Shown here in pieces: positions 1 through 61,191 of a DNA stretch of 61,191 bases. Both the position numbers and the translations under genes were made by a program. The stretch is from contig JACIYH010000005.1 in assembly GCA_014360055.1 (NCBI GenBank), positions 1-61,191 of the forward strand, written 5' to 3'. Source of the DNA: Bacillota bacterium. Its GTDB lineage: Bacteria > Bacillota > Sulfobacillia > JACIYH01. The notes beneath the pieces are model-generated. The model had not been told where the DNA came from. It made no database searches and saw nothing but the letters and a program-made list of their open reading frames with translations. Each line of letters opens with the position of its first letter. Positions within the stretch are counted from its first letter, which is position 1.

Positions 1-327
1 GCGCTCCATGCGGCAGGCGTCCGCGTCCTGCGGGAGAGCCCGGTGCTGGGGCGCCCGCGGGGTTTCTTCTGTGCGGTGGGCAACTGTTCGTCCTGCCTGA
101 TGGTGGTGGACGGGGTGCCCAACGTGCGGGTGTGCGTGGAGAAGCTGCGGGAGGGCATGCGCGTCGAGCGGCAGGTGGGCAAGGGCGACCTGCTCGGGAT
201 TGGGGCCGCAAAGACGGGCCGGCCCGCCGTCGGCGGGGCGATCCCGGGACCGCAGGGGTGCCGCCCGGATGGGTATGCGGGCGGCGCGGGGCCCGCGGAG
301 GTCGGAGGGGGTGGCGGCAGTGCTTAA
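1..327 (+). CDS. (2Fe-2S)-binding subunit of a flavin/Fe-S dehydrogenase, 5' end missing
   Basis: The reading frame is open from base 1, so the N-terminus lies outside the window. The visible part carries the plant-type ferredoxin cysteine pattern C-x4-C-x2-C (FFCAVGNCSSC) with a fourth cysteine about 18 residues later (VRVCVEKL). This matches the small gamma subunit (Fer2_4) of HcnA/opine-oxidase/hydroxyproline-dehydrogenase-like complexes. After the domain (about residue 65) comes a Gly/Ala/Pro-rich tail with no recognisable fold. It overlaps the start of the FAD subunit by about 17 bases, which indicates translational coupling and a shared complex. It probably passes electrons from the flavin subunits to an acceptor. 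Confidence 0.8.
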   Translation, partial: ALHAAGVRVLRESPVLGRPRGFFCAVGNCSSCLMVVDGVPNVRVCVEKLREGMRVERQVGKGDLLGIGAAKTGRPAVGGAIPGPQGCRPDGYAGGAGPAEVGGGGGSA

Positions 328-1429
328 CCCCCAGGTGATGGTGGTGGGTGCCGGGCCGGCGGGGATGTCGGCGGCCCTGGCGGCGGCCGACTGTGGGGTG
401 AAGGTGCTGCTGGTGGACTTCTTCTCCCAGCCGGGCGGCCAGCTGGTGAAGCAGACCCACAAGTTTTTCGGTTCGCGGGGGCAGTATGCGGGGGTGCGGG
501 GGATCGAGATCGCCCGCATCCTGGGTGAGAAGGTGCGTTCCCATCCCCACATTGAGATGCTGCTTGATACCCAGGTGCTGGGGTACTACCCTGACGGGGT
601 GCTCACCATGGAGCGCAGCGTCGATGGCGATTCCGAGTATCTGAAGGCCCGCCCCCGCCGCCTGGTGGTGTGTGCGGGGGCGTCGGAGAAGCCGCTGGCC
701 TTCCCCGGCAACGACCTGCCGGGCGTCTACGGGGCGGGGGCGGTGCAGACGCTGATGAACGTGCACGGGGTGATGCCCGGGCGTCGGGCCGTCATGGTGG
801 GGGCGGGGAACATCGGGCTCATCATCTCCTACCAGTTGCGGCAGGCGGGAGTGGAGGTGGCCGCGGTAGTGGAAGCGGCTCCGGTTATCGGAGGTTATGC
901 CGTTCACGCCTCCAAGATCCGGCGGCTGGGTATCCCCATCCTGACTTCGCACTCGGTGAAGGAGGCCCATGGTGAGCGGGAGCTGGAGGCCGTGACGGTG
1001 TGGCGGGTGGACGAAAGGTGGCAGGGGATTCCCGGTACGGAGCGCCGCTTCGAGGCCGACGTCCTCTGCCTGGCGGTGGGCCTCTCGCCCCTGGCGGAAC
1101 TCCTGTGGCAGGCGGGCTGCCGCATGGCCTACGTACCCGAGTTGGGAGGTCACGTCCCCTGGCACGACGAGCACCAGCAGACCTCGGTGCCGGGTATATT
1201 CGTGGCTGGTGATGCCGCAGGGGTGGAGGAGGCCTCCTCGGCCATGGTGGCGGGGCGCATCGCCGGGCTGGCGGCGGCGGCTTCCCTGGGCGCCTGTCCC
1301 CGCTACCGGGAACTGGCCGGCGAAGCCCGAGCCCAGCTTGAGGCCCTGCGGGCGGGTCCTCCCGGTGAGAAGATCCGCAGGGGCCTGACCCGCCTGGAGG
1401 AGGTGGGGCGCCGTGTTCGGGCCGGATGA
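311..1429 (+). CDS. FAD/NAD(P)-binding oxidoreductase subunit (HcnB/opine-oxidase alpha-like)
   Basis: A 372-residue flavoprotein with an N-terminal dinucleotide-binding motif GAGPAG (residues 13-18), a second central nucleotide-binding motif GAGNIG, and a late FAD-binding segment ending in GIFVAGDAAG. This is the two-dinucleotide-binding fold of the alpha subunits of HcnB, octopine/nopaline oxidase A and dye-linked proline dehydrogenases. Many of those relatives carry a C-terminal BFD-type 2Fe-2S domain. Here the protein stops before it and a separate BFD gene lies two genes downstream. The frame is open back to base 200, but GTG 311 follows a good GGAGGT at a spacing of about 8 and leaves only a short lead into the FAD motif; GTG 320 is an alternative. 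Confidence 0.85.
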   Translation: MAAVLNPQVMVVGAGPAGMSAALAAADCGVKVLLVDFFSQPGGQLVKQTHKFFGSRGQYAGVRGIEIARILGEKVRSHPHIEMLLDTQVLGYYPDGVLTMERSVDGDSEYLKARPRRLVVCAGASEKPLAFPGNDLPGVYGAGAVQTLMNVHGVMPGRRAVMVGAGNIGLIISYQLRQAGVEVAAVVEAAPVIGGYAVHASKIRRLGIPILTSHSVKEAHGERELEAVTVWRVDERWQGIPGTERRFEADVLCLAVGLSPLAELLWQAGCRMAYVPELGGHVPWHDEHQQTSVPGIFVAGDAAGVEEASSAMVAGRIAGLAAAASLGACPRYRELAGEARAQLEALRAGPPGEKIRRGLTRLEEVGRRVRAG

Positions 1430-2015
1430 TGCATCCGCGGCGGGGGTTGCGGCGGCAGGACGGGGTGATACCGTGGCGGGGACGGTGGCGCCGGCGGGCG
1501 CAGCTTCCGGGCAGTTGAGGAGGACGGGATTACCTGCTGTGGAGGACCTGGCGCGGGTGATACCTCCCCAGGAGGTGAGGCGCCGGGGTCCGGTGGCCGT
1601 CTTTGAGTGCTTTGAGCGTATCCCCTGCGACCCGTGCTACTGGTCGTGCAAGCGCGGGGCGGTGAAACCCTTCGGGGACATCAACGACCTGCCCGAAGTG
1701 GACTGGGAGCGGTGCAACGGCTGCGGGCTGTGCGTGGCCGCCTGCCCGGGTCTGGCCATATTCGTGGTGCACGAGGGCTACACGGACACCACTTCCCTCA
1801 TCAAGCTCCCGTACGAGTTCCTGCCCTTGCCAGAGGTGGGGCAGGTGGTGGGGGCGCTTGACCGGGAGGGGACCCGGGTGGGGGAGGCGCGCGTGGTGCG
1901 CGTACAGAAGCCGCGGGAGAAGGTGGGCACCCCGGTGGTGTGGATTGAGGTGGAGCGAGACCTGGCCCACGTAGTTCGGAACATTGCCGTGGCCGGGGGT
2001 GAACGCGGTGAGTGA
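1413..2015 (+). CDS. 4Fe-4S ferredoxin-like electron-transfer subunit
   Basis: A 200-residue protein with a C-x2-C-x3-C cluster (CDPCYWSC, about residues 71-78), then one classical 4Fe-4S motif C-x2-C-x2-C-x3-C-P (CNGCGLCVAACP, about residues 99-110). The C-terminal part is a beta-rich domain without a family I can name. GTG 1413 follows GGAGGAGGTGGG and overlaps the FAD subunit by 17 bases, so the gene belongs to the same operon and presumably to the same enzyme. Similar ferredoxin subunits occur next to proline and opine dehydrogenase-type flavoproteins in anaerobes. It probably connects the flavin enzyme to the cell's electron carriers. Confidence 0.75.
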   Translation: MFGPDDASAAGVAAAGRGDTVAGTVAPAGAASGQLRRTGLPAVEDLARVIPPQEVRRRGPVAVFECFERIPCDPCYWSCKRGAVKPFGDINDLPEVDWERCNGCGLCVAACPGLAIFVVHEGYTDTTSLIKLPYEFLPLPEVGQVVGALDREGTRVGEARVVRVQKPREKVGTPVVWIEVERDLAHVVRNIAVAGGERGE

Positions 2016-2409
2016 GGCTCAGGAGCGGGAGAAGATCTGTCAGCAGGCGGGCGCCGACCAGGATCGGACGGTGATCTGCCGCTGCGAGGACGTGACCCTG
2101 GGGGAGATCCGCCGTCTGATCGGCGAGGGCGTACACACTCTGGATGAGATCAAACGGCTGACGCGGGCGGGGATGGGTCTCTGCCAGGGCCGTACCTGCC
2201 GGCACCTCATCCTGCAGGAGGTATCGCGCCTGACCGGAGTCCCGGTGGAGGAGCTGACTCTGCCCACCTTCCGTCCTCCCACCCGTCCCGTCAAGCTGGG
2301 CGTTATCGCCCGTGCCGCCGCAGGGGCACGGCAGGATGCCGGCGCGGGCGTGCCCCACCCTGCCGCCGGGCGGGAGGCACTTCCGGTTGGGGGCGAGAGC
2401 CGTGGCTAG
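2008..2409 (+). CDS. (2Fe-2S)-binding BFD-domain protein
   Basis: A 133-residue protein whose first two thirds is a bacterioferritin-associated-ferredoxin (BFD) domain: CRCE near the start, then GLCQGRTC, giving the four cysteines that hold a 2Fe-2S cluster. In HcnB/OoxA-type proteins this domain is usually fused to the C-terminus of the FAD subunit; here it is free-standing. The last roughly 40 residues are low-complexity. GTG 2008 overlaps the stop of the ferredoxin gene by 8 bases; GTG 1999 is also possible. It is most likely a further redox relay of the dehydrogenase complex. Confidence 0.75.
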   Translation: MSEAQEREKICQQAGADQDRTVICRCEDVTLGEIRRLIGEGVHTLDEIKRLTRAGMGLCQGRTCRHLILQEVSRLTGVPVEELTLPTFRPPTRPVKLGVIARAAAGARQDAGAGVPHPAAGREALPVGGESRG

Positions 2410-3547
2410 GACGGCCGACGCGGTGGTGGTGGGCGGCGGCATCCAGGGGGTGGCGGTGGCCTACCAGTTGGCGACCCGGGGTCTCCGGCCCCTTCTGGTG
2501 GAGCAGGGGTACCTGGCCTCGGGCTCTACGGGCCGGTGTGCGGCGGGTGTGAGGCAGCAGTGGGGCACGGAGATGAACGTGCTCCTGGCGCGGGCGAGCA
2601 TCAAGATGTTCGAGCGGATGGAGGAGGAACTGGACTACCCCCGCGGGATTGAGTTCAAGCAGCGCGGGTACCTCATCCTGGCGTACCACGAGAGGCAGTG
2701 GGAGCAGTTCCTGCGCAACGTGGCCCTGCAGCGCTCCCTGGGGGTGCCGGTGGAGGTGCTGAGTCCGGAGGGGGCGCGGGAGATCGTGCCCTACCTCAAC
2801 GTGGAAGGGGTGGTGGGCGCCACCTTCTGTCCCGAGGACGGGCACATCAACCCCTTCCGGGCGGTGGAGGCCTACGCGCAGGCGGCAGTGCGGCTGGGTG
2901 CGGAGATCTGGACCTTCACCCGGGTGACGGGCATTGTGGTGGAAGGTGGCCGGGTGGTGGCGGTACACACCACCCGGGGTGACATTTCCACCCCGGTGGT
3001 GGTGAACACGGCGGGTCCGTGGTCGGATCAGGTGGCGCGCATGGCGGGTCTGGAGATCCCCACCTACGCGCAGCGGCATCAGATCCTGGTGACGGAGCCG
3101 GTGGGACCCGTGCAGGGGCCCATGGTGATTTCCTTCTTCCACGGCCTGTACTGCCAGCAGACACCGCACGGGAGCTTCATCATGGGGCTGGGTGATCCCC
3201 ACGAGCCCCGCAACCTGGACTGCGGGGCCACCTGGCGCTTTCTGGAGGAAATGGCGGCTGTCGTCACGAAGATGTTGCCACCGCTGGCCGAGTTACGGGT
3301 AGTGCGGCAGTGGGCGGGGTCTTACGACATGACGCCGGATGCCCAGCCTATCCTGGGGCCGGCGCCTGAGGTGGAGGGCTACTACTACTCGGTGGGGTTC
3401 TCGGGCCACGGTTTCATGCTGGCCCCCATGACGGGGAAGCTGCTGGCCCAACTCATCACGGGGGAGGAGCCTGACCTCCCCGTGGACCGGCTGGGGCCAA
3501 CCCGGTTCGCCCGGGGTGAGTTGATACTGGAGCCCTCTGTGGTGTGA
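2402..3547 (+). CDS. FAD-dependent DAO-family oxidoreductase, beta-type subunit (copy 1)
   Basis: A 381-residue member of the D-amino-acid/sarcosine oxidase (DAO) family. It has the N-terminal FAD motif GGGIQG (residues 11-16), the region GSTGRCAAGVRQQWG that in relatives contacts the flavin, and a C-terminal segment GYYYSVGFSGHGFMLAP typical of sarcosine/proline dehydrogenase beta subunits. The family oxidises the C-N bond of secondary or primary amines. GTG 2402 is preferred over the longer open frame because the FAD motif must lie near the N-terminus and the start overlaps the upstream stop by 8 bases. It is probably the catalytic subunit of the complex encoded upstream. A close paralogue follows at 3651. 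Confidence 0.88.
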   Translation: MARTADAVVVGGGIQGVAVAYQLATRGLRPLLVEQGYLASGSTGRCAAGVRQQWGTEMNVLLARASIKMFERMEEELDYPRGIEFKQRGYLILAYHERQWEQFLRNVALQRSLGVPVEVLSPEGAREIVPYLNVEGVVGATFCPEDGHINPFRAVEAYAQAAVRLGAEIWTFTRVTGIVVEGGRVVAVHTTRGDISTPVVVNTAGPWSDQVARMAGLEIPTYAQRHQILVTEPVGPVQGPMVISFFHGLYCQQTPHGSFIMGLGDPHEPRNLDCGATWRFLEEMAAVVTKMLPPLAELRVVRQWAGSYDMTPDAQPILGPAPEVEGYYYSVGFSGHGFMLAPMTGKLLAQLITGEEPDLPVDRLGPTRFARGELILEPSVV

Positions 3548-3650
3548 GCTTTCCCCCGGGCGGCCCGGGAGGGGCCACCGGGGGCTGCGGCGGAGCGTCC
3601 CTGCGCTGACGAAGGCACAACGCCAGCAAGGAGCGCGGCGAGCGCGAGGT

Positions 3651-4814
3651 GTGAGCGTGGCGGAGCAGGTCGCACGCACGGCCGACGTGGTGATCGTGGG
3701 AGGCGGGGTGCACGGTTGTGCCGTCGCCTATCACCTCTGCCGCCTGGGCGGCCTGAGGGTTTCCCTGTTCGAGCGAGGCTATCTGGCGGGCGGTGCCACC
3801 GGGCGGTCCGCCGCCGGCGTGCGCCACCAGTTCGGTACCGAGATCAATTGTCGCCTGGCCATCTGGAACATCCGCCTGCTGGAGGGCCTGGCGGAAGAGC
3901 TGGAATACCCGCACGACCTGGAATTCACCCAGGGCGGATACCTGTTGCTGGCGTACACGCCAGGTCAACTGGAGCAGTTTAAGCGCAACGTGGCCCTTCA
4001 GCGCAGCCTGGGTATCCCGTCGGAGATCCTCACACCGGAAGAGGTGGCCCGCGTGGCGCCTGCCCTTAACCTGGACGGGGTGCTGGGCGCCAGCTTCTGC
4101 CCGAGGGATGGCCACGTCAACCCCTTCCACCTCACCTGGGCATACGCCCGCGCCGCGCAACGGCTGGGTGCTGAGATCCATTGCTTTTGCCCCGTTCACG
4201 CCATTGTCTCGGATGGATCGCGGGTGCGGGGGGTCTACACGGCGTCCGGACGGGTGGAGGCGCCGGTGGTGGTGATCTGTGCGGGAGCGGAAGGTGCCGA
4301 ACTGGCGCGGGCGGCTGGTGTGGACGTACCCGTGTACGGCGAGCGTCACCAGATCCTGGTCACCGAGCCGGTGGCCCACTTCCTAGACCCCATGGTGCTC
4401 TGCTTCGAGGACGGTAGCTACTTCAAGCAGACACCCCACGGCAGCCTGCTCATGGGGATCGGGAGCCCCTTCGAGCCCAAGGGCTACGGGCAGGGATCGA
4501 GCTGGTACTTCCTGGAGGAGATGGCCACCCGCATCGTGCGTCACCTGCCCGCCCTGGCGGGGGTGCGCGTGGTGCGCCAGTGGGCGGGACTGTACGACAT
4601 CACCCCGGACTCCCAGGCCATCGTGGGGCTCGCCCCTCTGGAGGGCTTGTGGCTGGACCTGGGCTGGAGCGGGCACGGGTTGCAGTTTGCGCCCAGCATT
4701 GGCCTCATCCTCGCCCAGCTTATCCTGGACCAGAGCCCTCTGGTGGACGTGAGTCCTTTTCGCCCGGGGCGTTTTGCCGCAGGAGAACTGATCCCTGAGC
4801 CGGCCTGCGTGTAG
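3651..4814 (+). CDS. FAD-dependent DAO-family oxidoreductase, beta-type subunit (copy 2)
   Basis: A 387-residue paralogue of the preceding gene, aligning along its full length: GGGVHG FAD motif at about residues 17-22, GATGRSAAGVRHQFG, ITPDSQAIVGLAPLEG and a C-terminal GLWLDLGWSGHGLQFAP. Many substrate-side residues differ from copy 1. The two genes are separated by 103 bases, so copy 2 may have its own ribosome entry (GCGAGGT before GTG 3651). Two beta-type subunits next to one set of redox subunits suggest either two substrates sharing one electron-transfer module or a hetero-oligomer. Confidence 0.87.
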   Translation: MSVAEQVARTADVVIVGGGVHGCAVAYHLCRLGGLRVSLFERGYLAGGATGRSAAGVRHQFGTEINCRLAIWNIRLLEGLAEELEYPHDLEFTQGGYLLLAYTPGQLEQFKRNVALQRSLGIPSEILTPEEVARVAPALNLDGVLGASFCPRDGHVNPFHLTWAYARAAQRLGAEIHCFCPVHAIVSDGSRVRGVYTASGRVEAPVVVICAGAEGAELARAAGVDVPVYGERHQILVTEPVAHFLDPMVLCFEDGSYFKQTPHGSLLMGIGSPFEPKGYGQGSSWYFLEEMATRIVRHLPALAGVRVVRQWAGLYDITPDSQAIVGLAPLEGLWLDLGWSGHGLQFAPSIGLILAQLILDQSPLVDVSPFRPGRFAAGELIPEPACV

Positions 4815-4923
4815 GCCCCGGCAAAGGCCGGCAAGGGAGGCAGGTAGCGGTTAGTACAAGTTGGCGGCAGCGGTTCCCATGCGAGCCGCTTGCGGCGCGA
4901 AGGGGGTGAGAAGGAAGCTCCAC

Positions 4924-4956
4924 GGTGCCCGGGAGAGGGTCCGGGTGCCCGGGAGA
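4924..4956 (+). repeat. Two 13-base direct repeats 20 bases apart, upstream of livK
   Basis: The word GGTGCCCGGGAGA occurs at 4924-4936 and again at 4944-4956, exactly two turns of B-DNA apart. Each contains the palindrome CCCGGG. It lies in the 204-base gap before the substrate-binding-protein gene. The spacing would suit paired regulator binding, but no promoter is obvious beside it. Confidence 0.45.
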
Positions 4957-5018
4957 CAGGAAGGGCGCAAGGGGAATGAGGCCGGAGGTAAGCGTGAAGA
5001 CCGAAGGAGGGGAGCACA

Positions 5019-6173
5019 GTGAAGAAGGTACTCGCTGTCGCGGTGATCCTGGTCCTCGCCATTTCTCTCGGTGCCTGTGCCCAGAAACCCCAGGTTAAGG
5101 AAAAGCCCCCCATCAAGATCGGAGTGCAGGTCCCCCTCACCGGCGACTGGGCGTACGAGGGCCAGGGGATGCTCAACGGGATAAACATGCTGGCCGAGCA
5201 GATCAACAACGCCGGTGGTCTGCTCGACGGGCGTAAGATCGAGGTCATCCCCGCCGATGACAAGAGCGACGCCAAGGAGGCGGCCCTGGCCGCCCAGAAG
5301 CTCATCAACAGCGGGGTCATTGCGGTGGTGGGCAGCTATGCGTCCACCCTCACCGAAGCGTCTCAGGGGCTGTACAACGACAAGGGCATCGTGCAGATCA
5401 CCCCGTCTTCCACGGCCACCAAACTTTCCGAGCACGGGTACAAGCGCTTCTTCCGCACCTGCTTCCTGGACGACCGCCAGGGACTCTTCGCCGCCAAATT
5501 CATCGTAGAGACGCTCGGGTGCAAGAAGGTGGGCGTGGTCCACGACAACACCACCTACGCCAAGGGACTGGCCGAGTGGACCAAGAAGTACCTGGAGGAC
5601 GCCGGGGCCACGGTGGTGTTCTTCGACGCCCTTACCCCCAAGGAGAAGGATTACAGCGCCATACTCACCCGTCTGAAGAAGGCAGAGCCCGAGGCGTGGT
5701 ACTACACCGGTTACTTCCCCGAGGCGGCGCTCCTGGTGCGCCAGGCCGCCGACGTGGGGCTGAAGGCCCGGTTCGTAGCGGGTAACGCGGTGAACAACCC
5801 CGAGTTCGTGAAGCTCGCGGGCGTGGAGTACGCCAAGGGCACCATCGTCACCACGGAACCCTTGCCTACGGATCTGGAGTATCCAGAGGCGAAGAAGTTC
5901 CTGCAAGATTACAAGACCAAGTACGGCGAGTACCCCGGCAGCATCTGGCACCTCATGGCCGCGGACGCTTTCCGGCTGATCGTGGAGGCGATCAGGCAGA
6001 CCAACTCCGATGACCCGGGCAAGATAGCGGAGTACCTGCACACCCAGCTGAAGGACTTCCCCGGCATCACCGGACCCATCCTGGGGTTCGATGAGCGGGG
6101 TGACCGCAAGGGCACCATCCACAAGGCCTACGTGGTGAACGAAAAGGGCGAGTTCGTCCCGTACGGTAAGTAA
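5019..6173 (+). CDS. Branched-chain-amino-acid-type ABC transporter substrate-binding lipoprotein
   Basis: A 384-residue LivK/HAAT-family periplasmic-binding-type protein. The N-terminus is a lipoprotein signal: a basic KK start, a hydrophobic stretch, then the lipobox LGAC at residues 19-22, so it should be anchored outside the membrane. The mature part opens with IKIGVQVPLTGDWAYEGQG, the usual start of the type I binding fold, and includes GSYASTLTEASQGLYN. GTG 5019 follows GGAGGGGAG. Substrates of the family include amino acids, amides and betaines, so the ligand cannot be assigned; the neighbours suggest a secondary-amine amino acid. It is followed by two permeases and two ATPases. Confidence 0.9.
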   Translation: MKKVLAVAVILVLAISLGACAQKPQVKEKPPIKIGVQVPLTGDWAYEGQGMLNGINMLAEQINNAGGLLDGRKIEVIPADDKSDAKEAALAAQKLINSGVIAVVGSYASTLTEASQGLYNDKGIVQITPSSTATKLSEHGYKRFFRTCFLDDRQGLFAAKFIVETLGCKKVGVVHDNTTYAKGLAEWTKKYLEDAGATVVFFDALTPKEKDYSAILTRLKKAEPEAWYYTGYFPEAALLVRQAADVGLKARFVAGNAVNNPEFVKLAGVEYAKGTIVTTEPLPTDLEYPEAKKFLQDYKTKYGEYPGSIWHLMAADAFRLIVEAIRQTNSDDPGKIAEYLHTQLKDFPGITGPILGFDERGDRKGTIHKAYVVNEKGEFVPYGK

Positions 6174-6178
6174 GTCCG

Positions 6179-6228
6179 GGGGCAGGGGGCGGGTTGCCCC
6201 GTCCCCTGCCCCGCTGCGGGGCAGGGGG
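6179..6228 (+). promoter_or_regulatory. Competing hairpins covering the livH ribosome-binding site
   Basis: Three G/C blocks lie between the livK stop and the livH start. Block A (6179-6189) and block C (6218-6228) are the same 11-base word GGGGCAGGGGG. Block B (6203-6212, CCCCTGCCCC) is perfectly complementary to either. B with C gives a 10-base-pair stem with a 5-base loop that includes the AGGGGGA ribosome-binding site of livH. B with A gives an equally long stem that leaves that site free. The layout suggests control of permease translation or stability relative to the binding protein. The pairing is read directly; the function is inferred. Confidence 0.6.
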
Positions 6229-6232
6229 AAGC

Positions 6233-7138
6233 ATGGAAGAGTTTGTGCAGCAGTTGCTCAACGGCCTCACCGTGGGTTCCGGGTATGCCCTGGTGGCGCT
6301 GGGTTACACCATGGTGTACGGCGTGCTCAAGCTGATCAACTTCGCCCATGGCGACCTTTTCATGCTGGGGACCTACCTGGCCGTGAGTATGGCGGTGAGT
6401 TGCCTCGGGGCCGGGCTGGCCAGCCCCTGGGTAGTGCTCCCCATCATTTTCCTGACCTCTATGGGACTGGTCGGTGTGGCGGGGGTACTCATCGAGCGCA
6501 CGGCGTACCGCCCCCTGCGGGGCGCCGGGCACCTGGCCCCGGTGGTGTCGGCCCTGGGGGCGGCGGTGGTGATCCAGAACGCGGTGATGCTCGCATACGG
6601 GGCCAACTACCAGGTCTTCCCCGAGGGCCTGGTGCCGGAGGCGCGCTGGATCGTGGCGGGCATGAACATACCCGTCCTGCGGGTGGCCATGCTGGTGCTT
6701 TCCCTCATCCTCATGGCCATTCTCTATCTCTTCATCCAGCGCACCACGGTGGGGGCGGCCATCAGGGCCACCTCTTTGGACCACGACACCGCTCGTCTCA
6801 TGGGGATAGATATTAACCGCATCATCATGCTGGTCTTCCTGATCGGACCGGCGCTGGGGGCCGCGTCGGGCATCATGATCGGCCTGTACTACCGCCAGGT
6901 GTATTTCACCATGGGGTGGATCTACGGGTTGAAGGCCTTCACGGCGGCCATCCTGGGCGGTATCGGCAACATCCCGGGCGCCATGGTGGGTGGTATGATC
7001 CTGGGGCTGTTCGAAACCCTGGCCGCCGGGTACATCTCTTCGGCCTGGAAGGACGCCTTCGCCTTCGTGTTGCTCATCGCCATCCTGGTGCTGCGGCCCA
7101 CCGGTCTGCTGGGCGAGCGGGTGGTGGAGAAGCTGTGA
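6233..7138 (+). CDS. livH: Branched-chain-amino-acid-type ABC transporter permease LivH
   Basis: A 301-residue polytopic membrane protein of the LivH family, with GLTVGSGYALVALGYTMVYGVLKLINFAHGD at its N-terminus (shown in family terms; the key residues are the INFAHG turn) and the C-terminal LGGIGNIPGAMVGG coupling loop that docks on the ATPases. About eight hydrophobic segments can be seen. ATG 6233 follows AGGGGGA; the longer open frame has no supporting site. It overlaps the next permease gene by one base in TGATG. It forms the translocation pore together with LivM. Confidence 0.9.
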   Translation: MEEFVQQLLNGLTVGSGYALVALGYTMVYGVLKLINFAHGDLFMLGTYLAVSMAVSCLGAGLASPWVVLPIIFLTSMGLVGVAGVLIERTAYRPLRGAGHLAPVVSALGAAVVIQNAVMLAYGANYQVFPEGLVPEARWIVAGMNIPVLRVAMLVLSLILMAILYLFIQRTTVGAAIRATSLDHDTARLMGIDINRIIMLVFLIGPALGAASGIMIGLYYRQVYFTMGWIYGLKAFTAAILGGIGNIPGAMVGGMILGLFETLAAGYISSAWKDAFAFVLLIAILVLRPTGLLGERVVEKL

Positions 7139-8136
7139 TGGGAGCAGTACCTTTGCGCAAGTTGCCTCCCGGGTTGTGGCGGGGATTGGCCCTGGCGGCA
7201 GCGGTGGCGTACCCCTGGCTGGTGAACGACTACTGGGTGGACGTCATGAACTTCTGCGGGATATACATGCTGCTCGGCCTCAGCCTGAACATCATCGTGG
7301 GGTACGCGGGACTCTTCAATTTGGGGCATGCCGCCTTCTACGCCGTGGGCGCCTACACCACGGCCATCCTGTCCACCCGCTTCGGCATTCCCTCCCTTTG
7401 GCTCCTGCCCGTGTCCGCCCTGGCGGCGGCCGCCTTCGCCTACGTCATCTCCCGGCCCATCATCCACCTGCGGGGAGATTACCTGTGCGTGGTGACCATC
7501 GGGTTCGGGGAAATCGTACGCATCGCCCTCATCAACAACCCCGGCGGCCTCACCGGGGGGGTGAACGGGATCATCGGGGTGCCCCGCCCGGACCTGGGCC
7601 TCTTCACTGTCCGTTCGGTCGACCAGTACTACTACTTCATCCTGTTCTTCATCGTACTCTTCGTGTGGGGCATGGGCCGCCTGGAGAGGTCCCGCATCGG
7701 GCGGGCGTGGACCTGCATCAGGGAGGACGAAACCGCCGCTGAAGCCATGGGCATCGATACCGCCTCCCTGAAGCTGCTGGCCTTCGTGCTGGGGGCGGCC
7801 GGCGCCGGCCTGGCGGGCAACATCTATGCCACCAAGATGACCCTGGTTGCCCCCGAAGGTTTCAACTTCTGGGAGTCCTGTGTAATGTTCTGCATCGTGG
7901 TGCTGGGCGGGACCGGCTCCATCCCCGGCGTGATAGTTGCGTCCCTCGGCATGGCGGCCCTCCCCGAACTCTTCCGGGAGTTCGCCCGCGCCCGCATGCT
8001 GGTGTTCGGCCTGGCCATGGTGCTCATGATGATATTCCGGCCCCAGGGCCTGTGGCCCAGTGCCCACTGGCGGCGTCAGGTGAAGCGGGAGTCCGGGGTG
8101 ACCCCCATGCCGAGCGCGGGTTCCCCCGCGCAGTGA
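7138..8136 (+). CDS. livM: Branched-chain-amino-acid-type ABC transporter permease LivM
   Basis: A 332-residue membrane protein with the LivM hallmarks: LLGLSLNIIVGYAGLFNLGHAAF near the N-terminus, RGDYLCVVTIGFGEIVRI in the middle and GGTGSIPGVIVASL as the ATPase-contact loop. ATG 7138 shares its first base with the livH stop and is preceded by GGTGGAGAAG. The open frame extends about 220 bases further upstream inside livH, but this is only absence of stops. A charged, presumably cytoplasmic tail follows the last membrane segment. Confidence 0.9.
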   Translation: MGAVPLRKLPPGLWRGLALAAAVAYPWLVNDYWVDVMNFCGIYMLLGLSLNIIVGYAGLFNLGHAAFYAVGAYTTAILSTRFGIPSLWLLPVSALAAAAFAYVISRPIIHLRGDYLCVVTIGFGEIVRIALINNPGGLTGGVNGIIGVPRPDLGLFTVRSVDQYYYFILFFIVLFVWGMGRLERSRIGRAWTCIREDETAAEAMGIDTASLKLLAFVLGAAGAGLAGNIYATKMTLVAPEGFNFWESCVMFCIVVLGGTGSIPGVIVASLGMAALPELFREFARARMLVFGLAMVLMMIFRPQGLWPSAHWRRQVKRESGVTPMPSAGSPAQ

Positions 8137-8171
8137 CCGGCCTCCAGTTGAGGACGGGTGGGTGAGAGCGC

Positions 8172-8942
8172 TTGCTGGAAGTCAACTCGGTTACCAAACG
8201 GTTCGGCGGTTTGGTGGCTGTCAACCGGGTTTCCTTCGAGGTGAGACCGGGGGAGATCCTGGGCATGATCGGGCCCAACGGGGCGGGCAAGACCACCGTC
8301 TTCAACATGATCACGGGGATCTACCGCCCCGACGAGGGGAGCATCAGGCTGGAGGGACGCGATCTGGTGGGGCTGCGTCCCCACGACATCACCGCCCTGG
8401 GCATTGCCCGCACCTTCCAGACCATCAGGCTGTTCCCCAACCTGACCGTCATGGAGAACGTGATGGCGGGGCAGTTCTGCCGCACGCAGGCGGGGGTGTG
8501 GGATGCCCTCGCCCGCACCCGCCGGCACCACCGGGAGGAGCGCGCCATCCTGGAGGAGGCCGAGGCCCGGCTGGAGTTCATGGGGTTGTCCCACCTCGCC
8601 GAGGAACTGGCCCGCAACCTTCCCTACGGGCTGCAGCGGCGCCTGGAGATCGCGCGGGCCCTGGCCACCCGCCCCCGGTTGCTGGTGCTGGACGAGCCGG
8701 CGGGGGGACTGAACGAGCAGGAAACGCGCGAACTGATGGACTCGGTGGTGCAGATCCGGGAGAGCGGGATCACCGTCTTCCTGATCGAGCATGACATGAC
8801 GGTGGTGATGGGCATCTGCGACCGCATCGTGGTGCTGGACAACGGGGAGAAGATTGCGGAAGGCACCCCTCCGGAGGTGCAGGGCGATCCCCGCGTGATT
8901 GAAGCATACCTGGGGAAGGAAGAAGATGGGCTCCATGGTTGA
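8172..8942 (+). CDS. livG: Branched-chain-amino-acid-type ABC transporter ATPase LivG
   Basis: A 256-residue ABC ATPase. Walker A is GPNGAGKTT (about residues 36-44). The LivG-type segment TALGIARTFQTIRLFPNLTVMENV follows, then a signature region NLPYGLQRRLEIARAL, in which the usual LSYG is NLPYG, Walker B LLVLDEPAGGLN and the H-loop IEHDM. The start is TTG 8172 (no ATG or GTG fits the beginning of the first beta-strand). It overlaps livF by 17 bases and partners it on the cytoplasmic face of the importer. Confidence 0.92.
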   Translation: MLEVNSVTKRFGGLVAVNRVSFEVRPGEILGMIGPNGAGKTTVFNMITGIYRPDEGSIRLEGRDLVGLRPHDITALGIARTFQTIRLFPNLTVMENVMAGQFCRTQAGVWDALARTRRHHREERAILEEAEARLEFMGLSHLAEELARNLPYGLQRRLEIARALATRPRLLVLDEPAGGLNEQETRELMDSVVQIRESGITVFLIEHDMTVVMGICDRIVVLDNGEKIAEGTPPEVQGDPRVIEAYLGKEEDGLHG

Positions 8943-9657
8943 CGCCATTCTGGAAGTGGAGAACCTCCATGTTTATTACGGCCAGGTGCACGCCCTCAAG
9001 GGGATCAGCTTCACGGTCCGACCGGGTGAAATCGTGACCCTGCTGGGGGCCAACGGGGCGGGAAAGTCCACCACCCTGCGCGCCATCTCCGGGCTGATCC
9101 GGCCCCGGCAGGGTGATATCCGCTGGCAGGGGCGTTCGCTGCGCAACGTTTCCGCCCACGCCATCGTGGCCCGCGGGATTTCCCACGCCCCCGAGGGGCG
9201 GAAGGTGTTCAGCACCCTCACCGTGGAGGAGAACCTCAACCTGGGCGCCTATACCAGGCGGCGCGACAGGGAGGGCGTGGCCCGTAGCAAGGAGCGTGTC
9301 TTCGCCCTCTTCCCCCGCCTGGCCGAGCGGCGCCGCCAGCTGGCGGGGACCCTTTCCGGGGGTGAGCAGCAGATGCTGGCCATCGGGCGCGCCCTCATGT
9401 CCTCGCCCCGCCTCCTTCTCCTGGATGAACCCTCGCTGGGGCTCGCCCCCCTCCTGGTGCGGGCCATCTTCCAGACCATCCGTGAGATCAACGAGCAGGG
9501 AGTTACCATCCTGCTGGTAGAACAGAACGTTAGGGCGGCCCTCCGCCTGGCCCACCGGGCCTACGTCCTGGAGACGGGCAGGCTGGCCCTGGAAGGTACG
9601 GCGGAAGAACTGAGGCAGGACCCCCGGGTTCGCAAGGCCTACCTGGGCGAACGCTAG
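8926..9657 (+). CDS. livF: Branched-chain-amino-acid-type ABC transporter ATPase LivF
   Basis: A 243-residue ABC ATPase with Walker A GANGAGKST, the LivF-typical HAPEGRKVFSTLTVEENL, signature LSGGEQQMLAIGRAL, Walker B LLLLDEPSLGLAP and VEQNV at the H-loop position (Q instead of H, as usual in LivF). ATG 8926 follows GGGGAAGGAAGAAG. It completes a five-gene importer (K, H, M, G, F) in the standard order. Confidence 0.92.
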   Translation: MGSMVDAILEVENLHVYYGQVHALKGISFTVRPGEIVTLLGANGAGKSTTLRAISGLIRPRQGDIRWQGRSLRNVSAHAIVARGISHAPEGRKVFSTLTVEENLNLGAYTRRRDREGVARSKERVFALFPRLAERRRQLAGTLSGGEQQMLAIGRALMSSPRLLLLDEPSLGLAPLLVRAIFQTIREINEQGVTILLVEQNVRAALRLAHRAYVLETGRLALEGTAEELRQDPRVRKAYLGER

Positions 9658-9779
9658 CCGCGCGTGGCCGCGCGGGCGCTGCCCGGCCCCCAGGCCTGCC
9701 GCTCCGCGCGTGGCGGCGGGTCCCGTACCAGAAGCTACCCGAGATCGTGCCGGGTGGACCCGGCAGGGAGGTTTCGCGG

Positions 9780-10778
9780 ATGCCCCAGGAGTTGCTGGTG
9801 CTCACTGCCCAGGACGTCAAGCGGGCCCTGCCCATGGAGCGGGCCATTTCCGCCTGCGAGGAGGCCTATGCGGCCTATTCGGCCGGCGAGGCCGTGGTCC
9901 CCCTACGCACCCAGATACCGGTGCCCCACTACGAAGGGGTGAGTGTGTTCATGCCCGCTCACCTACCGGTGGCGGGGAGCACCGCCCTCAAGGTGGTCTC
10001 CGTGTACCCGCGCAACCCGGAACGGGGGCTGCCCACCATCATGGGCATGGTGGTGCTTCTGGACGCCACCACCGGTGCCCCTCTGGCCCTGCTGGAAGGG
10101 GGATACCTGACCGCCCTGCGTACGGGTGCTGCCGCCGGGGCCGCCGCCCGCCACCTGGCGCCCGCTGGAGCCAGGGTGGCCGCCCTGTTCGGCGCGGGGG
10201 TACAGGGTCGCACCCAGGTGCTGGCCCTGGCCGCGGTGCGTCCCCTCGAGGAAGTGCGCGTCTTCGACCCCGTGCCCGGGCGGGCGCAGGCCCTGGCGGC
10301 CGACCTGGGCGCAGAACTGCCGGGGGTGAGGTGGGTTTTCCCGGACGAGCCCCGGGAGGCGGTGCAGGGGGCGGAGGTCGTCATCACGGCCACCACCTCC
10401 TCCACGCCCGTCTTCCCCGGGGACGCCCTGGCGCCCGGCACCCACGTGAGCGCCATCGGCTCTTTCACGCCCACCATGCAGGAGATCGATGAGACCACGG
10501 TGCTGCGGGCGGATAAGCTGGTGGTTGACTCGCGGGAGGCGGTGCTGGTCGAGGCGGGGGACATCATCATCCCCATGCAACGGGGCGCCATCACCCCCGA
10601 TCGCATCTTCGCCGAGGTGGGAGAAATCGTGCGGGGCAGGAAGCCCGGCCGCGAACGCCCGGACGAGATCACGGTGTACAAGGCGGTAGGCCTGGCCGTG
10701 CTCGATGCGGCCGCGGCCGCCGCCGCCTACCGCGGCGCCGCCGAACTGGGGCTGGGCACACGGGTGCGCCTCATGTGA
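9780..10778 (+). CDS. Ornithine cyclodeaminase/mu-crystallin family NAD(P)-dependent enzyme, probably an imine reductase
   Basis: A 332-residue protein with the family features: LKVVSVYPRNPERGLPT, LLEGGYLTALRTGAAAG, the Rossmann motif FGAGVQGRTQ, and a C-terminal DSREAVLVEAGD segment very like that of mammalian mu-crystallin (CRYM). True ornithine cyclodeaminases carry a catalytic Asp in a GGD motif; here the aligned stretch is IGSFTP (residues 226-231), with Phe229 in that place. A cyclodeaminase role is therefore unlikely. A ketimine or pyrroline-2-carboxylate reductase, or an amino-acid dehydrogenase, fits better. ATG 9780 follows AGGGAGGT. Next to amine-oxidising flavoproteins it could reduce a cyclic imine product. 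Confidence 0.82.
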   Translation: MPQELLVLTAQDVKRALPMERAISACEEAYAAYSAGEAVVPLRTQIPVPHYEGVSVFMPAHLPVAGSTALKVVSVYPRNPERGLPTIMGMVVLLDATTGAPLALLEGGYLTALRTGAAAGAAARHLAPAGARVAALFGAGVQGRTQVLALAAVRPLEEVRVFDPVPGRAQALAADLGAELPGVRWVFPDEPREAVQGAEVVITATTSSTPVFPGDALAPGTHVSAIGSFTPTMQEIDETTVLRADKLVVDSREAVLVEAGDIIIPMQRGAITPDRIFAEVGEIVRGRKPGRERPDEITVYKAVGLAVLDAAAAAAAYRGAAELGLGTRVRLM

Positions 10779-10923
10779 GAGGCCGCCTCGCGTGCGGGGG
10801 TCCGGGGCGGGGCCTCGCGTGCCGCGCATCTGGAGGTTGCCACGCGCATGGTGCTGATCTCAGGGCCGCGTCCCGCGGTGCGGCTTATCTCGAGCCTCGG
10901 CTGCGGGAAAAGTATGGCCGGGG

Positions 10924-12072
10924 GTGAACGCCTTCGGCCGCCGGAGCGGGGGACCTGTGTTCGCCGTTCTGGGGGGCGGGCACGGGGGCATGGCCGCGGC
11001 CGCCGACCTGGCCCTGCGTGGCTTCCGGGTGCGGCTCTTTGAGCTGCCCGAGTTCGCCCACACCATCCGGCCGGTCAGGGAGGCGGGGGGCATCCAGACC
11101 GAGGTGCTGCCCAGCACCGGCCTGCGGGAAGGGTTTGCGCGGCTGGATGCCGTCACCACGGATATCGAAGAGGCGGTCACCGGGGCCGACGTCGTGCTGG
11201 TCATTGTGCCTTCGTTCGCCCACCAGCGCTTCGCCGAGTTGACCGCACCCGCGGTGCGGCCGGGGCAGACGGTACTGGTGGCGCCCGGGAACTTCGGCGG
11301 TGCCCTGGAGTTCGCCCTTACCTGGAAGAGGGCGGGCCGGGACCCGGGCGCGGTGACGCTGGCCGAGGCGGAATCTCTCATCTATGCCTGCCGGAAGAAG
11401 GGTCCCGCCACCATCTGGATCCGCGGCTACAAGCGCTCCCTCCGGGTGGCGGCCCTGCCGGCCAACCGCACCGCTTGGGCCCTGGCCGTCCTGGGGCAGG
11501 CTTACCCCACTCTGGAGCCCGCCCAAAACGTGCTGGAGACCAGCCTCAGCAACCCCAATGCACCTACCCACCTCCCCGTCATGATCCTGAATGCGGCCCA
11601 CATCGAACGTACGGGCGGGGACTTCCTCTTCTACAAGGAGGGGATGACCCCCGTGGTGGGGCGGGTGATCGAGGCCCTCGACGCGGAGCGTCTGGCCGTG
11701 GGGCGGGCCCTCGGCCTTTCCCGCCTGCGGTCTCTATACGAGCAGGACCTGGCCTGGTACGCCCACCAGGGCACCTTCGGAGAGAACATCTGCCAGACCA
11801 ACGTGAATAACCCCATCTACAGCTGGAGCCGGGCCCCTGAGTCCTTCGACCACCGCTACGTCACCGAGGACGTGCCCTACGGCCTGGTCCCCCTCGAGGA
11901 CCTGGGGGTCAGGCTGGGCGTGGCGACTCCCACCGCCACGGCCGTCATCCACCTGGCGAGCGTCATCGCGGGGCGCGACCTGCGCCGGGGCGCCCGCACC
12001 CTGACGAGACTGGGCCTGGGGGACGTCTCCGTTCCGCGACTCCTGGAGATGGTCGAGGAGACGGGCCCGTGA
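10924..12072 (+). CDS. Octopine/nopaline dehydrogenase family NAD(P)-binding protein
   Basis: A 382-residue protein with an N-terminal Rossmann domain (VLGGGHGGMAAAADLALRG, GGGHGG at 17-22) and the all-alpha C-terminal domain of opine dehydrogenases, including LSNPNAPTHLPVMILNAA, whose conserved His-containing segment is part of the substrate site in that family. Family members form or split N-(carboxyalkyl)amino acids such as octopine, nopaline and metallophores. GTG 10924 starts the frame. The stop overlaps the amidohydrolase start by 4 bases (GTGA). The neighbours argue for a catabolic role, but direction and substrate are unknown. Confidence 0.82.
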   Translation: MNAFGRRSGGPVFAVLGGGHGGMAAAADLALRGFRVRLFELPEFAHTIRPVREAGGIQTEVLPSTGLREGFARLDAVTTDIEEAVTGADVVLVIVPSFAHQRFAELTAPAVRPGQTVLVAPGNFGGALEFALTWKRAGRDPGAVTLAEAESLIYACRKKGPATIWIRGYKRSLRVAALPANRTAWALAVLGQAYPTLEPAQNVLETSLSNPNAPTHLPVMILNAAHIERTGGDFLFYKEGMTPVVGRVIEALDAERLAVGRALGLSRLRSLYEQDLAWYAHQGTFGENICQTNVNNPIYSWSRAPESFDHRYVTEDVPYGLVPLEDLGVRLGVATPTATAVIHLASVIAGRDLRRGARTLTRLGLGDVSVPRLLEMVEETGP

Positions 12073-13472
12073 GGTGGTTCGTGGCGGGGGGTACGGTGGT
12101 GACCGGCGACGGGTGCACCGTGCTGGAGGGCGCCACCGTGGTGGTGGAAGGTGTCCTCATCGCCGACGTACTCCCGGCGGGGACCGGCCCCATCTCCGGG
12201 CGACCGGAGTCGGCACGGTCGGGGGCGGGAGAAGCGCCGGTAGACGGCCAGGTGATCGATGCCCGTGGCTGCTACGTGATCCCGGGGCTGATCAACCACC
12301 ACGCCCACGGCTGTACCCTGGGACCCCTCTTCGCCAGCGGGGCAAAGCCGCTGCCCGAAGAGGAGGTGCGACGGAACCTGCTCCGTCACCTGGAGGCCGG
12401 CACCACCACCGTACTGAGCGTGGATGGCTTCGCCCTCCCGGAGGAGGTGGAAGCGGCCCGGCACCTGGCCCCCGTCAACCTCAAGACGGCCACCTGCCAC
12501 ACCCCCCTGAGCCTGAAGGCTGCTCTCATGGCCGACGGGAGCGGCCTGGGGCCCCGCCATCGCCTCCAGACCGCCGAGAAGATGGTAGAGGCGGGGGCGG
12601 TGTGCCTGGGGGAAATCGGCAGCGGCCACACGCTGGGCGGGGGCGGGCAGGAGTACCTGTACATCCCGCGCGCAGTGCGCGAGCGCACGGGACGGGAGAT
12701 ATCGCCGGCGGAGGCGCGGGCACTCAAGACGGCGGTGCTGGGGCGCCACATCGACCCCCGGTCCTACCGGGAGGCGGCCGTGCACGATGTCCTGGCTGCG
12801 CTGGGGCTGGCGGACGCCCTCCCGGCGGAGGAGGCCCGGCGCCTGGTGGAAGAGAGCGTGCTGCCCTCGTTTCAGGTGGGCCTGGACGCTATGCGCGAGG
12901 CGGTGGAAGTCGGGGTGCGGCTGGGGGTCCCCGTGATCCTCCACACGGCAGCGCCTTCGGGGGAGGTGGTGCTGGAGCTGAGCCGCCGCGGCGGCCGCCT
13001 GATCGCCGCCCACTGCAATCACGACTCGCTCCTCGTGGACGAGGCGGTGGAACTGGCCCTGCGCCTGCGGGCGGCGGGGGTGCTGGTGGACGTCGCCACC
13101 TTCGACGCCTTCGGGGCGCGGCACACCACCCCCGGGCCGGAAGCCCTGCTGGAGATGGTCGCGCGGGGCGTGGCCGACCTCATTTCCACCGACTACGGTG
13201 GCGGCCTCTTCGATCCCCAGCTGGTGGCCCTGGCCGAGGTGCTCAGGCGGGGGTTGCGCCCGCTGGCAGAAGCGGTGGCCATGGCCACGGGGCGGGTGGC
13301 CGATGCCATCCCCGGCCTGGCCCCGGACCGCGGCTACCTGGGACGCGGGCGCGCGGCCGACCTGGTCCTGCTCCGCCAGGACGACCCCACCCGGGTGGAG
13401 ATGGTTATGGTGCGCGGCCGTCCTCTGGAGGAACGCGGCCCGCACGGCAGATCAGTAAGCGTACCGCGGTGA
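12069..13472 (+). CDS. Amidohydrolase family protein
   Basis: A 467-residue metal-dependent hydrolase of the amidohydrolase superfamily. PGLINHHAHG gives the first metal-binding H-x-H (His78, His80), ILHTAAPSG and IAAHCNHDS supply later histidines, and ISTDYGGG the conserved Asp. A glutamate (GEIGSGHTLGG) lies where other subtypes have a carbamylated lysine. Composite N- and C-terminal beta segments (MRWFVAGGTVV..., ADLVLLRQDD) complete the usual beta-sandwich. It is translationally coupled to the opine-dehydrogenase-like gene, so it may hydrolyse an amide or cyclic intermediate of the same pathway. Confidence 0.83.
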   Translation: MRWFVAGGTVVTGDGCTVLEGATVVVEGVLIADVLPAGTGPISGRPESARSGAGEAPVDGQVIDARGCYVIPGLINHHAHGCTLGPLFASGAKPLPEEEVRRNLLRHLEAGTTTVLSVDGFALPEEVEAARHLAPVNLKTATCHTPLSLKAALMADGSGLGPRHRLQTAEKMVEAGAVCLGEIGSGHTLGGGGQEYLYIPRAVRERTGREISPAEARALKTAVLGRHIDPRSYREAAVHDVLAALGLADALPAEEARRLVEESVLPSFQVGLDAMREAVEVGVRLGVPVILHTAAPSGEVVLELSRRGGRLIAAHCNHDSLLVDEAVELALRLRAAGVLVDVATFDAFGARHTTPGPEALLEMVARGVADLISTDYGGGLFDPQLVALAEVLRRGLRPLAEAVAMATGRVADAIPGLAPDRGYLGRGRAADLVLLRQDDPTRVEMVMVRGRPLEERGPHGRSVSVPR

Positions 13473-13502
13473 GGAACGTCCTGGTTTTGGTTCTCCCCGC
13501 TG

Positions 13503-13531
13503 TTGCCCGGCACGTGAACACGTGCTACAGT
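13503..13531 (+). promoter_or_regulatory. Sigma-A-type promoter for ttuA
   Basis: TTGCCC (13503-13508) and TACAGT (13526-13531) are separated by exactly 17 bases. The spacer contains CACGTG twice, two bases apart, which could be a regulator site. The predicted start lies about 65 bases upstream of the ttuA start codon. Confidence 0.55.
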
Positions 13532-13604
13532 GTTTTGCGCGGAGGGGTGGACACGGAGAACCAGAACATCGCGCTGTCTGTGACACGGCGGGGGGCGATA
13601 CCCG

Positions 13605-14672
13605 GTGAAGTGCACCGTATGCAGGAGTGAGGCGGAGGTCAGGCTGCCCGCTCACAACAGCAAGTTTTGCCGGGAACACTTCGACCAGTTCTTCCTGCGC
13701 CAGGTGGAGAAGGCCATCTCGGGCTTCCGCATGCTGGAGCGCGGCGCCCGCGTGCTGGTAGGCGTGTCGGGAGGTAAGGACTCTCTTACCGTGGCCGATG
13801 TGCTTGACCGGCTCGGTTACGAGGTGGTGGGGCTGCACCTCGACCTGGGCATCGACAGCGATGACTTCTCGGCTGCATCCCGGGCGGCCAGCGAGCGCCT
13901 CTTCTCCCGCCTGGGGAGGCCGCTCCACATCGTCTCCCTGCGGGAGGAGTTCGGTCGCGCCGTGCCCGAGGTGGTGGGGCGGTTCAGCCGGCCCTGTGCC
14001 GTGTGCGGCCTGACCAAACGGCACCTCCTCAACGAGTTCGCCTGGTGTCACGGCTTCGACGCCCTGGCCACCGGCCACCACCTGGACGACCTGTCCGCCA
14101 CTCTGCTCGCCAACGTGCTGCGCTGGGACACCAAGTACCTGCGCAAGACCCTGCCGGCCCTGCCCGGCGGGGAAGGCCTGGCGGCCAAGATCAAACCGCT
14201 GGCCTTCCTCACGGCGGAGGAGATCAGGACTTACGCTCGCTTCCGCAACATAGAACCGGTGCCGGGCAACTGCCCGTATTCTCAGGAAGCCAAGTTCAAG
14301 AGGTACGCGCGGCTCCTGGACGCCATCGAACGGGACTCGCCGGGGACCAAGCGGGCTTTCTACGCCAACTTCCTGCGCGTCGCCCACCTCTTTGCCGCCC
14401 CCGCCTCCACCGGCGTGGCGACGCCCGGCCCCACCGTCACGGCCGGACGTGCTGCGGGCGCGGCGGCCGCCGCCCCTGCCCCGGCCGCCTCTCCCCCTGA
14501 GGCCTGCTCCGGGGGACTCACCCTCGGCAGAGTGGCTGCGCCGGAGTTGCCAGCCCTGCGTCACTGTCGTGTGTGCGGCTCGCCCACGCCCTCGGAGGTG
14601 TGTGCCTTCTGCCGCATCTGGCGTCCCCAGGCGGCGGTGCCCCGCTGCAACGGCCCGTCACCTGATCCCTGA
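13605..14672 (+). CDS. ttuA: TtuA/Ncs6-type tRNA 2-thiolation protein
   Basis: A 355-residue PP-loop ATPase. An N-terminal zinc site (CxxC at 3-6, then C22 and H25), the PP-loop SGGKDS (55-60), an internal CAVCGLTKRHLL and GHHLDDLSATLLANVLR are followed by a C-terminal second zinc finger with two CxxC pairs. This double-zinc architecture is that of TtuA, which thiolates U54 of tRNA in thermophiles, and of Ncs6, rather than TtcA. An unusual Ala/Pro/Gly-rich insertion of about 45 residues separates the catalytic domain from the C-terminal zinc finger. No TtuB-like sulfur carrier gene is adjacent. GTG 13605 is the only start that keeps the first zinc site. Confidence 0.82.
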   Translation: MKCTVCRSEAEVRLPAHNSKFCREHFDQFFLRQVEKAISGFRMLERGARVLVGVSGGKDSLTVADVLDRLGYEVVGLHLDLGIDSDDFSAASRAASERLFSRLGRPLHIVSLREEFGRAVPEVVGRFSRPCAVCGLTKRHLLNEFAWCHGFDALATGHHLDDLSATLLANVLRWDTKYLRKTLPALPGGEGLAAKIKPLAFLTAEEIRTYARFRNIEPVPGNCPYSQEAKFKRYARLLDAIERDSPGTKRAFYANFLRVAHLFAAPASTGVATPGPTVTAGRAAGAAAAAPAPAASPPEACSGGLTLGRVAAPELPALRHCRVCGSPTPSEVCAFCRIWRPQAAVPRCNGPSPDP

Positions 14673-15167
14673 CCGCCCACCCTCTGCTCCCCCGGTTGTT
14701 CTTCAGTTCTTCCCGGTGAAAAAGGCCGCGGGTGCGGGAAGTACCGCAGGTGCCGGGAGTGCCATCACGGTGACAGTCCAGGCGGCTTCGGTGCTGTCAA
14801 GTTCTTGACTGTGGTGGCCCTCCGACCGTCACCTGACCGACAGTGGTCGCTTCACCAGCCGCAGAACCGTCACCATAATGCCCATAGTGGTCGCTTTATG
14901 TATCCAGGTGGCCGCCCACGGAGGGTTCGCTGTCCCCCCATTGTCAGGACTCTGACAGTGCGATGCTCCACCTCACTGTCAGCCCAATGGCCATCCGGCG
15001 GTACCTCGGCCGGCGCACGCCCGGAGTGCCGGGAGACCCTTGAAACCAGGCGTACGCTGACGCCTCCTCTCGTCGTCCCCCCGAATTGAAGGTAGGAACT
15101 GGCGTGGTGGCGAATCATTCCTGCGATGCAGGGGCCGCCGCGGCCCCAGGGAATGGGGGGTTGCCTC
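14673..15167 (+). other. Noncoding stretch rich in CTGTCA/TGACAG words and imperfect repeats
   Basis: No convincing gene lies here. TGACAG or its complement occurs at 14771-14776, 14794-14799, 14953-14958 and 14976-14981. TTGTCAG and CTGACAG form a dyad at 14941-14958. The pair CCGTCACC...AGTGGTCGCTT occurs twice (14826-14852 and 14867-14896). A 6-base stem AGGCGT/ACGCCT sits at 15048-15065. The base composition is less GC-rich than the flanking genes. It could be a multi-site regulatory region for the CBS-ACT gene or the residue of a lost element. Confidence 0.5.
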
Positions 15168-15809
15168 ATGCTGGTGCGTGACCGTATGTCCAGGGACCTG
15201 GTGACGGTGTCGCCTTCCACGCCGGTTCCGGAGGCGCTGCGCATCATGGAGCAGAGGCGTATCCGGCGCCTGCCTGTGGTCCGGGAAGGCAAGCTGGTGG
15301 GGATAGTCACGTTGCTGGATCTGTTCCGCGTTTCCCCCTCACCGGCCACCAGCCTAAGCATCTGGGAACTCAACTACCTGATCGCCCGCCTGCCCGTGGA
15401 AGAGGCCATGACCCGCAAGGTGATCACGGTGTCGCCCGATGCCACCCTGGAGGAGGCGGCCCTCCTCATGCGTCAGCACCGGGTGGGAGGGTTACCGGTG
15501 GTGGAGGACGGCCGGCCGGTGGGGATCATCACGGAGACCGACATCTTCGAGACCTTCCTGGATCTGATGGGCCTCCGGCAGCCCGGCCTGCGTGTCACCC
15601 TGGTGCTCCCGGATCGGGTGGGCATGCTGGCGGCAGTCACCGCCATCTGCCGCGATCACGGGGTTAACATCTTGAGTGTGGCTTCCTTCCCACCCCACGA
15701 AGGCGAGGCGGAGATCATCCTGCGCCTGGCCGGGGAGCGGGCACGGGAGGCCGTGGATGCCATCCGTGACGCCGGTTATCGGGTGATGGACGTCCGCGAC
15801 AGCCGTTAG
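15168..15809 (+). CDS. CBS-CBS-ACT domain protein (AcuB-like)
   Basis: A 213-residue protein: two CBS motifs (residues about 5-60, VRDRMSRDLVTVSPSTPVPEAL...; and about 72-128, VEEAMTRKVITVSPDATLEEAA...) followed by a C-terminal ACT domain (GLRVTLVLPDRVGMLAAVTAICRDHG...). AcuB-type proteins have this order and bind adenine nucleotides and possibly an amino acid, acting as regulators. ATG 15168 follows GGGGGG at a spacing of about 8; ATG 15153 and an earlier start are possible. The gene stands alone between two noncoding gaps, and its partner is unknown. Confidence 0.85.
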   Translation: MLVRDRMSRDLVTVSPSTPVPEALRIMEQRRIRRLPVVREGKLVGIVTLLDLFRVSPSPATSLSIWELNYLIARLPVEEAMTRKVITVSPDATLEEAALLMRQHRVGGLPVVEDGRPVGIITETDIFETFLDLMGLRQPGLRVTLVLPDRVGMLAAVTAICRDHGVNILSVASFPPHEGEAEIILRLAGERAREAVDAIRDAGYRVMDVRDSR

Positions 15810-15954
15810 CCGGAACGTGCTGCCGCAGGGATCTGGTCGCGTCCGGCAGCGCCGCCCGCGCGCCTGATGGCAGGGCCTCTCTTTGCCCTGGCGGGGCCTG
15901 GGTTGTTTCCCGGTGGCCCTCTGCGTGATACGATAGGGGAGAGGAGGGCGCGGC

Positions 15955-16341
15955 ATGTCGCGGACGGCAGCGCGAAATGCGCTTGATAATGAACTGATCC
16001 AGGAGATTGTCCGGCGAATCGTGGCTGTTGCCGACCCCGAGAAGGTGATACTGTTCGGTAGCTACGCTCGCGGAGAGCAGCACGAGTGCAGTGACGTTGA
16101 CATCATGGTGATTAAGGAGAGTTCTCTCCCTCGCTACCGCCGGGCAGCGCCTATTCGCCTTGCGCTTGCTGACCTGCCCGTGGACAAGGACATCATCGTG
16201 TTCACCCCCCAGGAGGAACAGGAGTGGGCCGCGGCGAGTACGTCGCTGGTCGCCACCGCTCTCCGCGAGGGGAGGATTGTGTATGAAAAGCGACGCCGAC
16301 GTCGCCCGCGGCTGGCTCAAAAAAGGCTGAGTAGGGTGTGA
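15955..16341 (+). CDS. MNT-type minimal nucleotidyltransferase
   Basis: A 128-residue protein with the nucleotidyltransferase motif GSYARG (35-40) and DVD (47-49), both catalytic aspartates present. Such minimal nucleotidyltransferases usually act as antitoxins that AMPylate a partner HEPN ribonuclease encoded immediately downstream. Here the expected HEPN start is present in another frame but breaks off after 15 codons. The C-terminus of this protein continues past the usual end (after IVYEK) into a basic, Arg-rich tail, and the stop overlaps the DUF362 start by 4 bases. ATG 15955 follows GAGGAGGG. Confidence 0.8.
   Translation: MSRTAARNALDNELIQEIVRRIVAVADPEKVILFGSYARGEQHECSDVDIMVIKESSLPRYRRAAPIRLALADLPVDKDIIVFTPQEEQEWAAASTSLVATALREGRIVYEKRRRRRPRLAQKRLSRV
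16283..16330 (+). pseudogene. HEPN-domain toxin remnant (N-terminal 15 codons only)
   Basis: Inside the end of the nucleotidyltransferase gene, in another frame, ATG 16283 is preceded by GGGGAGG and encodes MKSDADVARGWLKKG before a TGA. This resembles the beginning of HEPN proteins paired with MNT genes, which commonly open with a short lead and a W-L-x-K-A helix. The sequence then runs directly into the DUF362 gene, so the rest of the HEPN gene appears lost. The match is short, so this rests mainly on position and the ribosome-binding site. Confidence 0.5.
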
Positions 16342-17597
16342 CTGTTACGGCCGGCGGGTCATCAGCCGGTCCCCGGGTGGGCCTGGCGCGGGTGAGGGAA
16401 GACGACATAGGGGTGGCACGGGCGGTGGAGGCGGCCGGGGGCCTGGAGCGGCTGGTGGGGTCGGGCGCCCGTGTGCTGGTGAAGCCGAACCTGGTGGCGG
16501 TTCCCCCTCATCCCCGCAACGGGGCGGTGACCTGGGTGGAGGTGACCCGGGCGGTGGCCGACCTGGTGCGGGACCTGGGGGGGGACCCTGTTATCGCCGA
16601 TTCGGCGGCGGTGGGGGCCTGCACCGGGGACGTGATGGCCGTGTGTGGATACGACGCCCTGCGGGATGCCGGGTACCGGGTGGTTGACCTCAAGGCCGGT
16701 GAAGAGGTGGAGGTGGAGGTACCCGGAGGCCTGGTGGTCAAGCGTCTGGTCACCTATCGCCCCGTGGTGGAGGCGGACGTGATCGTAAGCGTGCCCGTCC
16801 TCAAGACCCACGACCAGCTAGGGGCCAGCCTGGCCCTCAAGAACCTGAAGGGACTCCTCGCCGACCGCGACAAGAAGCGCCTGCACACCGTGGGCGTGGT
16901 CGAGGGGATATGCGACCTCCTGGGTGTTCTCCCTCCCGTGTATGCGGTGGTGGACGGCTCCGTGGGTCAGGAGGGACTGGGGCCGGTGTTCGGACGCCCC
17001 GTCCCCCTGGGCGTGGTGCTGGCGGGGGCGGACCCCGTGGCCGTGGATACGGTCTCCGGCTGGCTCATGGGCTTCGAACCCGAAGAGTTGCCGCTTTCCC
17101 GGCGGGCGGCGGAACGCGGCCTGGGATGTGGGGACCTGGCCTCGATTAGGGTGGTGGGGGAGGAGCCCTCGCCCCTGCGCCGCCGCTTTCTGCGGGCGGA
17201 AGAGGGCGTTTCCCTGGATATCCCGGGGTTCCGCCTTGTGTTCGCACCGGGCACCTGTACGGGCTGCCATAACACCGTGCTGTCGGTGGTTGCTGAGATT
17301 ACGGAAGAAGGATGTCAGGATGTCCTGCGGGGCAAGATGGTGCTCGCAGGACCGGTAAGGGAGGGCGCGCTCGCGGCGCCGGACAGGCTGCCCCCCGAGC
17401 CGGGCCTGAGGGTGGCCGGACCGGGCGGGCGGGGCGGTGACGAGGGCCGATGCGGGCGGGACTCCTCATGCCTCGTGCTGGTGGGGAACTGCGCGGCCGG
17501 CCATGCGCGCGGGGGGACCTGGGTGCGGGGGTGTCCTCCCCACAACGATTGGGTGAAGGAAGCCCTGATGTCTCCTGCCCCGGGCGCGGGAGGCTAG
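16338..17597 (+). CDS. DUF362 domain-containing protein
   Basis: A 419-residue protein with the DUF362 features VLVKPNLVAVPPHPRNGAVT, LGGDPVIADSAAVG, SVPVLKTHDQLGASLALKNLKG and LAGADPVAVDTVSG. The domain occurs in proteins associated with anaerobic metabolism and often with ferredoxin domains; its reaction is not known. A Cys pair (CTGCHN) lies in the C-terminal third and the last roughly 70 residues are Gly/Arg-rich. GTG 16338 overlaps the nucleotidyltransferase stop by 4 bases. Confidence 0.85.
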   Translation: MTVTAGGSSAGPRVGLARVREDDIGVARAVEAAGGLERLVGSGARVLVKPNLVAVPPHPRNGAVTWVEVTRAVADLVRDLGGDPVIADSAAVGACTGDVMAVCGYDALRDAGYRVVDLKAGEEVEVEVPGGLVVKRLVTYRPVVEADVIVSVPVLKTHDQLGASLALKNLKGLLADRDKKRLHTVGVVEGICDLLGVLPPVYAVVDGSVGQEGLGPVFGRPVPLGVVLAGADPVAVDTVSGWLMGFEPEELPLSRRAAERGLGCGDLASIRVVGEEPSPLRRRFLRAEEGVSLDIPGFRLVFAPGTCTGCHNTVLSVVAEITEEGCQDVLRGKMVLAGPVREGALAAPDRLPPEPGLRVAGPGGRGGDEGRCGRDSSCLVLVGNCAAGHARGGTWVRGCPPHNDWVKEALMSPAPGAGG

Positions 17598-17618
17598 CCT
17601 GATGCGCGGGAGAGTAGC

Positions 17619-18170
17619 ATGAGACCGGCGCTGCTGGCCGTGTTCTTTGCCCAGGGGGTGGGGTTTCCCGTTCCCCTGGCGGTCGCCTTCGGCCTGCTGG
17701 GCGATCTGGTGCTGCGGGGCCGCGTGGGGGCGGTGGAGGGTTTTGCCCTATGCCTGGGGGCCAGCTGGGTGGGTAACCTCACCGGGTATGCCCTGGCCCG
17801 GCTGGGGAAAGGGTGGGCCCTGCGGCTGACGAACAGCCCGCTGCGAGGGTGGGGCGATGCGGAATCCACTTCCCGGTACACCCGCGTGCGCCGCCACTTC
17901 TGGTGGGTTCTCACGGTGGCGCGCTGGACGGGCGGGTATCCCCAGGTAATCTGGGCCGCCGGGGTCCTGCGCCAACCGCCCCTGCTGGTAGCGGCGGGCA
18001 CGCTGCTCTGCGACGCTGCCTGGGCCGCCTTCTGGTTGTGGGCAGCCGTGCACGGCGTGGCCTGGGCCGGGCGAGTCCCGGTGCTGGCGGCGGGCGTGGC
18101 TGCGGTGGGGCTGGCGGTCGCCGCCGTGGTGTGGGCTGCTGCACGGGGGCGTGATGCTAGAGGGAAGTGA
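17619..18170 (+). CDS. DedA/VTT-like small integral membrane protein
   Basis: A 183-residue hydrophobic protein. GASWVGNLTGYALARLGKG resembles the G-x3-G-Y-x2-G-x2-G stretch of DedA/VTT proteins, and VARWTGGYPQVIWAAGVLR their second conserved region. Hydrophobic segments lie near residues 1-30, 45-60, 120-145 and 150-172. DedA proteins move lipids or protons across membranes, but this one is short and divergent. ATG 17619 follows GGGAGAGT. Its end overlaps the convergent UPF0280 gene by 14 bases. Confidence 0.6.
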   Translation: MRPALLAVFFAQGVGFPVPLAVAFGLLGDLVLRGRVGAVEGFALCLGASWVGNLTGYALARLGKGWALRLTNSPLRGWGDAESTSRYTRVRRHFWWVLTVARWTGGYPQVIWAAGVLRQPPLLVAAGTLLCDAAWAAFWLWAAVHGVAWAGRVPVLAAGVAAVGLAVAAVVWAAARGRDARGK

Positions 18171-18906
18171 GCTGGATGTTGCCCCAGGCCGCCAGGCGGG
18201 TGTCCCTGATGAGCACCGCCCCGGCGAGCCCGGGGATCTGGCGGGCCCGTTCCAGGGCAGCTGTAAGGTCATCCTCGCCGCCCACCAGGTTGCCCAGGCA
18301 GGTGGCCGCCGCATCGGCGAGGGCCCCCGAGGGCGCGACTGCCACGGCGGCATCGGCCTGCCCCAGGCTGAGGGAGTGGCCCCAGCGCCCGGCCGAGGTG
18401 CACACCGCCACCGGTTGCCCGTCGCCGGAGACCAGAAGGCCCGTGCGAAGTGAGAAGGGCGACGTCCCCGCCAGGATGGCCACCCGCCGGGGCCTGTACG
18501 TACAAATGAAGATGTCCCCGCCGTTTTCGACGATCACCTCGCGCACGCTGCCGAGGAGGGCGCGCCCCACCCGTTCGGCCACGGCGCCAGCCACCGCCGC
18601 CATGGGGCCGACCCCAGCGCAGGCGGCCGCCCGCGCCATCTCGCAAACCAGGGGCGGGGCGTGGGCGGGCAGCGTCAGCGGTACCAGGGAGGTCAGGAAG
18701 GCGGGATCCCGCCCGGCGTACCCTTCGATCTCCGACCGGGCGAGGTGCAGTGCCTGTTCTGCCCGTTGGGGCAGGTCGTCCGTCCAGCTGGAACGGTCCA
18801 CCGCCACCCACAGGTCGCTCTCGCCCTCCCGGACCCGGAAGGCCGCCAGGTCGGGACTCCCCATCACGTGCCGGTAAAACCGCTCTTCCACCTGCACGGG
18901 TATCAC
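18157..18906 (-). CDS. UPF0280 family protein (COG2122), probable homocysteine-synthesis partner
   Basis: A 249-residue ApbE-like-fold protein with VPLTLPAHAPPLVCEMARAAACAGVGPMAAVAGAVAE, IVENGGDIFI and SLSLGQADAAVAVAPSGALADAAATCLGN, all typical of COG2122. In Methanosarcina a COG2122 protein is one of the proteins linked to making homocysteine from aspartate semialdehyde and sulfide, together with COG1900. Here it directly follows a COG1900 gene and starts at GTG 18906, overlapping that gene's stop by 4 bases. The shared SAM riboswitch upstream supports a sulfur-amino-acid role. Confidence 0.83.
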   Translation of the reverse strand: MIPVQVEERFYRHVMGSPDLAAFRVREGESDLWVAVDRSSWTDDLPQRAEQALHLARSEIEGYAGRDPAFLTSLVPLTLPAHAPPLVCEMARAAACAGVGPMAAVAGAVAERVGRALLGSVREVIVENGGDIFICTYRPRRVAILAGTSPFSLRTGLLVSGDGQPVAVCTSAGRWGHSLSLGQADAAVAVAPSGALADAAATCLGNLVGGEDDLTAALERARQIPGLAGAVLIRDTRLAAWGNIQLTSL

Positions 18907-20516
18907 CTCTCCCCGGCTGACGCCGCCGGACCGGCGGCCGGTTCCGCAGCACCGGTGGTGGCCGGTTCCGCCGGGTCGACGGCGGCCGGTTCCATCACAC
19001 CGGTTGCCGCGACTCCGCGGGCCTCGGGTACCAGGGCGCCCACCGGGCAGGTATCGGCGCACAGGCCGCAGGCGGTGCACAACTGCGGTTGCCAGACCAG
19101 TTCCCAGCTTCCCCGGTCGAGTTGCAGGGCCCCGGGCAGGCAGACCGCCGTGCAGGCCCCGCAGGCCACGCACAGTTGCCCGTGGAAGATGGGTGTTCCC
19201 CCTGCGGGCGGGGCGGCCACGTGGGCCGGCGCTGCGAGCGCGTGGGCGGGCGGGGTGACCGTGCCGGCGGGCGGGATGGCTGCGCGGGCGGGGGCTGCCA
19301 CGGCGGCAGCGGTTTCGGCCCGCGCGGGCCCGTCCGCGGCGGCGTAGTAGCCGTCTGCTTCCGGGCGGGGAGGAAGGTCGAGGGTGTGGAGGGTTGTGCG
19401 CCAGGGCAGGGGGGCGACGGGCTCGGTGAGGAGGAAGCGGCCGGAGGCCACCCACTCCTTGAGCAGGGCGGCGATCTCCCGGGCCTTGTGCAGGCTGGAC
19501 AGCGGCGCCGCCGGGACCCAGCGGTCGTGGAGGCGCACGCGTCCCGAGCGCAGCTCGGCGTAGCTCACTTCTGCCACCACCGGGCGTTCGCGGTGGGGGT
19601 GGCCGTAGTCCAGGATCACCGTGCGGATATCTTCGTCCCGTACCCCCACCTGGAGGGCCAGTTCTTCGTCCAGCAGGGGGATCGCGATACCCACACCCAC
19701 GAAGAGGGTGACGCCGTAACCGGCGAAGGTGGCGGCGCGCAGGAAACGGGGGTCCATCCCGCGCAGGTCGCCCACCAGGGCCAGGGTGGCCGCCGGCCCC
19801 ACGGGGACGTCCCCGTGCCGCCTCCGGCCGGGGAAATGCTGGGTTCCCTCCCAGGCCACGTAGCCCACGCCTCCGCCCAGGAAGACCCGTGTGCCGATGC
19901 CCACCGTGCGCAGGTGAGGGTCGTTGAGCAGGGGACTCAGCTGGCCCGCGCTGCAGTAGGTGACGTTGCCGAAGCGGGGCAGGAGCTTCCCCATGTAGGT
20001 CCGGATGACCCGGTCCGAGCCGTTGGTGGCAGCGGCGTAGTTCTGGTAGCAGTTGCGGGGGTTGAAGAGGTAGGCCTGGTTCAGACCGTGCAGGCGGATG
20101 TACGTGCGCAGGTGCCGGCGCGGGTAGCAATCGGTGCCGTAGCTTTCGGCTTCCAGGAGGACGGGCTTCCCGGCCACCAGATCTTCGATGACGTGGGCGC
20201 CGCCGTATGCCATGCCCCGGCTGCGACTGAGTTCGGTGGCACCCAGGTAGGCGTCCACCGCCGCCACCCCGGCGTGGGCGGGCACGTCGTTGAGCCGGAC
20301 CGACTGCATCTTGATGGGGGGCTCGCTGTGGCCGAAGTTCAAGAACACTCCCGAGGAGCACATGGGGGCAAAGGTGGCGGTGGTGACCACATCCACCTCC
20401 TGTGCCACCCGGCGGCCCCCTTTTTCCCGTACCAGGGGGATGACTTCCTCGGCGGTAACCACCACCGCCTTCCCCTCCCGGATGCGCTGGTTGATCTCGG
20501 CGAACGTCTTGGGCAA
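18903..20516 (-). CDS. COG1900 homocysteine biosynthesis protein with C-terminal two-cluster ferredoxin domain
   Basis: A 537-residue protein. Residues about 1-380 form the COG1900/DUF39 domain (FAPMCSSGVFLNFGHSEPPIKM, ESYGTDCYPRRH, NPRNCYQNYAAATNGS), with cysteines thought to carry sulfur in the methanogen enzyme. An Ala/Pro-rich linker of about 45 residues leads to two 4Fe-4S motifs (CVACGACTAVC and CTACGLCADTCP) and an Ala-rich tail. In methanogens the ferredoxin partner is a separate protein; here it is fused. The start is TTG 20516 with GGGAGGT seven bases upstream; the longer open frame would run into the riboswitch terminator. Expression should fall when SAM is plentiful. Confidence 0.87.
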   Translation of the reverse strand: MPKTFAEINQRIREGKAVVVTAEEVIPLVREKGGRRVAQEVDVVTTATFAPMCSSGVFLNFGHSEPPIKMQSVRLNDVPAHAGVAAVDAYLGATELSRSRGMAYGGAHVIEDLVAGKPVLLEAESYGTDCYPRRHLRTYIRLHGLNQAYLFNPRNCYQNYAAATNGSDRVIRTYMGKLLPRFGNVTYCSAGQLSPLLNDPHLRTVGIGTRVFLGGGVGYVAWEGTQHFPGRRRHGDVPVGPAATLALVGDLRGMDPRFLRAATFAGYGVTLFVGVGIAIPLLDEELALQVGVRDEDIRTVILDYGHPHRERPVVAEVSYAELRSGRVRLHDRWVPAAPLSSLHKAREIAALLKEWVASGRFLLTEPVAPLPWRTTLHTLDLPPRPEADGYYAAADGPARAETAAAVAAPARAAIPPAGTVTPPAHALAAPAHVAAPPAGGTPIFHGQLCVACGACTAVCLPGALQLDRGSWELVWQPQLCTACGLCADTCPVGALVPEARGVAATGVMEPAAVDPAEPATTGAAEPAAGPAASAGER

Positions 20517-20557
20517 AGCGCTTACCTCCCCCGGACGGGGGACCCCCGGGAGTCCGG

Positions 20558-20592
20558 AAAACGAAAAACGCCTCTCCGAGAGGAAGAGGCGT
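20558..20592 (-). terminator. SAM-controlled intrinsic terminator
   Basis: On the minus strand an 8-base-pair stem ACGCCTCT/AGAGGCGT (20592-20568) is followed by TTTTTCGTTTT, placed just after the 3' arm of the S-box P1 helix. This is the expression platform of the riboswitch. A further inverted repeat (CCGGAC/GTCCGG, 20531-20557) lies between it and the ribosome-binding site. Confidence 0.9.
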
Positions 20593-20605
20593 CCAGCAGC
20601 CGGAC

Positions 20606-20744
20606 CTCTCATCTCTCGGAACCCAGGGTTCCGCAGGAGTTGGCACCGTCATCACGCTGGCGGGCCTTTGCCGTCACCGGCGCGGGCCCCGTGACCGGTT
20701 GCCGGGCTTCATCGGGCCAGTCCCTCCGCCGCTCTGGATAAGAG
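20606..20744 (-). promoter_or_regulatory. SAM-I (S-box) riboswitch aptamer
   Basis: Read on the minus strand it has the S-box landmarks in order: CTTATCCAGAG at the 5' end, GGAGGGACTGGCCC, GATGAAGCCCGGCAACC, then GGTGCCAACTCCTGCGG and GAGATGAGAG at the 3' end. P1 forms between CTCTTATC (20744-20737) and GATGAGAG (20613-20606) with one G-U pair. A terminator follows at once. It controls the COG1900-ferredoxin and UPF0280 genes and should switch them off at high SAM. Confidence 0.96.
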
Positions 20745-20772
20745 TCCCCCGACCATATGTTGTTTGGCGCCC

Positions 20773-20802
20773 ACTATAGCACGCCGCCGCCCCTCCTGTC
20801 AA
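20773..20802 (-). promoter_or_regulatory. Sigma-A promoter for the riboswitch-controlled operon
   Basis: On the minus strand, TTGACA (20802-20797) and TATAGT (20778-20773) are separated by 18 bases. The start of transcription would fall about 20 bases before the S-box P1 helix. Confidence 0.85.
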
Positions 20803-20892
20803 CTGGTCTGCCGCGCGTCAGACTCTGGTGCCGCACGGGCGACGGGGTACAATGGCCGGGCGAGGGGCGGCCGGGGCCAGGGGGCGGCGGCG

Positions 20893-20922
20893 TTGACAAT
20901 GAGCATGGCCGGATGCTATTTT
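20893..20922 (+). promoter_or_regulatory. Sigma-A promoter of the hrcA operon
   Basis: TTGACA (20893-20898) and TATTTT (20917-20922) are 18 bases apart, and the CIRCE operator begins 12 bases downstream, around the predicted transcription start. Confidence 0.8.
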
Positions 20923-20933
20923 CTTGTTGGGTT

Positions 20934-20960
20934 TTAGCACTCCGCCCGTGGGAGTGCTAA
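20934..20960 (+). promoter_or_regulatory. CIRCE operator (HrcA-binding site)
   Basis: TTAGCACTC (20934-20942), a 9-base spacer and GAGTGCTAA (20952-20960): a perfect match to the CIRCE consensus. It sits between the promoter and the hrcA start codon, giving autoregulated heat-shock control of the chaperone operon. Confidence 0.98.
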
Positions 20961-20969
20961 GGTGGAACG

Positions 20970-22007
20970 GTGGACGAACGCAAGCGCAGGATACTCCAGG
21001 CCATAGTCGAAGATTACGTGCTCACCGCCGAGCCGGTGGGCTCACGTACCATTGCCCGCAAGTACGGGCTGGGCGTGAGCGCGGCCACCATCCGCAACGA
21101 GATGGCGGACCTGGAAGAAATGGGGTACGTGGAGCAGCCCCATGCCTCGGCAGGGCGCATCCCGTCCGACCGCGGTTACCGGTTTTACGTTGATGAACTC
21201 ATGGAAGTGAAGCCCCTTCCGCCCTGGGTGGTGGAACGGGTGCAGGAGTTGTGCGAGGGGCGCGTCCGGGCCATGGAGGCGGTACTCCAGCAGGTGGCCC
21301 GGCTGCTGAGCGAGGTCACCAACTCCCTTGCCATCCTGGTGGGTCCCCAGGCCGGAGAGATGGTGTTCCGCAGCCTGGACCTGGTTCCGGTGGGGCCATC
21401 CCGTGCCCTGCTGGTGGCGGTGGCCGACCTGGGCCTGCTGGAGTCGGGCATGGTGGAGGTTCCCGCCGACCTAACCCCGGCTGAACTCCACTACATCTCT
21501 CAGGTGCTCACCCGCGGCCTGCGGGGTTTGTCCGTCCAGGCCCTCAGCCACACCATCCTCCGGGAACTGCAGGCCGAACTGGCGCGTTACCGCCAGGTGC
21601 TGGAACAGGTCCTGGAGATACTGGTGGCTTCGGCCCGGGAGCAGGTCCCGGACCGCATGTACCTGGTGGGCCTCAGCACCCTGCTTTCCCAGCCCGAGTT
21701 CCATGACCGGGAACGGCTGCGGGCGGTCATCTCCGTCCTCGAGCAGGAGGTGCTGGCGAAGTACCTCCTCATGGTCTCGACTGAGCGGGAGCAGGAGGCG
21801 GGGGTAACGGTGAGCATCGGCCGGGAGAACCCCCTGGGTGAGGTGCGCGACCTCAGCCTGGTGTTCACCCCGTATCGGGTGGGGGTGTCCCGGGGAAGGC
21901 TGGCCGTGGTCGGTCCCAAGCGCATGGACTACGGCCGCGTGGTGGGGGCGGTGGCGGATTTCGAGCGTCTGCTGAGCGATCTCCTGGGGAGGTGGGCCCT
22001 GGTGTGA
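20970..22007 (+). CDS. hrcA: Heat-inducible transcription repressor HrcA
   Basis: A 345-residue repressor of normal length. The N-terminal winged helix (RKRRILQAIVEDYVLTAEPVGSRTIARKYGLGVSAATIRNEMADLEEMGYVEQPHASAGRIPSDRGYRFYVD in outline) is almost textbook HrcA, and the GAF-like and insertion domains follow. It represses its own operon through the CIRCE site directly upstream, with activity tuned by a chaperonin in known systems. Since the chaperonin here is group III rather than GroEL, which chaperonin keeps HrcA active is an open question. GTG 20970 follows AAGGTGG. Confidence 0.97.
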   Translation: MDERKRRILQAIVEDYVLTAEPVGSRTIARKYGLGVSAATIRNEMADLEEMGYVEQPHASAGRIPSDRGYRFYVDELMEVKPLPPWVVERVQELCEGRVRAMEAVLQQVARLLSEVTNSLAILVGPQAGEMVFRSLDLVPVGPSRALLVAVADLGLLESGMVEVPADLTPAELHYISQVLTRGLRGLSVQALSHTILRELQAELARYRQVLEQVLEILVASAREQVPDRMYLVGLSTLLSQPEFHDRERLRAVISVLEQEVLAKYLLMVSTEREQEAGVTVSIGRENPLGEVRDLSLVFTPYRVGVSRGRLAVVGPKRMDYGRVVGAVADFERLLSDLLGRWALV

Positions 22008-22071
22008 GTGGGGGCCTCACCGCCCCGGGTCCGCGGTACCCGCATTTTTTTTGTGACAGGGAGGTTCTTAG

Positions 22072-23664
22072 ATGGCACTGAAGCAGGTGGCGTCCGGCGC
22101 CGAGATCGACGAAAAGCTCGCGGCCCTTTTGACCAATGCCAACGCGGTACGCGCCATTGCCTCCGCCGTGGAGGGCACCATCGGGCCCAAAGGGCTGAAC
22201 ACGCTGCTCGTCGATCGCTTCGGGGACGTGACCATCACCAACGACGGGGTCACCATCCTCACCAAGATGGACGTCAACCATCCGGCGGCCCGCATGGTCA
22301 TCAACGTGGCGCGGGCCCAGGAGCAGGAGGTGGGTGACGGGACCACCACCGCCACCATCATGGCCGGTGCCTTGCTGACCGAAGGTGTGAACCAGGCGGT
22401 GCGGGGGGTGCCGGTGACGCGCATCATCGAGGGGGTTAAGCTGGGCATCCGCAAGGCCATCGAAGAGGTGGAGGCCAGGTCGCGACCGGTGAGCGGGGTG
22501 GACGATCCCGTCCTGCGCCGGGTGGCTTACGTCTCCGGACGGGAACAGGAGGACATCGCCGACCTGGCGGTCCGGGCGGCCGCCCTGGTGGGCCGGGAGA
22601 AGCTCCTGGACCGGTCCTTCAAGCTTTCCGATACCGTGGTGGCCAAAGCGGGGGCCGAGAACGAGGTCTTCCTGGGCGTGATAGTGGACAAGCAGCGCAC
22701 CAACAAAGAGATGCCCAAAGAGGTAGCGCCGGTGCGGGTGCTGGTGGTGGACGACGCCCTGGAGCCCGAGGAGATCGAGGAGGAGGCCCTGGGCACCGAG
22801 GCGGGTTTCAACCGGTACATGCAGCTCCAGGAGGAATTCCGGGCTAACGTGCGCAAGGTGATCTCCCTCGGGGTCAACCTGGTGGTGGTGGACCGGGGTG
22901 TAGACGAGGTGGCAGAGGAGATGTTCACCGACGCCGGGGTGATGGTGCTGCAGCGGGTTTCCTCACGGGAGTTGCGCCAGGTGGCCGAGCACACCGGGGC
23001 CCGGGCGGTCAAGCGCACCGCCCTGCGTAAGGAGCCGGCGGAACTCGAGAAGTACCTGGGAGCGGCCGACCGGGCCTATGAGGACGAGAAGCTGGAGCAC
23101 GTACGGGTACTGGGTGGCAGGGGCAAGCCCATGGCCACCATCCTGGTGGGTGCTGCCACCCAGGAGGTGGTGGGAGAGCGCGAGCGCATCGCCAAAGACG
23201 CCACCTCCGCAGTGCAGGCGGCGGTGCGGGGGGGCGTAGTCGCCGGCGGCGGGGCCATTGAGTTGGCCGTCTCCCGGGAAGTGGAGAAGCTGCGGGCGAG
23301 CGTACGCGGCATGGCGGCATACGGGGTGGACTGTGTGGCGGAAGCCCTCAAGAAGCCGCTCTCCCAGATCGTGGCCAATGCCGGCTTCAACCCCCTTGAG
23401 AAGGTGGGGGACGTGATGGCCGCCCAGGTGGAGAGGGGTTCCGACTCGCTGGCCGTCGACTGCGACACCGGCGAAGTGGTGGACATGTACGAGGCGGGTG
23501 TCCTTGACCCCACTCCCGTCAAGACCTACGCCCTGCGGGCGGCGGGGGAGATCGCGGAGGCTATCCTGCGCATCGACACCATCATAAAGAAGAAGGATGA
23601 GGGAGGACCCGGCCAGCAGGGCGGAGAAGAAGGCGCGGCCGGCGAGGACGAGCCGGATTTCTGA
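22072..23664 (+). CDS. Group III (archaeal-like, thermosome-family) chaperonin
   Basis: A 530-residue chaperonin of the thermosome/CCT type, not GroEL. GTIGPKGLNTLLVDRFGDVTITNDGVTIL near the N-terminus, the ATPase motif GDGTT (88-92), VVAGGGAIELAVSREV and NAGFNPLEKVGDVMA in the C-terminal equatorial domain, and a built-in apical region where group II proteins have their lid. The C-terminus is Gly/Glu-rich and acidic (GEDEPDF) rather than GGM repeats. Archaeal-like chaperonins in bacteria were described in Carboxydothermus and relatives within the dnaK operon. Here it follows hrcA by 64 bases with AGGGAGGT before ATG 22072, so it is under CIRCE control. It should fold proteins without GroES. 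Confidence 0.95.
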   Translation: MALKQVASGAEIDEKLAALLTNANAVRAIASAVEGTIGPKGLNTLLVDRFGDVTITNDGVTILTKMDVNHPAARMVINVARAQEQEVGDGTTTATIMAGALLTEGVNQAVRGVPVTRIIEGVKLGIRKAIEEVEARSRPVSGVDDPVLRRVAYVSGREQEDIADLAVRAAALVGREKLLDRSFKLSDTVVAKAGAENEVFLGVIVDKQRTNKEMPKEVAPVRVLVVDDALEPEEIEEEALGTEAGFNRYMQLQEEFRANVRKVISLGVNLVVVDRGVDEVAEEMFTDAGVMVLQRVSSRELRQVAEHTGARAVKRTALRKEPAELEKYLGAADRAYEDEKLEHVRVLGGRGKPMATILVGAATQEVVGERERIAKDATSAVQAAVRGGVVAGGGAIELAVSREVEKLRASVRGMAAYGVDCVAEALKKPLSQIVANAGFNPLEKVGDVMAAQVERGSDSLAVDCDTGEVVDMYEAGVLDPTPVKTYALRAAGEIAEAILRIDTIIKKKDEGGPGQQGGEEGAAGEDEPDF

Positions 23665-23705
23665 ATCCCTGCCTGCTGGGCGGGTGTGGCCCGGGAGGGG
23701 TGGCT

Positions 23706-24026
23706 TTGCAGAATCCACCCGCGCCCAACGCTGGTGATCCCCTGGCACCGGCGGGGGAGGATCCCCTGGTACTGAAGGTGGCGGGGTACCTGGCGGACGT
23801 CTTCCGGGAGCGCACCGGGGTGGATGTGCGTTCGGACCCGGCGGCGTGGGACAAAGTCGTGCGGGCGGCACGGCGGGCGCGCCGGGAACTGGGGCGCTCC
23901 ACCGCGTACAATGTGTCCCTTCCGTTCCTGTTGAAGGGGACCGAAGGACCCCTTCACCTGGACGTAGTGATCACCCAGCGCCAGTTCCTCGAACTCATGA
24001 TGGGGGAGGCACCCGAGGAGGCTTAG
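23706..24026 (+). CDS. Mini-DnaK: free-standing subdomain IIB of the Hsp70 ATPase domain
   Basis: A 106-residue protein. Residues about 22-98 align without a gap to one part of the DnaK nucleotide-binding domain (roughly E. coli residues 235-310): [20 protein letters not shown] matches [31 protein letters not shown] matches EAAEKAKIELS, VSLPFLL matches VNLPYIT, and [14 protein letters not shown] matches GPKHMNIKVTRAKL. Nothing else of DnaK is present: no phosphate loops, no substrate-binding domain. The first 20 residues are Pro/Ala-rich. TTG 23706 sits 5-6 bases after GGGAGGGG; GTG 23700 is possible. It stands where dnaK usually does, 3 bases before dnaJ. The frame is intact, so it looks maintained rather than decaying. 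In DnaK this subdomain contacts GrpE and closes over ATP. Confidence 0.82.
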   Translation: [106 protein letters not shown]

Positions 24027-24029
24027 GCT

Positions 24030-25139
24030 TTGCCAGAGCGGCGGAATTACTACGAGATCCTCGGTGTGGGCCGGGATGCCAGCCCCGATGAGATCAAGAA
24101 GGCGTACCGGCGCCTGGCGCGGCAGTACCACCCGGACGCCAATCCCGGGGACCCCACCGCCGAGGAGAAGTTCAAGCAAATAAACGAAGCGTACGCCGTC
24201 CTGTCTGACCCCGAGAAGCGCGCCCGCTACGATGCCTATGGTGAGGTGGGGGGCGCCGCTGACCTGGGGAGTCCTTTTGCCGGCATCCAGGACCTCTTCG
24301 ATATGTTTTTCGGTACCGGTCGCCCCCGGGGCCCGCGGCCGCGGGAACCCAAGCGCGGGGCTGACCTGCGCCTTGACCTGGACATCACGCTGGAAGAAGC
24401 ATTTTCCGGGGTGGAGAAGGAGCTGGAAGTGCCGCGCGTGGAGCGGTGTCCCATTTGCGACGGCACCGGCGCCCGACCCGGTAGTCCGCCGGCGACCTGC
24501 TCCCGCTGCCGCGGGACCGGGCAGGTGGAGACGGTGTCCGACAGCCTGCTGGGGCGGTTCGTTTCCATCCGGACCTGTCCCACCTGCGGCGGTGAGGGCA
24601 CGGTGGTGACCGACCCCTGCCCGGACTGCGGCGGCCTGGGGCGCGTGCGCCGGGTGAGGCACATCCGGGTGAAGGTGCCCGCCGGGGCAGACAGTGGCCT
24701 GCGGTTGCGCCTGGCCGAAGAGGGAGAGCCCGGCACCCGGGGCGGACCGCCCGGTGACCTCTACGTGGACATCCACGTGCGGCCCCACCGGTTCTTCCGC
24801 CGGGACGGTGATGACCTGCACTGCGAAGTGACGGTCAGCTTCATCCAGGCCGCCCTGGGGACCCTGCTCGAGATCCCCACGCTGGACGGGTCCGCCCGCG
24901 TAAAGGTACCCGAGGGTACCCAACCGGGAGCGGTGGTGCGCCTGCGGGGCGCAGGTATGCCCCGGTTGCGCGGGGGGGGCCGGGGGGACCTGCACGTGCA
25001 CCTTGACGTGCGCACACCCACCGGGCTGAGTCCCCGCGAAAAGGAGCTGTTGCGGGAGCTGGCCGCCATCCGCGGCGAGGGCGTGAAGGAGAAGGATAAG
25101 GGGCTATGGGGGCGCGTGAAGGAAGCGTGGAACAGTTGA
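24030..25139 (+). CDS. dnaJ: Chaperone protein DnaJ
   Basis: A 369-residue type I Hsp40: J-domain with the HPD motif (YHPDANPGD), a short Gly/Phe region ([18 protein letters not shown]), four zinc-binding repeats in the C-x2-C-x-G-x-G style ([32 protein letters not shown]) and the two beta-sandwich client domains. It starts at TTG 24030, four bases after the mini-DnaK stop, with GAGGAGG upstream. A complete J-domain implies that a full DnaK exists elsewhere in the genome, or that it works with the mini-protein. Its end overlaps rsmE. Confidence 0.96.
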
Positions 25140-25921
25140 GCCGCCCCCACGCCCGCTTCGCCGTAGAGGCGACGGCCATCCGGGGGGACGAGGTGACCTT
25201 CGGGCCCGAGACGGCGCGGCAACTGGCGCGCGTCTTACGCTTCCGGCCGGGTGAAGTCCTGACGGTGTTGGTGGAGGGCCGCGAGATCGCCGTCCGCCTC
25301 GAGCACCTGGAACCCGGGCGGGCAAGGGGGCGGGTGCTGGGACCCGTCGAACGTTTCAGCGAGCCCGGCCTGACGGTGGCCGTCGTGCAGGCCCTCCTCA
25401 AGGGAGATCGCACCGACCTGGTGGTCCAGAAGGCCACCGAACTGGGGGCCAGCCACATCTTCCCCGTGGTGACCGCCCGTACGGTGGTCCGGCCCGAGGC
25501 GGGCACCGGCCGCCTGAGGCGGTGGGAAAAGATCGCCCGCGAGGCGGCGGAGCAATCCCTGCGCACCCGGGTGCCCGCGCTCCATCCCCCGCAGGATCTG
25601 GCAGCCGCCGTCGGGCAGGCGCGGGACCTGTTACCGCAGGCCGGCCTGATCGTGCTGTGGGAGGAAGAGGAGCGGGTGGGTCTCTGGGATCTCCTGCCGT
25701 GCGTGGGGCCGGATATCATACTGGTGATGGGGCCCGAAGGAGGGCTCACCCGTCAGGAGGTGGATGGTATCCTGGCCCTGGGAGGCAGGTCCGCCAGCCT
25801 GGGCACCCGCATCCTCCGTTCGGAGACGGCGACCCTGGCCGCCCTCACCCTGGTACTGGCGGCCCGCGGTGAACTGGGCCGGGCTCCCGGAAGACCGGCG
25901 GAGAGGGGTTCCCCGGCTTGA
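25106..25921 (+). CDS. rsmE: 16S rRNA (uracil-1498-N3)-methyltransferase RsmE
   Basis: A 271-residue SPOUT methyltransferase: an N-terminal PUA-like domain ([31 protein letters not shown]) and the C-terminal trefoil knot with [17 protein letters not shown] and [20 protein letters not shown] 25106 overlaps dnaJ by 34 bases; GTG 25127 or TTG 25136 are shorter possibilities and would start closer to the PUA domain. dnaJ-rsmE-mtaB is a usual Bacillota order (prmA, often between them, is absent here). Confidence 0.93.
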
Positions 25922-27360
25922 CGGAAGGAGCACCCCGGGGGAAGGTAGCATTTGCCACCCTGGGTTGCAAGGTCAACCGGTACGACACCGAAGCCATGGC
26001 CGGGCTCTTCCGCCGGGCGGGGTGGCGGGTAGTGGGCTTCCGCGACGTTGCGGATGTATACGTGGTCAACACCTGCACGGTGACCGCCCGCAGCGAGGCC
26101 GAGTCGCGCCAGTTGGTGAGGCAGTCGCGCCGCCGCAACCCCGGTGCCCTGGTGGTGGTGTGCGGTTGCTATCCCCAGGTTAAGGGGGCAGAGGCGCTCG
26201 CGGCCACCGGCGCGGACGTGGTGCTGGGAACGCGCGGACGGGGTGATATCGTCTCTCTGGTGGAGCGGGCTCTGGGAGGAGAACGGCCCCTGGTGGAGGT
26301 CGAGCCCTTCTCTGCGGACACCGGGGCTGACCGCACCGGTCCCGGCGAGCGCGGCGACCTGTACGGATGGGGTTCGCGGGAGGCGGGCCGGGCGGGGGCC
26401 GGCGAGCCCGGGGAGGCCGAGGCGCCGCCATACGAGGAAGTGCCCGTGGAAAGCGAGGGTCGCACCCGTGCCGTGGTGAAGGTTCAGGAAGGCTGTGACG
26501 TGCGCTGTACATACTGCATCGTCCCCGCCGCCCGGGGACCCGCGCGCAGCCGCGACCCCGGGGCGGCCCTGGCGGAGGTCCGCCGCCTGGTGGCGGCCGG
26601 CTTTCGGGAGGTCGTGCTTACAGGGGTCCAACTCGGTGCTTACGGGCGCGACCGGGGTATGCCGGAGGGCCTGGCCACCCTGGTAAGCCGGATGGCGGCC
26701 ACGGAAGGGTTGTGGAGGTTGCGCCTCAGTTCCCTCGAGCCGATGGACTTGAGCGACCGGCTGCTGGAGGTCATCGCCCGCCACCGGGTGGTGTGCCCCC
26801 ACCTGCACCTTCCCCTGCAGAGCGGCTCGGACCGTATCCTGGCCGCCATGGGGCGCCCCTACCGGGCCGCGGACTATCTGCGCCTGGTGGAGCGGTCGAG
26901 GGAGAAGGTGCCCGGCCTGGCCCTCTCCACCGACGTCATGGTGGGTTTCCCGGGGGAAACGGAGGAGGATTTTGCCGCCACCGTGCGCCTGGTAGAGCAG
27001 GTAGGTTTCATGCGCCTGCACGTGTTCCCCTACTCGCCCCGTCCGGGCACGCCGGCCGCCGCGTTGCCCGCCCGGGTACCCGACCGGGTGAAGGAGGAAA
27101 GGGCACGCGTGTTGCGTGAAGTGGGCGCGCGTCTGGCGCGGGCTTTTGCTCTCCCCTTCGTGGAGCGGGTGGTGGAGGTGCTGGCGGAGCGCGAGCAGGA
27201 GGGCCTGGTGTCGGGGTTGACCCGGCACTACCTGCGCGTCGGCTTCCCCGGCGGAGCGGATCTGGAAGGGAAGCTGGTCGAGGTGCGCGTCACTGCCGTG
27301 ACCGTGGAGGGTGTGCGGGGAGACCTGGTGGGGGTGCTGCCGGGCCCGCGTGAGGAATAG
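25918..27360 (+). CDS. mtaB: tRNA (t6A37) C2-methylthiotransferase MtaB
   Basis: A 480-residue radical-SAM methylthiotransferase. The N-terminal UPF0004 domain has its three cysteines in TLGCKVN, NTCTV and CGCYPQ; the radical-SAM cluster C-x3-C-x2-C is CDVRCTYC (Cys193, 197, 200); a TRAM-like C-terminal domain follows. A Gly/Glu/Ala-rich insertion of about 40 residues separates the first two domains, which makes the protein longer than usual. TTG 25918 overlaps the rsmE stop by 4 bases. It makes ms2t6A in tRNAs reading ANN codons. Confidence 0.92.
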   Translation: MTEGAPRGKVAFATLGCKVNRYDTEAMAGLFRRAGWRVVGFRDVADVYVVNTCTVTARSEAESRQLVRQSRRRNPGALVVVCGCYPQVKGAEALAATGADVVLGTRGRGDIVSLVERALGGERPLVEVEPFSADTGADRTGPGERGDLYGWGSREAGRAGAGEPGEAEAPPYEEVPVESEGRTRAVVKVQEGCDVRCTYCIVPAARGPARSRDPGAALAEVRRLVAAGFREVVLTGVQLGAYGRDRGMPEGLATLVSRMAATEGLWRLRLSSLEPMDLSDRLLEVIARHRVVCPHLHLPLQSGSDRILAAMGRPYRAADYLRLVERSREKVPGLALSTDVMVGFPGETEEDFAATVRLVEQVGFMRLHVFPYSPRPGTPAAALPARVPDRVKEERARVLREVGARLARAFALPFVERVVEVLAEREQEGLVSGLTRHYLRVGFPGGADLEGKLVEVRVTAVTVEGVRGDLVGVLPGPREE

Positions 27361-27439
27361 GCCCCCGGCGGTGGACGTGGCCCGGCGCGCGGCGGTGCTG
27401 CGGGGCCACGCGTGAGGAATAGTCTTTGGCGGGGGTGGG

Positions 27440-28567
27440 ATGGTGCCGGCAAAACTGCGCGTGGGCATCCTGTTCGGCGGGCGGTCCGGTGAGCATGAAG
27501 TCTCCCTGATGTCGGCTTCCTCGGTCATTTCCGCCCTGGACCGCGAAAAGTACGATCCCGTGCTGATAGGTATTGACAAGCATGGGCGCTGGCGGTTACT
27601 GCCCCCGCTGCCCAACCAGGTCAACCCGGTCATGCTGGCGGAGGCCCTGGCCCGGGCACCCGTGGTCGCGCTCGCAGGAGATCCCCAGCAACCCCAACTG
27701 TTTGCGCTGGCGGCCGCCAGGGGGGAGGTACCCGCCCAAAAGCTGGACGTGGTGTTTCCCGTCCTGCACGGGACCTACGGTGAGGACGGCACCGTGCAGG
27801 GCCTTCTGGAACTGGCCGGCATCCCCTATGTGGGAGCCGGCGTGCTGGCCTCTGCCCTGGGGATGGACAAGGCCCTCATGAAGCTCGTGTTCTGCGCCCA
27901 GGGGTTGCCGGTGACTCCCTTCCGGGTGGTGTTGAGGTCTCGCTGGGAGAGGGTGCGCGAGGCCGTCCTGCAGGAACTGGAGGAGGCCCTGGGGTACCCC
28001 TGCTTTGTGAAACCGGCCAACCTGGGGTCTTCGGTGGGGGTCACCCGCTGTACCTCCCGGGAGCAGTTGGGCCAGGCCATGGACCACGCCGCCCGCTACG
28101 ACCGTAAGCTGGTGGTGGAAAAAGGGGTGCGCTGCCGGGAACTGGAATGCAGCGTGCTGGGGAACGACGAGCCGGTGGCGTCGGTGGTGGGGGAGATCGT
28201 CCCCGCACGGGAGTTTTATGACTATGCCTCCAAGTACCTGGATCCCCGCACGCGCCTGGTCATCCCCGCCCCGGTGCCCGATGAGGTATCCCGCCAGGTG
28301 CAGGATCTGGCCATCCGGGCGTACCGTGCCATAGACTGCGCTGGCATGGCCCGGGTGGACTTTTTCTGGGACCGGGATACCGGGCAGGTGCTGGTGAACG
28401 AAATCAACACCATCCCCGGGTTCACGGCCGTGAGCATGTACCCGAAGCTTTGGGAGGCGACGGGCCTGTCGTATTCCCACCTCCTGGACCGGCTCATCGA
28501 GCTGGCCCGCGACCGGCACCGGGACATGAACCGCCGCCTGACCAGCTACGTTCCCGAGGCGCATTGA
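27440..28567 (+). CDS. ddl: D-alanine--D-alanine ligase
   Basis: A 375-residue ATP-grasp enzyme: ILFGGRSGEHEVSLMSA at the N-terminus, LHGTYGEDGTVQGLLELAGIPYVG, FVKPANLGSSVGV, the omega loop EFYDYASKY with the tyrosine expected of D-Ala-D-Ala rather than D-lactate ligases, and the metal-binding end VNEINTIPGFTAVSMYPKLW. ATG 27440 follows GGGGGTGGG. It joins two D-alanines for peptidoglycan. It stands between mtaB and rpsU, apparently alone. Confidence 0.95.
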   Translation: MVPAKLRVGILFGGRSGEHEVSLMSASSVISALDREKYDPVLIGIDKHGRWRLLPPLPNQVNPVMLAEALARAPVVALAGDPQQPQLFALAAARGEVPAQKLDVVFPVLHGTYGEDGTVQGLLELAGIPYVGAGVLASALGMDKALMKLVFCAQGLPVTPFRVVLRSRWERVREAVLQELEEALGYPCFVKPANLGSSVGVTRCTSREQLGQAMDHAARYDRKLVVEKGVRCRELECSVLGNDEPVASVVGEIVPAREFYDYASKYLDPRTRLVIPAPVPDEVSRQVQDLAIRAYRAIDCAGMARVDFFWDRDTGQVLVNEINTIPGFTAVSMYPKLWEATGLSYSHLLDRLIELARDRHRDMNRRLTSYVPEAH

Positions 28568-28671
28568 CATACGTGGGCGAGGCGGATTGACAGGCCCTCC
28601 CGCGTGCCATAGAATTGCGTTGTTGGCGCGGGTGGCGTTTGCTCCCCGCCGAGACCGGTCGGGGAGGAGGG

Positions 28672-28854
28672 ATGCAGGTGACGGAAGTACGCGTCGGCAA
28701 AGACGAATCCCTCGACAATGCCTTGCGCCGCTTCAAGCGTGAATGCCAGAAGACGGGTATCCTGGCGGAAGTAAGGCGCCGGGAGCACTACGAGAAGCCG
28801 AGTGTCAGGCGGAAGAAGAAATCCAAGGCTGCCCAGCGCAGGAAGCACCGTTGA
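28672..28854 (+). CDS. rpsU: 30S ribosomal protein S21
   Basis: A 60-residue basic protein with the S21 pattern: [20 protein letters not shown], then [22 protein letters not shown] and a basic tail. ATG 28672 is preceded by GGGGAGGAGGG. A strong terminator follows 20 bases after the stop, so the gene ends its transcription unit. Confidence 0.97.
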
Positions 28855-28874
28855 CCAAACGGTGCCGGAAAAGG

Positions 28875-28911
28875 CGGCCAGTCCCCCGGGGGACTGGCCG
28901 ATAACTCTTTT
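28875..28911 (+). terminator. Intrinsic terminator after rpsU
   Basis: A perfect 26-base palindrome (28875-28900; arms CGGCCAGTCCCCC and its complement) is followed by ATAACTCTTTT. The stem is unusually strong; the T-run is short. Confidence 0.8.
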
Positions 28912-28980
28912 GGGGGGCTGCTTCGCCTGGGGGCTCCCCCAACCGGGGGCCCGCTCCGGCCCCCGCGGGGCGGTGACGAG

Positions 28981-30705
28981 GTGCCCAAGGCCTGGGTTGA
29001 GGGAGGTCGCTTACGGGTCGAACACCCCGAGGAGGGACCGTACCCGGTGGTGGTCCCCTGCCCGGGGGTGGACCTCTATGTAAACGGCAGACGCCAGGAC
29101 GGGCCGGCGGAGGTACGCGGGGACGATCACGTGGAGGCGCAGCCCCGCGATGAGGAGCGGCCCGGCACCTGGCGGCTGGAAGTCACGCCGGACGGCATGG
29201 AGGCGGCGGTGGTGGTAACCCCCACCGTATCCGTGCGGCGCACCCTCGCCTACCTGCCCCCTTCACCGAGGCTGCGGCTGCAGGTGAGGGAAGAGATCAC
29301 CGCCCGATCGCCGGTGGGGGCGGCGGAGGTGCGGGAGGCGCTGGCCCGGGCCGGGGTGAGCTTCGGCCTGGACGAAGGAGCCATCGCCTCCGTGGGGCAG
29401 GTCGACCGGGATACGAGGCTGGTAGTGGCACGTGGCCGGCCCCCGGTGCCCGGTCGGGATGCCCGCGTCGAACTCTTCTTCCCGGAGGAAGAGCGCGTGC
29501 CGGTCGCCCACGGCGGGGACGCGGCTGACCTTCGCCTCCGCTTTACCTTCACCTCGGTGGCGCCGGGCGAGGTGCTGGCCCGGCGCCATCCCCCCGAGCC
29601 AGGCCGGCCCGGAACCACGGTGAGGGGCGAGGAGGTGGCGGTCAAGCCGCCGCGGGACCTGGCACTGGTCGCCGGGCGGGGTGCCGAGTTGAGCCCGGAC
29701 GGCCAGGAGGTGAGGGCTACTTCCCGGGGGCGTCCCGTCTCGACGCGCAAGGGCGGGCGGGCGCTGGTCTACGTAGTATCCGAATTGACCCACCCCCGCG
29801 ACGTCGACCTCTCCAGCGGGCACATCCACTTCAAGGGTGATGTCAAAGTGGGGGGCGGCGTCCTCGAGGGCATGGAGGTAATAGCCCTCGGTACCGTGGA
29901 AGTGGGCGGAAGCGTGATGCGAGCCCGCGTGGTAGGCGGCGGCGGGGTCAGGGTGGGACGGGGTATCGTCTCCAGCACCGTGGTGGCGGGACAGGAGGCG
30001 GGGTGGGCGTCCTCTCTGCTTCCTCTGGGAGCCGCGGTGGCCAATCAGGTGGGGGAACTGGAGGAGGCGCTCTACCGGCTCCTGGCCGAGGCCCCGGTAC
30101 CGCCGGGACCCGCCCTGCGCCTGTTGCTGGACACCCGCTTCGGACAACTGGCAGCAGGGCTGGGCAGGCTGGCGTCTGGGTACGCGGATCTCCCCCGCCG
30201 GGAGCGGGAGGCGGACGTGGAGGCGGTGCTGCAGGGCCTGCAGCGGATACTGGCGGCACCCCTGGGCCTGCGGGACGCGGAGGAACTGGGGAGACTCGGC
30301 GCCGCTTTGCGCCGGTGGACCATGGAACTGGAGGGCGCGGTTCGTCCTGACGCCTCCCTGAGGTGCAATTACGCCATGAACTCGACCTTGCAGGCGACCG
30401 GGGACATCCTGGTGTTGGGAAATGGCTGCCATAGCAGCCGCCTGCTGGCGGGGGGTTCCGTGCGCGTGGAGAGGGTCTTCCGGGGTGGGGAAATCCAGGC
30501 GGGCGGCGGGGTGTGGGCGGGAGAACTGGGGTCCCCGGGCGTCCCCACCCGGGTGCGGGTGCCCGCTTCCGGGTGGGTGAAGCTGGGGCGGGTGGCCGAG
30601 GACAGCGTGGTGCAGGTGGGCGAGCGATCCCACCGTTTCCTGGCGGAGGAACGGAAGGTGGGCCTGCGCCTCGATCACCAGGGAGAGTTGGAGTTCTTCT
30701 GGTAG
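28981..30705 (+). CDS. FapA family protein (DUF342)
   Basis: A 574-residue DUF342 protein. The family core is clear: PEPGRPGTTVRGEEV, SELTHPRDVDLSSGHIHFKGDVKVGGGVLEGMEVIALGTVEVGGSV and GGGGVRVGRGIVSSTVVAGQEAG, a beta-helix-like repeat with regularly spaced glycines, then a helical section (about residues 340-440) and a second beta repeat (RCNYAMNSTLQATGDILVLGNG). FapA-type proteins are linked to surface and polymer functions, but the activity is unknown. GTG 28981 starts the frame. It lies between rpsU and the sporulation genes. Confidence 0.85.
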   Translation: MPKAWVEGGRLRVEHPEEGPYPVVVPCPGVDLYVNGRRQDGPAEVRGDDHVEAQPRDEERPGTWRLEVTPDGMEAAVVVTPTVSVRRTLAYLPPSPRLRLQVREEITARSPVGAAEVREALARAGVSFGLDEGAIASVGQVDRDTRLVVARGRPPVPGRDARVELFFPEEERVPVAHGGDAADLRLRFTFTSVAPGEVLARRHPPEPGRPGTTVRGEEVAVKPPRDLALVAGRGAELSPDGQEVRATSRGRPVSTRKGGRALVYVVSELTHPRDVDLSSGHIHFKGDVKVGGGVLEGMEVIALGTVEVGGSVMRARVVGGGGVRVGRGIVSSTVVAGQEAGWASSLLPLGAAVANQVGELEEALYRLLAEAPVPPGPALRLLLDTRFGQLAAGLGRLASGYADLPRREREADVEAVLQGLQRILAAPLGLRDAEELGRLGAALRRWTMELEGAVRPDASLRCNYAMNSTLQATGDILVLGNGCHSSRLLAGGSVRVERVFRGGEIQAGGGVWAGELGSPGVPTRVRVPASGWVKLGRVAEDSVVQVGERSHRFLAEERKVGLRLDHQGELEFFW

Positions 30706-30785
30706 TTGGCCGCGTGCGCGGGCGCGCGCCCTGGTGGCGTGGGGATGGGGCCGATGTGTGCATAGATTAGAGCCGGGGATGTTGT

Positions 30786-31064
30786 TTGCCGGAGCGACGG
30801 CGCGGCCGCCTGGGCGAGCGGGTGGCCGAGGTGCTGGAGTTACCCCGGGAGGTGGTCTTCCACGTCCCCCGGCTGGTGATGGTGGGGAACCTGCACCTCA
30901 CCATCGAGAACCACCGGGGGGTGGTGGAGTTTGGCCGGGATCGGCTGGTGGTGGGCCTGGGGGAAGGCCAGGTCACGGTAGAGGGCGAGGACCTTGCCAT
31001 CGTCCGCATCGGGCGCGAGGAGATGGCGGTGGCCGGGCGCATCAGCTGTCTGCGCTTTTCCTGA
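30786..31064 (+). CDS. yqfC: Sporulation protein YqfC
   Basis: A 92-residue protein matching YqfC: LGERVAEVLELPREVVFHVPRLVMVGNLHLTIENHRGVVEF and LRIG-type segments. It is followed 18 bases later by yqfD, the conserved sporulation pair of endospore formers made under mother-cell sigma factors. TTG 30786 is used; GGGG lies about 10 bases upstream. Confidence 0.9.
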   Translation: MPERRRGRLGERVAEVLELPREVVFHVPRLVMVGNLHLTIENHRGVVEFGRDRLVVGLGEGQVTVEGEDLAIVRIGREEMAVAGRISCLRFS

Positions 31065-31082
31065 CCGGGGGAAGAGCGTGCC

Positions 31083-32264
31083 ATGAGACTCCTGCTTTTG
31101 TGGCCCAGTGGCTTTGTCCGGGTGGTGGTGAGCGGCGCCGCACCGGAGCGGTTCGTCAACCTGGCCGCGCGCCGCGGCATCCCGCTCTGGCAATTGCGCG
31201 AAGAGGGTCACTGTATCCGGGGTGTGATGGCGGCTGCACATTTTTTGCGCATCCGTCCCCTGGCCAGGCGCTCGCGCTGCCGGGTGCACGTTCAGGCCCG
31301 GGCCGGTCTTCCCTTCGTGTGGCGCAAGGTGGTACGGAGGCCGGGGCTGGTGGCGGGGGCCCTGGCGGCGCTGGCCCTCATCATGACCGCGGGCAGCACG
31401 GTACTGTTCGTCGAGGTGAGCGGCGCGTCCGCCGGCCACCGGGAGGAGATCCTGGCCGTCGCCCACCGGGCAGGCCTGCGTCCCCCCATACCCCGGTTTC
31501 TCCTCAACGGTGCCGCCCTGGAGGAGGAGGTGGCTGCCTCCCTTCCCTACGTGTCCTGGGCGAGGCTGACCTTTCAGGGTACCCTGGCCCGGCTGGAGGT
31601 GGGGGAGCAGGAGTTGCCGCCTCCACCACCACCCCCGACGGGACCGGCCGACGTGGTTGCCACCAAGCCGGGGGAACTGGTCTACCTCCTGCCCCTCATG
31701 GGCGTGGCCCGGGTACAGGCCGGGCAGCGGGTGGTGGCCGGGCAGGTGCTCATTTCGGGAGTCATCCCCGGACGCAAGGGGGGTGAGAAGGAGACGGGGC
31801 CGCCCCGGCTGGTCAGTGCCCGCGGCGTCTGCCTGGCACGGGTCGCTTACCAGGCCGTGGTGCGGCTGCCATGCCACGAAGTGGTGCTTCGTCCCACCGG
31901 GCGCACCTGGCACGGGTGGGTTGTGCTCGTGGCGGGAAAGGAGATAGTATTGAGGGGGAAGGTACCCTTTGAGCTTTACCATACCTCCCGGACCCGGGCC
32001 GTGCTGGGCGGCAGGAATGGAAAACCTGCCGTCGAAGTCATAAGGACGACCTACCATGAGGTGGAACCGGTGACTTTCGTGCGCACGCCCGGGGAGGCGG
32101 CCCTGGCCGCCCGGGATAAGGCCCTGGCAGAGGTGCTCTCCCAGGTGCCGCCCGGAGCGGAAAGGGAGGTGATCGAGGCAGAAGTGGAGGTGCGGGACGA
32201 GGGTGCCACCGCCCGGGTGACCGCATTCACCATCGAGGAGATCGGTCGTGTGATGCCCCGCTGA
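31083..32264 (+). CDS. yqfD: Sporulation protein YqfD
   Basis: A 393-residue protein: N-terminal domain (GFVRVVVSGAAPERFVNLAARRGIPLWQL), one transmembrane segment near residues 92-118, and a large C-terminal part with VSWARLTFQGTLARLEVGEQ and a hammerhead-like middle (GELVYLLPLMGVARVQAGQRVVAGQVLISG). It is implicated in sporulation in Bacillus. ATG 31083 follows GGGGAAG. It ends 26 bases before phoH, as is usual. Confidence 0.92.
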   Translation: MRLLLLWPSGFVRVVVSGAAPERFVNLAARRGIPLWQLREEGHCIRGVMAAAHFLRIRPLARRSRCRVHVQARAGLPFVWRKVVRRPGLVAGALAALALIMTAGSTVLFVEVSGASAGHREEILAVAHRAGLRPPIPRFLLNGAALEEEVAASLPYVSWARLTFQGTLARLEVGEQELPPPPPPPTGPADVVATKPGELVYLLPLMGVARVQAGQRVVAGQVLISGVIPGRKGGEKETGPPRLVSARGVCLARVAYQAVVRLPCHEVVLRPTGRTWHGWVVLVAGKEIVLRGKVPFELYHTSRTRAVLGGRNGKPAVEVIRTTYHEVEPVTFVRTPGEAALAARDKALAEVLSQVPPGAEREVIEAEVEVRDEGATARVTAFTIEEIGRVMPR

Positions 32265-32290
32265 GCATTAGGGGAGGGAAAGGACGGGTA

Positions 32291-33274
32291 TTGGACACAT
32301 CCGGGGTAACCAGCGAGCGGCTGCGCCTCAACGATTCCCAGGAGGCGCTGCATCTGTTTGGTCAGAACGATGCACACCTGCGCGCCATCGAGGAGCAATT
32401 TCAGGTCAGGTTGCAGAGCAGGGGAAGCGAGGTGGTGGTGACCGGCCCTGAAGAGGAGGTGGCCAGGGTGACCCAGCTTCTCCATCACCTGCTCCCCATG
32501 GCCCGGGAGGGGACCCTGGACAGCCACGACGTGGCCTATGCGATCAGGCTGGCCCGGGAGGGTAACGAGGGTGCCCTGGCCGCCCTGCGCGGTGATACGG
32601 TGATCACGACCTACCGGGGGAAGGCCATCCGGCCCAAGTCGGTGGGGCAGAAGAAGTACGTGGAGGCGATCCGCAATCACGGTATCACCTTCGGGATCGG
32701 TCCCGCGGGCACCGGCAAGACCTACCTGGCGGTGGCGGTGGCGGTGGCCGCTTACAAGGCCAAGGAATGTACCCGCATCGTGCTCACCCGTCCCGCCGTG
32801 GAGGCGGGGGAGAAGCTGGGTTTTCTGCCGGGGGGTCTGGCGGAGAAGGTGAACCCGTACCTGAGGCCCCTCTATGACGCCCTCTTCGACATCCTGGGGG
32901 TGGAGGCCTTCGAGCGTCTGCTGGGGAGGAACCTGATCGAGGTGGCGCCCCTGGCCTACATGCGCGGTCGCACCCTGGATGACTCTTTCATCATCCTTGA
33001 CGAGGCCCAGAACACCACCGCCGAGCAGATGAAGATGTTCCTCACCAGGCTGGGGCTGGGTTCACGGGCGGTGGTGACGGGTGACATCACCCAGGTGGAC
33101 CTGCCCAAGGGGCAGGTATCCGGCCTGGAGGAAGCCCGCCGGGTGCTGGCGGACGTGGAAGGGATCGCCTTCGTCTACCTGACCGAGGAAGACGTGGTCA
33201 GGCATGAACTGGTGACCAGGATCATCAAGGCTTACGAGCGCTGGGACAGGGAAAAGGGAGGTCAGGGGGGTTGA
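32291..33274 (+). CDS. phoH: PhoH family protein (PhoH-like ATPase)
   Basis: A 327-residue ATPase with Walker A GPAGTGKT (about residues 137-144), VLTRPAVEAGEKLGFLPG, Walker B FIILDEAQNTT and the sensor VVTGDITQVDLP. A small KH-like N-terminal region precedes it. Annotated in Bacillota as PhoH/YbeZ, thought to act with YbeY in rRNA processing; ybeY lies one gene downstream. TTG 32291 is the start; the stop overlaps pgpH by 4 bases. Confidence 0.95.
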   Translation: MDTSGVTSERLRLNDSQEALHLFGQNDAHLRAIEEQFQVRLQSRGSEVVVTGPEEEVARVTQLLHHLLPMAREGTLDSHDVAYAIRLAREGNEGALAALRGDTVITTYRGKAIRPKSVGQKKYVEAIRNHGITFGIGPAGTGKTYLAVAVAVAAYKAKECTRIVLTRPAVEAGEKLGFLPGGLAEKVNPYLRPLYDALFDILGVEAFERLLGRNLIEVAPLAYMRGRTLDDSFIILDEAQNTTAEQMKMFLTRLGLGSRAVVTGDITQVDLPKGQVSGLEEARRVLADVEGIAFVYLTEEDVVRHELVTRIIKAYERWDREKGGQGG

Positions 33275-35466
33275 CCGCCTTCCGCTGGCAGAAGGCATCC
33301 GGGCTCTCCTGGCGCAGGGCGGGTTGGGGCGTGCTCTTCCTGATCCTGTGGGCGGCGGTGTTTTACGCCGACATCATCCCGCGTCCCCTCAACCTGCAGG
33401 AAGGCCAGCTGGCGCCCGAGACCATCCGGGCTCCCCGCCAGGTAGTGGACCGGGTGCGTACCGAGCAGTTGCGCCAGGAGGCCGCGGCCGCGGTCCCCGA
33501 TGTCTTCGACCTCGACCCGCGGGCCACCGCGGAGGCCGAGCGGGCCGTGAGTGACGCTTTCGCCCGCGTGCGGGAGGTGGCCGGCCAGCCCGGCAAGCCG
33601 GAAGAAAAGGCTGCCCTTCTGGCCCGGGAACTGGGCGTGGAGGACCGGGCGGCCGTGCTGGCGGCGCTCGCCGCCGACCCCGCCCAACTGGACGTGGTGG
33701 AGGCCTGGGCCAGGGACACCCTGGTGTCGGTGATGCAGGTGGGCGTGCGGGAGGAGAACCTGGACGCGGCCCGCCAGCAGGTGAGACAGCGGGTGGACGC
33801 GTTGCGCCAGCCGCGCGACCTCAAGAACTTCGCCGCCGAGGTGGCGGCTGCCCGGGTGCGCCCCAACCTGGTTTTCAACGCCAGTGACACGGAAGCCAGG
33901 CGGCAGCTGGCCCGCGAACAGGTGCGGCCCGTGTACGTCCAGCGCGGGGATGTGGTTTTGCGCAAGGGGGAGCTTGTGACCTCCGCCCACCTGGTTCTCC
34001 TGCGGGACCTGGGCCTCATGCAGGGCGGGGGGAACTGGCTCATCGGCGCCGGCTCCCTGCTGCTGGCCCTCCTGCTGGGGGGAATCCTGCTCTTCTTCCT
34101 GCGGGCGTTTACTCCCGCGGTATGGCAATCGGAGAACCTGCTGGTCCTCGTGGGCCTGGTGCTTTCGGTGGCTCTGGTGATGGGGCACCTGGTGCGGGGG
34201 GTCTCGGGGCACCTGACACCGGTAGCCACGGCCACCGTGCTGCTGGCGGTGCTGGTGAAGCCGGAGGTGGCGTTGATCTCCGCCCCCATCCTGGCCGTAG
34301 GGGTGGCAGCGATCAACGGGCTCCACGCCGAGTTCGGTATCACCAACCTCTTCGGAGCCCTGGTAGGGGCCTACGCGGTGGGGCGGATCAGCCAGCGTAC
34401 CGATTTCCTGCGCGCTGGGTTCCTGGCCGGCATGGGGCAGCTGGGGGCGGCGGTGGCACTCAGCCTGGTGGGGGGTCTGGCCCAGGATACCCTGGCGGTC
34501 TGGCAGGTGTACCTGTTCTCTTTCCTGAGCGGGCCCACCGCGGGCATACTGGCCGTGGGCCTGCTACCCTTCCTGGAGACCGCCTTCGGGGTGGTGACCC
34601 CCATCAAACTGCTGGAACTGTCCAGCCCCAACCACCCGCTGCTGCGGAGGTTGCTGGTGGAAGCCCCCGGCACTTATCACCATTCCATCCTGGTGGCCAA
34701 CCTGGCCGACGCGGGGGCGGAGGCGGTGGGTGCCGACGGGCTGCTGGCCCGGGTGGGCGCTTACTACCACGACGTGGGCAAGATCAGACGCCCGTATTTC
34801 TTCATCGAAAACCAGATGGGGCAGGACAACCCGCACGAGAAGATGTCCCCGGCCCTGTCTGCGGTGGTGATCACCGCCCACGTCAAGGACGGGCTGGAAC
34901 TCGCCCGTGAGTACCGGCTGCCCCCCAGTGTCGCCGCTTTCATCGCCGAGCACCACGGCGACTCGCTGGTTTCGTACTTCTACAGCCGGGCGGCCGAGAA
35001 CGGCGCTCCCGTCGAAGAACAGGGCTTCCGCCACCAGGGCCCCCGGCCCCAGTCGCGGGAGACGGCCATCGTGATGCTGGCCGACGCGGTGGAGGCTGCC
35101 GTACGTGCCCTTCCCGACCCCACGCCTGCAGCCATCGAGGGAGTGGTGCGCAGGATAATCAGGGAACGCCTGCAGGACCGACAGCTGGATCAGGCCCCCC
35201 TCACCCTGCGGGACCTGGACCGGGTGGCGGCGGCCTTCGTGCGCGTCCTGAGCGGGATCTACCACCCCCGCATCGAGTATCCGGAAGGGAAGGGGGAGGG
35301 CGATGAGGGCAAGGGTCGCGGTGACGCGGGAACCGGGGGTGACGGTGCCCCGCGGGACGGTGCGGCTGGTACGGGCGGCGGTGGGGCTGGCCCTGGAGAG
35401 GGCGGGGAAACCCGTACCGGTGAGCGTGGCCCTGGTGAGCGACGAGAGGATACGGGAACTGAATAG
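33271..35466 (+). CDS. pgpH: 7TM-HD cyclic-di-AMP phosphodiesterase PgpH
   Basis: A 731-residue protein: one N-terminal membrane segment (residues 17-34), an extracytoplasmic 7TMR-HDED domain, about seven membrane segments (residues about 255-430) and a cytoplasmic HD domain with H-x-HD (YHHSILVANLADAG, YYHDVGKIRRP; His500-Asp501) and EHHGDSLVSYFY. The family splits c-di-AMP. The expected end is near YHPRIEYPEG, but the frame continues about 60 Gly/Glu/Arg-rich residues and overlaps ybeY by 164 bases. TTG 33271 overlaps phoH by 4 bases. Confidence 0.93.
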   Translation: MTAFRWQKASGLSWRRAGWGVLFLILWAAVFYADIIPRPLNLQEGQLAPETIRAPRQVVDRVRTEQLRQEAAAAVPDVFDLDPRATAEAERAVSDAFARVREVAGQPGKPEEKAALLARELGVEDRAAVLAALAADPAQLDVVEAWARDTLVSVMQVGVREENLDAARQQVRQRVDALRQPRDLKNFAAEVAAARVRPNLVFNASDTEARRQLAREQVRPVYVQRGDVVLRKGELVTSAHLVLLRDLGLMQGGGNWLIGAGSLLLALLLGGILLFFLRAFTPAVWQSENLLVLVGLVLSVALVMGHLVRGVSGHLTPVATATVLLAVLVKPEVALISAPILAVGVAAINGLHAEFGITNLFGALVGAYAVGRISQRTDFLRAGFLAGMGQLGAAVALSLVGGLAQDTLAVWQVYLFSFLSGPTAGILAVGLLPFLETAFGVVTPIKLLELSSPNHPLLRRLLVEAPGTYHHSILVANLADAGAEAVGADGLLARVGAYYHDVGKIRRPYFFIENQMGQDNPHEKMSPALSAVVITAHVKDGLELAREYRLPPSVAAFIAEHHGDSLVSYFYSRAAENGAPVEEQGFRHQGPRPQSRETAIVMLADAVEAAVRALPDPTPAAIEGVVRRIIRERLQDRQLDQAPLTLRDLDRVAAAFVRVLSGIYHPRIEYPEGKGEGDEGKGRGDAGTGGDGAPRDGAAGTGGGGAGPGEGGETRTGERGPGERREDTGTE

Positions 35467-35764
35467 CCGTTTCCTCGGGCGGGACCGTCCCACCGACGTG
35501 CTCGCCTTCCCCCTGGGGGGCGATGCCCCCGGTGCCTGGGGTGAGGTGGTGGTTTCCGCGGACACCGCCCGGCGGCATGCGGAAGAGAGGAATGGTGACC
35601 TCCAGGAAGAATTGGTACTTCTGGCCGTTCACGGTGTCCTGCACCTGCTGGGACGGGATGACGACACCCCCGCGGCCTGGCAGAGCATGATGGCCGAGGC
35701 CACCGACATCGTGGCCGAGGCCAGGGACATCGTGGCCGCCCGCCCGGAGGAACGGCATACATAG
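35303..35764 (+). CDS. ybeY: Endoribonuclease YbeY (third metal ligand changed)
   Basis: A 153-residue YbeY: VALVSDERIRELNSRFLGRDRPTDVLAFPLG matches the conserved N-terminal half, and the zinc motif reads HGVLHLLGRDDD. The normal H-x3-H-x5-H has His110 and His114 but Asp120 in place of the third histidine. Asp can bind zinc, so activity may survive. YbeY takes part in 16S rRNA maturation. ATG 35303 lies inside the pgpH frame. Position between pgpH and era-recO supports the call. Confidence 0.9.
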   Translation: MRARVAVTREPGVTVPRGTVRLVRAAVGLALERAGKPVPVSVALVSDERIRELNSRFLGRDRPTDVLAFPLGGDAPGAWGEVVVSADTARRHAEERNGDLQEELVLLAVHGVLHLLGRDDDTPAAWQSMMAEATDIVAEARDIVAARPEERHT

Positions 35765-35839
35765 GTGACGCGGGCAGAGGGCGGTCCGACCTGACCTACC
35801 GACCGGACCCCGGGCGGAGCGGTATGCAGGGCGGAGGCG

Positions 35840-36439
35840 ATGGCGGTGGGGGTAAGACTCCGCAACCTGTTCCTGAGCGGGCTGGCGGTGCTGGTGCCGG
35901 TGGTGCTCACGCTGATGGCCCTCAGGTGGCTGTTCGGCGTGGCCGACAGCCTGCTGCGCCCGCTGATCGCCCGGGCCCTGGACAGGTACATACCGGGCCT
36001 GGGCATCCTTTTCGGGGTGTTGTTCGTCTTACTGGTGGGGTGGCTGGCACAGGTCTACGCCGGACGCTGGCTCCTCCAGAGCGTGGAGAGGGTCTTCCTG
36101 CGGGTACCCATCGCCCGTGAGGTGTACGGGACGGTGAAGTCGGTGGTGGATGCCTTCTCGGGAGGCCGCAGGGTCCTGGGGCGGGTGGCCATGGTGGAGT
36201 ACCCCCGGCCCGGCCTTTACTCGGTGGGGTTCGTGACGGGAGCCGGTCTGCCCGAAGCAACCTCCGGGCTGGGGGAAGAAACCCTGTGCGTGTTCATCCC
36301 CACCACCCCCAACCCCACCTCGGGGTGGATCGCCATGGTGCCGCGCTCCCAGGTGCGGTTCCTGGACATGACTCCCCAGGAAGGTATGCGGCTGGTGATC
36401 TCGGCGGGGACGGTGGACCCGCGCGCGCGAAGGGGGTAG
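35840..36439 (+). CDS. DUF502 family membrane protein
   Basis: A 199-residue protein with two N-terminal membrane segments (LSGLAVLVPVVLTLMALRWLF and GLGILFGVLFVLLVGWLA) and the DUF502 body: VERVFLRVPIAREVYGTVKSVVDAF, GRVAMVEYPRPGLYSVGFVTG and CVFIPTTPNPTSGWIAMVPRSQV. The function is unknown. ATG 35840 follows GGCGGAGG. Confidence 0.88.
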   Translation: MAVGVRLRNLFLSGLAVLVPVVLTLMALRWLFGVADSLLRPLIARALDRYIPGLGILFGVLFVLLVGWLAQVYAGRWLLQSVERVFLRVPIAREVYGTVKSVVDAFSGGRRVLGRVAMVEYPRPGLYSVGFVTGAGLPEATSGLGEETLCVFIPTTPNPTSGWIAMVPRSQVRFLDMTPQEGMRLVISAGTVDPRARRG

Positions 36440-36447
36440 CTGGGAGG

Positions 36448-37527
36448 TTGTACATACGGCGGTTTCCGGTGATGTGTGCCCTCCTGTCACTGCTGCTGGT
36501 GGTGGCGGTACTGGCCGGCAGTTGTGGCCGGGGGAGTCCATCCCCTCCCGCGCCCTCCGCACCCGGGGAGTTGCCTGCGGGAGGCACGGGGGCACCGGAG
36601 GTTCCCGTACCCAAGCGGCCCTGTCCCCTGTGCGGGCAGCCGGTTCCCGAGAACCTGGTACACAGGCGGCCCTTTGCCCTCATGATCGACAATGCTCCCC
36701 AGGCTCGCCCGCAGGCCGGCCTGGGGGAGGCCTGCCTGGTCTACGAGGTGCTGGCGGAGGGCGGCATCACCCGGTTCCTTGCCTTTTACCTGCACGAGGA
36801 TCCCCCTAAGGCCGGTCCCGTGCGCAGCGTGCGTCCCTACTTCCTGGACCTGGTGCTGCCGCTGGATGCGGTACTGGGCCACGCGGGGGCCAGCGAGCAG
36901 GGGTTTGCCGACCTGCGCGCCCTCAACGTCCCTCACCTGGATGAGATCTACGGGGGCGGGGACGCGTACTGGAGGGTGCCCCCCTCCGAGCGCAAACCAC
37001 CCCATGCCACCTATACCTCGGGCGAGTTGTTCCGGGCCGCCATGAAGAAGCACGAGCTCGAGAAGGAGGGGCCGTTCCCCGCGCCCTTCCCGTTCCGCAC
37101 CGGGGGTAAGCCGGCGGAGCAGGGCAAGGAGGCCGCCCTGCTCACCGTGTACTACCCGGGGGGATGGCAGGGTTACCGTGTGAGCTACGCCTATGACAGG
37201 GACACCGGTCGCTGGTTGCGTTCCATCAACGATGACCCCCACCGGGACGCCGACGGTCGGGTGCTGTGGGCCCGTAACGTGGTCGTCCACTTCGTGGAGA
37301 TGCGCCGCATACCGGGGGACGAACTCCTGCACATGGAAGCGAAAATGACGGGGCAGGGGCAGGCTATCGTGTTCAGCGGGGGCAGGTACCGGGAGGGGAT
37401 CTGGCGCAAGCCCGCCCGCCGTTCGCCGGCCGTCTACCGGGACGACAGGGGGGAGCCCCTGGAACTGGAACCCGGTCCCACCTGGGTGCTGGTGGTGCCG
37501 GTGGGAACCCGGGTGGAGATCAAGTAG
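36448..37527 (+). CDS. DUF3048 domain (YerB-like) exported protein
   Basis: A 359-residue protein. The N-terminus has RR followed by a hydrophobic stretch ending in AGSCG, a signal peptide and possibly a weak lipobox. Then a CPLCGQP motif and the two DUF3048 halves: RPFALMIDNAPQARPQAGLGEACLVYEVLAEGGITRFLAFY, GPVRSVRPYFLDLVLPLDAVLGHAGAS and ARNVVVHFVEM. Bacillus YerB is a relative of unknown function at the cell surface. The start is uncertain: TTG 36448 keeps the positive charges; ATG 36472 would leave an uncharged signal. Confidence 0.83.
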   Translation: MYIRRFPVMCALLSLLLVVAVLAGSCGRGSPSPPAPSAPGELPAGGTGAPEVPVPKRPCPLCGQPVPENLVHRRPFALMIDNAPQARPQAGLGEACLVYEVLAEGGITRFLAFYLHEDPPKAGPVRSVRPYFLDLVLPLDAVLGHAGASEQGFADLRALNVPHLDEIYGGGDAYWRVPPSERKPPHATYTSGELFRAAMKKHELEKEGPFPAPFPFRTGGKPAEQGKEAALLTVYYPGGWQGYRVSYAYDRDTGRWLRSINDDPHRDADGRVLWARNVVVHFVEMRRIPGDELLHMEAKMTGQGQAIVFSGGRYREGIWRKPARRSPAVYRDDRGEPLELEPGPTWVLVVPVGTRVEIK

Positions 37528-37543
37528 GCGCGGAGGGAGAAAC

Positions 37544-38443
37544 CTGGCAGAGGAAGTCTTCCGTTCCGGATTCGTCGGTGTGGTGGGGCGCCCCAACGTG
37601 GGCAAGTCCACCCTCGTGAACGCCCTGGTCGGGCGCAAGGTGACCATCGTATCGGAAAAACCGCAGACGACGCGCAACCGCATCCTGGGTGTCCTCAACG
37701 GGCCGGGCTACCAGATGGTGTTGCTGGACACGCCCGGCATGATGGAGCCGCGTACGGAACTCGACCAGTACATGGTCAAGATCGCCCGTGGCACCCTGGG
37801 CGACGTGGACGTCGTCGTGCTGGTAGTGGATGGTACCGCCCGTCCCGGCCCCAACGAGAGACTGCTGGTGGCCAGCTTCCCGCGCAAGGCCCCGCCTGCC
37901 GTACTCGCCCTGAACAAGGTGGATCTCCTCCCGCCGGAGAAGGTGCCGGAGGCTATGGAGGCCTACCGGGCGCTATACCCCTTCCGCCACGGCGTCCCCA
38001 TCTCCGCCCTCGCGGGGACCAACCTGGACCTCCTGCGCCAGGCCATTTACGACTTGCTGCCGCCGGGACCTCGCTACTACCCGGAGGACGTCACCACCGA
38101 CCAGCCCGACCACTTCTACGTGGCCGAAGTGGTGCGCGAGAAGGTGCTCGAACTGGTGCGGGACGAGGTCCCCTACGCGGTGGCGGTGGTGGTCGAAGAA
38201 ATCGCCCCCCGCCCGAACGAGGTGCTCTACATCCGGGCCTACATCTTCTGCGAGCGGGCCGGCCAGCGGGGCATCCTGGTGGGTCAGAACGCCCGCCTGC
38301 TCAAGACGGTGGGGACGAGAGCACGGCAGGAACTGGAGGCCTACTTCGGGAAGAAGATATACCTCGACCTGTGGGTGAAGGTAAGGCGCGACTGGAGGGA
38401 CGACCCCAGCACGCTCGGGCAACTGGGCTACAGGTTGAAGTAG
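37544..38443 (+). CDS. era: GTPase Era, apparently with a CTG start
   Basis: A 299-residue GTPase: G1 GRPNVGKST, G2 QTTRNRI, G3 DTPGM, G4 NKVD, G5 SALAGTN and a C-terminal KH domain with FVVRDSQR-like GQRGILVGQNARLLKTVGTRARQELEAYFGKKIYLDLWVKV. The first in-frame ATG/GTG/TTG (GTG 37580) would cut away the first beta-strand (SGFVGVVGRPN). The only start that restores the usual length is CTG 37544, preceded by GGAGGG at a spacing of about 8. Era binds 16S rRNA in 30S assembly. Confidence 0.93.
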   Translation: MAEEVFRSGFVGVVGRPNVGKSTLVNALVGRKVTIVSEKPQTTRNRILGVLNGPGYQMVLLDTPGMMEPRTELDQYMVKIARGTLGDVDVVVLVVDGTARPGPNERLLVASFPRKAPPAVLALNKVDLLPPEKVPEAMEAYRALYPFRHGVPISALAGTNLDLLRQAIYDLLPPGPRYYPEDVTTDQPDHFYVAEVVREKVLELVRDEVPYAVAVVVEEIAPRPNEVLYIRAYIFCERAGQRGILVGQNARLLKTVGTRARQELEAYFGKKIYLDLWVKVRRDWRDDPSTLGQLGYRLK

Positions 38444-38447
38444 GCCG

Positions 38448-39212
38448 ATGGCCCTCTATCACGTGGAAGGCATCATCCTGCGCAGCCGCGATCTGGGCGA
38501 GGCAGACCGCCTGCTGACCGTGTATTCCCTCGAGGAGGGAAAGCTGGGCGCCGTGGCCAGGGGGGCGCGGCGGCCGGGGAGCAGGCTGGCGGCCTCTGTG
38601 CAGCCCTTCGCCTGCGCCCGCCTCCTCCTCTGGCGGGGGAAGCACCTGGATGTGGTCACCCAGACCCAGCTTCGCCAGTCCTTCCCGCGCCTGCGTTCCG
38701 ACCTCGGGGGGGTCGCCGCCGCCAGCCTGCTGGCGGAACTCGTCGATTGCTTCACCCAGGAGCGCGACCCTGCCCCCTCTCTGTTCGCGTTGCTGCGCGG
38801 CACCCTGGCGGCCCTGGATGAATCGGTGGGTGAGCCGGGGCGGTCCCTGGAGGGGGCGACCTACGCCTTCATCCTGGGACTGCTGGCTCTGGCCGGGTTC
38901 GCGCCGCGTCTTACCCGCTGCGTCTATTGCGGCGAGGAGCCCGGCCCGGCGGGCTGCTACTTCGACGCCCCGGCCGGCGGGGTGGTGTGCGCCCGCTGTC
39001 GGGCGGATGACCGTGCCCTGCGCCTCTCGGAGACCTCCCGTCGCGTGCTCCTGCACCTGGCCGGGTCCTCCCCCCAGGCGGCCTCGCGCCTGGCCCTCAG
39101 CCCCACCACCATGCACGAGGTGCGCGCTGTGATGGTGTCCTGCCTGGAGGCGCGCCTGGAGGGCAGGCCCAGAGCATGGGATTTCTGGTACCAGCAGGTG
39201 GGAAGGCGGTGA
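38448..39212 (+). CDS. recO: DNA repair protein RecO
   Basis: A 254-residue RecO: N-terminal OB fold (MALYHVEGIILRSRDLGEADRLLTVYSLEEGKLGAVARGARRPGSR in outline), a helical middle and a zinc finger CVYCGEE...CARCR. It helps load RecA on gaps. It starts 4 bases after the era stop, the standard era-recO arrangement. Confidence 0.93.
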   Translation: MALYHVEGIILRSRDLGEADRLLTVYSLEEGKLGAVARGARRPGSRLAASVQPFACARLLLWRGKHLDVVTQTQLRQSFPRLRSDLGGVAAASLLAELVDCFTQERDPAPSLFALLRGTLAALDESVGEPGRSLEGATYAFILGLLALAGFAPRLTRCVYCGEEPGPAGCYFDAPAGGVVCARCRADDRALRLSETSRRVLLHLAGSSPQAASRLALSPTTMHEVRAVMVSCLEARLEGRPRAWDFWYQQVGRR

Positions 39213-39233
39213 GCGAACCTGGGTATCCCTGCC

Positions 39234-40235
39234 ATGCCGGGTGACGTGAGGCGACTGGTGCTCCCCACGCCTTACGCCGTGGGGCCCGTCAACGTGTACC
39301 TGATCATGGGGGCCGAGCCCACCCTCATCGATGCCGGACCGGCCACCCGGGAAGGGGTGGAGGCCCTGCGGGCGGGGCTGGCCGCAGCCGGCCTGGGGCC
39401 CGGGGACGTGCGCCGGGTGATCGTGACCCATGCCCACCCCGACCACTACGGGGGCCTGGCCCTGCTCGGGGACGAGGGTCGATGGGAAGTGGCCGCCCAT
39501 CCCCGCGCTCTCCTGTGGATGTCCGGCGACCCCGGGATGCTGGACGCCCGGGTGGCCTTTTACGTCAGATTCCTGGAACAGGCCGGCGTCCCCGCCTCCC
39601 TGCTGCGCACCATGGAGCGGGAGAGCCTGGGACTGCGCTCCTACCCCCGCGGAATAGCGCTGCACCGCTTCCTGGGGGAGGGGGAAAGGGTCAAGGCGGG
39701 AGACGGCGAACTGGTGGTCCGCTACACCCCAGGACACGCTTCCTCTGCCATCTGCCTGGAGCGCACCTCCGACCGGCTCCTCTTTTCGGGCGATGCCCTG
39801 CTGGGGCGCATTTCCTCCAACGCCCTGGTGGAGCCGGTGGGTGCCTGGACGGGGGATCGCCGGGCCAGCCTGCCCGAGTACGTGCGGACCCTGCACCGCC
39901 TGCGCTCGCTGGAAGTGGACCTGGTGCTACCGGGCCATGGCGATCCCTTCCCGGACCATCGGGCCCTGGTGGACGAGCGCCTGGCCTTCTACCGCGCCCG
40001 CCGCGACCACGTCCTCGCCCTGCTGGGCGGCGGCCCGGCCACCGTATACGATCTGTGCCGCTCCCTCTTCCCCGGCCTGGAAAGGGACCAGCTCTTCCTG
40101 GGCCTCTCCGAGACGGTGGGCTACCTCGACCTCCTGGAAGAACAGGGATTGGTGGGGCATACCATGAGTGAGGGCGTGCTCAGGTACCACCGTCAGGCGG
40201 GCCGGACCCTCTCGCCGAGCGCGCGGGCGGGGTAG
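39234..40235 (+). CDS. Metallo-beta-lactamase-fold hydrolase (LACTB2/glyoxalase II-like)
   Basis: A 333-residue MBL protein with VTHAHPDHYGG (H-x-H-x-D-H), a mid-protein His in YTPGHASSAICLE, GDALLG, and LPGHGDPF near residue 230, then a winged-helix-like C-terminus. The group includes broad hydrolases, so no substrate can be given. ATG 39234 lies 21 bases after recO and may be in the same transcript. Confidence 0.85.
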   Translation: MPGDVRRLVLPTPYAVGPVNVYLIMGAEPTLIDAGPATREGVEALRAGLAAAGLGPGDVRRVIVTHAHPDHYGGLALLGDEGRWEVAAHPRALLWMSGDPGMLDARVAFYVRFLEQAGVPASLLRTMERESLGLRSYPRGIALHRFLGEGERVKAGDGELVVRYTPGHASSAICLERTSDRLLFSGDALLGRISSNALVEPVGAWTGDRRASLPEYVRTLHRLRSLEVDLVLPGHGDPFPDHRALVDERLAFYRARRDHVLALLGGGPATVYDLCRSLFPGLERDQLFLGLSETVGYLDLLEEQGLVGHTMSEGVLRYHRQAGRTLSPSARAG

Positions 40236-40335
40236 GCTGGCGGTCGGTAGATCGCGCACAGGTTCCACGCTGGTATGCGCGGGTGGGGTTCGCAGTGATC
40301 TGGATCACGCCCGGGCGGGTGGGTGGGGGCCGGTA

Positions 40336-41955
40336 ATGGGGGTCACGATCAGTTTCCTGGACGGGGTGGGGTGCATCGGCGGCACCAAGGTCCTGCTGGA
40401 AGCGGACTCGGGGGGACTGCTCCTCGATTTTGGGGTCAGTTTCTCGGCGGAAAGGGCTTTCTTCGACGAGTTCCTGCGCCCGCGTGCCTCCGCCGGCATC
40501 GGAGATCTCCTGGAACTGGGGCTGCTGCCCCCGTTGCGGGGACTCTACCGCCGGGACCTCGACCAGCCCTCCCGCGGCTGGTGGAGCCGTGTGGAGGGGC
40601 GTGACCGCCAGGTGCAGGTGGCGGGGGTATTGCTCAGCCATGCCCACCTGGACCACAGCGGGTACATATCGTTCCTGGAGGGCGACATCCCCGTCTACAC
40701 GGGGCTGGCCTCGGCCATGATCGCCAAGGCCATGCAGGATACCACCCCCGGCACCGTGGAGCGGGAGGTGGCCTACTTCACGCCAAGGGAGGAAAAAGAG
40801 GGGCTGCTGAAAGCGGCCGACTACCGCAAGGTGCCGGCCCGCCTGCGCCCCTTCGTGGTCTTCTGCCCCGAAACGTCGCCCGCGAACTGGCAGGCGGCAG
40901 CCGACTTCTGGCTGCGTCCGCCCGCTTCCCGCGACCTGGAGGGTGAACCCCTGCGGGTCGTGACCGGTTCCGGCCCACCCGCCGGCGGTGCCGTGTGTGA
41001 GACGCGGGTGGCAGGCATGCGGGTGCGCTGGTGGCCGGTGGACCACTCCATCCCGGGGGCCGGCGCCTTCGCCGTGGAGACCCCGGCGGGCTGGGTGGTA
41101 TACACCGGTGACCTGCGCCTGCACGGTTCGCGGGGTCCTCTTACCCGTGCCTTTGCCCGGGAGGCAGCCCGGCTGGAGCCCGTCCTGCTCCTCTGCGAGG
41201 GGACCCACCCCCGCACCGAGACCCCGGTAGGCGAGGACCAGGTGCGGCAGCGGGCCTGCGAGGCCCTGCGCCATGCCGAGGGCCTGGTGATCGCCGACTT
41301 CGGACCCCGCCACGTGGAGCGCCTGCTCTCCTTCCTGGAGGCCGCCCGCGAGTCGGGACGCCGCCTGGCCGTCACGACGCGCGACGTCTACCTCCTCGAG
41401 GCCCTGCACGCGGCAGGGGAGCCGGGCGTTCCTGATCCCCGCACGGAGGGGGCGCTGGCGGTGTACATAGAGGCCAAGGTGAACAGGCCGGTGTGGGAGC
41501 GCATCGTCATGGAGCGCTACCTGGACTCCTGTCCGGACCGGGTCGTGTCCGCCCGCGACGTGGCGGCTGCCCCGGGCGATTACGCGTGCGCCTTCTCGTA
41601 CTGGGACCTCACAGAACTGGTCGACATCGCACCCCGCGGGGGCACCTACATCTACTCGTCCACGGAGGCGTTCAACGAGGAGATGCACATGGACCTGGAC
41701 CGGCTACGCAACTGGATTTCCCACTTCGGCCTGGCCATGCTGGGGGACCCGGGGGACCGCGCCGGCCAGGGCCGTGACCCCGGCTGGCACGCCAGCGGGC
41801 ACATCCACGGTCCCGGGCTGGTGGAACTGGTGGAGACCATACGTCCCCGCTGCCTGGTCCCCGTCCACACAGAAGACCCCGAGTTCTTCTGTGAAAGGCT
41901 GGGTCACCTCACCCGGGTTGTCACCCCTGCCCCCGGTTCCACCTTGTGGCTGTAA
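40336..41955 (+). CDS. RNase J-like MBL-fold/beta-CASP ribonuclease
   Basis: A 539-residue protein. The MBL core has LLSHAHLDHSG (H102-x-H104-x-D106-H107) and VDHSIPGAGAF; a beta-CASP insert and the late motifs ASGHIHGPGLVELV and PVHTEDPEFF correspond to motifs B and C of ribonuclease J-type enzymes. The long insertion (about residues 120-230) and the absence of the RNase J C-terminal domain set it apart from RNase J1/J2. Probably an RNA exo- or endonuclease. ATG 40336 follows GGGTGGGGG. Confidence 0.78.
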   Translation: MGVTISFLDGVGCIGGTKVLLEADSGGLLLDFGVSFSAERAFFDEFLRPRASAGIGDLLELGLLPPLRGLYRRDLDQPSRGWWSRVEGRDRQVQVAGVLLSHAHLDHSGYISFLEGDIPVYTGLASAMIAKAMQDTTPGTVEREVAYFTPREEKEGLLKAADYRKVPARLRPFVVFCPETSPANWQAAADFWLRPPASRDLEGEPLRVVTGSGPPAGGAVCETRVAGMRVRWWPVDHSIPGAGAFAVETPAGWVVYTGDLRLHGSRGPLTRAFAREAARLEPVLLLCEGTHPRTETPVGEDQVRQRACEALRHAEGLVIADFGPRHVERLLSFLEAARESGRRLAVTTRDVYLLEALHAAGEPGVPDPRTEGALAVYIEAKVNRPVWERIVMERYLDSCPDRVVSARDVAAAPGDYACAFSYWDLTELVDIAPRGGTYIYSSTEAFNEEMHMDLDRLRNWISHFGLAMLGDPGDRAGQGRDPGWHASGHIHGPGLVELVETIRPRCLVPVHTEDPEFFCERLGHLTRVVTPAPGSTLWL

Positions 41956-41956
41956 G

Positions 41957-41981
41957 GGCCCGTGCGCGTCCCGGGCCTTCT
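41957..41981 (+). terminator. Probable intrinsic terminator after the RNase J-like gene
   Basis: GGCCCG (41957-41962) pairs with CGGGCC (41972-41977) and is followed by TTCTTGTGCTT. It lies 2 bases after the stop codon and before the convergent DUF4438 gene. The T-run is interrupted. Confidence 0.5.
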
Positions 41982-42057
41982 TGTGCTTGCGGGTCCCGCG
42001 GTAAGCCGTGGGCCGGGGCTGGTGCCCGTGCTGCTTCGCGGTGAGGTGGCGCGGGGA

Positions 42058-42921
42058 TCAGCGCAGGCCCAGGTATTCGGCGATGTTGGCCTGCTCGACC
42101 TTCACGGGGCGGATGCGCCCCGTCAGGGAGGTCATGAGCGACGTGACCCCGGGGCCGTGGCCGGACGTGTAGGAGTCGCTGTGGACGACCACACCGATGA
42201 TGACCGCCCCCCGGCGGTAGCTGCGCCCGTAGTACGAAGAGGCGTCGCGGATGGCCACGATGTCCCCCAGGCGGAGCCGGTCGAGCCCCAGTTCCCGCAG
42301 CCCCTCCTTCTCCATGGAGGTAATGTCGTAGTCGCCCCGTTCGGCGGCCGCCGAGCCCAGGCCGCTTCCCATGAATTCGGGGGGCACGATGCCCGCCACC
42401 GGTACCTCCAGGGCACCGTCCTTCTCCTGGATGCCCATTTTGTCCAGCAGGCGAGGGTCCAGGTTCATACACCTGACGTCAGGGTATCCCTCGATTTCCA
42501 GGCCCTGCCCCCAGGCCCGTACCTGGATCTTGTCCCCGATCACCAGCTTTTCCAGTACCTCGGGCGGGAAATCGATGAGCACGTGCTCTATCCCGCCGTG
42601 TTTGCCCGTTACCACTCCCCGGGCTCCCTTGGCGTCGCCCGAGACCACGTAGGCATCGTTGCCCACGCAGGACAGGGTATTGTAGCCGTGGTTGGGAGTC
42701 TCGTCTTTGCTCTTAGTACTCACGCCGGGTTCCACGTGGTCACCAGCCCAACCGAAGGCGGGGTCGCCCACCCTCACATTGTAGGTAATACCACCGGTGC
42801 CCGGCAGTACCCGGGCTACCCCGTCGTACCCCACCCGGTGCGGGGGCTGGGCGCCTCCCGGGCTGGATACCTCACCAAGGACCGATATCATGACCAGCCG
42901 GTCTCTGTTCGTCTTAAGCAT
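42058..42921 (-). CDS. DUF4438 domain-containing protein
   Basis: A 287-residue protein: VSSPGGAQPPHRVGYDGVARVLPGTGGITYNVRVGD, KSKDETPNHGYNTLSCVGNDA, GVVTGKHGGIEHVLIDF, and GAVIIGVVVHSDSYTSGHGPGVT. The many conserved Gly/His/Asp residues suggest an enzyme, but I know of no established function. The start at ATG 42921 has GGAGGG about 8 bases upstream. It is transcribed away from the mrp-type gene. Confidence 0.82.
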   Translation of the reverse strand: MLKTNRDRLVMISVLGEVSSPGGAQPPHRVGYDGVARVLPGTGGITYNVRVGDPAFGWAGDHVEPGVSTKSKDETPNHGYNTLSCVGNDAYVVSGDAKGARGVVTGKHGGIEHVLIDFPPEVLEKLVIGDKIQVRAWGQGLEIEGYPDVRCMNLDPRLLDKMGIQEKDGALEVPVAGIVPPEFMGSGLGSAAAERGDYDITSMEKEGLRELGLDRLRLGDIVAIRDASSYYGRSYRRGAVIIGVVVHSDSYTSGHGPGVTSLMTSLTGRIRPVKVEQANIAEYLGLR

Positions 42922-42963
42922 GTTACCATCCCTCCTACCCATGGCCCGGCGTCCCAGCTGCCG

Positions 42964-43026
42964 GTTGCGGATGCAACTATCAGGCTTCGCCACAGCGCCG
43001 CGGCCGACCTGCCTGAGGGGCGCTGT
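42964..43026. promoter_or_regulatory. Two inverted repeats between divergent DUF4438 and mrp genes
   Basis: GTTGC-GGAT-GCAAC (42964-42977) and a longer dyad ACAGCGCC (42992-42999) with GGCGCTGT (43019-43026). They occupy the 180-base divergent promoter region and could be a shared operator. No strong promoter elements are visible for either gene; TACTAT at 43047-43052 is a candidate -10 for mrp. Confidence 0.35.
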
Positions 43027-43101
43027 GCGCATGGCCCGCGAAATGTTACTATGTTGTCCGCGGACGGTGGGCGTGGAGGAGGACTCCGCAGGAGGTGGCA
43101 G

Positions 43102-44157
43102 ATGGTTTCACGGGAGCAGGTGCTGGAAGCCCTGGGCCGGGTGATGGACCCCGAACTGGGGCGCAGTCTCACCGAACTGGGCATGGTCAGGGGAACCCAG
43201 ATCGAGGGAGGAAAGGTACGGGTGGGGGTAGCCCTCACCGTGCCCGGATGCCCTCTGCGCAACAAGATCCGGGATGACGTGGTAGCCGAGGTAGGTCGTG
43301 TCCCCGGGGTGGAGGAGGTGGAGGTGGACCTCTCGGCCATGACCGACGCCGAGCGGGAGGCCCTGGGCGAGCGGCTGCGGCGGGAGATGGCCCGCCCCAC
43401 GGGTATCATGAGCCCCGCCTCCCGCACCCGGGTGATCGCCGTGGGGAGCGGCAAAGGAGGCGTGGGTAAGTCGACCGTCACCGTGAACCTGGCGGCGGCG
43501 ACGGCCGCCGCGGGCCGCGAGGTGGGCCTGCTGGACGCGGACATCTACGGATTCAGCATCCCCCACCTGCTGGGGATCGACGGTACCCCCCGCGCGAAGG
43601 ACGGCAAGATCGTCCCCCTGGAGAGCCACGGCATGGAGGTGATGTCCATCGGCTTTTTCCTGCCGGAGGACCAGCCCGTCATCTGGCGGGGTCCCCTCCT
43701 CATCCGGGCCCTGCAGCAGATGCTACAGGACGTGGAGTGGGGCGACCCCGAGTTCCTGTTCATCGACCTGCCGCCCGGGACGGGGGACATCCCCCTGTCG
43801 GTGACCCAGATGTTGCCCCGCAGTGCCCTGGTGCTGGTGACCACCCCCCAGCCCGCCTCGGTGCAGGTGGCCAGCCGGGCGGGAGCCTTCGCGCGGCGGG
43901 CAAATCAGGAGATCCTGGGCGTGGTGGAGAACATGTCCTACTTCGTCTGCCCCGGGTGTGGCCGCCGCACCCATGTATTCGGCCGGGGCGGGGGAGAGGA
44001 ACTGGCCCGCCACCTGGGCGTGCCCTTCCTGGGGGAGATCCCGCTCACGGAGGAAATCCGCAGCGGTTCCGATCTGGGCCGGCCCGTGGCTATCTATGAC
44101 CCGGAGAGCGAGGCCGGACGGGCCTTCGCCGCCATCGCCCGCCGCCTGACGGGCTGA
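43102..44157 (+). CDS. Mrp/NBP35 family Fe-S carrier ATPase with N-terminal MIP18 domain
   Basis: A 351-residue protein. Residues 1-80 are a MIP18/DUF59 domain (VLEALGRVMDPELGRSLTELGMVR); then a deviant P-loop GKGGVGKS (about 117-124), LDADIYGFSIP, FIDLPPGTGD and a C-terminal CPGC that holds a bridging 4Fe-4S cluster in the dimer. It should carry Fe-S clusters to apo-proteins. ATG 43102 follows AGGAGGTGG. The open frame runs back over 1 kb, antisense to the DUF4438 gene, and is ignored. Confidence 0.92.
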   Translation: MVSREQVLEALGRVMDPELGRSLTELGMVRGTQIEGGKVRVGVALTVPGCPLRNKIRDDVVAEVGRVPGVEEVEVDLSAMTDAEREALGERLRREMARPTGIMSPASRTRVIAVGSGKGGVGKSTVTVNLAAATAAAGREVGLLDADIYGFSIPHLLGIDGTPRAKDGKIVPLESHGMEVMSIGFFLPEDQPVIWRGPLLIRALQQMLQDVEWGDPEFLFIDLPPGTGDIPLSVTQMLPRSALVLVTTPQPASVQVASRAGAFARRANQEILGVVENMSYFVCPGCGRRTHVFGRGGGEELARHLGVPFLGEIPLTEEIRSGSDLGRPVAIYDPESEAGRAFAAIARRLTG

Positions 44158-44249
44158 CCCCGGCGACGCCCGCCGGCGCGGTCCCCGTCCCGGCGACGCG
44201 ACCGGGTCCCGCGCGCCGGGCTGTCGCTTCAGCCGGCGAGCAGGTGCCG

Positions 44250-45005
44250 CTACCGGTTGAGCAGGGCGGCCAGTTCCCCGGCGTTTTGCAGGGCGAATCC
44301 CTGGGCGTCGTTGTTGAAGTAGGCGAAGACGTCCCGGCCCTCCGCCCGCCAGCGTGCGATCCTCTCTGCCCAGGTCTCCAGTTCCTGGGTGGAGTAGCAG
44401 GAACTGTAGAGCCGGTGGCTCCCGTGGAAGCGCACGTATACGAAGTCGGCGGTGGCCTCCCGGCAGGAGGGCCAGCGAGGTGCGTCCGCCACGCACAGAG
44501 CATGGTTGAGTCGCAGCAGGAACTCGTACAGCTCCGGCGCAAACCAACTCTGGTGCCGGAACTCGAAGGCATGTCGGGTGTGGCCGGCCACGGCCTTCAG
44601 GAGGTTGCAGAAGGCGCCCAACTTCGCCAGGTCAAGCCGGAAGCTGGGTGGGAACTGCCAGAGCACGACCGCCAGCTTCTCCTTGAGTGCTGCCGCGTGG
44701 GCGAAGAACCGCGAGGTTTCGTCTTCGACTTCCGCCAGCCTCTTGAGGTGAGTGATCAGGCGGCTCCCCTTGATGGCAAAGACGAAGTCGGGCGGTGTCT
44801 GCTCGTACCACCCGGCGAAGGTGCTGCGGCGGGGCAGGCGGTAAAACGTGACATTCAGTTCCACGGTAGGGAAAGTCCCCGCATAGTGGGACAGCCACTG
44901 CCGCGTAGGCAGGCCTTCCGGGTAGAAACGCCCCCGCCAGTGCGAGTAGTTGTACCCACTGGTGCCGACGTACAGCATCCCGGTGCGGCCAGGCACCACT
45001 GACAC
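44250..45005 (-). CDS. DUF72 (YecE) family protein
   Basis: A 251-residue TIM-barrel-like protein: LYVGTSGYNYSHWRGRFYPEGLP, FPTVELNVTFYRLPRRSTFAGWYEQTPPDFVFAIKGSRLITH, VVLWQFPPSFRLDL, AFEFRHQSW and YVRFHGSHRLYSSCYS. The family is common but has no proven activity. GTG 45005 is chosen over ATG 44978. It is the last gene of a minus-strand series after galU and the S24-like regulator. Confidence 0.88.
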   Translation of the reverse strand: MSVVPGRTGMLYVGTSGYNYSHWRGRFYPEGLPTRQWLSHYAGTFPTVELNVTFYRLPRRSTFAGWYEQTPPDFVFAIKGSRLITHLKRLAEVEDETSRFFAHAAALKEKLAVVLWQFPPSFRLDLAKLGAFCNLLKAVAGHTRHAFEFRHQSWFAPELYEFLLRLNHALCVADAPRWPSCREATADFVYVRFHGSHRLYSSCYSTQELETWAERIARWRAEGRDVFAYFNNDAQGFALQNAGELAALLNR

Positions 45006-45080
45006 GTTGCAGGCCCTCTCCTTCTGGGTGCCGCCCCAGTTTGCGTTTAACTTCGCGACAGGTCCCGTCTGTCCTGCTGC

Positions 45081-45674
45081 TCAGAGGTTGCGGTAGACGG
45101 CCATCACCCGGCCCACCAGGGTGGGCGGCAGGGACCACTCCTGTGGCTGCCCGGTGACCGGGTGGGCGAACAGGGGCGAGGCCTCGGGGCCGTAGTAGCG
45201 GAGCAGCACGGGAAGCTCGCCTGCGATGGCCAGCACGGTGTCGCCGGGGTGAAGGGGTGCTTCGGGGTCGACGGCCAGCTGGTCGCCGGCCATGAAAAAC
45301 GGGAAATATTCTCCCGACAGCCAGTCCAGGGCAAACGCCCGCTCGCTGAGGTCCCGGCGGGGGAGAGGGCTGACTCCCGCCCACACGGGTCCCCCGTCGG
45401 GACCGAGCCCGCGGGCGAGGGGGAGCAGGTCGCTGGAGTAAGCGGGTCGGCGCTCCCTCACCCGGTTGGGGAGGGGCGAAGGCCGGCGCAGTCTTTCCGG
45501 GAAAACCCCGGTGAGAACGGCCTTCTTGAACTCCTTGAAACCGCGGAAACGGGCTTTGTGCAGCCAGTAGTATATCGACTTGGCCTCCGAGTAGCCCAGG
45601 GCCCGTGCGGCTTCTTGCACGGTGACGGCCGGGTTCTGCCGCACGATCTCGGCCATCTGGTCGAGGACGTCCAA
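45081..45674 (-). CDS. HTH regulator with a degenerate S24/LexA-like domain
   Basis: A 197-residue protein. The N-terminus is a helix-turn-helix (VQEAARALGYSEAKSIYYWLHKARFRGF). The C-terminal half resembles the LexA/S24 fold (FMAGDQLAVDPEAPLHPGDTVLAIAGELPVLLRYYG ... LVGRVMAVYRNL). The catalytic Ser of the usual GDSM is replaced by Gln (GDQL) and no lysine stands at the expected place, so self-cleavage is unlikely. TTG 45674 has GAGGGG upstream; GTG 45692 is an alternative without a ribosome site. Confidence 0.65.
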   Translation of the reverse strand: MDVLDQMAEIVRQNPAVTVQEAARALGYSEAKSIYYWLHKARFRGFKEFKKAVLTGVFPERLRRPSPLPNRVRERRPAYSSDLLPLARGLGPDGGPVWAGVSPLPRRDLSERAFALDWLSGEYFPFFMAGDQLAVDPEAPLHPGDTVLAIAGELPVLLRYYGPEASPLFAHPVTGQPQEWSLPPTLVGRVMAVYRNL

Positions 45675-45734
45675 AGCTGCCCATCCCCTCACGGCCAGGC
45701 TGGGTAGTGATTACACCTCGGGGAGGGCACACCT

Positions 45735-45751
45735 TTACCCCTGTTGGGTAA
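45735..45751. promoter_or_regulatory. Operator-like dyad upstream of the S24-like regulator
   Basis: TTACCC (45735-45740), five bases and GGGTAA (45746-45751) form a perfect inverted repeat about 60 bases upstream of the S24-like gene and within the galU-regulator gap. It may be the regulator's own binding site. Confidence 0.45.
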
Positions 45752-45799
45752 CGCTTTTCCCCATTTCCTGTAGCAAAGGGTAGACGGGACGCGCGGCGA

Positions 45800-46687
45800 T
45801 CAGACCGCCCGCGGACGTTCCTGGCTCCTCGAGACGACCTCTTGCAGGAAGGCGCGGAAGGCGGGCCCCAGGTCGGGGCGGGCGAGGGCGAATTCCACGG
45901 TGGCCATGAGAAAGCCCAGCTTGTCGCCCACGTCGTAGCGGGCGGCCCGGGGGCGGTAAGCGTAAAGCGGCTGGCGCCGTGCCAGTTCACGCAGGGCGTC
46001 GGTCAGCTGGATTTCTCCTCCGAAACCGGGCGGCTGGTGTTCCAGGATGGCGAACACCTCGGCGTCCAGCACGTAACGTCCTACGATGGCAAGGTGGGAG
46101 GGCGCCTCTTCGGGGCGGGGCTTTTCCACCAGATCCCGTACCCGGTACAGACCCGGAGATACTTCTTCGGCATCCACCACCCCGTAGCGCGAAACTTCCC
46201 GGGGGGTGACGGGCACCACGGCGATCACGCTGCCGTCCACGCGGGCGGCCACCTCCACCAGTTCGCCCAGGCACGGCTGCTCCCCCACGAAAACCTCGTC
46301 CCCCAGCAGTACGGCAAAGGGTTCCCGGCCCACGTGGTGGCGGGCCATGAGTACAGCGTGGCCGAGACCGCGGGGTTCGGGCTGGCGCACGTAATGCACG
46401 AAGGCGTTGTCCTCCTGCTGGATGAGATCGAGGAGGTGATCCTTGTCGCTTTGCTTCAGGTGACTCTCCAGTTCCGCGGCCCGGTCGAAGTGGTCCTCTA
46501 TGGCCCGCTTGTTTCTGCCCGTCACCAGCAGGATGTCCCTGATCCCGGCCGCCAGGGCTTCTTCCACCACGTACTGGATGATGGGGGTATCCACCAGGGG
46601 GAGCATCTCCTTGGGCTGAGCCTTGGTGGCAGGCAGGAAGCGCGTACCAAGTCCCGCCGCCGGAATGACCGCCTTTTTCACCTGCAT
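45800..46687 (-). CDS. galU: UTP--glucose-1-phosphate uridylyltransferase
   Basis: A 295-residue nucleotidyltransferase: KKAVIPAAGLGTRFLPATKAQPKEMLPLVDTPIIQYVVEEA, GRNKRAIEDHFDRAAELE, QPEPRGLGHAV, VLLGDEVF and VEKPRPEEAPS. It makes UDP-glucose for cell-surface sugars. ATG 46687 lies 8 bases after GGGGGAG; a second ATG six bases earlier is less well spaced. Confidence 0.95.
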   Translation of the reverse strand: MQVKKAVIPAAGLGTRFLPATKAQPKEMLPLVDTPIIQYVVEEALAAGIRDILLVTGRNKRAIEDHFDRAAELESHLKQSDKDHLLDLIQQEDNAFVHYVRQPEPRGLGHAVLMARHHVGREPFAVLLGDEVFVGEQPCLGELVEVAARVDGSVIAVVPVTPREVSRYGVVDAEEVSPGLYRVRDLVEKPRPEEAPSHLAIVGRYVLDAEVFAILEHQPPGFGGEIQLTDALRELARRQPLYAYRPRAARYDVGDKLGFLMATVEFALARPDLGPAFRAFLQEVVSRSQERPRAV

Positions 46688-46761
46688 GAGCATCACTCCC
46701 CCGGTGAGTGTAGCACGGATTTCCACCTGCGGACAACCAGGAATCGTGGGACGGGCAACCC

Positions 46762-46836
46762 GGCCGGGGCAGCGGGGCGCGTCGTGCCGGTGGGCCACGG
46801 GATGGCCGGGGCAGCCGGGCCCGTGGTGCCGGTGGC
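46762..46836. repeat. Two 33-base direct repeats, 42-base period, before glyQ
   Basis: 46762-46794 and 46804-46836 agree at 29 of 33 positions, both beginning GGCCGGGGCAGC and ending near GTGCCGGTGG. They fill much of the 226-base gap between galU and glyQ. Probably a small tandem duplication; no function is evident. Confidence 0.6.
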
Positions 46837-46855
46837 GCCGGCCGGCCGGTCGGGC

Positions 46856-46884
46856 TTGACCCCCGCATGGGGCATTGCTACACT
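46856..46884 (+). promoter_or_regulatory. Sigma-A promoter of the glyQ operon
   Basis: TTGACC (46856-46861) and TACACT (46879-46884) with a 17-base spacer. The leader before the glyQ start would be only about 25 bases, too short for a glycine T-box. Confidence 0.75.
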
Positions 46885-46913
46885 GGGCGCAGTGAACGGG
46901 AGGGGGTGGGTCT

Positions 46914-47858
46914 TTGCCCGAGCGCGCACTGCGGGCTACCCGGGGCCCCGGGACAGGGGGGGGCCGCTACCTGCAGGACATCATACATACCCTGGATCGG
47001 TTCTGGGCCGGGCAGGGCTGCCTGATCTGGTTCCCCTATGACGTGGAGAAAGGGGCCGGCACCATGAACCCGGCCACCTTCCTGCGTGTGCTGGGACCGG
47101 AGCCCTGGCGGGTTGCCTACGTGGAACCTTCCCGGCGGCCGGCCGACGGCAGGTACGGAGACAACCCCAACCGGCTGTACCAGCACCTCCAGTATCAGGT
47201 AATCATGAAGCCTTCGCCCGACGACATCCAGGACGTCTACCTGGAGAGCCTGGAGGCAATCGGGCTCGACCGGCGCTCCCACGACATCCGCTTCGTGGAG
47301 GACAACTGGGAATCCCCCACCCTGGGCGCTTCGGGCCAGGGCTGGGAGGTGTGGGCCGACGGGATGGAGATCACCCAGTTCACCTACTTCCAGACCGTGG
47401 GAGGGCGTGAGTGCCGGCCGGTGGCGGTGGAGATAACGTACGGTCTGGAGCGCCTGGCCGCCTACATCCAGGGCGTGGAAGACATCTACCGCGTCGCCCT
47501 GTCGCCCCAGATGACCTACCACGACCTGTTCCGCCGGAATGAATGGGAGCAGTCCCGCTACAGTTTCGAGGTGGCGGACGTCGCCCTCATGCGCCAGTTG
47601 TTCGACGCCTACGAGGCGGAGGCCACCCGCTGCCTGGAGGCGGGGCTGCTTCTGCCTGCCTACGATTACGTCCTCAAGTGTTCGCACACCTTCAACATCC
47701 TGGACGCCCGGGGTGCGGTGAGCCTGGGCGAGCGGACCTCCTACCTGACCCGGTGTCGTCACCTGGCCCGCCGGTGTGCCGATCTGTACCTGGAGCAGAG
47801 GGAAGAGGCCGGCTACCCCTGGCGGGACCGCTGGGGAGAGGGGCCGGGCGCATGCTGA
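46914..47858 (+). CDS. glyQ: Glycine--tRNA ligase alpha subunit
   Basis: A 314-residue Gly[84 protein letters not shown] and [21 protein letters not shown] are highly conserved class II synthetase segments of the catalytic subunit. TTG 46914 follows GGGAGGGGGTGGG; a short Arg/Gly-rich lead precedes the domain. glyS follows 13 bases downstream. Confidence 0.97.
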
Positions 47859-47871
47859 GGGGGCTGGACGC

Positions 47872-49965
47872 ATGGATTTCGTGATGGAGGTGGGCGTGGA
47901 AGAGGTGCCGGCCCGGTTCCTGCCGCCGGCCCTGGCGCAACTGGAGGAGATGGGGTGGCGGGCACTGGAGGAAGCCCGCCTGCGCCCCGCCTCGCTCTCG
48001 GCCCTGGGGACTCCCCGGCGCCTGGTGCTGCGGGTGGAGGGCCTGCCCGAGCGGCAGGAACCCCGGGTGGTCAAGGTGAGAGGCCCTTCCCGGCGGGTGG
48101 CGTTCGACGAACAGGGCCGTCCCACCCGGGCGGCCCTCGGGTTCGCCGCCGGCCAGGGGGTGGCGGTCGAAGACCTGGTGGTGGAGGACACCCCTGGGGG
48201 CGAGTACGTCTTCGCCAGACGGCTTGAGGAGGGTGGCCCCGCCGGCCAGGTGCTGTCCGAATTGATGCCGCGCCTGCTGGGGGCGCTGGAGTTCCCCCGC
48301 ATGATGCGCTGGGGTTGGGGAGAGTTCCGCTTCGTGCGGCCGGTACGGTGGATCCTGGCCCTGCTGGAGGACCGGGTGGTGCCCTTTTCCTTCGCCGGGG
48401 TACACAGCGGGCGCACCACCCGCGGCCACCGCTCCCTGCACCCGGGCCCCCTCGACGTGGGCCACGCGCGGGACTACCTGCGGGCAGTGACGGAGGCCGG
48501 GGTGGTGCTGGACCCGGCCGCGCGTCGGCTCCAGATCAGGGAGGCGGTGGAGAGGGCCGCGGCCCGCGCGGGCGGAGAGGTGCTGTGGGACGAAGAACTG
48601 GCCGAGGAAGTAACTTTCCTGGCGGAGCACCCCACCGCCGTGGAAGGGCGGTTCGAGCCCGATTATCTCTCGCTGCCCCGTGAGGTGATCATCACCGTAC
48701 TCCGGCACCACCAGCGCTTTTTCGCCGTACGCGTACCGGGCGACCCGGCTGCCCTGCTCCCTGCCTTCGTAGGGGTGCGGGATGGGGGCGAGGAGGGTAT
48801 CGAGATCGTCCGGGCCGGGTACGAGCGGGTGGTACAGGCCCGGCTGGCGGATGCCCGCTTTTTCTACGGAGAAGACCTCAAGGTCCCCCTCGAGCGCTGG
48901 GGGGAGTCCCTGGCCGGGGTGGGGTTCCTCGAGGGTATGGGTACGCTCCAGGACAAGGTGACCCGCATGGAGGCCCTGGCCGGCTTTCTGGCCTACTCCT
49001 TCGGGCTGGACGAGCGCCTCACCGCGGTCTGCCGGCGGGCGGCCCGTCTCTCCAAGGCGGACCGCGCCACCTCCATGGTGCGGGAACTCCCCGAACTGGA
49101 GGGCGTCATGGGCAGGGAATACGCCCTGCGTTCGGGCGAGGACCCCGCCGTGGCCGGTGCCATCCGCGACCACTACCTGCCCCGCTTTGCCGGGGACGAA
49201 TTGCCCGCTTCCCTTGCGGGGATGGTGGTAAGCCTGGCCGATCGGCTGGATACGCTGGTGGGCGCCTTCGCCGCCGGCCTGGAGCCCACCGGGTCCCAGG
49301 ACCCCTACGGGCTGCGGCGGGCGGCGTACGGCCTGGTGCGCATCCTGTGGGCGGCCGGGCTGCGGCTGTCCCTGGGCTGGGCCATTGAGGAGGCCCAGGC
49401 CGCCTACCGCCAGGTGCTCGGCCGGCCAGAGCTGGCGCAGGGGGAGGCGGCCGAACGGGTCAAAGGCGCGCTGCTCGATTTCCTGCGCCAGCGGGTACGC
49501 AACCTGTTCGGCGAGCAGGGTATCCGGCCCGACTTCATCGAGGCGGTGGTGGGTGCCACGGACGATGTGAGCGACGCCTGGAACCGGGCCCGCTCACTGC
49601 AGGAGGCCAAGGACTACCCCGAGTTCGCCGATGCGCTGGCCGCCTTCCGGCGGGTGGTGACCCTGGCCGAGAAGGCGGAGGACGATACGGTGGACCCGGC
49701 GCTCCTGCGTGAGCCCCCCGAGCGCCAGCTCTGGGAGGCCTACCAGGCCTGCCGGCCCGTCGCCCGTGCTTACGCCGAGGCGGGGGACTGGCGGCGCTTC
49801 CTGGCGGCGGTGGCCACCCTGCGCCCGGCAGTGGACGCCTTCCTGGACCGCGTGCTGGTGATGGCGCCCGAAGAGCCCCTGCGGCGCAACCGGCTGGCGC
49901 TGCTGAGGCGGCTGGCCGATCTCTTCGGCCTGCTGGGAGACCTCTCCCGCGTGCTGGTGCTGTAA
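47872..49965 (+). CDS. glyS: Glycine--tRNA ligase beta subunit
   Basis: A 697-residue GlyS of standard length: DFVMEVGVEEVPARFLPPALAQLEE at the N-terminus, MMRWGWGEFRFVRPVRWILALLEDRVVPF, an HD-like region, ADRLDTLVGAFAAGLEPTGSQDPYGLRRAAYGLVRIL and the C-terminal anticodon-binding part (DRVLVMAPEEPLRRNRLALLRRLADLF). ATG 47872 follows GAGGGGG at a spacing of about 9; upstream in-frame starts lie inside glyQ. It binds tRNA-Gly for the alpha subunit. Confidence 0.96.
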   Translation: MDFVMEVGVEEVPARFLPPALAQLEEMGWRALEEARLRPASLSALGTPRRLVLRVEGLPERQEPRVVKVRGPSRRVAFDEQGRPTRAALGFAAGQGVAVEDLVVEDTPGGEYVFARRLEEGGPAGQVLSELMPRLLGALEFPRMMRWGWGEFRFVRPVRWILALLEDRVVPFSFAGVHSGRTTRGHRSLHPGPLDVGHARDYLRAVTEAGVVLDPAARRLQIREAVERAAARAGGEVLWDEELAEEVTFLAEHPTAVEGRFEPDYLSLPREVIITVLRHHQRFFAVRVPGDPAALLPAFVGVRDGGEEGIEIVRAGYERVVQARLADARFFYGEDLKVPLERWGESLAGVGFLEGMGTLQDKVTRMEALAGFLAYSFGLDERLTAVCRRAARLSKADRATSMVRELPELEGVMGREYALRSGEDPAVAGAIRDHYLPRFAGDELPASLAGMVVSLADRLDTLVGAFAAGLEPTGSQDPYGLRRAAYGLVRILWAAGLRLSLGWAIEEAQAAYRQVLGRPELAQGEAAERVKGALLDFLRQRVRNLFGEQGIRPDFIEAVVGATDDVSDAWNRARSLQEAKDYPEFADALAAFRRVVTLAEKAEDDTVDPALLREPPERQLWEAYQACRPVARAYAEAGDWRRFLAAVATLRPAVDAFLDRVLVMAPEEPLRRNRLALLRRLADLFGLLGDLSRVLVL

Positions 49966-50079
49966 CCGCTGCCCCTACCCGGCCCCGGCTCGCGGCGCGC
50001 GCATCCAGAAAATGGAGCCAGGGAGGATGGGAGGGGCCGGTGGCGAAATAGGGTATGTACGTGACGGGGTGGTGATCCC

Positions 50080-50919
50080 GTGGACGCCGGAGAGAGCGCC
50101 CGGACCCTGGTCTTCGTGGTCTCCGACTCCCTGGGGGAAACGGCGGAACTGGTGGCCCGGGCGGCGGCCATCCAGTTCGATTCCCACCGCATGGAATTCG
50201 TGCGCGTTCCCTACGTGGAGGATGCCCGGGTGCTCGCAGGGGTGTTCGAACACGCCCGCACCCGGCCCAGCCTGCTGGTGTACACCCTGGTGCGTCCCGA
50301 CCTGCGGCAACTGGTGGAGCGAGAGTCGCGGCGCCTGGGTATTCCCGCGGTGGATGTGCTGGGACCCCTGCTGGAGGCCATGGAGAAGGTGGCGGGCTTC
50401 CCGCCCCGCCTGCAGCCCCGCCTGATCCGCCAGCTCGACGAAGCCTATTTCCGCCGCATCGAGGCGGTGGAGTTCGCGGTGAAGTACGATGACGGGCGGG
50501 ACCTGAGGGGCCTCGGCCGGGCGGACCTGGTCCTGCTGGGGGTGTCGAGGACCTCCAAGACGCCGGTGAGCCTTTACCTGGCCCAGCGGGGTTACAAGGT
50601 GGCCAATGTGCCGCTGGTGCCGGAGATCCCGCTGCCCGAGGAACTCCTCGCCCTGCCCCGGGGCAAGGTGGTGGGTCTGACCATCGCCCCCGAGTGCCTC
50701 TGTGCGATCCGGAGCGAACGCGTCCGCACCATGGGCCTGAACGGGCCGGCGCGCTATGCCGATCCCGACCGCGTCAGGGATGAGCTGGCCTACGCCCGGG
50801 AAGTCTTCCGGCGCCTGGGTTGCCCCGTGGTGGATGTAACGCACCGTGCCGTGGAAGAAACTGCTAATCGCGTGCTCGAGGTGACCAGGCCTTTTCGGGA
50901 GGGGGAAGCCGTTGAGTAA
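50080..50919 (+). CDS. Pyruvate, phosphate dikinase regulatory protein (DUF299)
   Basis: A 279-residue bifunctional kinase/phosphorylase: VFVVSDSLGETAELVARAAA at the N-terminus, the P-loop GVSRTSKTPVSLYLA, and NVPLVPEIPLPEEL. It turns PPDK off and on by ADP-dependent phosphorylation and phosphate-dependent dephosphorylation of a threonine. It sits directly upstream of ppdK and overlaps it by 8 bases, which settles PPDK rather than PEP synthase as the likely target. GTG 50080 is the start. Confidence 0.94.
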   Translation: MDAGESARTLVFVVSDSLGETAELVARAAAIQFDSHRMEFVRVPYVEDARVLAGVFEHARTRPSLLVYTLVRPDLRQLVERESRRLGIPAVDVLGPLLEAMEKVAGFPPRLQPRLIRQLDEAYFRRIEAVEFAVKYDDGRDLRGLGRADLVLLGVSRTSKTPVSLYLAQRGYKVANVPLVPEIPLPEELLALPRGKVVGLTIAPECLCAIRSERVRTMGLNGPARYADPDRVRDELAYAREVFRRLGCPVVDVTHRAVEETANRVLEVTRPFREGEAVE

Positions 50920-53671
50920 CCGGACTTGTGACCGCTACGTGTACATGTTCGAAGAGGGCCACGGGTCCTGGCGGGACCTGCTGGGGGGCAAGGGGGCCGG
51001 GCTGGCGGAGATGACGCGCATCGGCCTGCCGGTGCCACCCGGGTTCACCATCACCACCCGGGCCTGTGCAGACTACTACCGCCTGGGCAAGCGCCTGCCC
51101 CCGGGGCTCCGCGAGGAGATCCGTGCGGCCATGGCCAGGCTGGAAGAAAGGACGGGCAGGGCGCTGGGCGACCCGGGGCGGCCGCTGCTGGTGTCGGTAC
51201 GCTCGGGGGCACCGGTGTCCATGCCGGGCATGATGGACACCATCCTCAACCTGGGCCTCAACCCCGAGACCGTCGCCGGTCTCGCCTCCCAGACGGACGC
51301 CGGGTTCGCCTACGATTGTTACCGGCGCTTCATCCAGATGTTCGCCAACGTGGTGCTGAAGATGGAGCACCGCCGTTTCGAGGAGTTGCTGGAGGCCAAG
51401 AAGCGCGCGGTGAGGGTTGACCAGGACCAGTTGGTGCCGGCGGCTGCCTGGCAGGAGCTGGTGGAAGAGTACCTGGCCCTGGTGGAGAGGGAGACGGGCC
51501 GGCCTTTCCCCCAGGATCCCTGGGAGCAACTGGAGCGGGCGGTGGGTGCGGTGTTCGAGTCCTGGGACAACCCACGCGCCCGGGTCTACCGGCGCGTGAA
51601 CCGCATCCCCGACGACCTGGGGACGGCGGTGAACGTGCAGACCATGGTTTTCGGTAACCTGGGGGACCACTCGGCCACCGGGGTCATGTTCACCCGCAAC
51701 CCCTCTACCGGGGAGAAGAGGGTATATGGCGAGTACCTGGTGCGGGCCCAGGGTGAGGACGTGGTGGCCGGCCTGCGCACCCCCCAGCCCCTGGAACGCA
51801 TGGAAGAGGAAATGCCTGCCACCTATCGGCAGATCCTGGACGTGGCTCGGCTGCTGGAAGAGCACTACCGCGATGTGCAGGACATCGAGTTCACGGTGCA
51901 GGAGGGCAAGCTGTACGTCCTCCAGACCAGGTCGGGCAAGCGCACGGCCCGGGCCGCCATCCGCACCGCCGTGGATATGGTGCGCGAGGGGCTCATCACC
52001 CGGGAGGAAGCCATCGGCCGGGTTGACCCCGCTCAAGTGGTGCAGATGCTCCACCGTGGCGTCGACCCGGACTTCCGCACCCCACCGCTGGCCACAGGGC
52101 TCCCTGCTTCCCCGGGGGCGGCCACCGGGAAGGTGGTGTTCGACGCCGACCGGGCGGAAGTGCTGGGCGCCCAGGGCGAGGCGGTCATCCTGGTTCGGCC
52201 GGAGACCACGCCCGACGACATGCACGGGATCGTGCAGAGCCGGGGCATCCTCACCAGCCGTGGCGGGATGACCTGCCATGCCGCCATCGTGGCCCGCCAC
52301 ATGGGTAAGCCCTGCGTGGTGGGGTGTGAGGCGCTGCGCATCGACCTGGAGGCCCGCGAATTCTGGGTGGGGCCGACCCGGGTGGGCGAGGGAGACGTGA
52401 TCTCCATGGACGGTGCCACCGGGCGCGTATTTGCAGGAGAAGTGCCCCTGGTGGATCCCGAGTTGAGCGCGGAGTTCTTGGAACTGCTGAAGTGGGCCGA
52501 TGAGGTACGCGTCCTGGGGGTGAGGGCCAACGCCGACACCCCCGAGGACGCCCGGCGGGCCCGGGAGTTCGGTGCCGCCGGCATCGGACTGTGCCGGACC
52601 GAGCACATGTTCATGGCCGCCGACCGGCTCCCCGTGGTGCAGGAGATGATCATGGCCGAGACCGAGGAGGAGCGCCGGGCGGCCCTGGATCGCCTCCTGC
52701 CCATGCAGGAAGGTGACTTCTACGAGATCCTGCGCGCCATGGAGGGGCTGCCGGTCACCATCCGCCTGCTGGACCCGCCCCTGCACGAGTTCCTGCCCCG
52801 CGTGGAAGAGCTGGCGGAACGCGTGCGTGACCTGCGCGCCCGCCTGGCCGCCAGCCCCGGCCACTGGCCATCGTCGGGGGAAGGGGCCGTGTTGACGGGG
52901 GAGCCACCGGCCGGGGATCCCGGTGTGGCGGGGGAATTGGCCCGCACGGAAAAGCTGTTGCGCCGGGCCCGGGCCCTGCAGGAGGCCAACCCCATGCTGG
53001 GCCTCCGGGGGTGCCGCCTGGGCATCCTCTACCCCGAGGTATACGAGATGCAGGCCCGGGCCATCTTCGGGGCGACTGCCCGCCTGGTGCGAGAAGGGGT
53101 GGACGCCCGCCCCGAGGTCATGATCCCGCTGGTGGGAATTGCCCGGGAACTGGAGATCATGAGGGAACTCGTCGAGAGGGTGGGCCGGCAGGTGATGGAG
53201 GAGAGCGGCGTCACCTTCCCCCTGGTGGTGGGGACCATGATCGAGGTGCCGCGGGCCTGCCTGACGGCGGGGGAGATCGCCCGCCACGCCGACTTCTTCT
53301 CATTCGGCACCAATGACCTCACCCAGACCACCTTCGGCTTCTCCCGGGATGACGCCGAGGCCAAGTTCCTTCCCCATTACGTGGAGAAGAAGCTGGTGCC
53401 GGAGAATCCCTTCATGACCCTGGACGAGCACGGCGTGGGCCGCCTCATGGCCATGGCCGTGCAGGAAGGACGGGCTGTGCGCCCCGACCTCAAGGTGGGT
53501 ATTTGCGGGGAACACGGGGGTGATCCCGCCTCGATAGACCTGTGTCACCGGCTGGGGCTGAACTACGTGAGTTGCTCTCCGTTCCGCGTACCCGTGGCCC
53601 GGCTGGCCGCGGCCCGGGCAGCCATCCGGAACCGGGAGCCGACGGGAGGTGATGGACCTGGGAATGCCTGA
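50912..53671 (+). CDS. ppdK: Pyruvate, phosphate dikinase
   Basis: A 919-residue PPDK with the three usual parts: N-terminal ATP-grasp (GGKGAGLAEMTRIGLPVPPGFTITT, SVRSGAPVSMPGMMDTILNLG), the phosphohistidine domain GGMTCHAAIVARHMGKPCVVGC with catalytic His456 and Thr454 two residues before it (the regulatory threonine), and the C-terminal TIM barrel (GLCRTEHMF, SFGTNDLTQTTFGFSRDD, GICGEHGGDP). A Gly/Ala/Pro-rich insertion (about residues 648-672) is not in all homologues. TTG 50912 follows GGGGGAAG. It interconverts pyruvate and PEP. Confidence 0.97.
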   Translation: MSNRTCDRYVYMFEEGHGSWRDLLGGKGAGLAEMTRIGLPVPPGFTITTRACADYYRLGKRLPPGLREEIRAAMARLEERTGRALGDPGRPLLVSVRSGAPVSMPGMMDTILNLGLNPETVAGLASQTDAGFAYDCYRRFIQMFANVVLKMEHRRFEELLEAKKRAVRVDQDQLVPAAAWQELVEEYLALVERETGRPFPQDPWEQLERAVGAVFESWDNPRARVYRRVNRIPDDLGTAVNVQTMVFGNLGDHSATGVMFTRNPSTGEKRVYGEYLVRAQGEDVVAGLRTPQPLERMEEEMPATYRQILDVARLLEEHYRDVQDIEFTVQEGKLYVLQTRSGKRTARAAIRTAVDMVREGLITREEAIGRVDPAQVVQMLHRGVDPDFRTPPLATGLPASPGAATGKVVFDADRAEVLGAQGEAVILVRPETTPDDMHGIVQSRGILTSRGGMTCHAAIVARHMGKPCVVGCEALRIDLEAREFWVGPTRVGEGDVISMDGATGRVFAGEVPLVDPELSAEFLELLKWADEVRVLGVRANADTPEDARRAREFGAAGIGLCRTEHMFMAADRLPVVQEMIMAETEEERRAALDRLLPMQEGDFYEILRAMEGLPVTIRLLDPPLHEFLPRVEELAERVRDLRARLAASPGHWPSSGEGAVLTGEPPAGDPGVAGELARTEKLLRRARALQEANPMLGLRGCRLGILYPEVYEMQARAIFGATARLVREGVDARPEVMIPLVGIARELEIMRELVERVGRQVMEESGVTFPLVVGTMIEVPRACLTAGEIARHADFFSFGTNDLTQTTFGFSRDDAEAKFLPHYVEKKLVPENPFMTLDEHGVGRLMAMAVQEGRAVRPDLKVGICGEHGGDPASIDLCHRLGLNYVSCSPFRVPVARLAAARAAIRNREPTGGDGPGNA

Positions 53672-54131
53672 TTGGGGAGACATAGGCTTGCTGGCCCTGG
53701 GCCTGGCCGCCCTGGTGGCGGCGGTGCCCCTGGCTGGTGCCCTGGTGCAGTTGCGGGCGGCGGCCCGCGCGTGGGCGCAGGTGGCGGCCGGGGTGCAGGA
53801 GGTACTGCCCGCCTTCGGGGAGTCCGCCCGCCAGGTGGGGGAGGCGGCCGCCGGGGTGCGGGAGACGGCCCGGGCGGTGGGCGGGGCGGCCGAGGCCGTG
53901 GCCGGCGCGGCGGACGGCGTGCGGGCGCGCGCCGAACAACTCGCCCTCACCGTGGATGCCGTCACCGGGGCGGCGTCGAGCGCCCGCAAGAGCGCTGACA
54001 CGCTGCGGCTGGCCCTGGGGGTGCTGGAGAAGACGGCCCTACCCCTCCTGATCCGCCTGGTGGGGTGGAGGGCGGGACTGACCGAAGGCATAGCCTATCT
54101 GCTCAGAGGGAGGAGGAAGAAAGGTGGCTGA
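53652..54131 (+). CDS. DUF948-like membrane-anchored coiled protein
   Basis: A 159-residue protein: one N-terminal membrane segment (IGLLALGLAALVAAVPLAGALV), then a long Ala/Gly-rich helical region with heptad-like V/A spacing (AAGVRETARAVGGAAEAVAGAADGVRARAEQL), as in DUF948. It overlaps ppdK by 20 bases and the YtxH gene by 8. The DUF948/YtxH pair is common in Bacillota, and its function is unknown. Confidence 0.7.
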   Translation: MDLGMPDWGDIGLLALGLAALVAAVPLAGALVQLRAAARAWAQVAAGVQEVLPAFGESARQVGEAAAGVRETARAVGGAAEAVAGAADGVRARAEQLALTVDAVTGAASSARKSADTLRLALGVLEKTALPLLIRLVGWRAGLTEGIAYLLRGRRKKGG

Positions 54132-54396
54132 ATCGCGCTTTTGGGAGGGCTTCCTGATCGGGGGCCTGGTCGGCCTGGCAGCCGGACTCCTTTTCGCCCC
54201 TCAATCCGGTGCCGAGAGCCGGCGGCTGGTGATGGAGAAGGGCCGCGAGGTGGCCGACGCCGCGGCCCGTGGATACCAGAGCACCGCTGCCCGGGTGGGC
54301 GAAGCCGCCCGTACGGTACGTGAGGCGGTCAGCCGGGGACGCGAGGTGGCGGTCGAGGTCACCTCGGAACTGACCGAGCAGGCCGAGCAGAACTGA
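54124..54396 (+). CDS. YtxH domain-containing protein
   Basis: A 90-residue protein with the YtxH opening: FWEGFLIGGLVGLAAGLLFAPQSGAESRR, a glycine-zipper membrane segment followed by the conserved LLFAP.SG turn, then an amphipathic helix. It is a general-stress-type envelope protein in Bacillus relatives. GTG 54124 is preceded by GGGAGGAGGAAG. Confidence 0.85.
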   Translation: MAESRFWEGFLIGGLVGLAAGLLFAPQSGAESRRLVMEKGREVADAAARGYQSTAARVGEAARTVREAVSRGREVAVEVTSELTEQAEQN

Positions 54397-54406
54397 AACC
54401 GGCGGG

Positions 54407-55435
54407 GTGGCGGGCGTGGGGGGGCCGGACCGGGTACGGGAGGCAACGGAGGAACTGGAGGAGCGGGTGCTCTCGCCGCGGGCGACCCTGAGCAGCTGCA
54501 GCCGGGGTCGCCTGCGCCCCGAGCCGCCCTGCCCGGTGCGCACCGCTTTCCAGAGAGACCGGGACCGCATCATCCACTCGAAGGCCTTCCGGCGTCTGAA
54601 GCATAAGACCCAGGTCTTCATCGCCCCCGAGGGCGACCACTACCGCACCCGTCTCACCCACACCCTGGAGGTGGCGCAGATCGCCCGCACCATCGCTCGG
54701 GGGCTGCGCCTGAACGAGGACCTGACCGAGGCCATCGCCCTGGGCCACGACCTCGGGCACACCCCCTTCGGCCACGCGGGGGAGGAGGTGCTGCAGGCGC
54801 TGCACCCCGGCGGTTTCCGGCACAACGAACAGGGGCTGCGGGTGGTGGATGTGCTGGAAAACGGCGGCCGGGGCCTCAACCTCACCTGGGAGGTGCGGGA
54901 TGGCATTCTCTGCCATGTCCCCGATCGTCAACCGGCCACGCCCGAAGGCCAGGTGGTGCAACTGGCGGACCGCATTGCTTTCCTGAACCACGACATTGAC
55001 GACGCCATCCGGGGCGGGGTGCTGGCCCCCGGTGACCTCCCCCAGTCCTGCCTGGAGGTGCTGGGCCGCACCCACTCGGAGCGCATCGCCACCATGGTGC
55101 GGGACGTCATCGCCACCTCGTGGGAGTCCGATGGCGTGCGCATGAGCCCGGCGGTTGGAGAGGCCACCGATGAACTGCACCGCTTCATGTTCGCCCGCGT
55201 CTACACGGAACGTGCCGTGGCCAAGCGGGAGGAGGCCAAGGCCCGGCACCTGCTGGAGATGCTGTACCGGTACTACCTCGACCATCCCGGTGAGATGTAC
55301 GGGGGCACGGGTCCCCCTCCCGGAGAAGATGTTGCAGGAGCCGTACGGGACTATGTGGCGGGTATGACCGACCGCTTCGCCATCTCCCAGTATTGTCGCC
55401 TCTTCCTCCCCGCCCCCTGGGGACGTCCTCTATGA
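54407..55435 (+). CDS. dgt: Deoxyguanosinetriphosphate triphosphohydrolase-like protein
   Basis: A 342-residue HD-domain dNTPase: RTAFQRDRDRIIHSKAFRRLKHKTQVF, YRTRLTHTLEVAQIARTIARGL and AIALGHDLGHTPFGHAGEEVL with the H...HD metal ligands, then GGFRHNEQGLRVVD. The N-terminus is about 25 residues longer than the core. It is placed directly before dnaG, the usual Bacillota neighbour, and overlaps its start by 4 bases (ATGA). Confidence 0.93.
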   Translation: MAGVGGPDRVREATEELEERVLSPRATLSSCSRGRLRPEPPCPVRTAFQRDRDRIIHSKAFRRLKHKTQVFIAPEGDHYRTRLTHTLEVAQIARTIARGLRLNEDLTEAIALGHDLGHTPFGHAGEEVLQALHPGGFRHNEQGLRVVDVLENGGRGLNLTWEVRDGILCHVPDRQPATPEGQVVQLADRIAFLNHDIDDAIRGGVLAPGDLPQSCLEVLGRTHSERIATMVRDVIATSWESDGVRMSPAVGEATDELHRFMFARVYTERAVAKREEAKARHLLEMLYRYYLDHPGEMYGGTGPPPGEDVAGAVRDYVAGMTDRFAISQYCRLFLPAPWGRPL

Positions 55436-57234
55436 GGGAAGGCCTGGATTCCGCCTTTTTAGACCAGGTGCGTGCCCGGTCCGACATAGTGGAGGTGCTG
55501 GGTCAGTACCTGGACCTCAAGAAGGCCGGCAAGAATTACGTGGGGCTCTGCCCCTTCCACCCCGACCGCCGGCCTTCCCTCAGCGTGTCCCCCGACCGCC
55601 AGATGTTCTACTGTTTTGCCTGCGGGGCGGGCGGGGACGTCTTCACGTTTGTGATGAAGCGCGAGGGGCTACCCTTCGTGGAGGCGGTACGGCTGCTGGC
55701 CAGGCGGGCGGGTGTTCCCTGGCCCGAACGCCGCCTCACCCCTGCCGAAGAAGCCCGCAGCCGACACCGCCGCCGGCTCCTGGAAGCCCTGGACCTGGCA
55801 GCGAAAGCGTTTGCCGGCTGGCTGGCCGGTCCGGGGGGCGAGCCGGCCCGGGCTTACCTGTCCCGCCGGGGTGTGAGCGAGGAGACGGCCCGGCGCTTCG
55901 GGCTGGGCTACGCACCGCCGGGCTGGCACAGCCTGAGCCGGCTTCTGGCGGGACGGGGTTTCACGGAGGGGGAACTGGTGGATGCCGGGCTGGTGGTCCC
56001 CCGCGAGGGGGGCGGGGTGTATGACCGCTTCCGTAACCGCCTCATGTTCCCCATCTGGGACCTCCACGGTCAGGTGATCGCTTTCGGGGGCCGGGCCCTG
56101 GATGAGAGCCAGCCCAAGTACCTCAACTCGCCCGAGAGCCCGGTGTTCCAAAAGGGCAGCACCTGGTACGCCCTCCACCTCGCCCGGGAGGCCATCCGGC
56201 GCGAGCAGAGGGCGGTCGTCGTGGAGGGGTACATGGATGTCATCGCCGCCCATCAGGCCGGGTTTGCATCCGTGGTGGCCTCCATGGGCACCGCCTTCAC
56301 CCGCGAGCAGGCACGGGTCCTGCAGGGCTACTGCTCAGCTGTCACCATATGTTACGACGCCGATGTGGCCGGCCAGAGCGCCACCTGGCGCAGCCTGGAG
56401 ATCCTGCGGGATCTGGGACTGCGGGTTTACGTCGCCTCCCTGCCCGCCGGGGACGATCCCGACTCCCTGCTGCGCCGGGAGGGGCGGGACGCCCTCGCCC
56501 GGGTGCTGGAGGGGGCCCTTCCCCTCGTGGAGTACCGGCTGGAACTGGCCGCCCGGACCGCCTCCACGGTAGAAGGAAAATTGCAGGCGGTAGCGAACAT
56601 CATTCCGTTGCTGGCCGATCTCTCCAGTCCCGTCGAACGGGAGGCTTACGTGCGCGAGGCGGCCCGGCGCCTGGGGACGTCAGAAGAGGCACTGTGGCAG
56701 GAATTGCGGGAGTACCGGCGCCGGCGCCGCGGGCATAAAAGCCAGGGGCCGAGGGAAAGAATAGCAGAAATGAACGAGGCTGGAAGCACCCCGGCCCTGG
56801 CCAGGGCGGAGGAGATGCTGGTAAGGCTCATGCTCGAGGATCCGCAGCGGGTGGAGAGGGTGCGGGCCCGGGTGGGTGCGGAAGACTTCCGGCATCCCGT
56901 GTGGCGGGAACTGGCGGCGGGGATCATGGAGTCGGTGGTGGCTGGCGGGGCGGTGGTGGACGGGGCGCGGCTGGCAGCCGCGCTGGAGAGCGAGCAGGCG
57001 GTGAGTGCCCTCGCCCGCCTCCAGGTAGAGGAACTGGCCTGCCCCGATCCCGAAAGGGCCCTGGAAGACTGCCTGGGGTTGCTGGAAGGGGAACGCCGGC
57101 GCCAGCGCCTGGCCGAACTGGCCACGTCGATCAGGGAGTGCGAGAGTAGAAAGGAGCCGGTCCCCGCGCATATCCTGGACGAATACCAGGAACTCGTCAA
57201 GATGGTGCATCGCCGCAGGCGACCGGCAGGATGA
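55432..57234 (+). CDS. dnaG: DNA primase DnaG
   Basis: A 600-residue primase: the CHC2-type zinc site [15 protein letters not shown]...[10 protein letters not shown] (residues about 40-65), the catalytic core with [25 protein letters not shown], the TOPRIM motif [16 protein letters not shown] with the conserved Glu, CYDADVAG, and a C-terminal helicase-binding domain. ATG 55432 overlaps the dgt stop. rpoD follows after 109 bases, completing the classical dnaG-rpoD pair. Confidence 0.96.
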
Positions 57235-57300
57235 AACCCGCCCCGGCCTCCGGCGCCGGGGGCGGCAGGATGAGGCCCGCCCCCGGCCTCTGGGGCGGCG
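57225..57300. repeat. Imperfect tandem duplication spanning the dnaG stop codon
   Basis: 57225-57263 and 57264-57300 both begin GGCAGGATGA and continue with a CCCGCCCC...GGCCTC block, period 39 bases. The first copy contains the dnaG stop (TGA 57232-57234), and the second lies in the dnaG-rpoD gap. It looks like a replication-slippage duplication. Confidence 0.6.
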
Positions 57301-57343
57301 AGCGCTGCAGAAAGCGGCTGGGCCAGGAAGGAGGGATGACGGG

Positions 57344-58429
<1,086 letters not shown>

Positions 58430-58552
58430 CGTCTCCCCGGCAGCCTGCCCCGCGGGCGTCCCGCACTGCCGCGACCGCGCACCCCTGCGCGGAGGGGCGC
58501 GGGCGTCGTTTGGCGGGTCGGCCAGGGTGCGGGCGCGGTGGGCCGATGCGAG

Positions 58553-59065
58553 CTAGGCCTGGTCGGCCAGCGTGAACTCCCAGGCGCACCAGAACTCGGG
58601 CGGGTGGGGGTCGGGCGGGCAGGCCACGCACCGGGTGCGGATGCGGGGGTCGATGGTGCGCGCGAACTCCGAGTATTCCAGAATGCCCACGGACTTGCAG
58701 GGGAAGTCGGGCAGCCCCTGGCGCTGGCGTGCTGCCTGCACCCGGCAGGTGCGCATGCGGAAGACCACCCGCGTGTCGCTCTGCTCGATGACGTCCTGCT
58801 CGTTGATATACGCGTAGAGCCTCTCACCCAGGGCCCGCACCAGGGCGGGGATGCCGCCCCCCGGTTCCATGCCCAGGCGGCGCATGATGCGCTGGGCTTC
58901 CAGCACCGTAAAGCGGGCCATGGCCCTCTCGTCAAGCCGGATGGCCGCCTCCAGCCCGAACTCCTCTTCCACCGCCCGGAACCAGAGGCCGTCATGCGCC
59001 AGCCAGAGCTTGGCGGCGTCCACCAGCTTCTCCCTGGGTTCCACCAGGTCCTCCTTGCCGTCCAT
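58553..59065 (-). CDS. DUF6125 family cytosolic protein
   Basis: A 170-residue protein: AAKLWLAHDGLWFRAVEEEFGLEAAIRLDERA, EAQRIMRRLGM and a cysteine-rich C-terminal half RTCRVQAARQRQGLPDFPCKSVGILEYSEFARTIDPRIRTRCVACPPDPHP. The conserved Cys residues (RTCR, FPCKS, RCVACPP) look like a metal or thiol site. Similar proteins in anaerobes resemble L-2-amino-thiazoline-4-carboxylate hydrolase-like folds, but I cannot assign a function. ATG 59065 follows GAGGGGG. It faces the ECF gene divergently. Confidence 0.7.
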   Translation of the reverse strand: MDGKEDLVEPREKLVDAAKLWLAHDGLWFRAVEEEFGLEAAIRLDERAMARFTVLEAQRIMRRLGMEPGGGIPALVRALGERLYAYINEQDVIEQSDTRVVFRMRTCRVQAARQRQGLPDFPCKSVGILEYSEFARTIDPRIRTRCVACPPDPHPPEFWCAWEFTLADQA

Positions 59066-59223
59066 CGACCTACCCCCTCCCCATACGTGCTTGTGGCCCG
59101 GGCGGGGCGGCGGGCAGGACCCGGCCGGGTTTCCGCCTCTGTCTTCTCGGCGGGGCAGGATTTTCCTCCCGTCCGCCCGGCGCGTGTGAAAGCGCAGCGA
59201 AGCAGGAAATAGGGGGCGCGCTG

Positions 59224-59261
59224 TAGAATACTTGGTAGCACGGAAGTACAAGTCGTGCTAC
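59224..59261 (+). promoter_or_regulatory. -10-like element and hairpin/operator upstream of the ECF S component
   Basis: TAGAAT (59224-59229) is a reasonable -10, without a clear -35. Right after it GTAGCACG (59235-59242) and CGTGCTAC (59254-59261) form a perfect 8-base inverted repeat with an 11-base gap, ending 13 bases before the start codon. As DNA it would cover the transcription start; as RNA it would be a hairpin next to the ribosome site. Confidence 0.5.
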
Positions 59262-59274
59262 GGGGGTGGAACCG

Positions 59275-59820
59275 TTGAGCGTGCGAAACCTGACCCGGGG
59301 GGCCCTGTTCGTGGCTTTGGGCATCCTCCTGCCCATCGCCTTTCACGCGGTGGGGATGGGCAAGGTGTTCCTGCCCATGCACATCCCGGTGCTGCTCGGG
59401 GGCTTCTTCTGCGGACCCCTGGTGGCCATGCTGGTGGGGATGATCACGCCCCTGCTCAGCGCCGTGCTCACGGGGATGCCCCCTCTCATGCCCCCGGTGG
59501 CCCAGGGCATGGTGTTCGAACTGGGGGTTTACGGACTCCTCACCGGTTTACTGTACGAAAGGCTGCGCCTGGGGGTGTACCCGTCCCTGCTCGTGGCCAT
59601 GGCGGCGGGCAGACTGGTGTACGGCTTTCTTGGCTACCTGGTCCTGCCCCTTTTCGGGCTCAAGCAGGTTCCCCTGCTCGCCCCCCTCATGCTCGCCGTG
59701 GGCGAGTCGCTACCCGGGGTGGTCCTGCAGCTGGTGTTCATCCCCCTGGTGGTGGGCGCGATAGAGCGGAACGCGGCCGTGCTCTTCTTGCGCAAGCGGA
59801 CGGTGGCTTCGCGGCCGTGA
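59275..59820 (+). CDS. ECF transporter S component
   Basis: A 181-residue membrane protein with about six hydrophobic segments and the S-component opening RNLTRGALFVALGILLPIAFHAVGMGKVFLPMHIPVLLGGFFCGPLVAMLVG. It would bind a vitamin or metal and dock on a shared EcfAAT module, which is not in this window. The PMHIPVLL segment marks a subgroup whose substrate I cannot name. TTG 59275 has GGGGGTGG at a spacing of 7; GTG 59266 is possible. It overlaps the methyltransferase gene by 4 bases. Confidence 0.85.
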   Translation: MSVRNLTRGALFVALGILLPIAFHAVGMGKVFLPMHIPVLLGGFFCGPLVAMLVGMITPLLSAVLTGMPPLMPPVAQGMVFELGVYGLLTGLLYERLRLGVYPSLLVAMAAGRLVYGFLGYLVLPLFGLKQVPLLAPLMLAVGESLPGVVLQLVFIPLVVGAIERNAAVLFLRKRTVASRP

Positions 59821-60464
59821 GGGAGGGAGCCTACGGTCCCCTGCGGGAGTTTTTCGACCGGGCAGCGGTCGATTGGGATGAGCGCGTCACGGTTAAACCG
59901 GACTTCCTGGCGCGGGTGGTGGAGGTGGCCTGCCTGCGGCCGGGTGACAGCGCGCTCGATGTGGGTTGCGGCACCGGGGTGCTCCTGCCCCATTTGCTGG
60001 ACCGGGTGGGGGAAAAGGGGCGGGTCTATGCCCTGGACATTTCTCCCCTCATGCTGGAGCGCGCCCGCGCCCGTTGTCCGCGGGCCGTGTGCCTGTGTGC
60101 GCCGGCGGAGGCCATCCCGCTCCCGGCTGGCTCCTGCCGGGCGGTGGTGTGCTATTCGGCCTTTCCCCACTTCCCCGATCAGGGGCAGGCCCTGGCGGAG
60201 ATGGCTCGCGTGCTCGCGCCGGGCGGCCGGGTGGTGGTGGCCCACGCGGAAAGCCGGCAGGCCATCAACGACCTGCACCGCCGGCTGGGAGGGCCGGTGG
60301 CCCATCACCTCCTCCCGGACGAAGCGACCATGGGGCGATTGGTGGCACGCGCGGGCCTGCGCGTGATAAGCTTCAGCGACGGGCCGGGGGGCTACCTCCT
60401 GGTGGCAGGCCACCGCGAAGGCGGCTGGACGGCCACCGCCAGTCGGGGGGCCACCCGCGGGTAG
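59817..60464 (+). CDS. Class I SAM-dependent methyltransferase
   Basis: A 215-residue methyltransferase: motif I LDVGCGTGVLLPHLLDRV, an acidic residue ending motif II (VYALDISPLMLERARAR), CAPAEAIPLPAGSCRAVVCYSAFPHFPDQGQALAEMARVLAPGGRVVVAH as motifs for adenine binding and post-I. It is of the UbiE/Methyltransf_11 kind; the substrate is unknown. GTG 59817 overlaps the ECF S-component stop by 4 bases, which suggests the two act on the same compound. Confidence 0.85.
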   Translation: MREGAYGPLREFFDRAAVDWDERVTVKPDFLARVVEVACLRPGDSALDVGCGTGVLLPHLLDRVGEKGRVYALDISPLMLERARARCPRAVCLCAPAEAIPLPAGSCRAVVCYSAFPHFPDQGQALAEMARVLAPGGRVVVAHAESRQAINDLHRRLGGPVAHHLLPDEATMGRLVARAGLRVISFSDGPGGYLLVAGHREGGWTATASRGATRG

Positions 60465-60551
60465 CGCGCCGCCGCGCAGGCGACTGGACGGCCAACCGCG
60501 GGGGCGGGGTGTGGACCTGCCCGCCTGCCGCTTGCGCCACCTCCCGCGAGG

Positions 60552-60557
60552 TATAAT
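60552..60557 (+). promoter_or_regulatory. -10 promoter element for the acylphosphatase gene
   Basis: A perfect TATAAT lies 19 bases before the TTG start. No good -35 is found at 16-18 bases; TTGCGC at 60532-60537 is only 14 bases away. Confidence 0.5.
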
Positions 60558-60575
60558 GCTGGGGGGTGGACGAGC

Positions 60576-60860
60576 TTGGGAGAAAAGGGCGATCTCGTGC
60601 GGGCGCATGTGTACATATCCGGGCATGTGCAGGGGGTCTTCTTCCGGGCCACCACGCGGGAGCAGGCTGACCGGTTGGGAGTGGCGGGCTGGGTTCGCAA
60701 CCTGCCCGACGGCAGGGTGGAGGCCGTGCTGGAAGGCCCCCGCCCGGCCGTGCACGCGTGCCTCCAGTGGTGCCATCACGGCCCCCCGGGAGCCCGCGTG
60801 ACGGGCGTCGAGGTAGAGTGGGAGGCACCTCGCGGGGAGCGGGCCTTCCGCGTGCGCTGA
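60576..60860 (+). CDS. acyP: Acylphosphatase
   Basis: A 94-residue acylphosphatase of normal length: [46 protein letters not shown] holds the catalytic Arg (FFR) and Asn (VRN). It hydrolyses acyl phosphates. TTG 60576 is used. The region [19 protein letters not shown] carries two cysteines not usual in the family. Confidence 0.93.
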
Positions 60861-60932
60861 TCTCGGCCCCTGGCACTGGCGGGGACGTCGCCAGGTCCTG
60901 GCTACCTCGGAATAAACGGCAGTCGGCAGGTC

Positions 60933-60961
60933 TTGACGCGATCTGCCACATGGTTTACCAT
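60933..60961 (+). promoter_or_regulatory. Sigma-A promoter upstream of the last gene
   Basis: TTGACG (60933-60938) and TACCAT (60956-60961) are exactly 17 bases apart. Transcription would start near 60968 and give a leader of about 138 bases. Confidence 0.65.
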
Positions 60962-60965
60962 TGTT

Positions 60966-60983
60966 GTGCACAGTAGTGTGCAC
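60966..60983. promoter_or_regulatory. Operator-like dyad at the predicted transcription start
   Basis: GTGCAC (60966-60971) and GTGCAC (60978-60983), themselves palindromic, flank six bases and overlap the predicted start of the promoter just upstream. This fits a repressor site. Confidence 0.4.
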
Positions 60984-61105
60984 GTGCGTGACGGGCGCCG
61001 GTAGCCTGCCCGGAAGTTTTGCGCTGGGTGGCAGGACGGGCGGCAGAGCCGGCCGGGGTTCTCCTGTTTCGGGGGGCGGGTTCGTTGACGGGTGGAGATG
61101 GGGTT

Positions 61106-61191
61106 TTGCGGGTGGTGTCGATTTCCCTGGGCTCCAGCGCCCGGGACCATGTGGCACGGGCGGAGCTCCTGGGGCGGAAGGTACTGGTGGA
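61106..61191 (+). CDS. N-terminus of a quinate 5-dehydrogenase-like protein, cut by the window end
   Basis: TTG 61106 opens a frame reading RVVSISLGSSARDHVARAEL then LGRKVLV before the sequence ends. The VSxSLGSSxRDH opening is one I associate with proteins annotated as quinate 5-dehydrogenase in thermophilic Bacillota, but only about 28 residues are visible. GGTGGAGATGGGG upstream can serve as ribosome site. Confidence 0.5.
   Translation, partial: MRVVSISLGSSARDHVARAELLGRKVLV

Follow-up and report, generated by a model that had tools for sequence, protein, structure and literature searches.

Translational attenuation of the ermC type uses mutually exclusive RNA helices, with the Shine-Dalgarno sequence (SD) in one arm and the position of a ribosome as the selector. 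In the ABC-importer operons of cellulolytic Clostridia, a long GC-rich stem-loop with little or no U tract lies between the binding-protein and translocator genes and is reported to cause partial termination (PMC9045158). For E. coli malE-malF, PMC5927463 describes a hairpin with no U tract after the binding-protein stop, protective at the 3′ end and expected to favor the upstream gene; stabilized binding-protein genes of other importers are also described there. Coupling of adjacent genes is presented, in PMC12548453, as translation of one gene promoting its neighbor.

We analyzed a 61,191-nt contig of a Bacillota bacterium of the class Sulfobacillia (JACIYH010000005.1; the window), in which the short gap between a livK-type and a livH-type gene partly resembles these systems. 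It shares with the clostridial operons the long GC-rich stem-loop and its place between binding-protein and translocator genes, the U tract being slight or absent, and with malE-malF a hairpin after the binding-protein stop, the lack of a U tract and the expectation that the upstream gene is favored. The clostridial structures are reported as single stem-loops with no additional structures and have at least discrete Us on the 3′ side (PMC9045158), whereas in the window a further block that carries the SD competes for pairing, and a discrete U-rich tail is lacking. The hairpin itself is of a known kind, with the SD competition a plausible variant at the level of the genus. We consider a two-layer account probable: a 3′ stem-loop of the binding-protein gene, and, at the level of the genus, competition for the SD of the next gene.

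Layout of the livK-livH gap

The features of the locus, all on the + strand, are as follows.

5019-6173, +, livK-type binding-protein gene (Peripla_BP_6), 384 aa, stop TAA at 6171-6173
6174-6232, +, livK-livH gap, 59 nt; against the congener G002, 0 substitutions and one inserted G there
6179-6193, +, G-rich 5′ arm of hairpin A:B, beginning 5 nt past the livK stop; block A is 6179-6189
6198-6212, +, C-rich 3′ arm of hairpin A:B; block B is 6203-6212
6203-6227, +, alternative hairpin B:C, 11 bp with a 3-nt loop, ending 5 nt short of the livH ATG
6218-6228, +, block C, the second copy of GGGGCAGGGGG, including the SD AGGGGG at 6223-6228
6233-7138, +, livH-type permease gene (BPD_transp_2), ATG start at 6233

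The sequence and a repeat finder agree that GGGGCAGGGGG is present twice in identical form, as A and as C, at a spacing of 39; none of 300 dinucleotide shuffles of the gap matches this 11-nt direct repeat. The repeat finder also gives two inverted pairs. The first, 6179-6193/6198-6212 (15 nt, 93% complementary, loop of 4), is the 15-bp hairpin A:B, with a folding energy of −37.4 kcal/mol. The second, 6203-6214/6216-6227 (12 nt, full complementarity), is the B:C hairpin (−25.7 kcal/mol), and the livH SD, falling within C, is inside it. Since both hairpins use block B they are mutually exclusive. The initial annotation had described exactly this, two identical 11-base G-rich blocks able to pair with one C-rich block in exclusive hairpins, and had correctly placed the upstream block within the footprint of a ribosome terminating on livK.

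The fold of the 111-nt region is more stable than expected (z −3.75, with equally stable folds in 0 of 200 shuffles), as is that of the bare 68-nt stretch (z −2.11; 6 of 200 shuffles). Scored as the best individual hairpin, A:B is equaled in 8% of cases when its GC-rich gap is shuffled (p 0.08), and composition therefore accounts for part of its stability.

A genome-wide repeat search found no further copy of the gap element in the 2.7-Mb genome, and a dispersed palindrome or REP-like repeat is thereby ruled out. In this the window differs from malE-malF, whose structure we take to be a dispersed REP element. The best Rfam match to the gap by E-value, CsrC, falls with 22.1 bits below the gathering score of 61 and was taken as chance. 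A sigma-70 promoter scan of 4700-10000 found no site, which is uninformative since none was found for the operon either.

The transporter operon is flanked, within 2312-12072 of the window, by genes for two DAO-type FAD oxidoreductases, an ornithine cyclodeaminase-family protein and an octopine dehydrogenase-family protein. These neighbors suggest uptake and breakdown of an opine, a proline-like compound or a D-amino acid, as candidate substrates of the operon.

Stem-loops after binding-protein genes

A livK match at E ≤ 1e-60 was present in 33 of 121 relatives, and again in 33 of 154 genomes of the class. Loci were fetched for 30 of the 33, and together with that of a named Limnochordaceae MAG (L003) these give 31 livK junctions; four more distant loci (L004-L007, 24-27% identity) were left out of all gap counts. 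A hairpin of −15 kcal/mol or better lies in the gap at 27 of the 31, and at the four junctions lacking one (L003, L025-L027) the gap measures just 18-21 nt. When each gap is shuffled as its own control, 18 of the 27 hairpins reach p ≤ 0.05, the window's own value being 0.08. Stem sequences differ between families and lineages, yet the hairpin persists, and in most livK junctions of the relatives the SD lies outside it.

In the congener G001 the hairpin follows livK although the next gene is a proline racemase, with livH 1.1 kb further on:

L010 2722-3720, proline racemase gene between livK and livH in G001 (PF05544, E 3.5e-117)

The hairpin thus goes with the binding-protein gene, and the claim of the initial annotation that livH is the gated gene does not hold for G001. 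The conserved and older part is A:B alone, a 3′ element of livK that also occurs where there is no SD competition.

The association extends to other binding-protein genes. Across three congeners a hairpin begins within 20 nt of the stop at 13 of 15 binding-protein junctions, as against 15 of 44 other same-strand gaps (p 0.0005; the gene calls behind these 44 controls come from a codon-usage script and are rough). With orthologues dropped the counts are 10 of 12 against 15 of 44 (p 0.003). The 15 junctions are drawn from 19 binding-protein loci, two having no gap (L085, L095) and two a next start that was not placed (L087, L094); L038 was scored as a miss under the 20-nt limit, though a −43.7 hairpin begins there 23 nt past the stop. 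The 5′ arms of binding-protein hairpins, such as window 6179-6193, are purine-rich, with a purine fraction above half in 28 of 30; the genus mean is 0.71, against 0.47 in other post-stop hairpins (p 0.0007).

We are therefore largely confident in the first layer, that A:B is a 3′ stem-loop of the binding-protein gene which lowers downstream output relative to livK. Its position, structure and recurrence at binding-protein genes are observed directly, and its biochemical effect is most likely the following. A:B would fold behind the polymerase directly after the livK stop and would mainly shield the livK mRNA from 3′ exonucleases, perhaps with some premature termination or pausing. We infer protection to be the likelier effect because the window has no U tract. 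The 3′ side of A:B lacks even a discrete U-rich tail, its sequence being GCTGCGGG, which makes intrinsic termination doubtful; a consensus intrinsic terminator was rejected, as a terminator scan lists no site in the gap. These same two observations weigh against a rate-limiting internal terminator, by which some transcripts would stop at A:B, downstream of livK, in the manner of cellulolytic Clostridia. Such a terminator would fit the position, the long GC-rich stem and the low U content that PMC9045158 reports, and we hold it possible but unlikely.

A different arrangement was observed at 11 livK-livH junctions of families f96, f109 and f119 (L066, L067, L068, L070-L075, L077 and L078), picked from 18 new loci of the phylum for having GGAGGTG at a distance of over 45 nt before the start. 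Each has GGAGGTG, 0-3 nt, a strong hairpin, 5-9 nt and ATG. From SD to ATG the linear sequence measures 46-78 nt, which looping out the hairpin would shorten to 5-12 nt; the hairpins differ in length, and the flanks on either side are kept. L069, L076 and L080 of the same families lack the arrangement, and L082 has it by eye. By analogy these are apparently 'split' ribosome-binding sites, resembling with their hairpin between SD and AUG those of T4 genes 25 and 38 as PMC3014915 describes them; in the window, by contrast, the SD comes after the A:B hairpin. Five aligned f96 loci were too few for a signal in a pair-count covariation analysis of the split-site hairpin.

Modeled competition for the Shine-Dalgarno sequence

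A:B is dominant in partition-function folds of the free RNA, with an unpaired fraction of 56-82% for the SD hexamer, according to which flanks are folded with it. Even there the wider SD region is only 40% open and the livH ATG is paired, which counts against the second layer. A ribosome was modeled by forcing its footprint on the livK stop to be unpaired, counted from the first base of the stop. With a footprint to about +10, A:B stays; from +11 or +12, B passes to C, and openness of the SD region falls from 0.40 to about 0.13. The threshold shifts little from 37 to 70°C. The modeled swap in G002 resembles that of the window; in G001 it sets in at +15 when the RNA is folded at 37°C, whereas a footprint to about +11 is enough at 60°C. 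The swap that the initial annotation had proposed for termination on livK is thus seen in all three genus members, in folding models that are at equilibrium and silent on rates.

The second layer would then act as follows. A ribosome on the livK stop would cover A, leaving B to pair with C and hiding the next SD; with A free, A:B would form and the next SD would be more open, such that heavy livK translation would hold down initiation on the next gene. The likeness to the ermC type lies in the exclusive helices, one of which sequesters the SD, with ribosome position as the selector in folding models alone. The window differs in having no leader peptide or stalling signal, the upstream frame being the full 384-aa livK gene, and in that its gating ribosome would end a full structural gene and hide the SD rather than free it. 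This sign also speaks against classical positive translational coupling, in which the terminating ribosome would open livH. The genes are close and in one operon, and such coupling is common in bacteria according to PMC12548453; the same paper associates structure just past a stop with lower coupling, and in the models the ribosome on the stop closes the SD. We regard positive coupling here as very unlikely.

How far the SD closes when a ribosome occupies the stop was scored, as the fall in its openness, at 30 of 61 junctions, against shuffles that keep an A:B-type hairpin. The remainder comprised 10 with gaps below 40 or above 180 nt, 17 where no hairpin reaching −15 begins in the first 20 nt past the stop, and 4 where too short a stretch follows it. 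The three largest falls among the 30, at 0.28, 0.27 and 0.25 (p 0.025, 0.0125 and 0.0625), are those of the congeneric livK junctions, against a mean of 0.03 for the whole set. When A is blocked completely, these three junctions come second to fourth among 36 in B:C pairing. Elsewhere in the genus, binding-protein junctions respond not at all or in the opposite direction (L084, −0.13; L096, −0.21). A null that shuffles the whole gap, and so destroys A:B, gave p ≤ 0.03 at 6 of 15 genus junctions, and was not relied on because the fairer null keeping A:B leaves mainly the livK junctions.

Other G-rich/C-rich/G-rich triplets around an SD were seen in the gaps after the binding-protein stop at L041 (G000:C124), with a modeled fall in SD openness of 0.21, and at the above L096 (G002:C12), where the sign is opposite. 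In family f24 (L021-L024) GGGGAGGG(A), 8-9 nt, is common to the SD region and the 5′ arm of a long hairpin, which lies too far from the stop for a terminating ribosome to reach.

Whether these blocks are conserved as RNA was considered against two congeners. In G002 the livK protein is 96% identical to that of the window, and A, B and C are identical, the one added G lying just 5′ of A. The gap falls within 110 nt free of substitutions (6129-6238), a run exceeded by just one other in the 37.7 kb that align; divergence is 16.4% over this whole alignment and 8.5% in 2389-9659. Around the next two gaps of the operon, neither 8090-8150 (the livM end and the gap before the first ATPase gene) nor 9660-9785 (after the second ATPase gene) aligns. 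As a sign of RNA conservation the run is suggestive only, and it need not be RNA-specific, since the 3′ end of livK and the 5′ end of livH share in the low divergence. The two genomes, identical over all three blocks, are not independent, which leaves G001 as the informative one. Its A, B and C differ in sequence, and in its fold B pairs with C through a long helix when A is covered; shuffling the sequence downstream of B never gave an equally good pairing (0 of 200). This falls short of strict covariation in relatives, which the initial annotation had proposed as a check, the evidence being one diverged congener that keeps competing blocks of different sequence.

The exact identity of A and C, and a conserved run that reaches into both genes, would also fit a recent template switch that copied A into C, the near-identity with G002 then reflecting recent ancestry or exchange and not selection. 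The far more diverged G001 has its own competing C block, and we find this origin improbable.

A stronger rival is that only the first layer is real: a purine-rich 5′ arm entails a 3′ arm rich in pyrimidines, which, lying beside any purine-rich SD, would yield B:C as a by-product. The purine bias of the 5′ arms given above points this way, as does the absence of an SD swap in most relatives. Shuffled B arms, moreover, still pair strongly, and almost equally, with the window's SD region (−22.4 vs. −25.4, p 0.14), so base composition supplies much of the effect. When only the part after B is shuffled, the fall in openness is matched by 9.5% of shuffles for the window in one run and 1.25% in another scoring, and by 17.5% for G001. 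A general anti-SD character of B arms was rejected: over 45 junctions the mean z is −0.30, and 4 of them reach p ≤ 0.05. In this complementarity test the L009 row is inflated, as the stem chosen included C. Against the by-product stand the ranking of the three congeners at the top of the 30, the exact 11-nt copy that no shuffle matched, and the B:C pairing kept in G001 with different sequence. We give the by-product an even chance. Support for a competing SD block particular to this genus is moderate, the modeled nulls giving p from 0.01 to 0.18 with one informative diverged congener. That the next gene's SD in block C competes with A for B in this genus, gated by livK termination, is a tentative reading on our part. 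The sequence blocks and the modeled swap are observed in all three congeners, and action and importance in cells are plausible on the models.

A possible coupling tied to livK termination

Taken together, the initial annotation was partly supported, its observation being right and its interpretation half right. Should the SD competition operate, it might amount to a negative translational coupling linked to livK, each ribosome that ends livK transiently closing the next gene, whatever that gene is; this seems to us doubtful but possible. The switch would on that reading, held with the same reserve, consist of the livK stop, the SD-like block just after it and the next SD, with livH as the next gene in two species and proline racemase in the third. 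Its sign, taken from the folding models, would be opposite to that of usual translational coupling, as the ribosome on the livK stop would hide the next SD.

Literature searches aimed at this arrangement or at livK-livH stem-loops, in a collection that lacks most subscription journals, brought up no description of it, which is weak evidence of novelty; one synthetic MS2-based design was found. An importer needs more binding protein than membrane partner, and the means by which operons set this ratio are only partly known. The published cases use a fixed stem-loop. An alternative pairing tied to termination on the first gene would, if true, make the ratio responsive to translation itself and provide an unusual example of an upstream gene whose translation closes the next.

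Follow-up and report, generated by a model that had tools for sequence, protein, structure and literature searches.

Direct homocysteine synthesis from aspartate semialdehyde and sulfide, by L-aspartate semialdehyde sulfurtransferase (L-ASST), is poorly annotated and its enzymology is unsolved. In Methanosarcina acetivorans, MA1821/MA1822 act with MA1715, which is described as a sulfur-trafficking protein; Cys54 of MA1821 is essential, the NIL domain is said to bind methionine and the CBS domain to allow regulation by SAM, and deletion of L-ASST left growth without methionine unaffected (PMC12068725). Like the genome studied here, that of M. acetivorans also carries MetX/MetY-type genes beside L-ASST, as found in our control searches. 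In Desulfovibrio vulgaris Miyazaki F, UPF0280/COG2122, DUF39 and NIL-ferredoxin proteins are all needed for homocysteine synthesis (PMC5764234); the three genes lie far apart by locus number, and there is no conventional route. The COG1900 family further includes MMP16/ComF, the coenzyme M synthase of M. acetivorans, whose ferredoxin forms an insertion within COG1900 and whose conserved cysteines occupy other positions (PMC12068725).

The window, a stretch of 61,191 nucleotides from an anaerobe-type member of the Bacillota (contig JACIYH010000005.1), bears a two-gene operon of these families on its minus strand, behind a SAM-I riboswitch (S-box; Table 1). Matches to the RNA and protein models confirmed the preliminary description in placing an S-box with a terminator ahead of a COG1900 and a UPF0280 gene; it had overlooked that the ferredoxin is fused and that NIL is missing, both departures from the standard operon. 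Promoter-like sites are expected in the region about 0.1 times by chance (shuffles). The TTG and GTG codons listed are likely the real starts, as Shine-Dalgarno sites precede them, and the UPF0280 gene begins 5 nt past the stop of the first gene. Read between this start and stop, the "COG1900-ferredoxin" is a single fused polypeptide, here termed HcyBio-Fd. An 832-aa open reading frame (18157-20655) was rejected as a single gene, because upstream of UPF0280 its frame is not that of HcyBio. With hrcA starting divergently at 20970, the S-box leader lies within an intergenic region that carries two promoters.

Table 1. Elements of the HcyBio-Fd operon and its leader (positions in the window)
Feature	Position	Strand	Basis and remarks
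Sigma-70-type promoter	20773-20802	-	TTGACA-18-TATAGT, TG before -10; consensus scan, 11/12
SAM-I (S-box) aptamer	20606-20744	-	RF00162, 86.3 bits, E 4.4e-19
Predicted antiterminator	20576-20618	-	P1 3' strand GAGAGAUGAGAG with terminator 5' half CUCUUCCUCUC; ViennaRNA
Intrinsic terminator	20566-20594	-	Hairpin of 12 pairs, then T-rich (U-rich) tail; -17.6 kcal/mol
Shine-Dalgarno of HcyBio-Fd gene	20525-20532	-	GGGGGAGG; by reading the sequence
HcyBio-Fd gene	18903-20516	-	537 aa; likely TTG start at 20516; HcyBio domain and 2x[4Fe-4S] ferredoxin
UPF0280/COG2122 gene	18157-18897	-	246 aa; likely GTG start at 18897; NF003323

The aptamer matches RF00162 over the full model (positions 1-108; cmscan), far above the gathering score of 44.4 bits. 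Segment 20625-20576 is predicted to fold as an antiterminator at -23.6 kcal/mol, a lower energy than that of the terminator alone (ViennaRNA), and the two folds are predicted to be mutually exclusive, as in an S-box expression platform. Counting against this switch, the full-length leader is predicted to lack P1 at its minimum free energy, and a fold with P1 lies about 1.8 kcal/mol higher, a modeled deficit that ligand binding could reverse. At high SAM, the S-box would bind its ligand and P1 would form; stabilized in this way, P1 is predicted to release the terminator, ending transcription before the genes. At low SAM, the 3' strand of P1 would instead pair with the 5' half of the terminator, and the operon would be read. 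The leader shares its aptamer and its P1/antiterminator/terminator platform with classic S-boxes of Bacillota methionine genes, from which it differs in the family of its target gene. In the open-access papers searched, we found no paper joining COG1900/DUF39 with an S-box, and we claim no priority for S-box control of HcyBio.

The HcyBio domain (PF01837; COG1900a/DUF39) occupies residues 17-363 of HcyBio-Fd (487 bits; profile positions 1-349 of 349), two 4Fe-4S motifs lie toward the C-terminus at residues ~441-501, and a domain search revealed no CBS domain. Across 39 homologues, 63 alignment columns are invariant, among them Cys53 and Cys130. Their spacing of 77 equals that between Cys54 and Cys131 of MA1821; judged by this spacing, Cys53 is likely the equivalent of the essential Cys54. 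In an AlphaFold model of HcyBio-Fd, pLDDT is mostly above 90 in the HcyBio domain and ~80-84 in the ferredoxin, and falls below 50 in the linker (396-438). The model suggests a ferredoxin donor tethered by an unstructured, low-confidence linker, and we do not claim a docked interface. A fold search with this model returned nothing at E <0.001, high probabilities being confined to matches of the ferredoxin part, and neither sequence nor fold searches matched the HcyBio domain to a solved structure. The UPF0280 protein scores narrowly above the NF003323 cut-off (272.8 versus 271 bits) and has a relative in the PDB (2o34, E 9e-37).

A search of 299 genomes of the phylum found PF01837 in 99; 100 HcyBio loci, the window included, were read. 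Most loci follow a standard order of HcyBio (~400 aa), NIL-ferredoxin (135-150 aa) and UPF0280; a script detected a ferredoxin-motif reading frame between HcyBio and UPF0280 in 84 of the 100, and a few more were seen by hand. The window and G281 (L046), a class-mate whose fusion is 69% identical to HcyBio-Fd, have no such gap; their ferredoxin is the HcyBio C-terminus, and neither of the two genomes contains a NIL domain. Since the ferredoxin is fused and NIL is missing, we regard the system as a variant of L-ASST and not as a standard member. Nine further loci (L037, L058, L074, L075, L077, L088, L094, L102 and L105) have a lone ferredoxin of ~68-84 aa, too short to include NIL, and L081 has no ferredoxin adjoining HcyBio. 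Fusions without NIL were likewise seen in one Thermotogaceae MAG (L147) and in Aminicenantes MAGs (L149, L169). L152 was dropped from this group; it is a full HcyBio-NIL-ferredoxin fusion, which keeps NIL and thus has a different architecture. In a tree, the window and L046 grouped with full support, apart from the Thermotogaceae and Aminicenantes fusions; an AU test did not reject a single clade of the six fusion proteins, L152 included (p 0.175), which does not establish a single origin.

A same-strand S-box lies upstream of HcyBio in 69 of the 100 loci, and 65 of these S-boxes are no more than 400 nt from the start; same-strand UPF0280 follows HcyBio in 97, and a hairpin with a U-run separates S-box and HcyBio in 41 of 45 leaders examined. 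Throughout the phylum, this recurrent link connects the HcyBio family with the demand for SAM. In a set of named genomes, S-box matches were found at 18 of 80 HcyBio loci. Searches for other RNA families at 20 HcyBio loci lacking an S-box returned tRNAs only. At four loci (L110, L086, L087 and L113) another gene comes first after the S-box. In L110 this gene is metX, its coordinates fitting the MetX match. Among the named genomes, the S-box precedes a metH-like gene and then HcyBio in Syntrophomonas sp. DTU019 (L159), and a cysK-like gene and then HcyBio in an Elusimicrobia locus (L189), the metH-like and cysK-like genes being named by eye from their translations. The company of metX, metH-like and cysK-like genes in S-box operons points to methionine synthesis.

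Other arrangements were also seen. L086, L087 and L113, from three genomes of one family, encode a 285-304-aa protein between S-box and HcyBio, possibly a new pathway partner. An Actinomycetota MAG has a T-box leader upstream of HcyBio (L127, 2580-2903), another RNA control on the family, and a Clostridia MAG (L151) has tandem S-boxes (2530-2634 and 2796-2898) ahead of one HcyBio gene.

The window's own genome (2.7 Mb, 99.76% complete) holds three S-boxes. Besides the HcyBio-Fd leader, one on contig C104 precedes metY and metX (TIGR01326, 687 bits versus a cut-off of 495; NF001209, 480 versus 331), and one on contig C8 precedes a gene for a 379-aa protein followed by metK. The only match of the 379-aa protein is to a methanogen methionine synthase model, below cut-off (20.5 bits); by eye it displays the HxC...D...C zinc residues assigned to MesB-type core methionine synthases (PMC7857596), and is putatively core-methionine-synthase-like. 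A homoserine dehydrogenase was also found, and by gene content the conventional homocysteine pathway is complete.

Based on the riboswitch, the family identities, the operon company and the recurrence across the phylum, we suggest that the operon very probably serves SAM-repressed direct homocysteine synthesis (L-ASST) beside an intact MetX-MetY route. The SAM-fed-back homocysteine role put forward in the preliminary description gains further support from the D. vulgaris and M. acetivorans genetics (PMC5764234, PMC12068725). As the MetX-MetY route is intact and under its own S-box, HcyBio-Fd would supplement the supply of homocysteine, or provide it under particular conditions, without being its sole source. 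In the chemistry that we propose from the Methanosarcina and Desulfovibrio work, HcyBio would load sulfur on Cys53 and pass it to aspartate semialdehyde, and the ferredoxin tethered at the C-terminus, standing in for the separate NIL-ferredoxin subunit, would supply the electrons that reduce a thioaldehyde-level intermediate; UPF0280 would assist the delivery of sulfide-derived sulfur.

The preliminary description had further supposed that the host may dispense with the O-acylhomoserine route, a supposition that the metY-metX operon and the homoserine dehydrogenase leave unsupported. Were the HcyBio operon the only or main homocysteine route, with acylhomoserine genes absent or irrelevant, this would agree with many relatives: among 80 HcyBio genomes of the phylum, MetY is missing in 47 and MetX in 66, and 14 of the 33 with an OAH sulfhydrylase have MetX too. 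G020 and G063 (both ~98% complete) combine HcyBio and an S-box with the lack of MetX, MetA or a strong Cys/Met PLP enzyme, so that the HcyBio operon is their only recognized homocysteine source; G063 also lacks homoserine dehydrogenase and may therefore be auxotrophic. From such searches the acyl route appears missing in these two relatives and, less firmly, in G281, which lacks MetX and MetA and has one PLP enzyme of ambiguous type. For the window's genome, however, the sole-route reading is contradicted in gene content, and we consider it quite improbable. An S-box on an HcyBio operon thus does not imply loss of the classical route, a tempting error that the genome corrects. As jointly adverse to its proposal, the preliminary description had named a complete conventional pathway and a different, demonstrated role for HcyBio-Fd and UPF0280; the pathway is present, and no such other role emerged.

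Beside a complete acyl route, a further homocysteine enzyme seems redundant, which, with MMP16 in the same family, could mean that HcyBio-Fd makes another thiol, such as a coenzyme-M-like compound, and that SAM control reflects shared sulfur demand only. This is highly improbable, given that HcyBio-Fd scores 130.4 bits against the 363.95-bit cut-off of TIGR03287 (methanogenesis marker 16), has cysteines of the COG1900a type and a C-terminal ferredoxin, unlike MMP16/ComF, and belongs to a family whose S-box operons include methionine genes and which is the only recognized homocysteine route in G020 and G063. The complete acyl route and the genome-wide absence of NIL would also suit decay, HcyBio-Fd being a relic beside a sufficient MetX-MetY route. 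We give this very little credence, as the leader keeps its riboswitch, promoter and terminator intact and the protein its conserved residues and two 4Fe-4S motifs, G281 retains the fusion without MetX or MetA, and NIL-less forms recur in other lineages.

Direct homocysteine synthesis by a NIL-less system is further suggested by G020, a ferredoxin-only locus, and G063, with no adjacent ferredoxin: having HcyBio and an S-box without the acyl route, they make NIL-less forms look functional, which supports such function and does not prove it. With neither NIL nor CBS, product feedback in the window's system appears to rest on RNA. CBS domains were confirmed on archaeal HcyBio proteins (L167, L172). 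An exchange of protein for RNA feedback is weakly suggested at most; the locus counts show no exchange, an S-box being present at 10 of 12 NIL-less and 59 of 88 other loci, with no significant link (Fisher p 0.33). More tentatively than the homocysteine role itself, and at somewhat below even chances, we propose a self-contained, NIL-free L-ASST in which the sulfur-inserting domain carries its own tethered electron donor and feedback has moved from the protein sensors proposed for methanogens, CBS (SAM) and NIL (methionine), to the SAM riboswitch; NIL would then be regulatory, not catalytic. The requirement for NIL-ferredoxin in D. vulgaris counts against activity of a NIL-less enzyme, and the complete acyl route against assuming flux through HcyBio-Fd.

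The system shares with M. acetivorans L-ASST the HcyBio/COG1900a domain, a ferredoxin, the UPF0280 partner and the two cysteines spaced by 77, but lacks CBS and NIL, has its ferredoxin fused in cis, is under S-box RNA and includes UPF0280 in the same operon. It resembles the D. vulgaris system in being bacterial and built from the same families, but forms one operon and combines absence of NIL with presence of a conventional route. Judged from sequence, HcyBio-Fd would represent a novel architecture of L-ASST, under a riboswitch that recurs in the family, and the natural NIL-less and fused forms offer a simple two-gene system for probing the roles of NIL and ferredoxin.

Several neighboring features merit mention. 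A CIRCE-like inverted repeat, TTAGCACTC-N9-GAGTGCTAA, precedes hrcA (region 20934-25139, plus strand), downstream of which lie genes for a thermosome-like (Group III type) chaperonin (22072-23664) and dnaJ (24030-25139), both on the plus strand; the ORFs scanned from hrcA to dnaJ include neither grpE nor dnaK. Group III chaperonins have been reported inside DnaK operons (PMC5635000). On contig C8, upstream of the metK operon, flgF/flgG-like genes of the flagellar rod directly follow a c-di-GMP-I riboswitch (L014, 5415-5330, minus strand; 79.8 bits). The gene of a TtuA-like tRNA 2-thiolation protein (13605-14672, plus strand) lies within a few kb of the HcyBio-Fd operon. About 2.3 kb beyond UPF0280, on the opposite strand, a gene (15126-15809, plus strand) encodes a free-standing CBS-CBS-ACT protein, possibly a small-molecule sensor.
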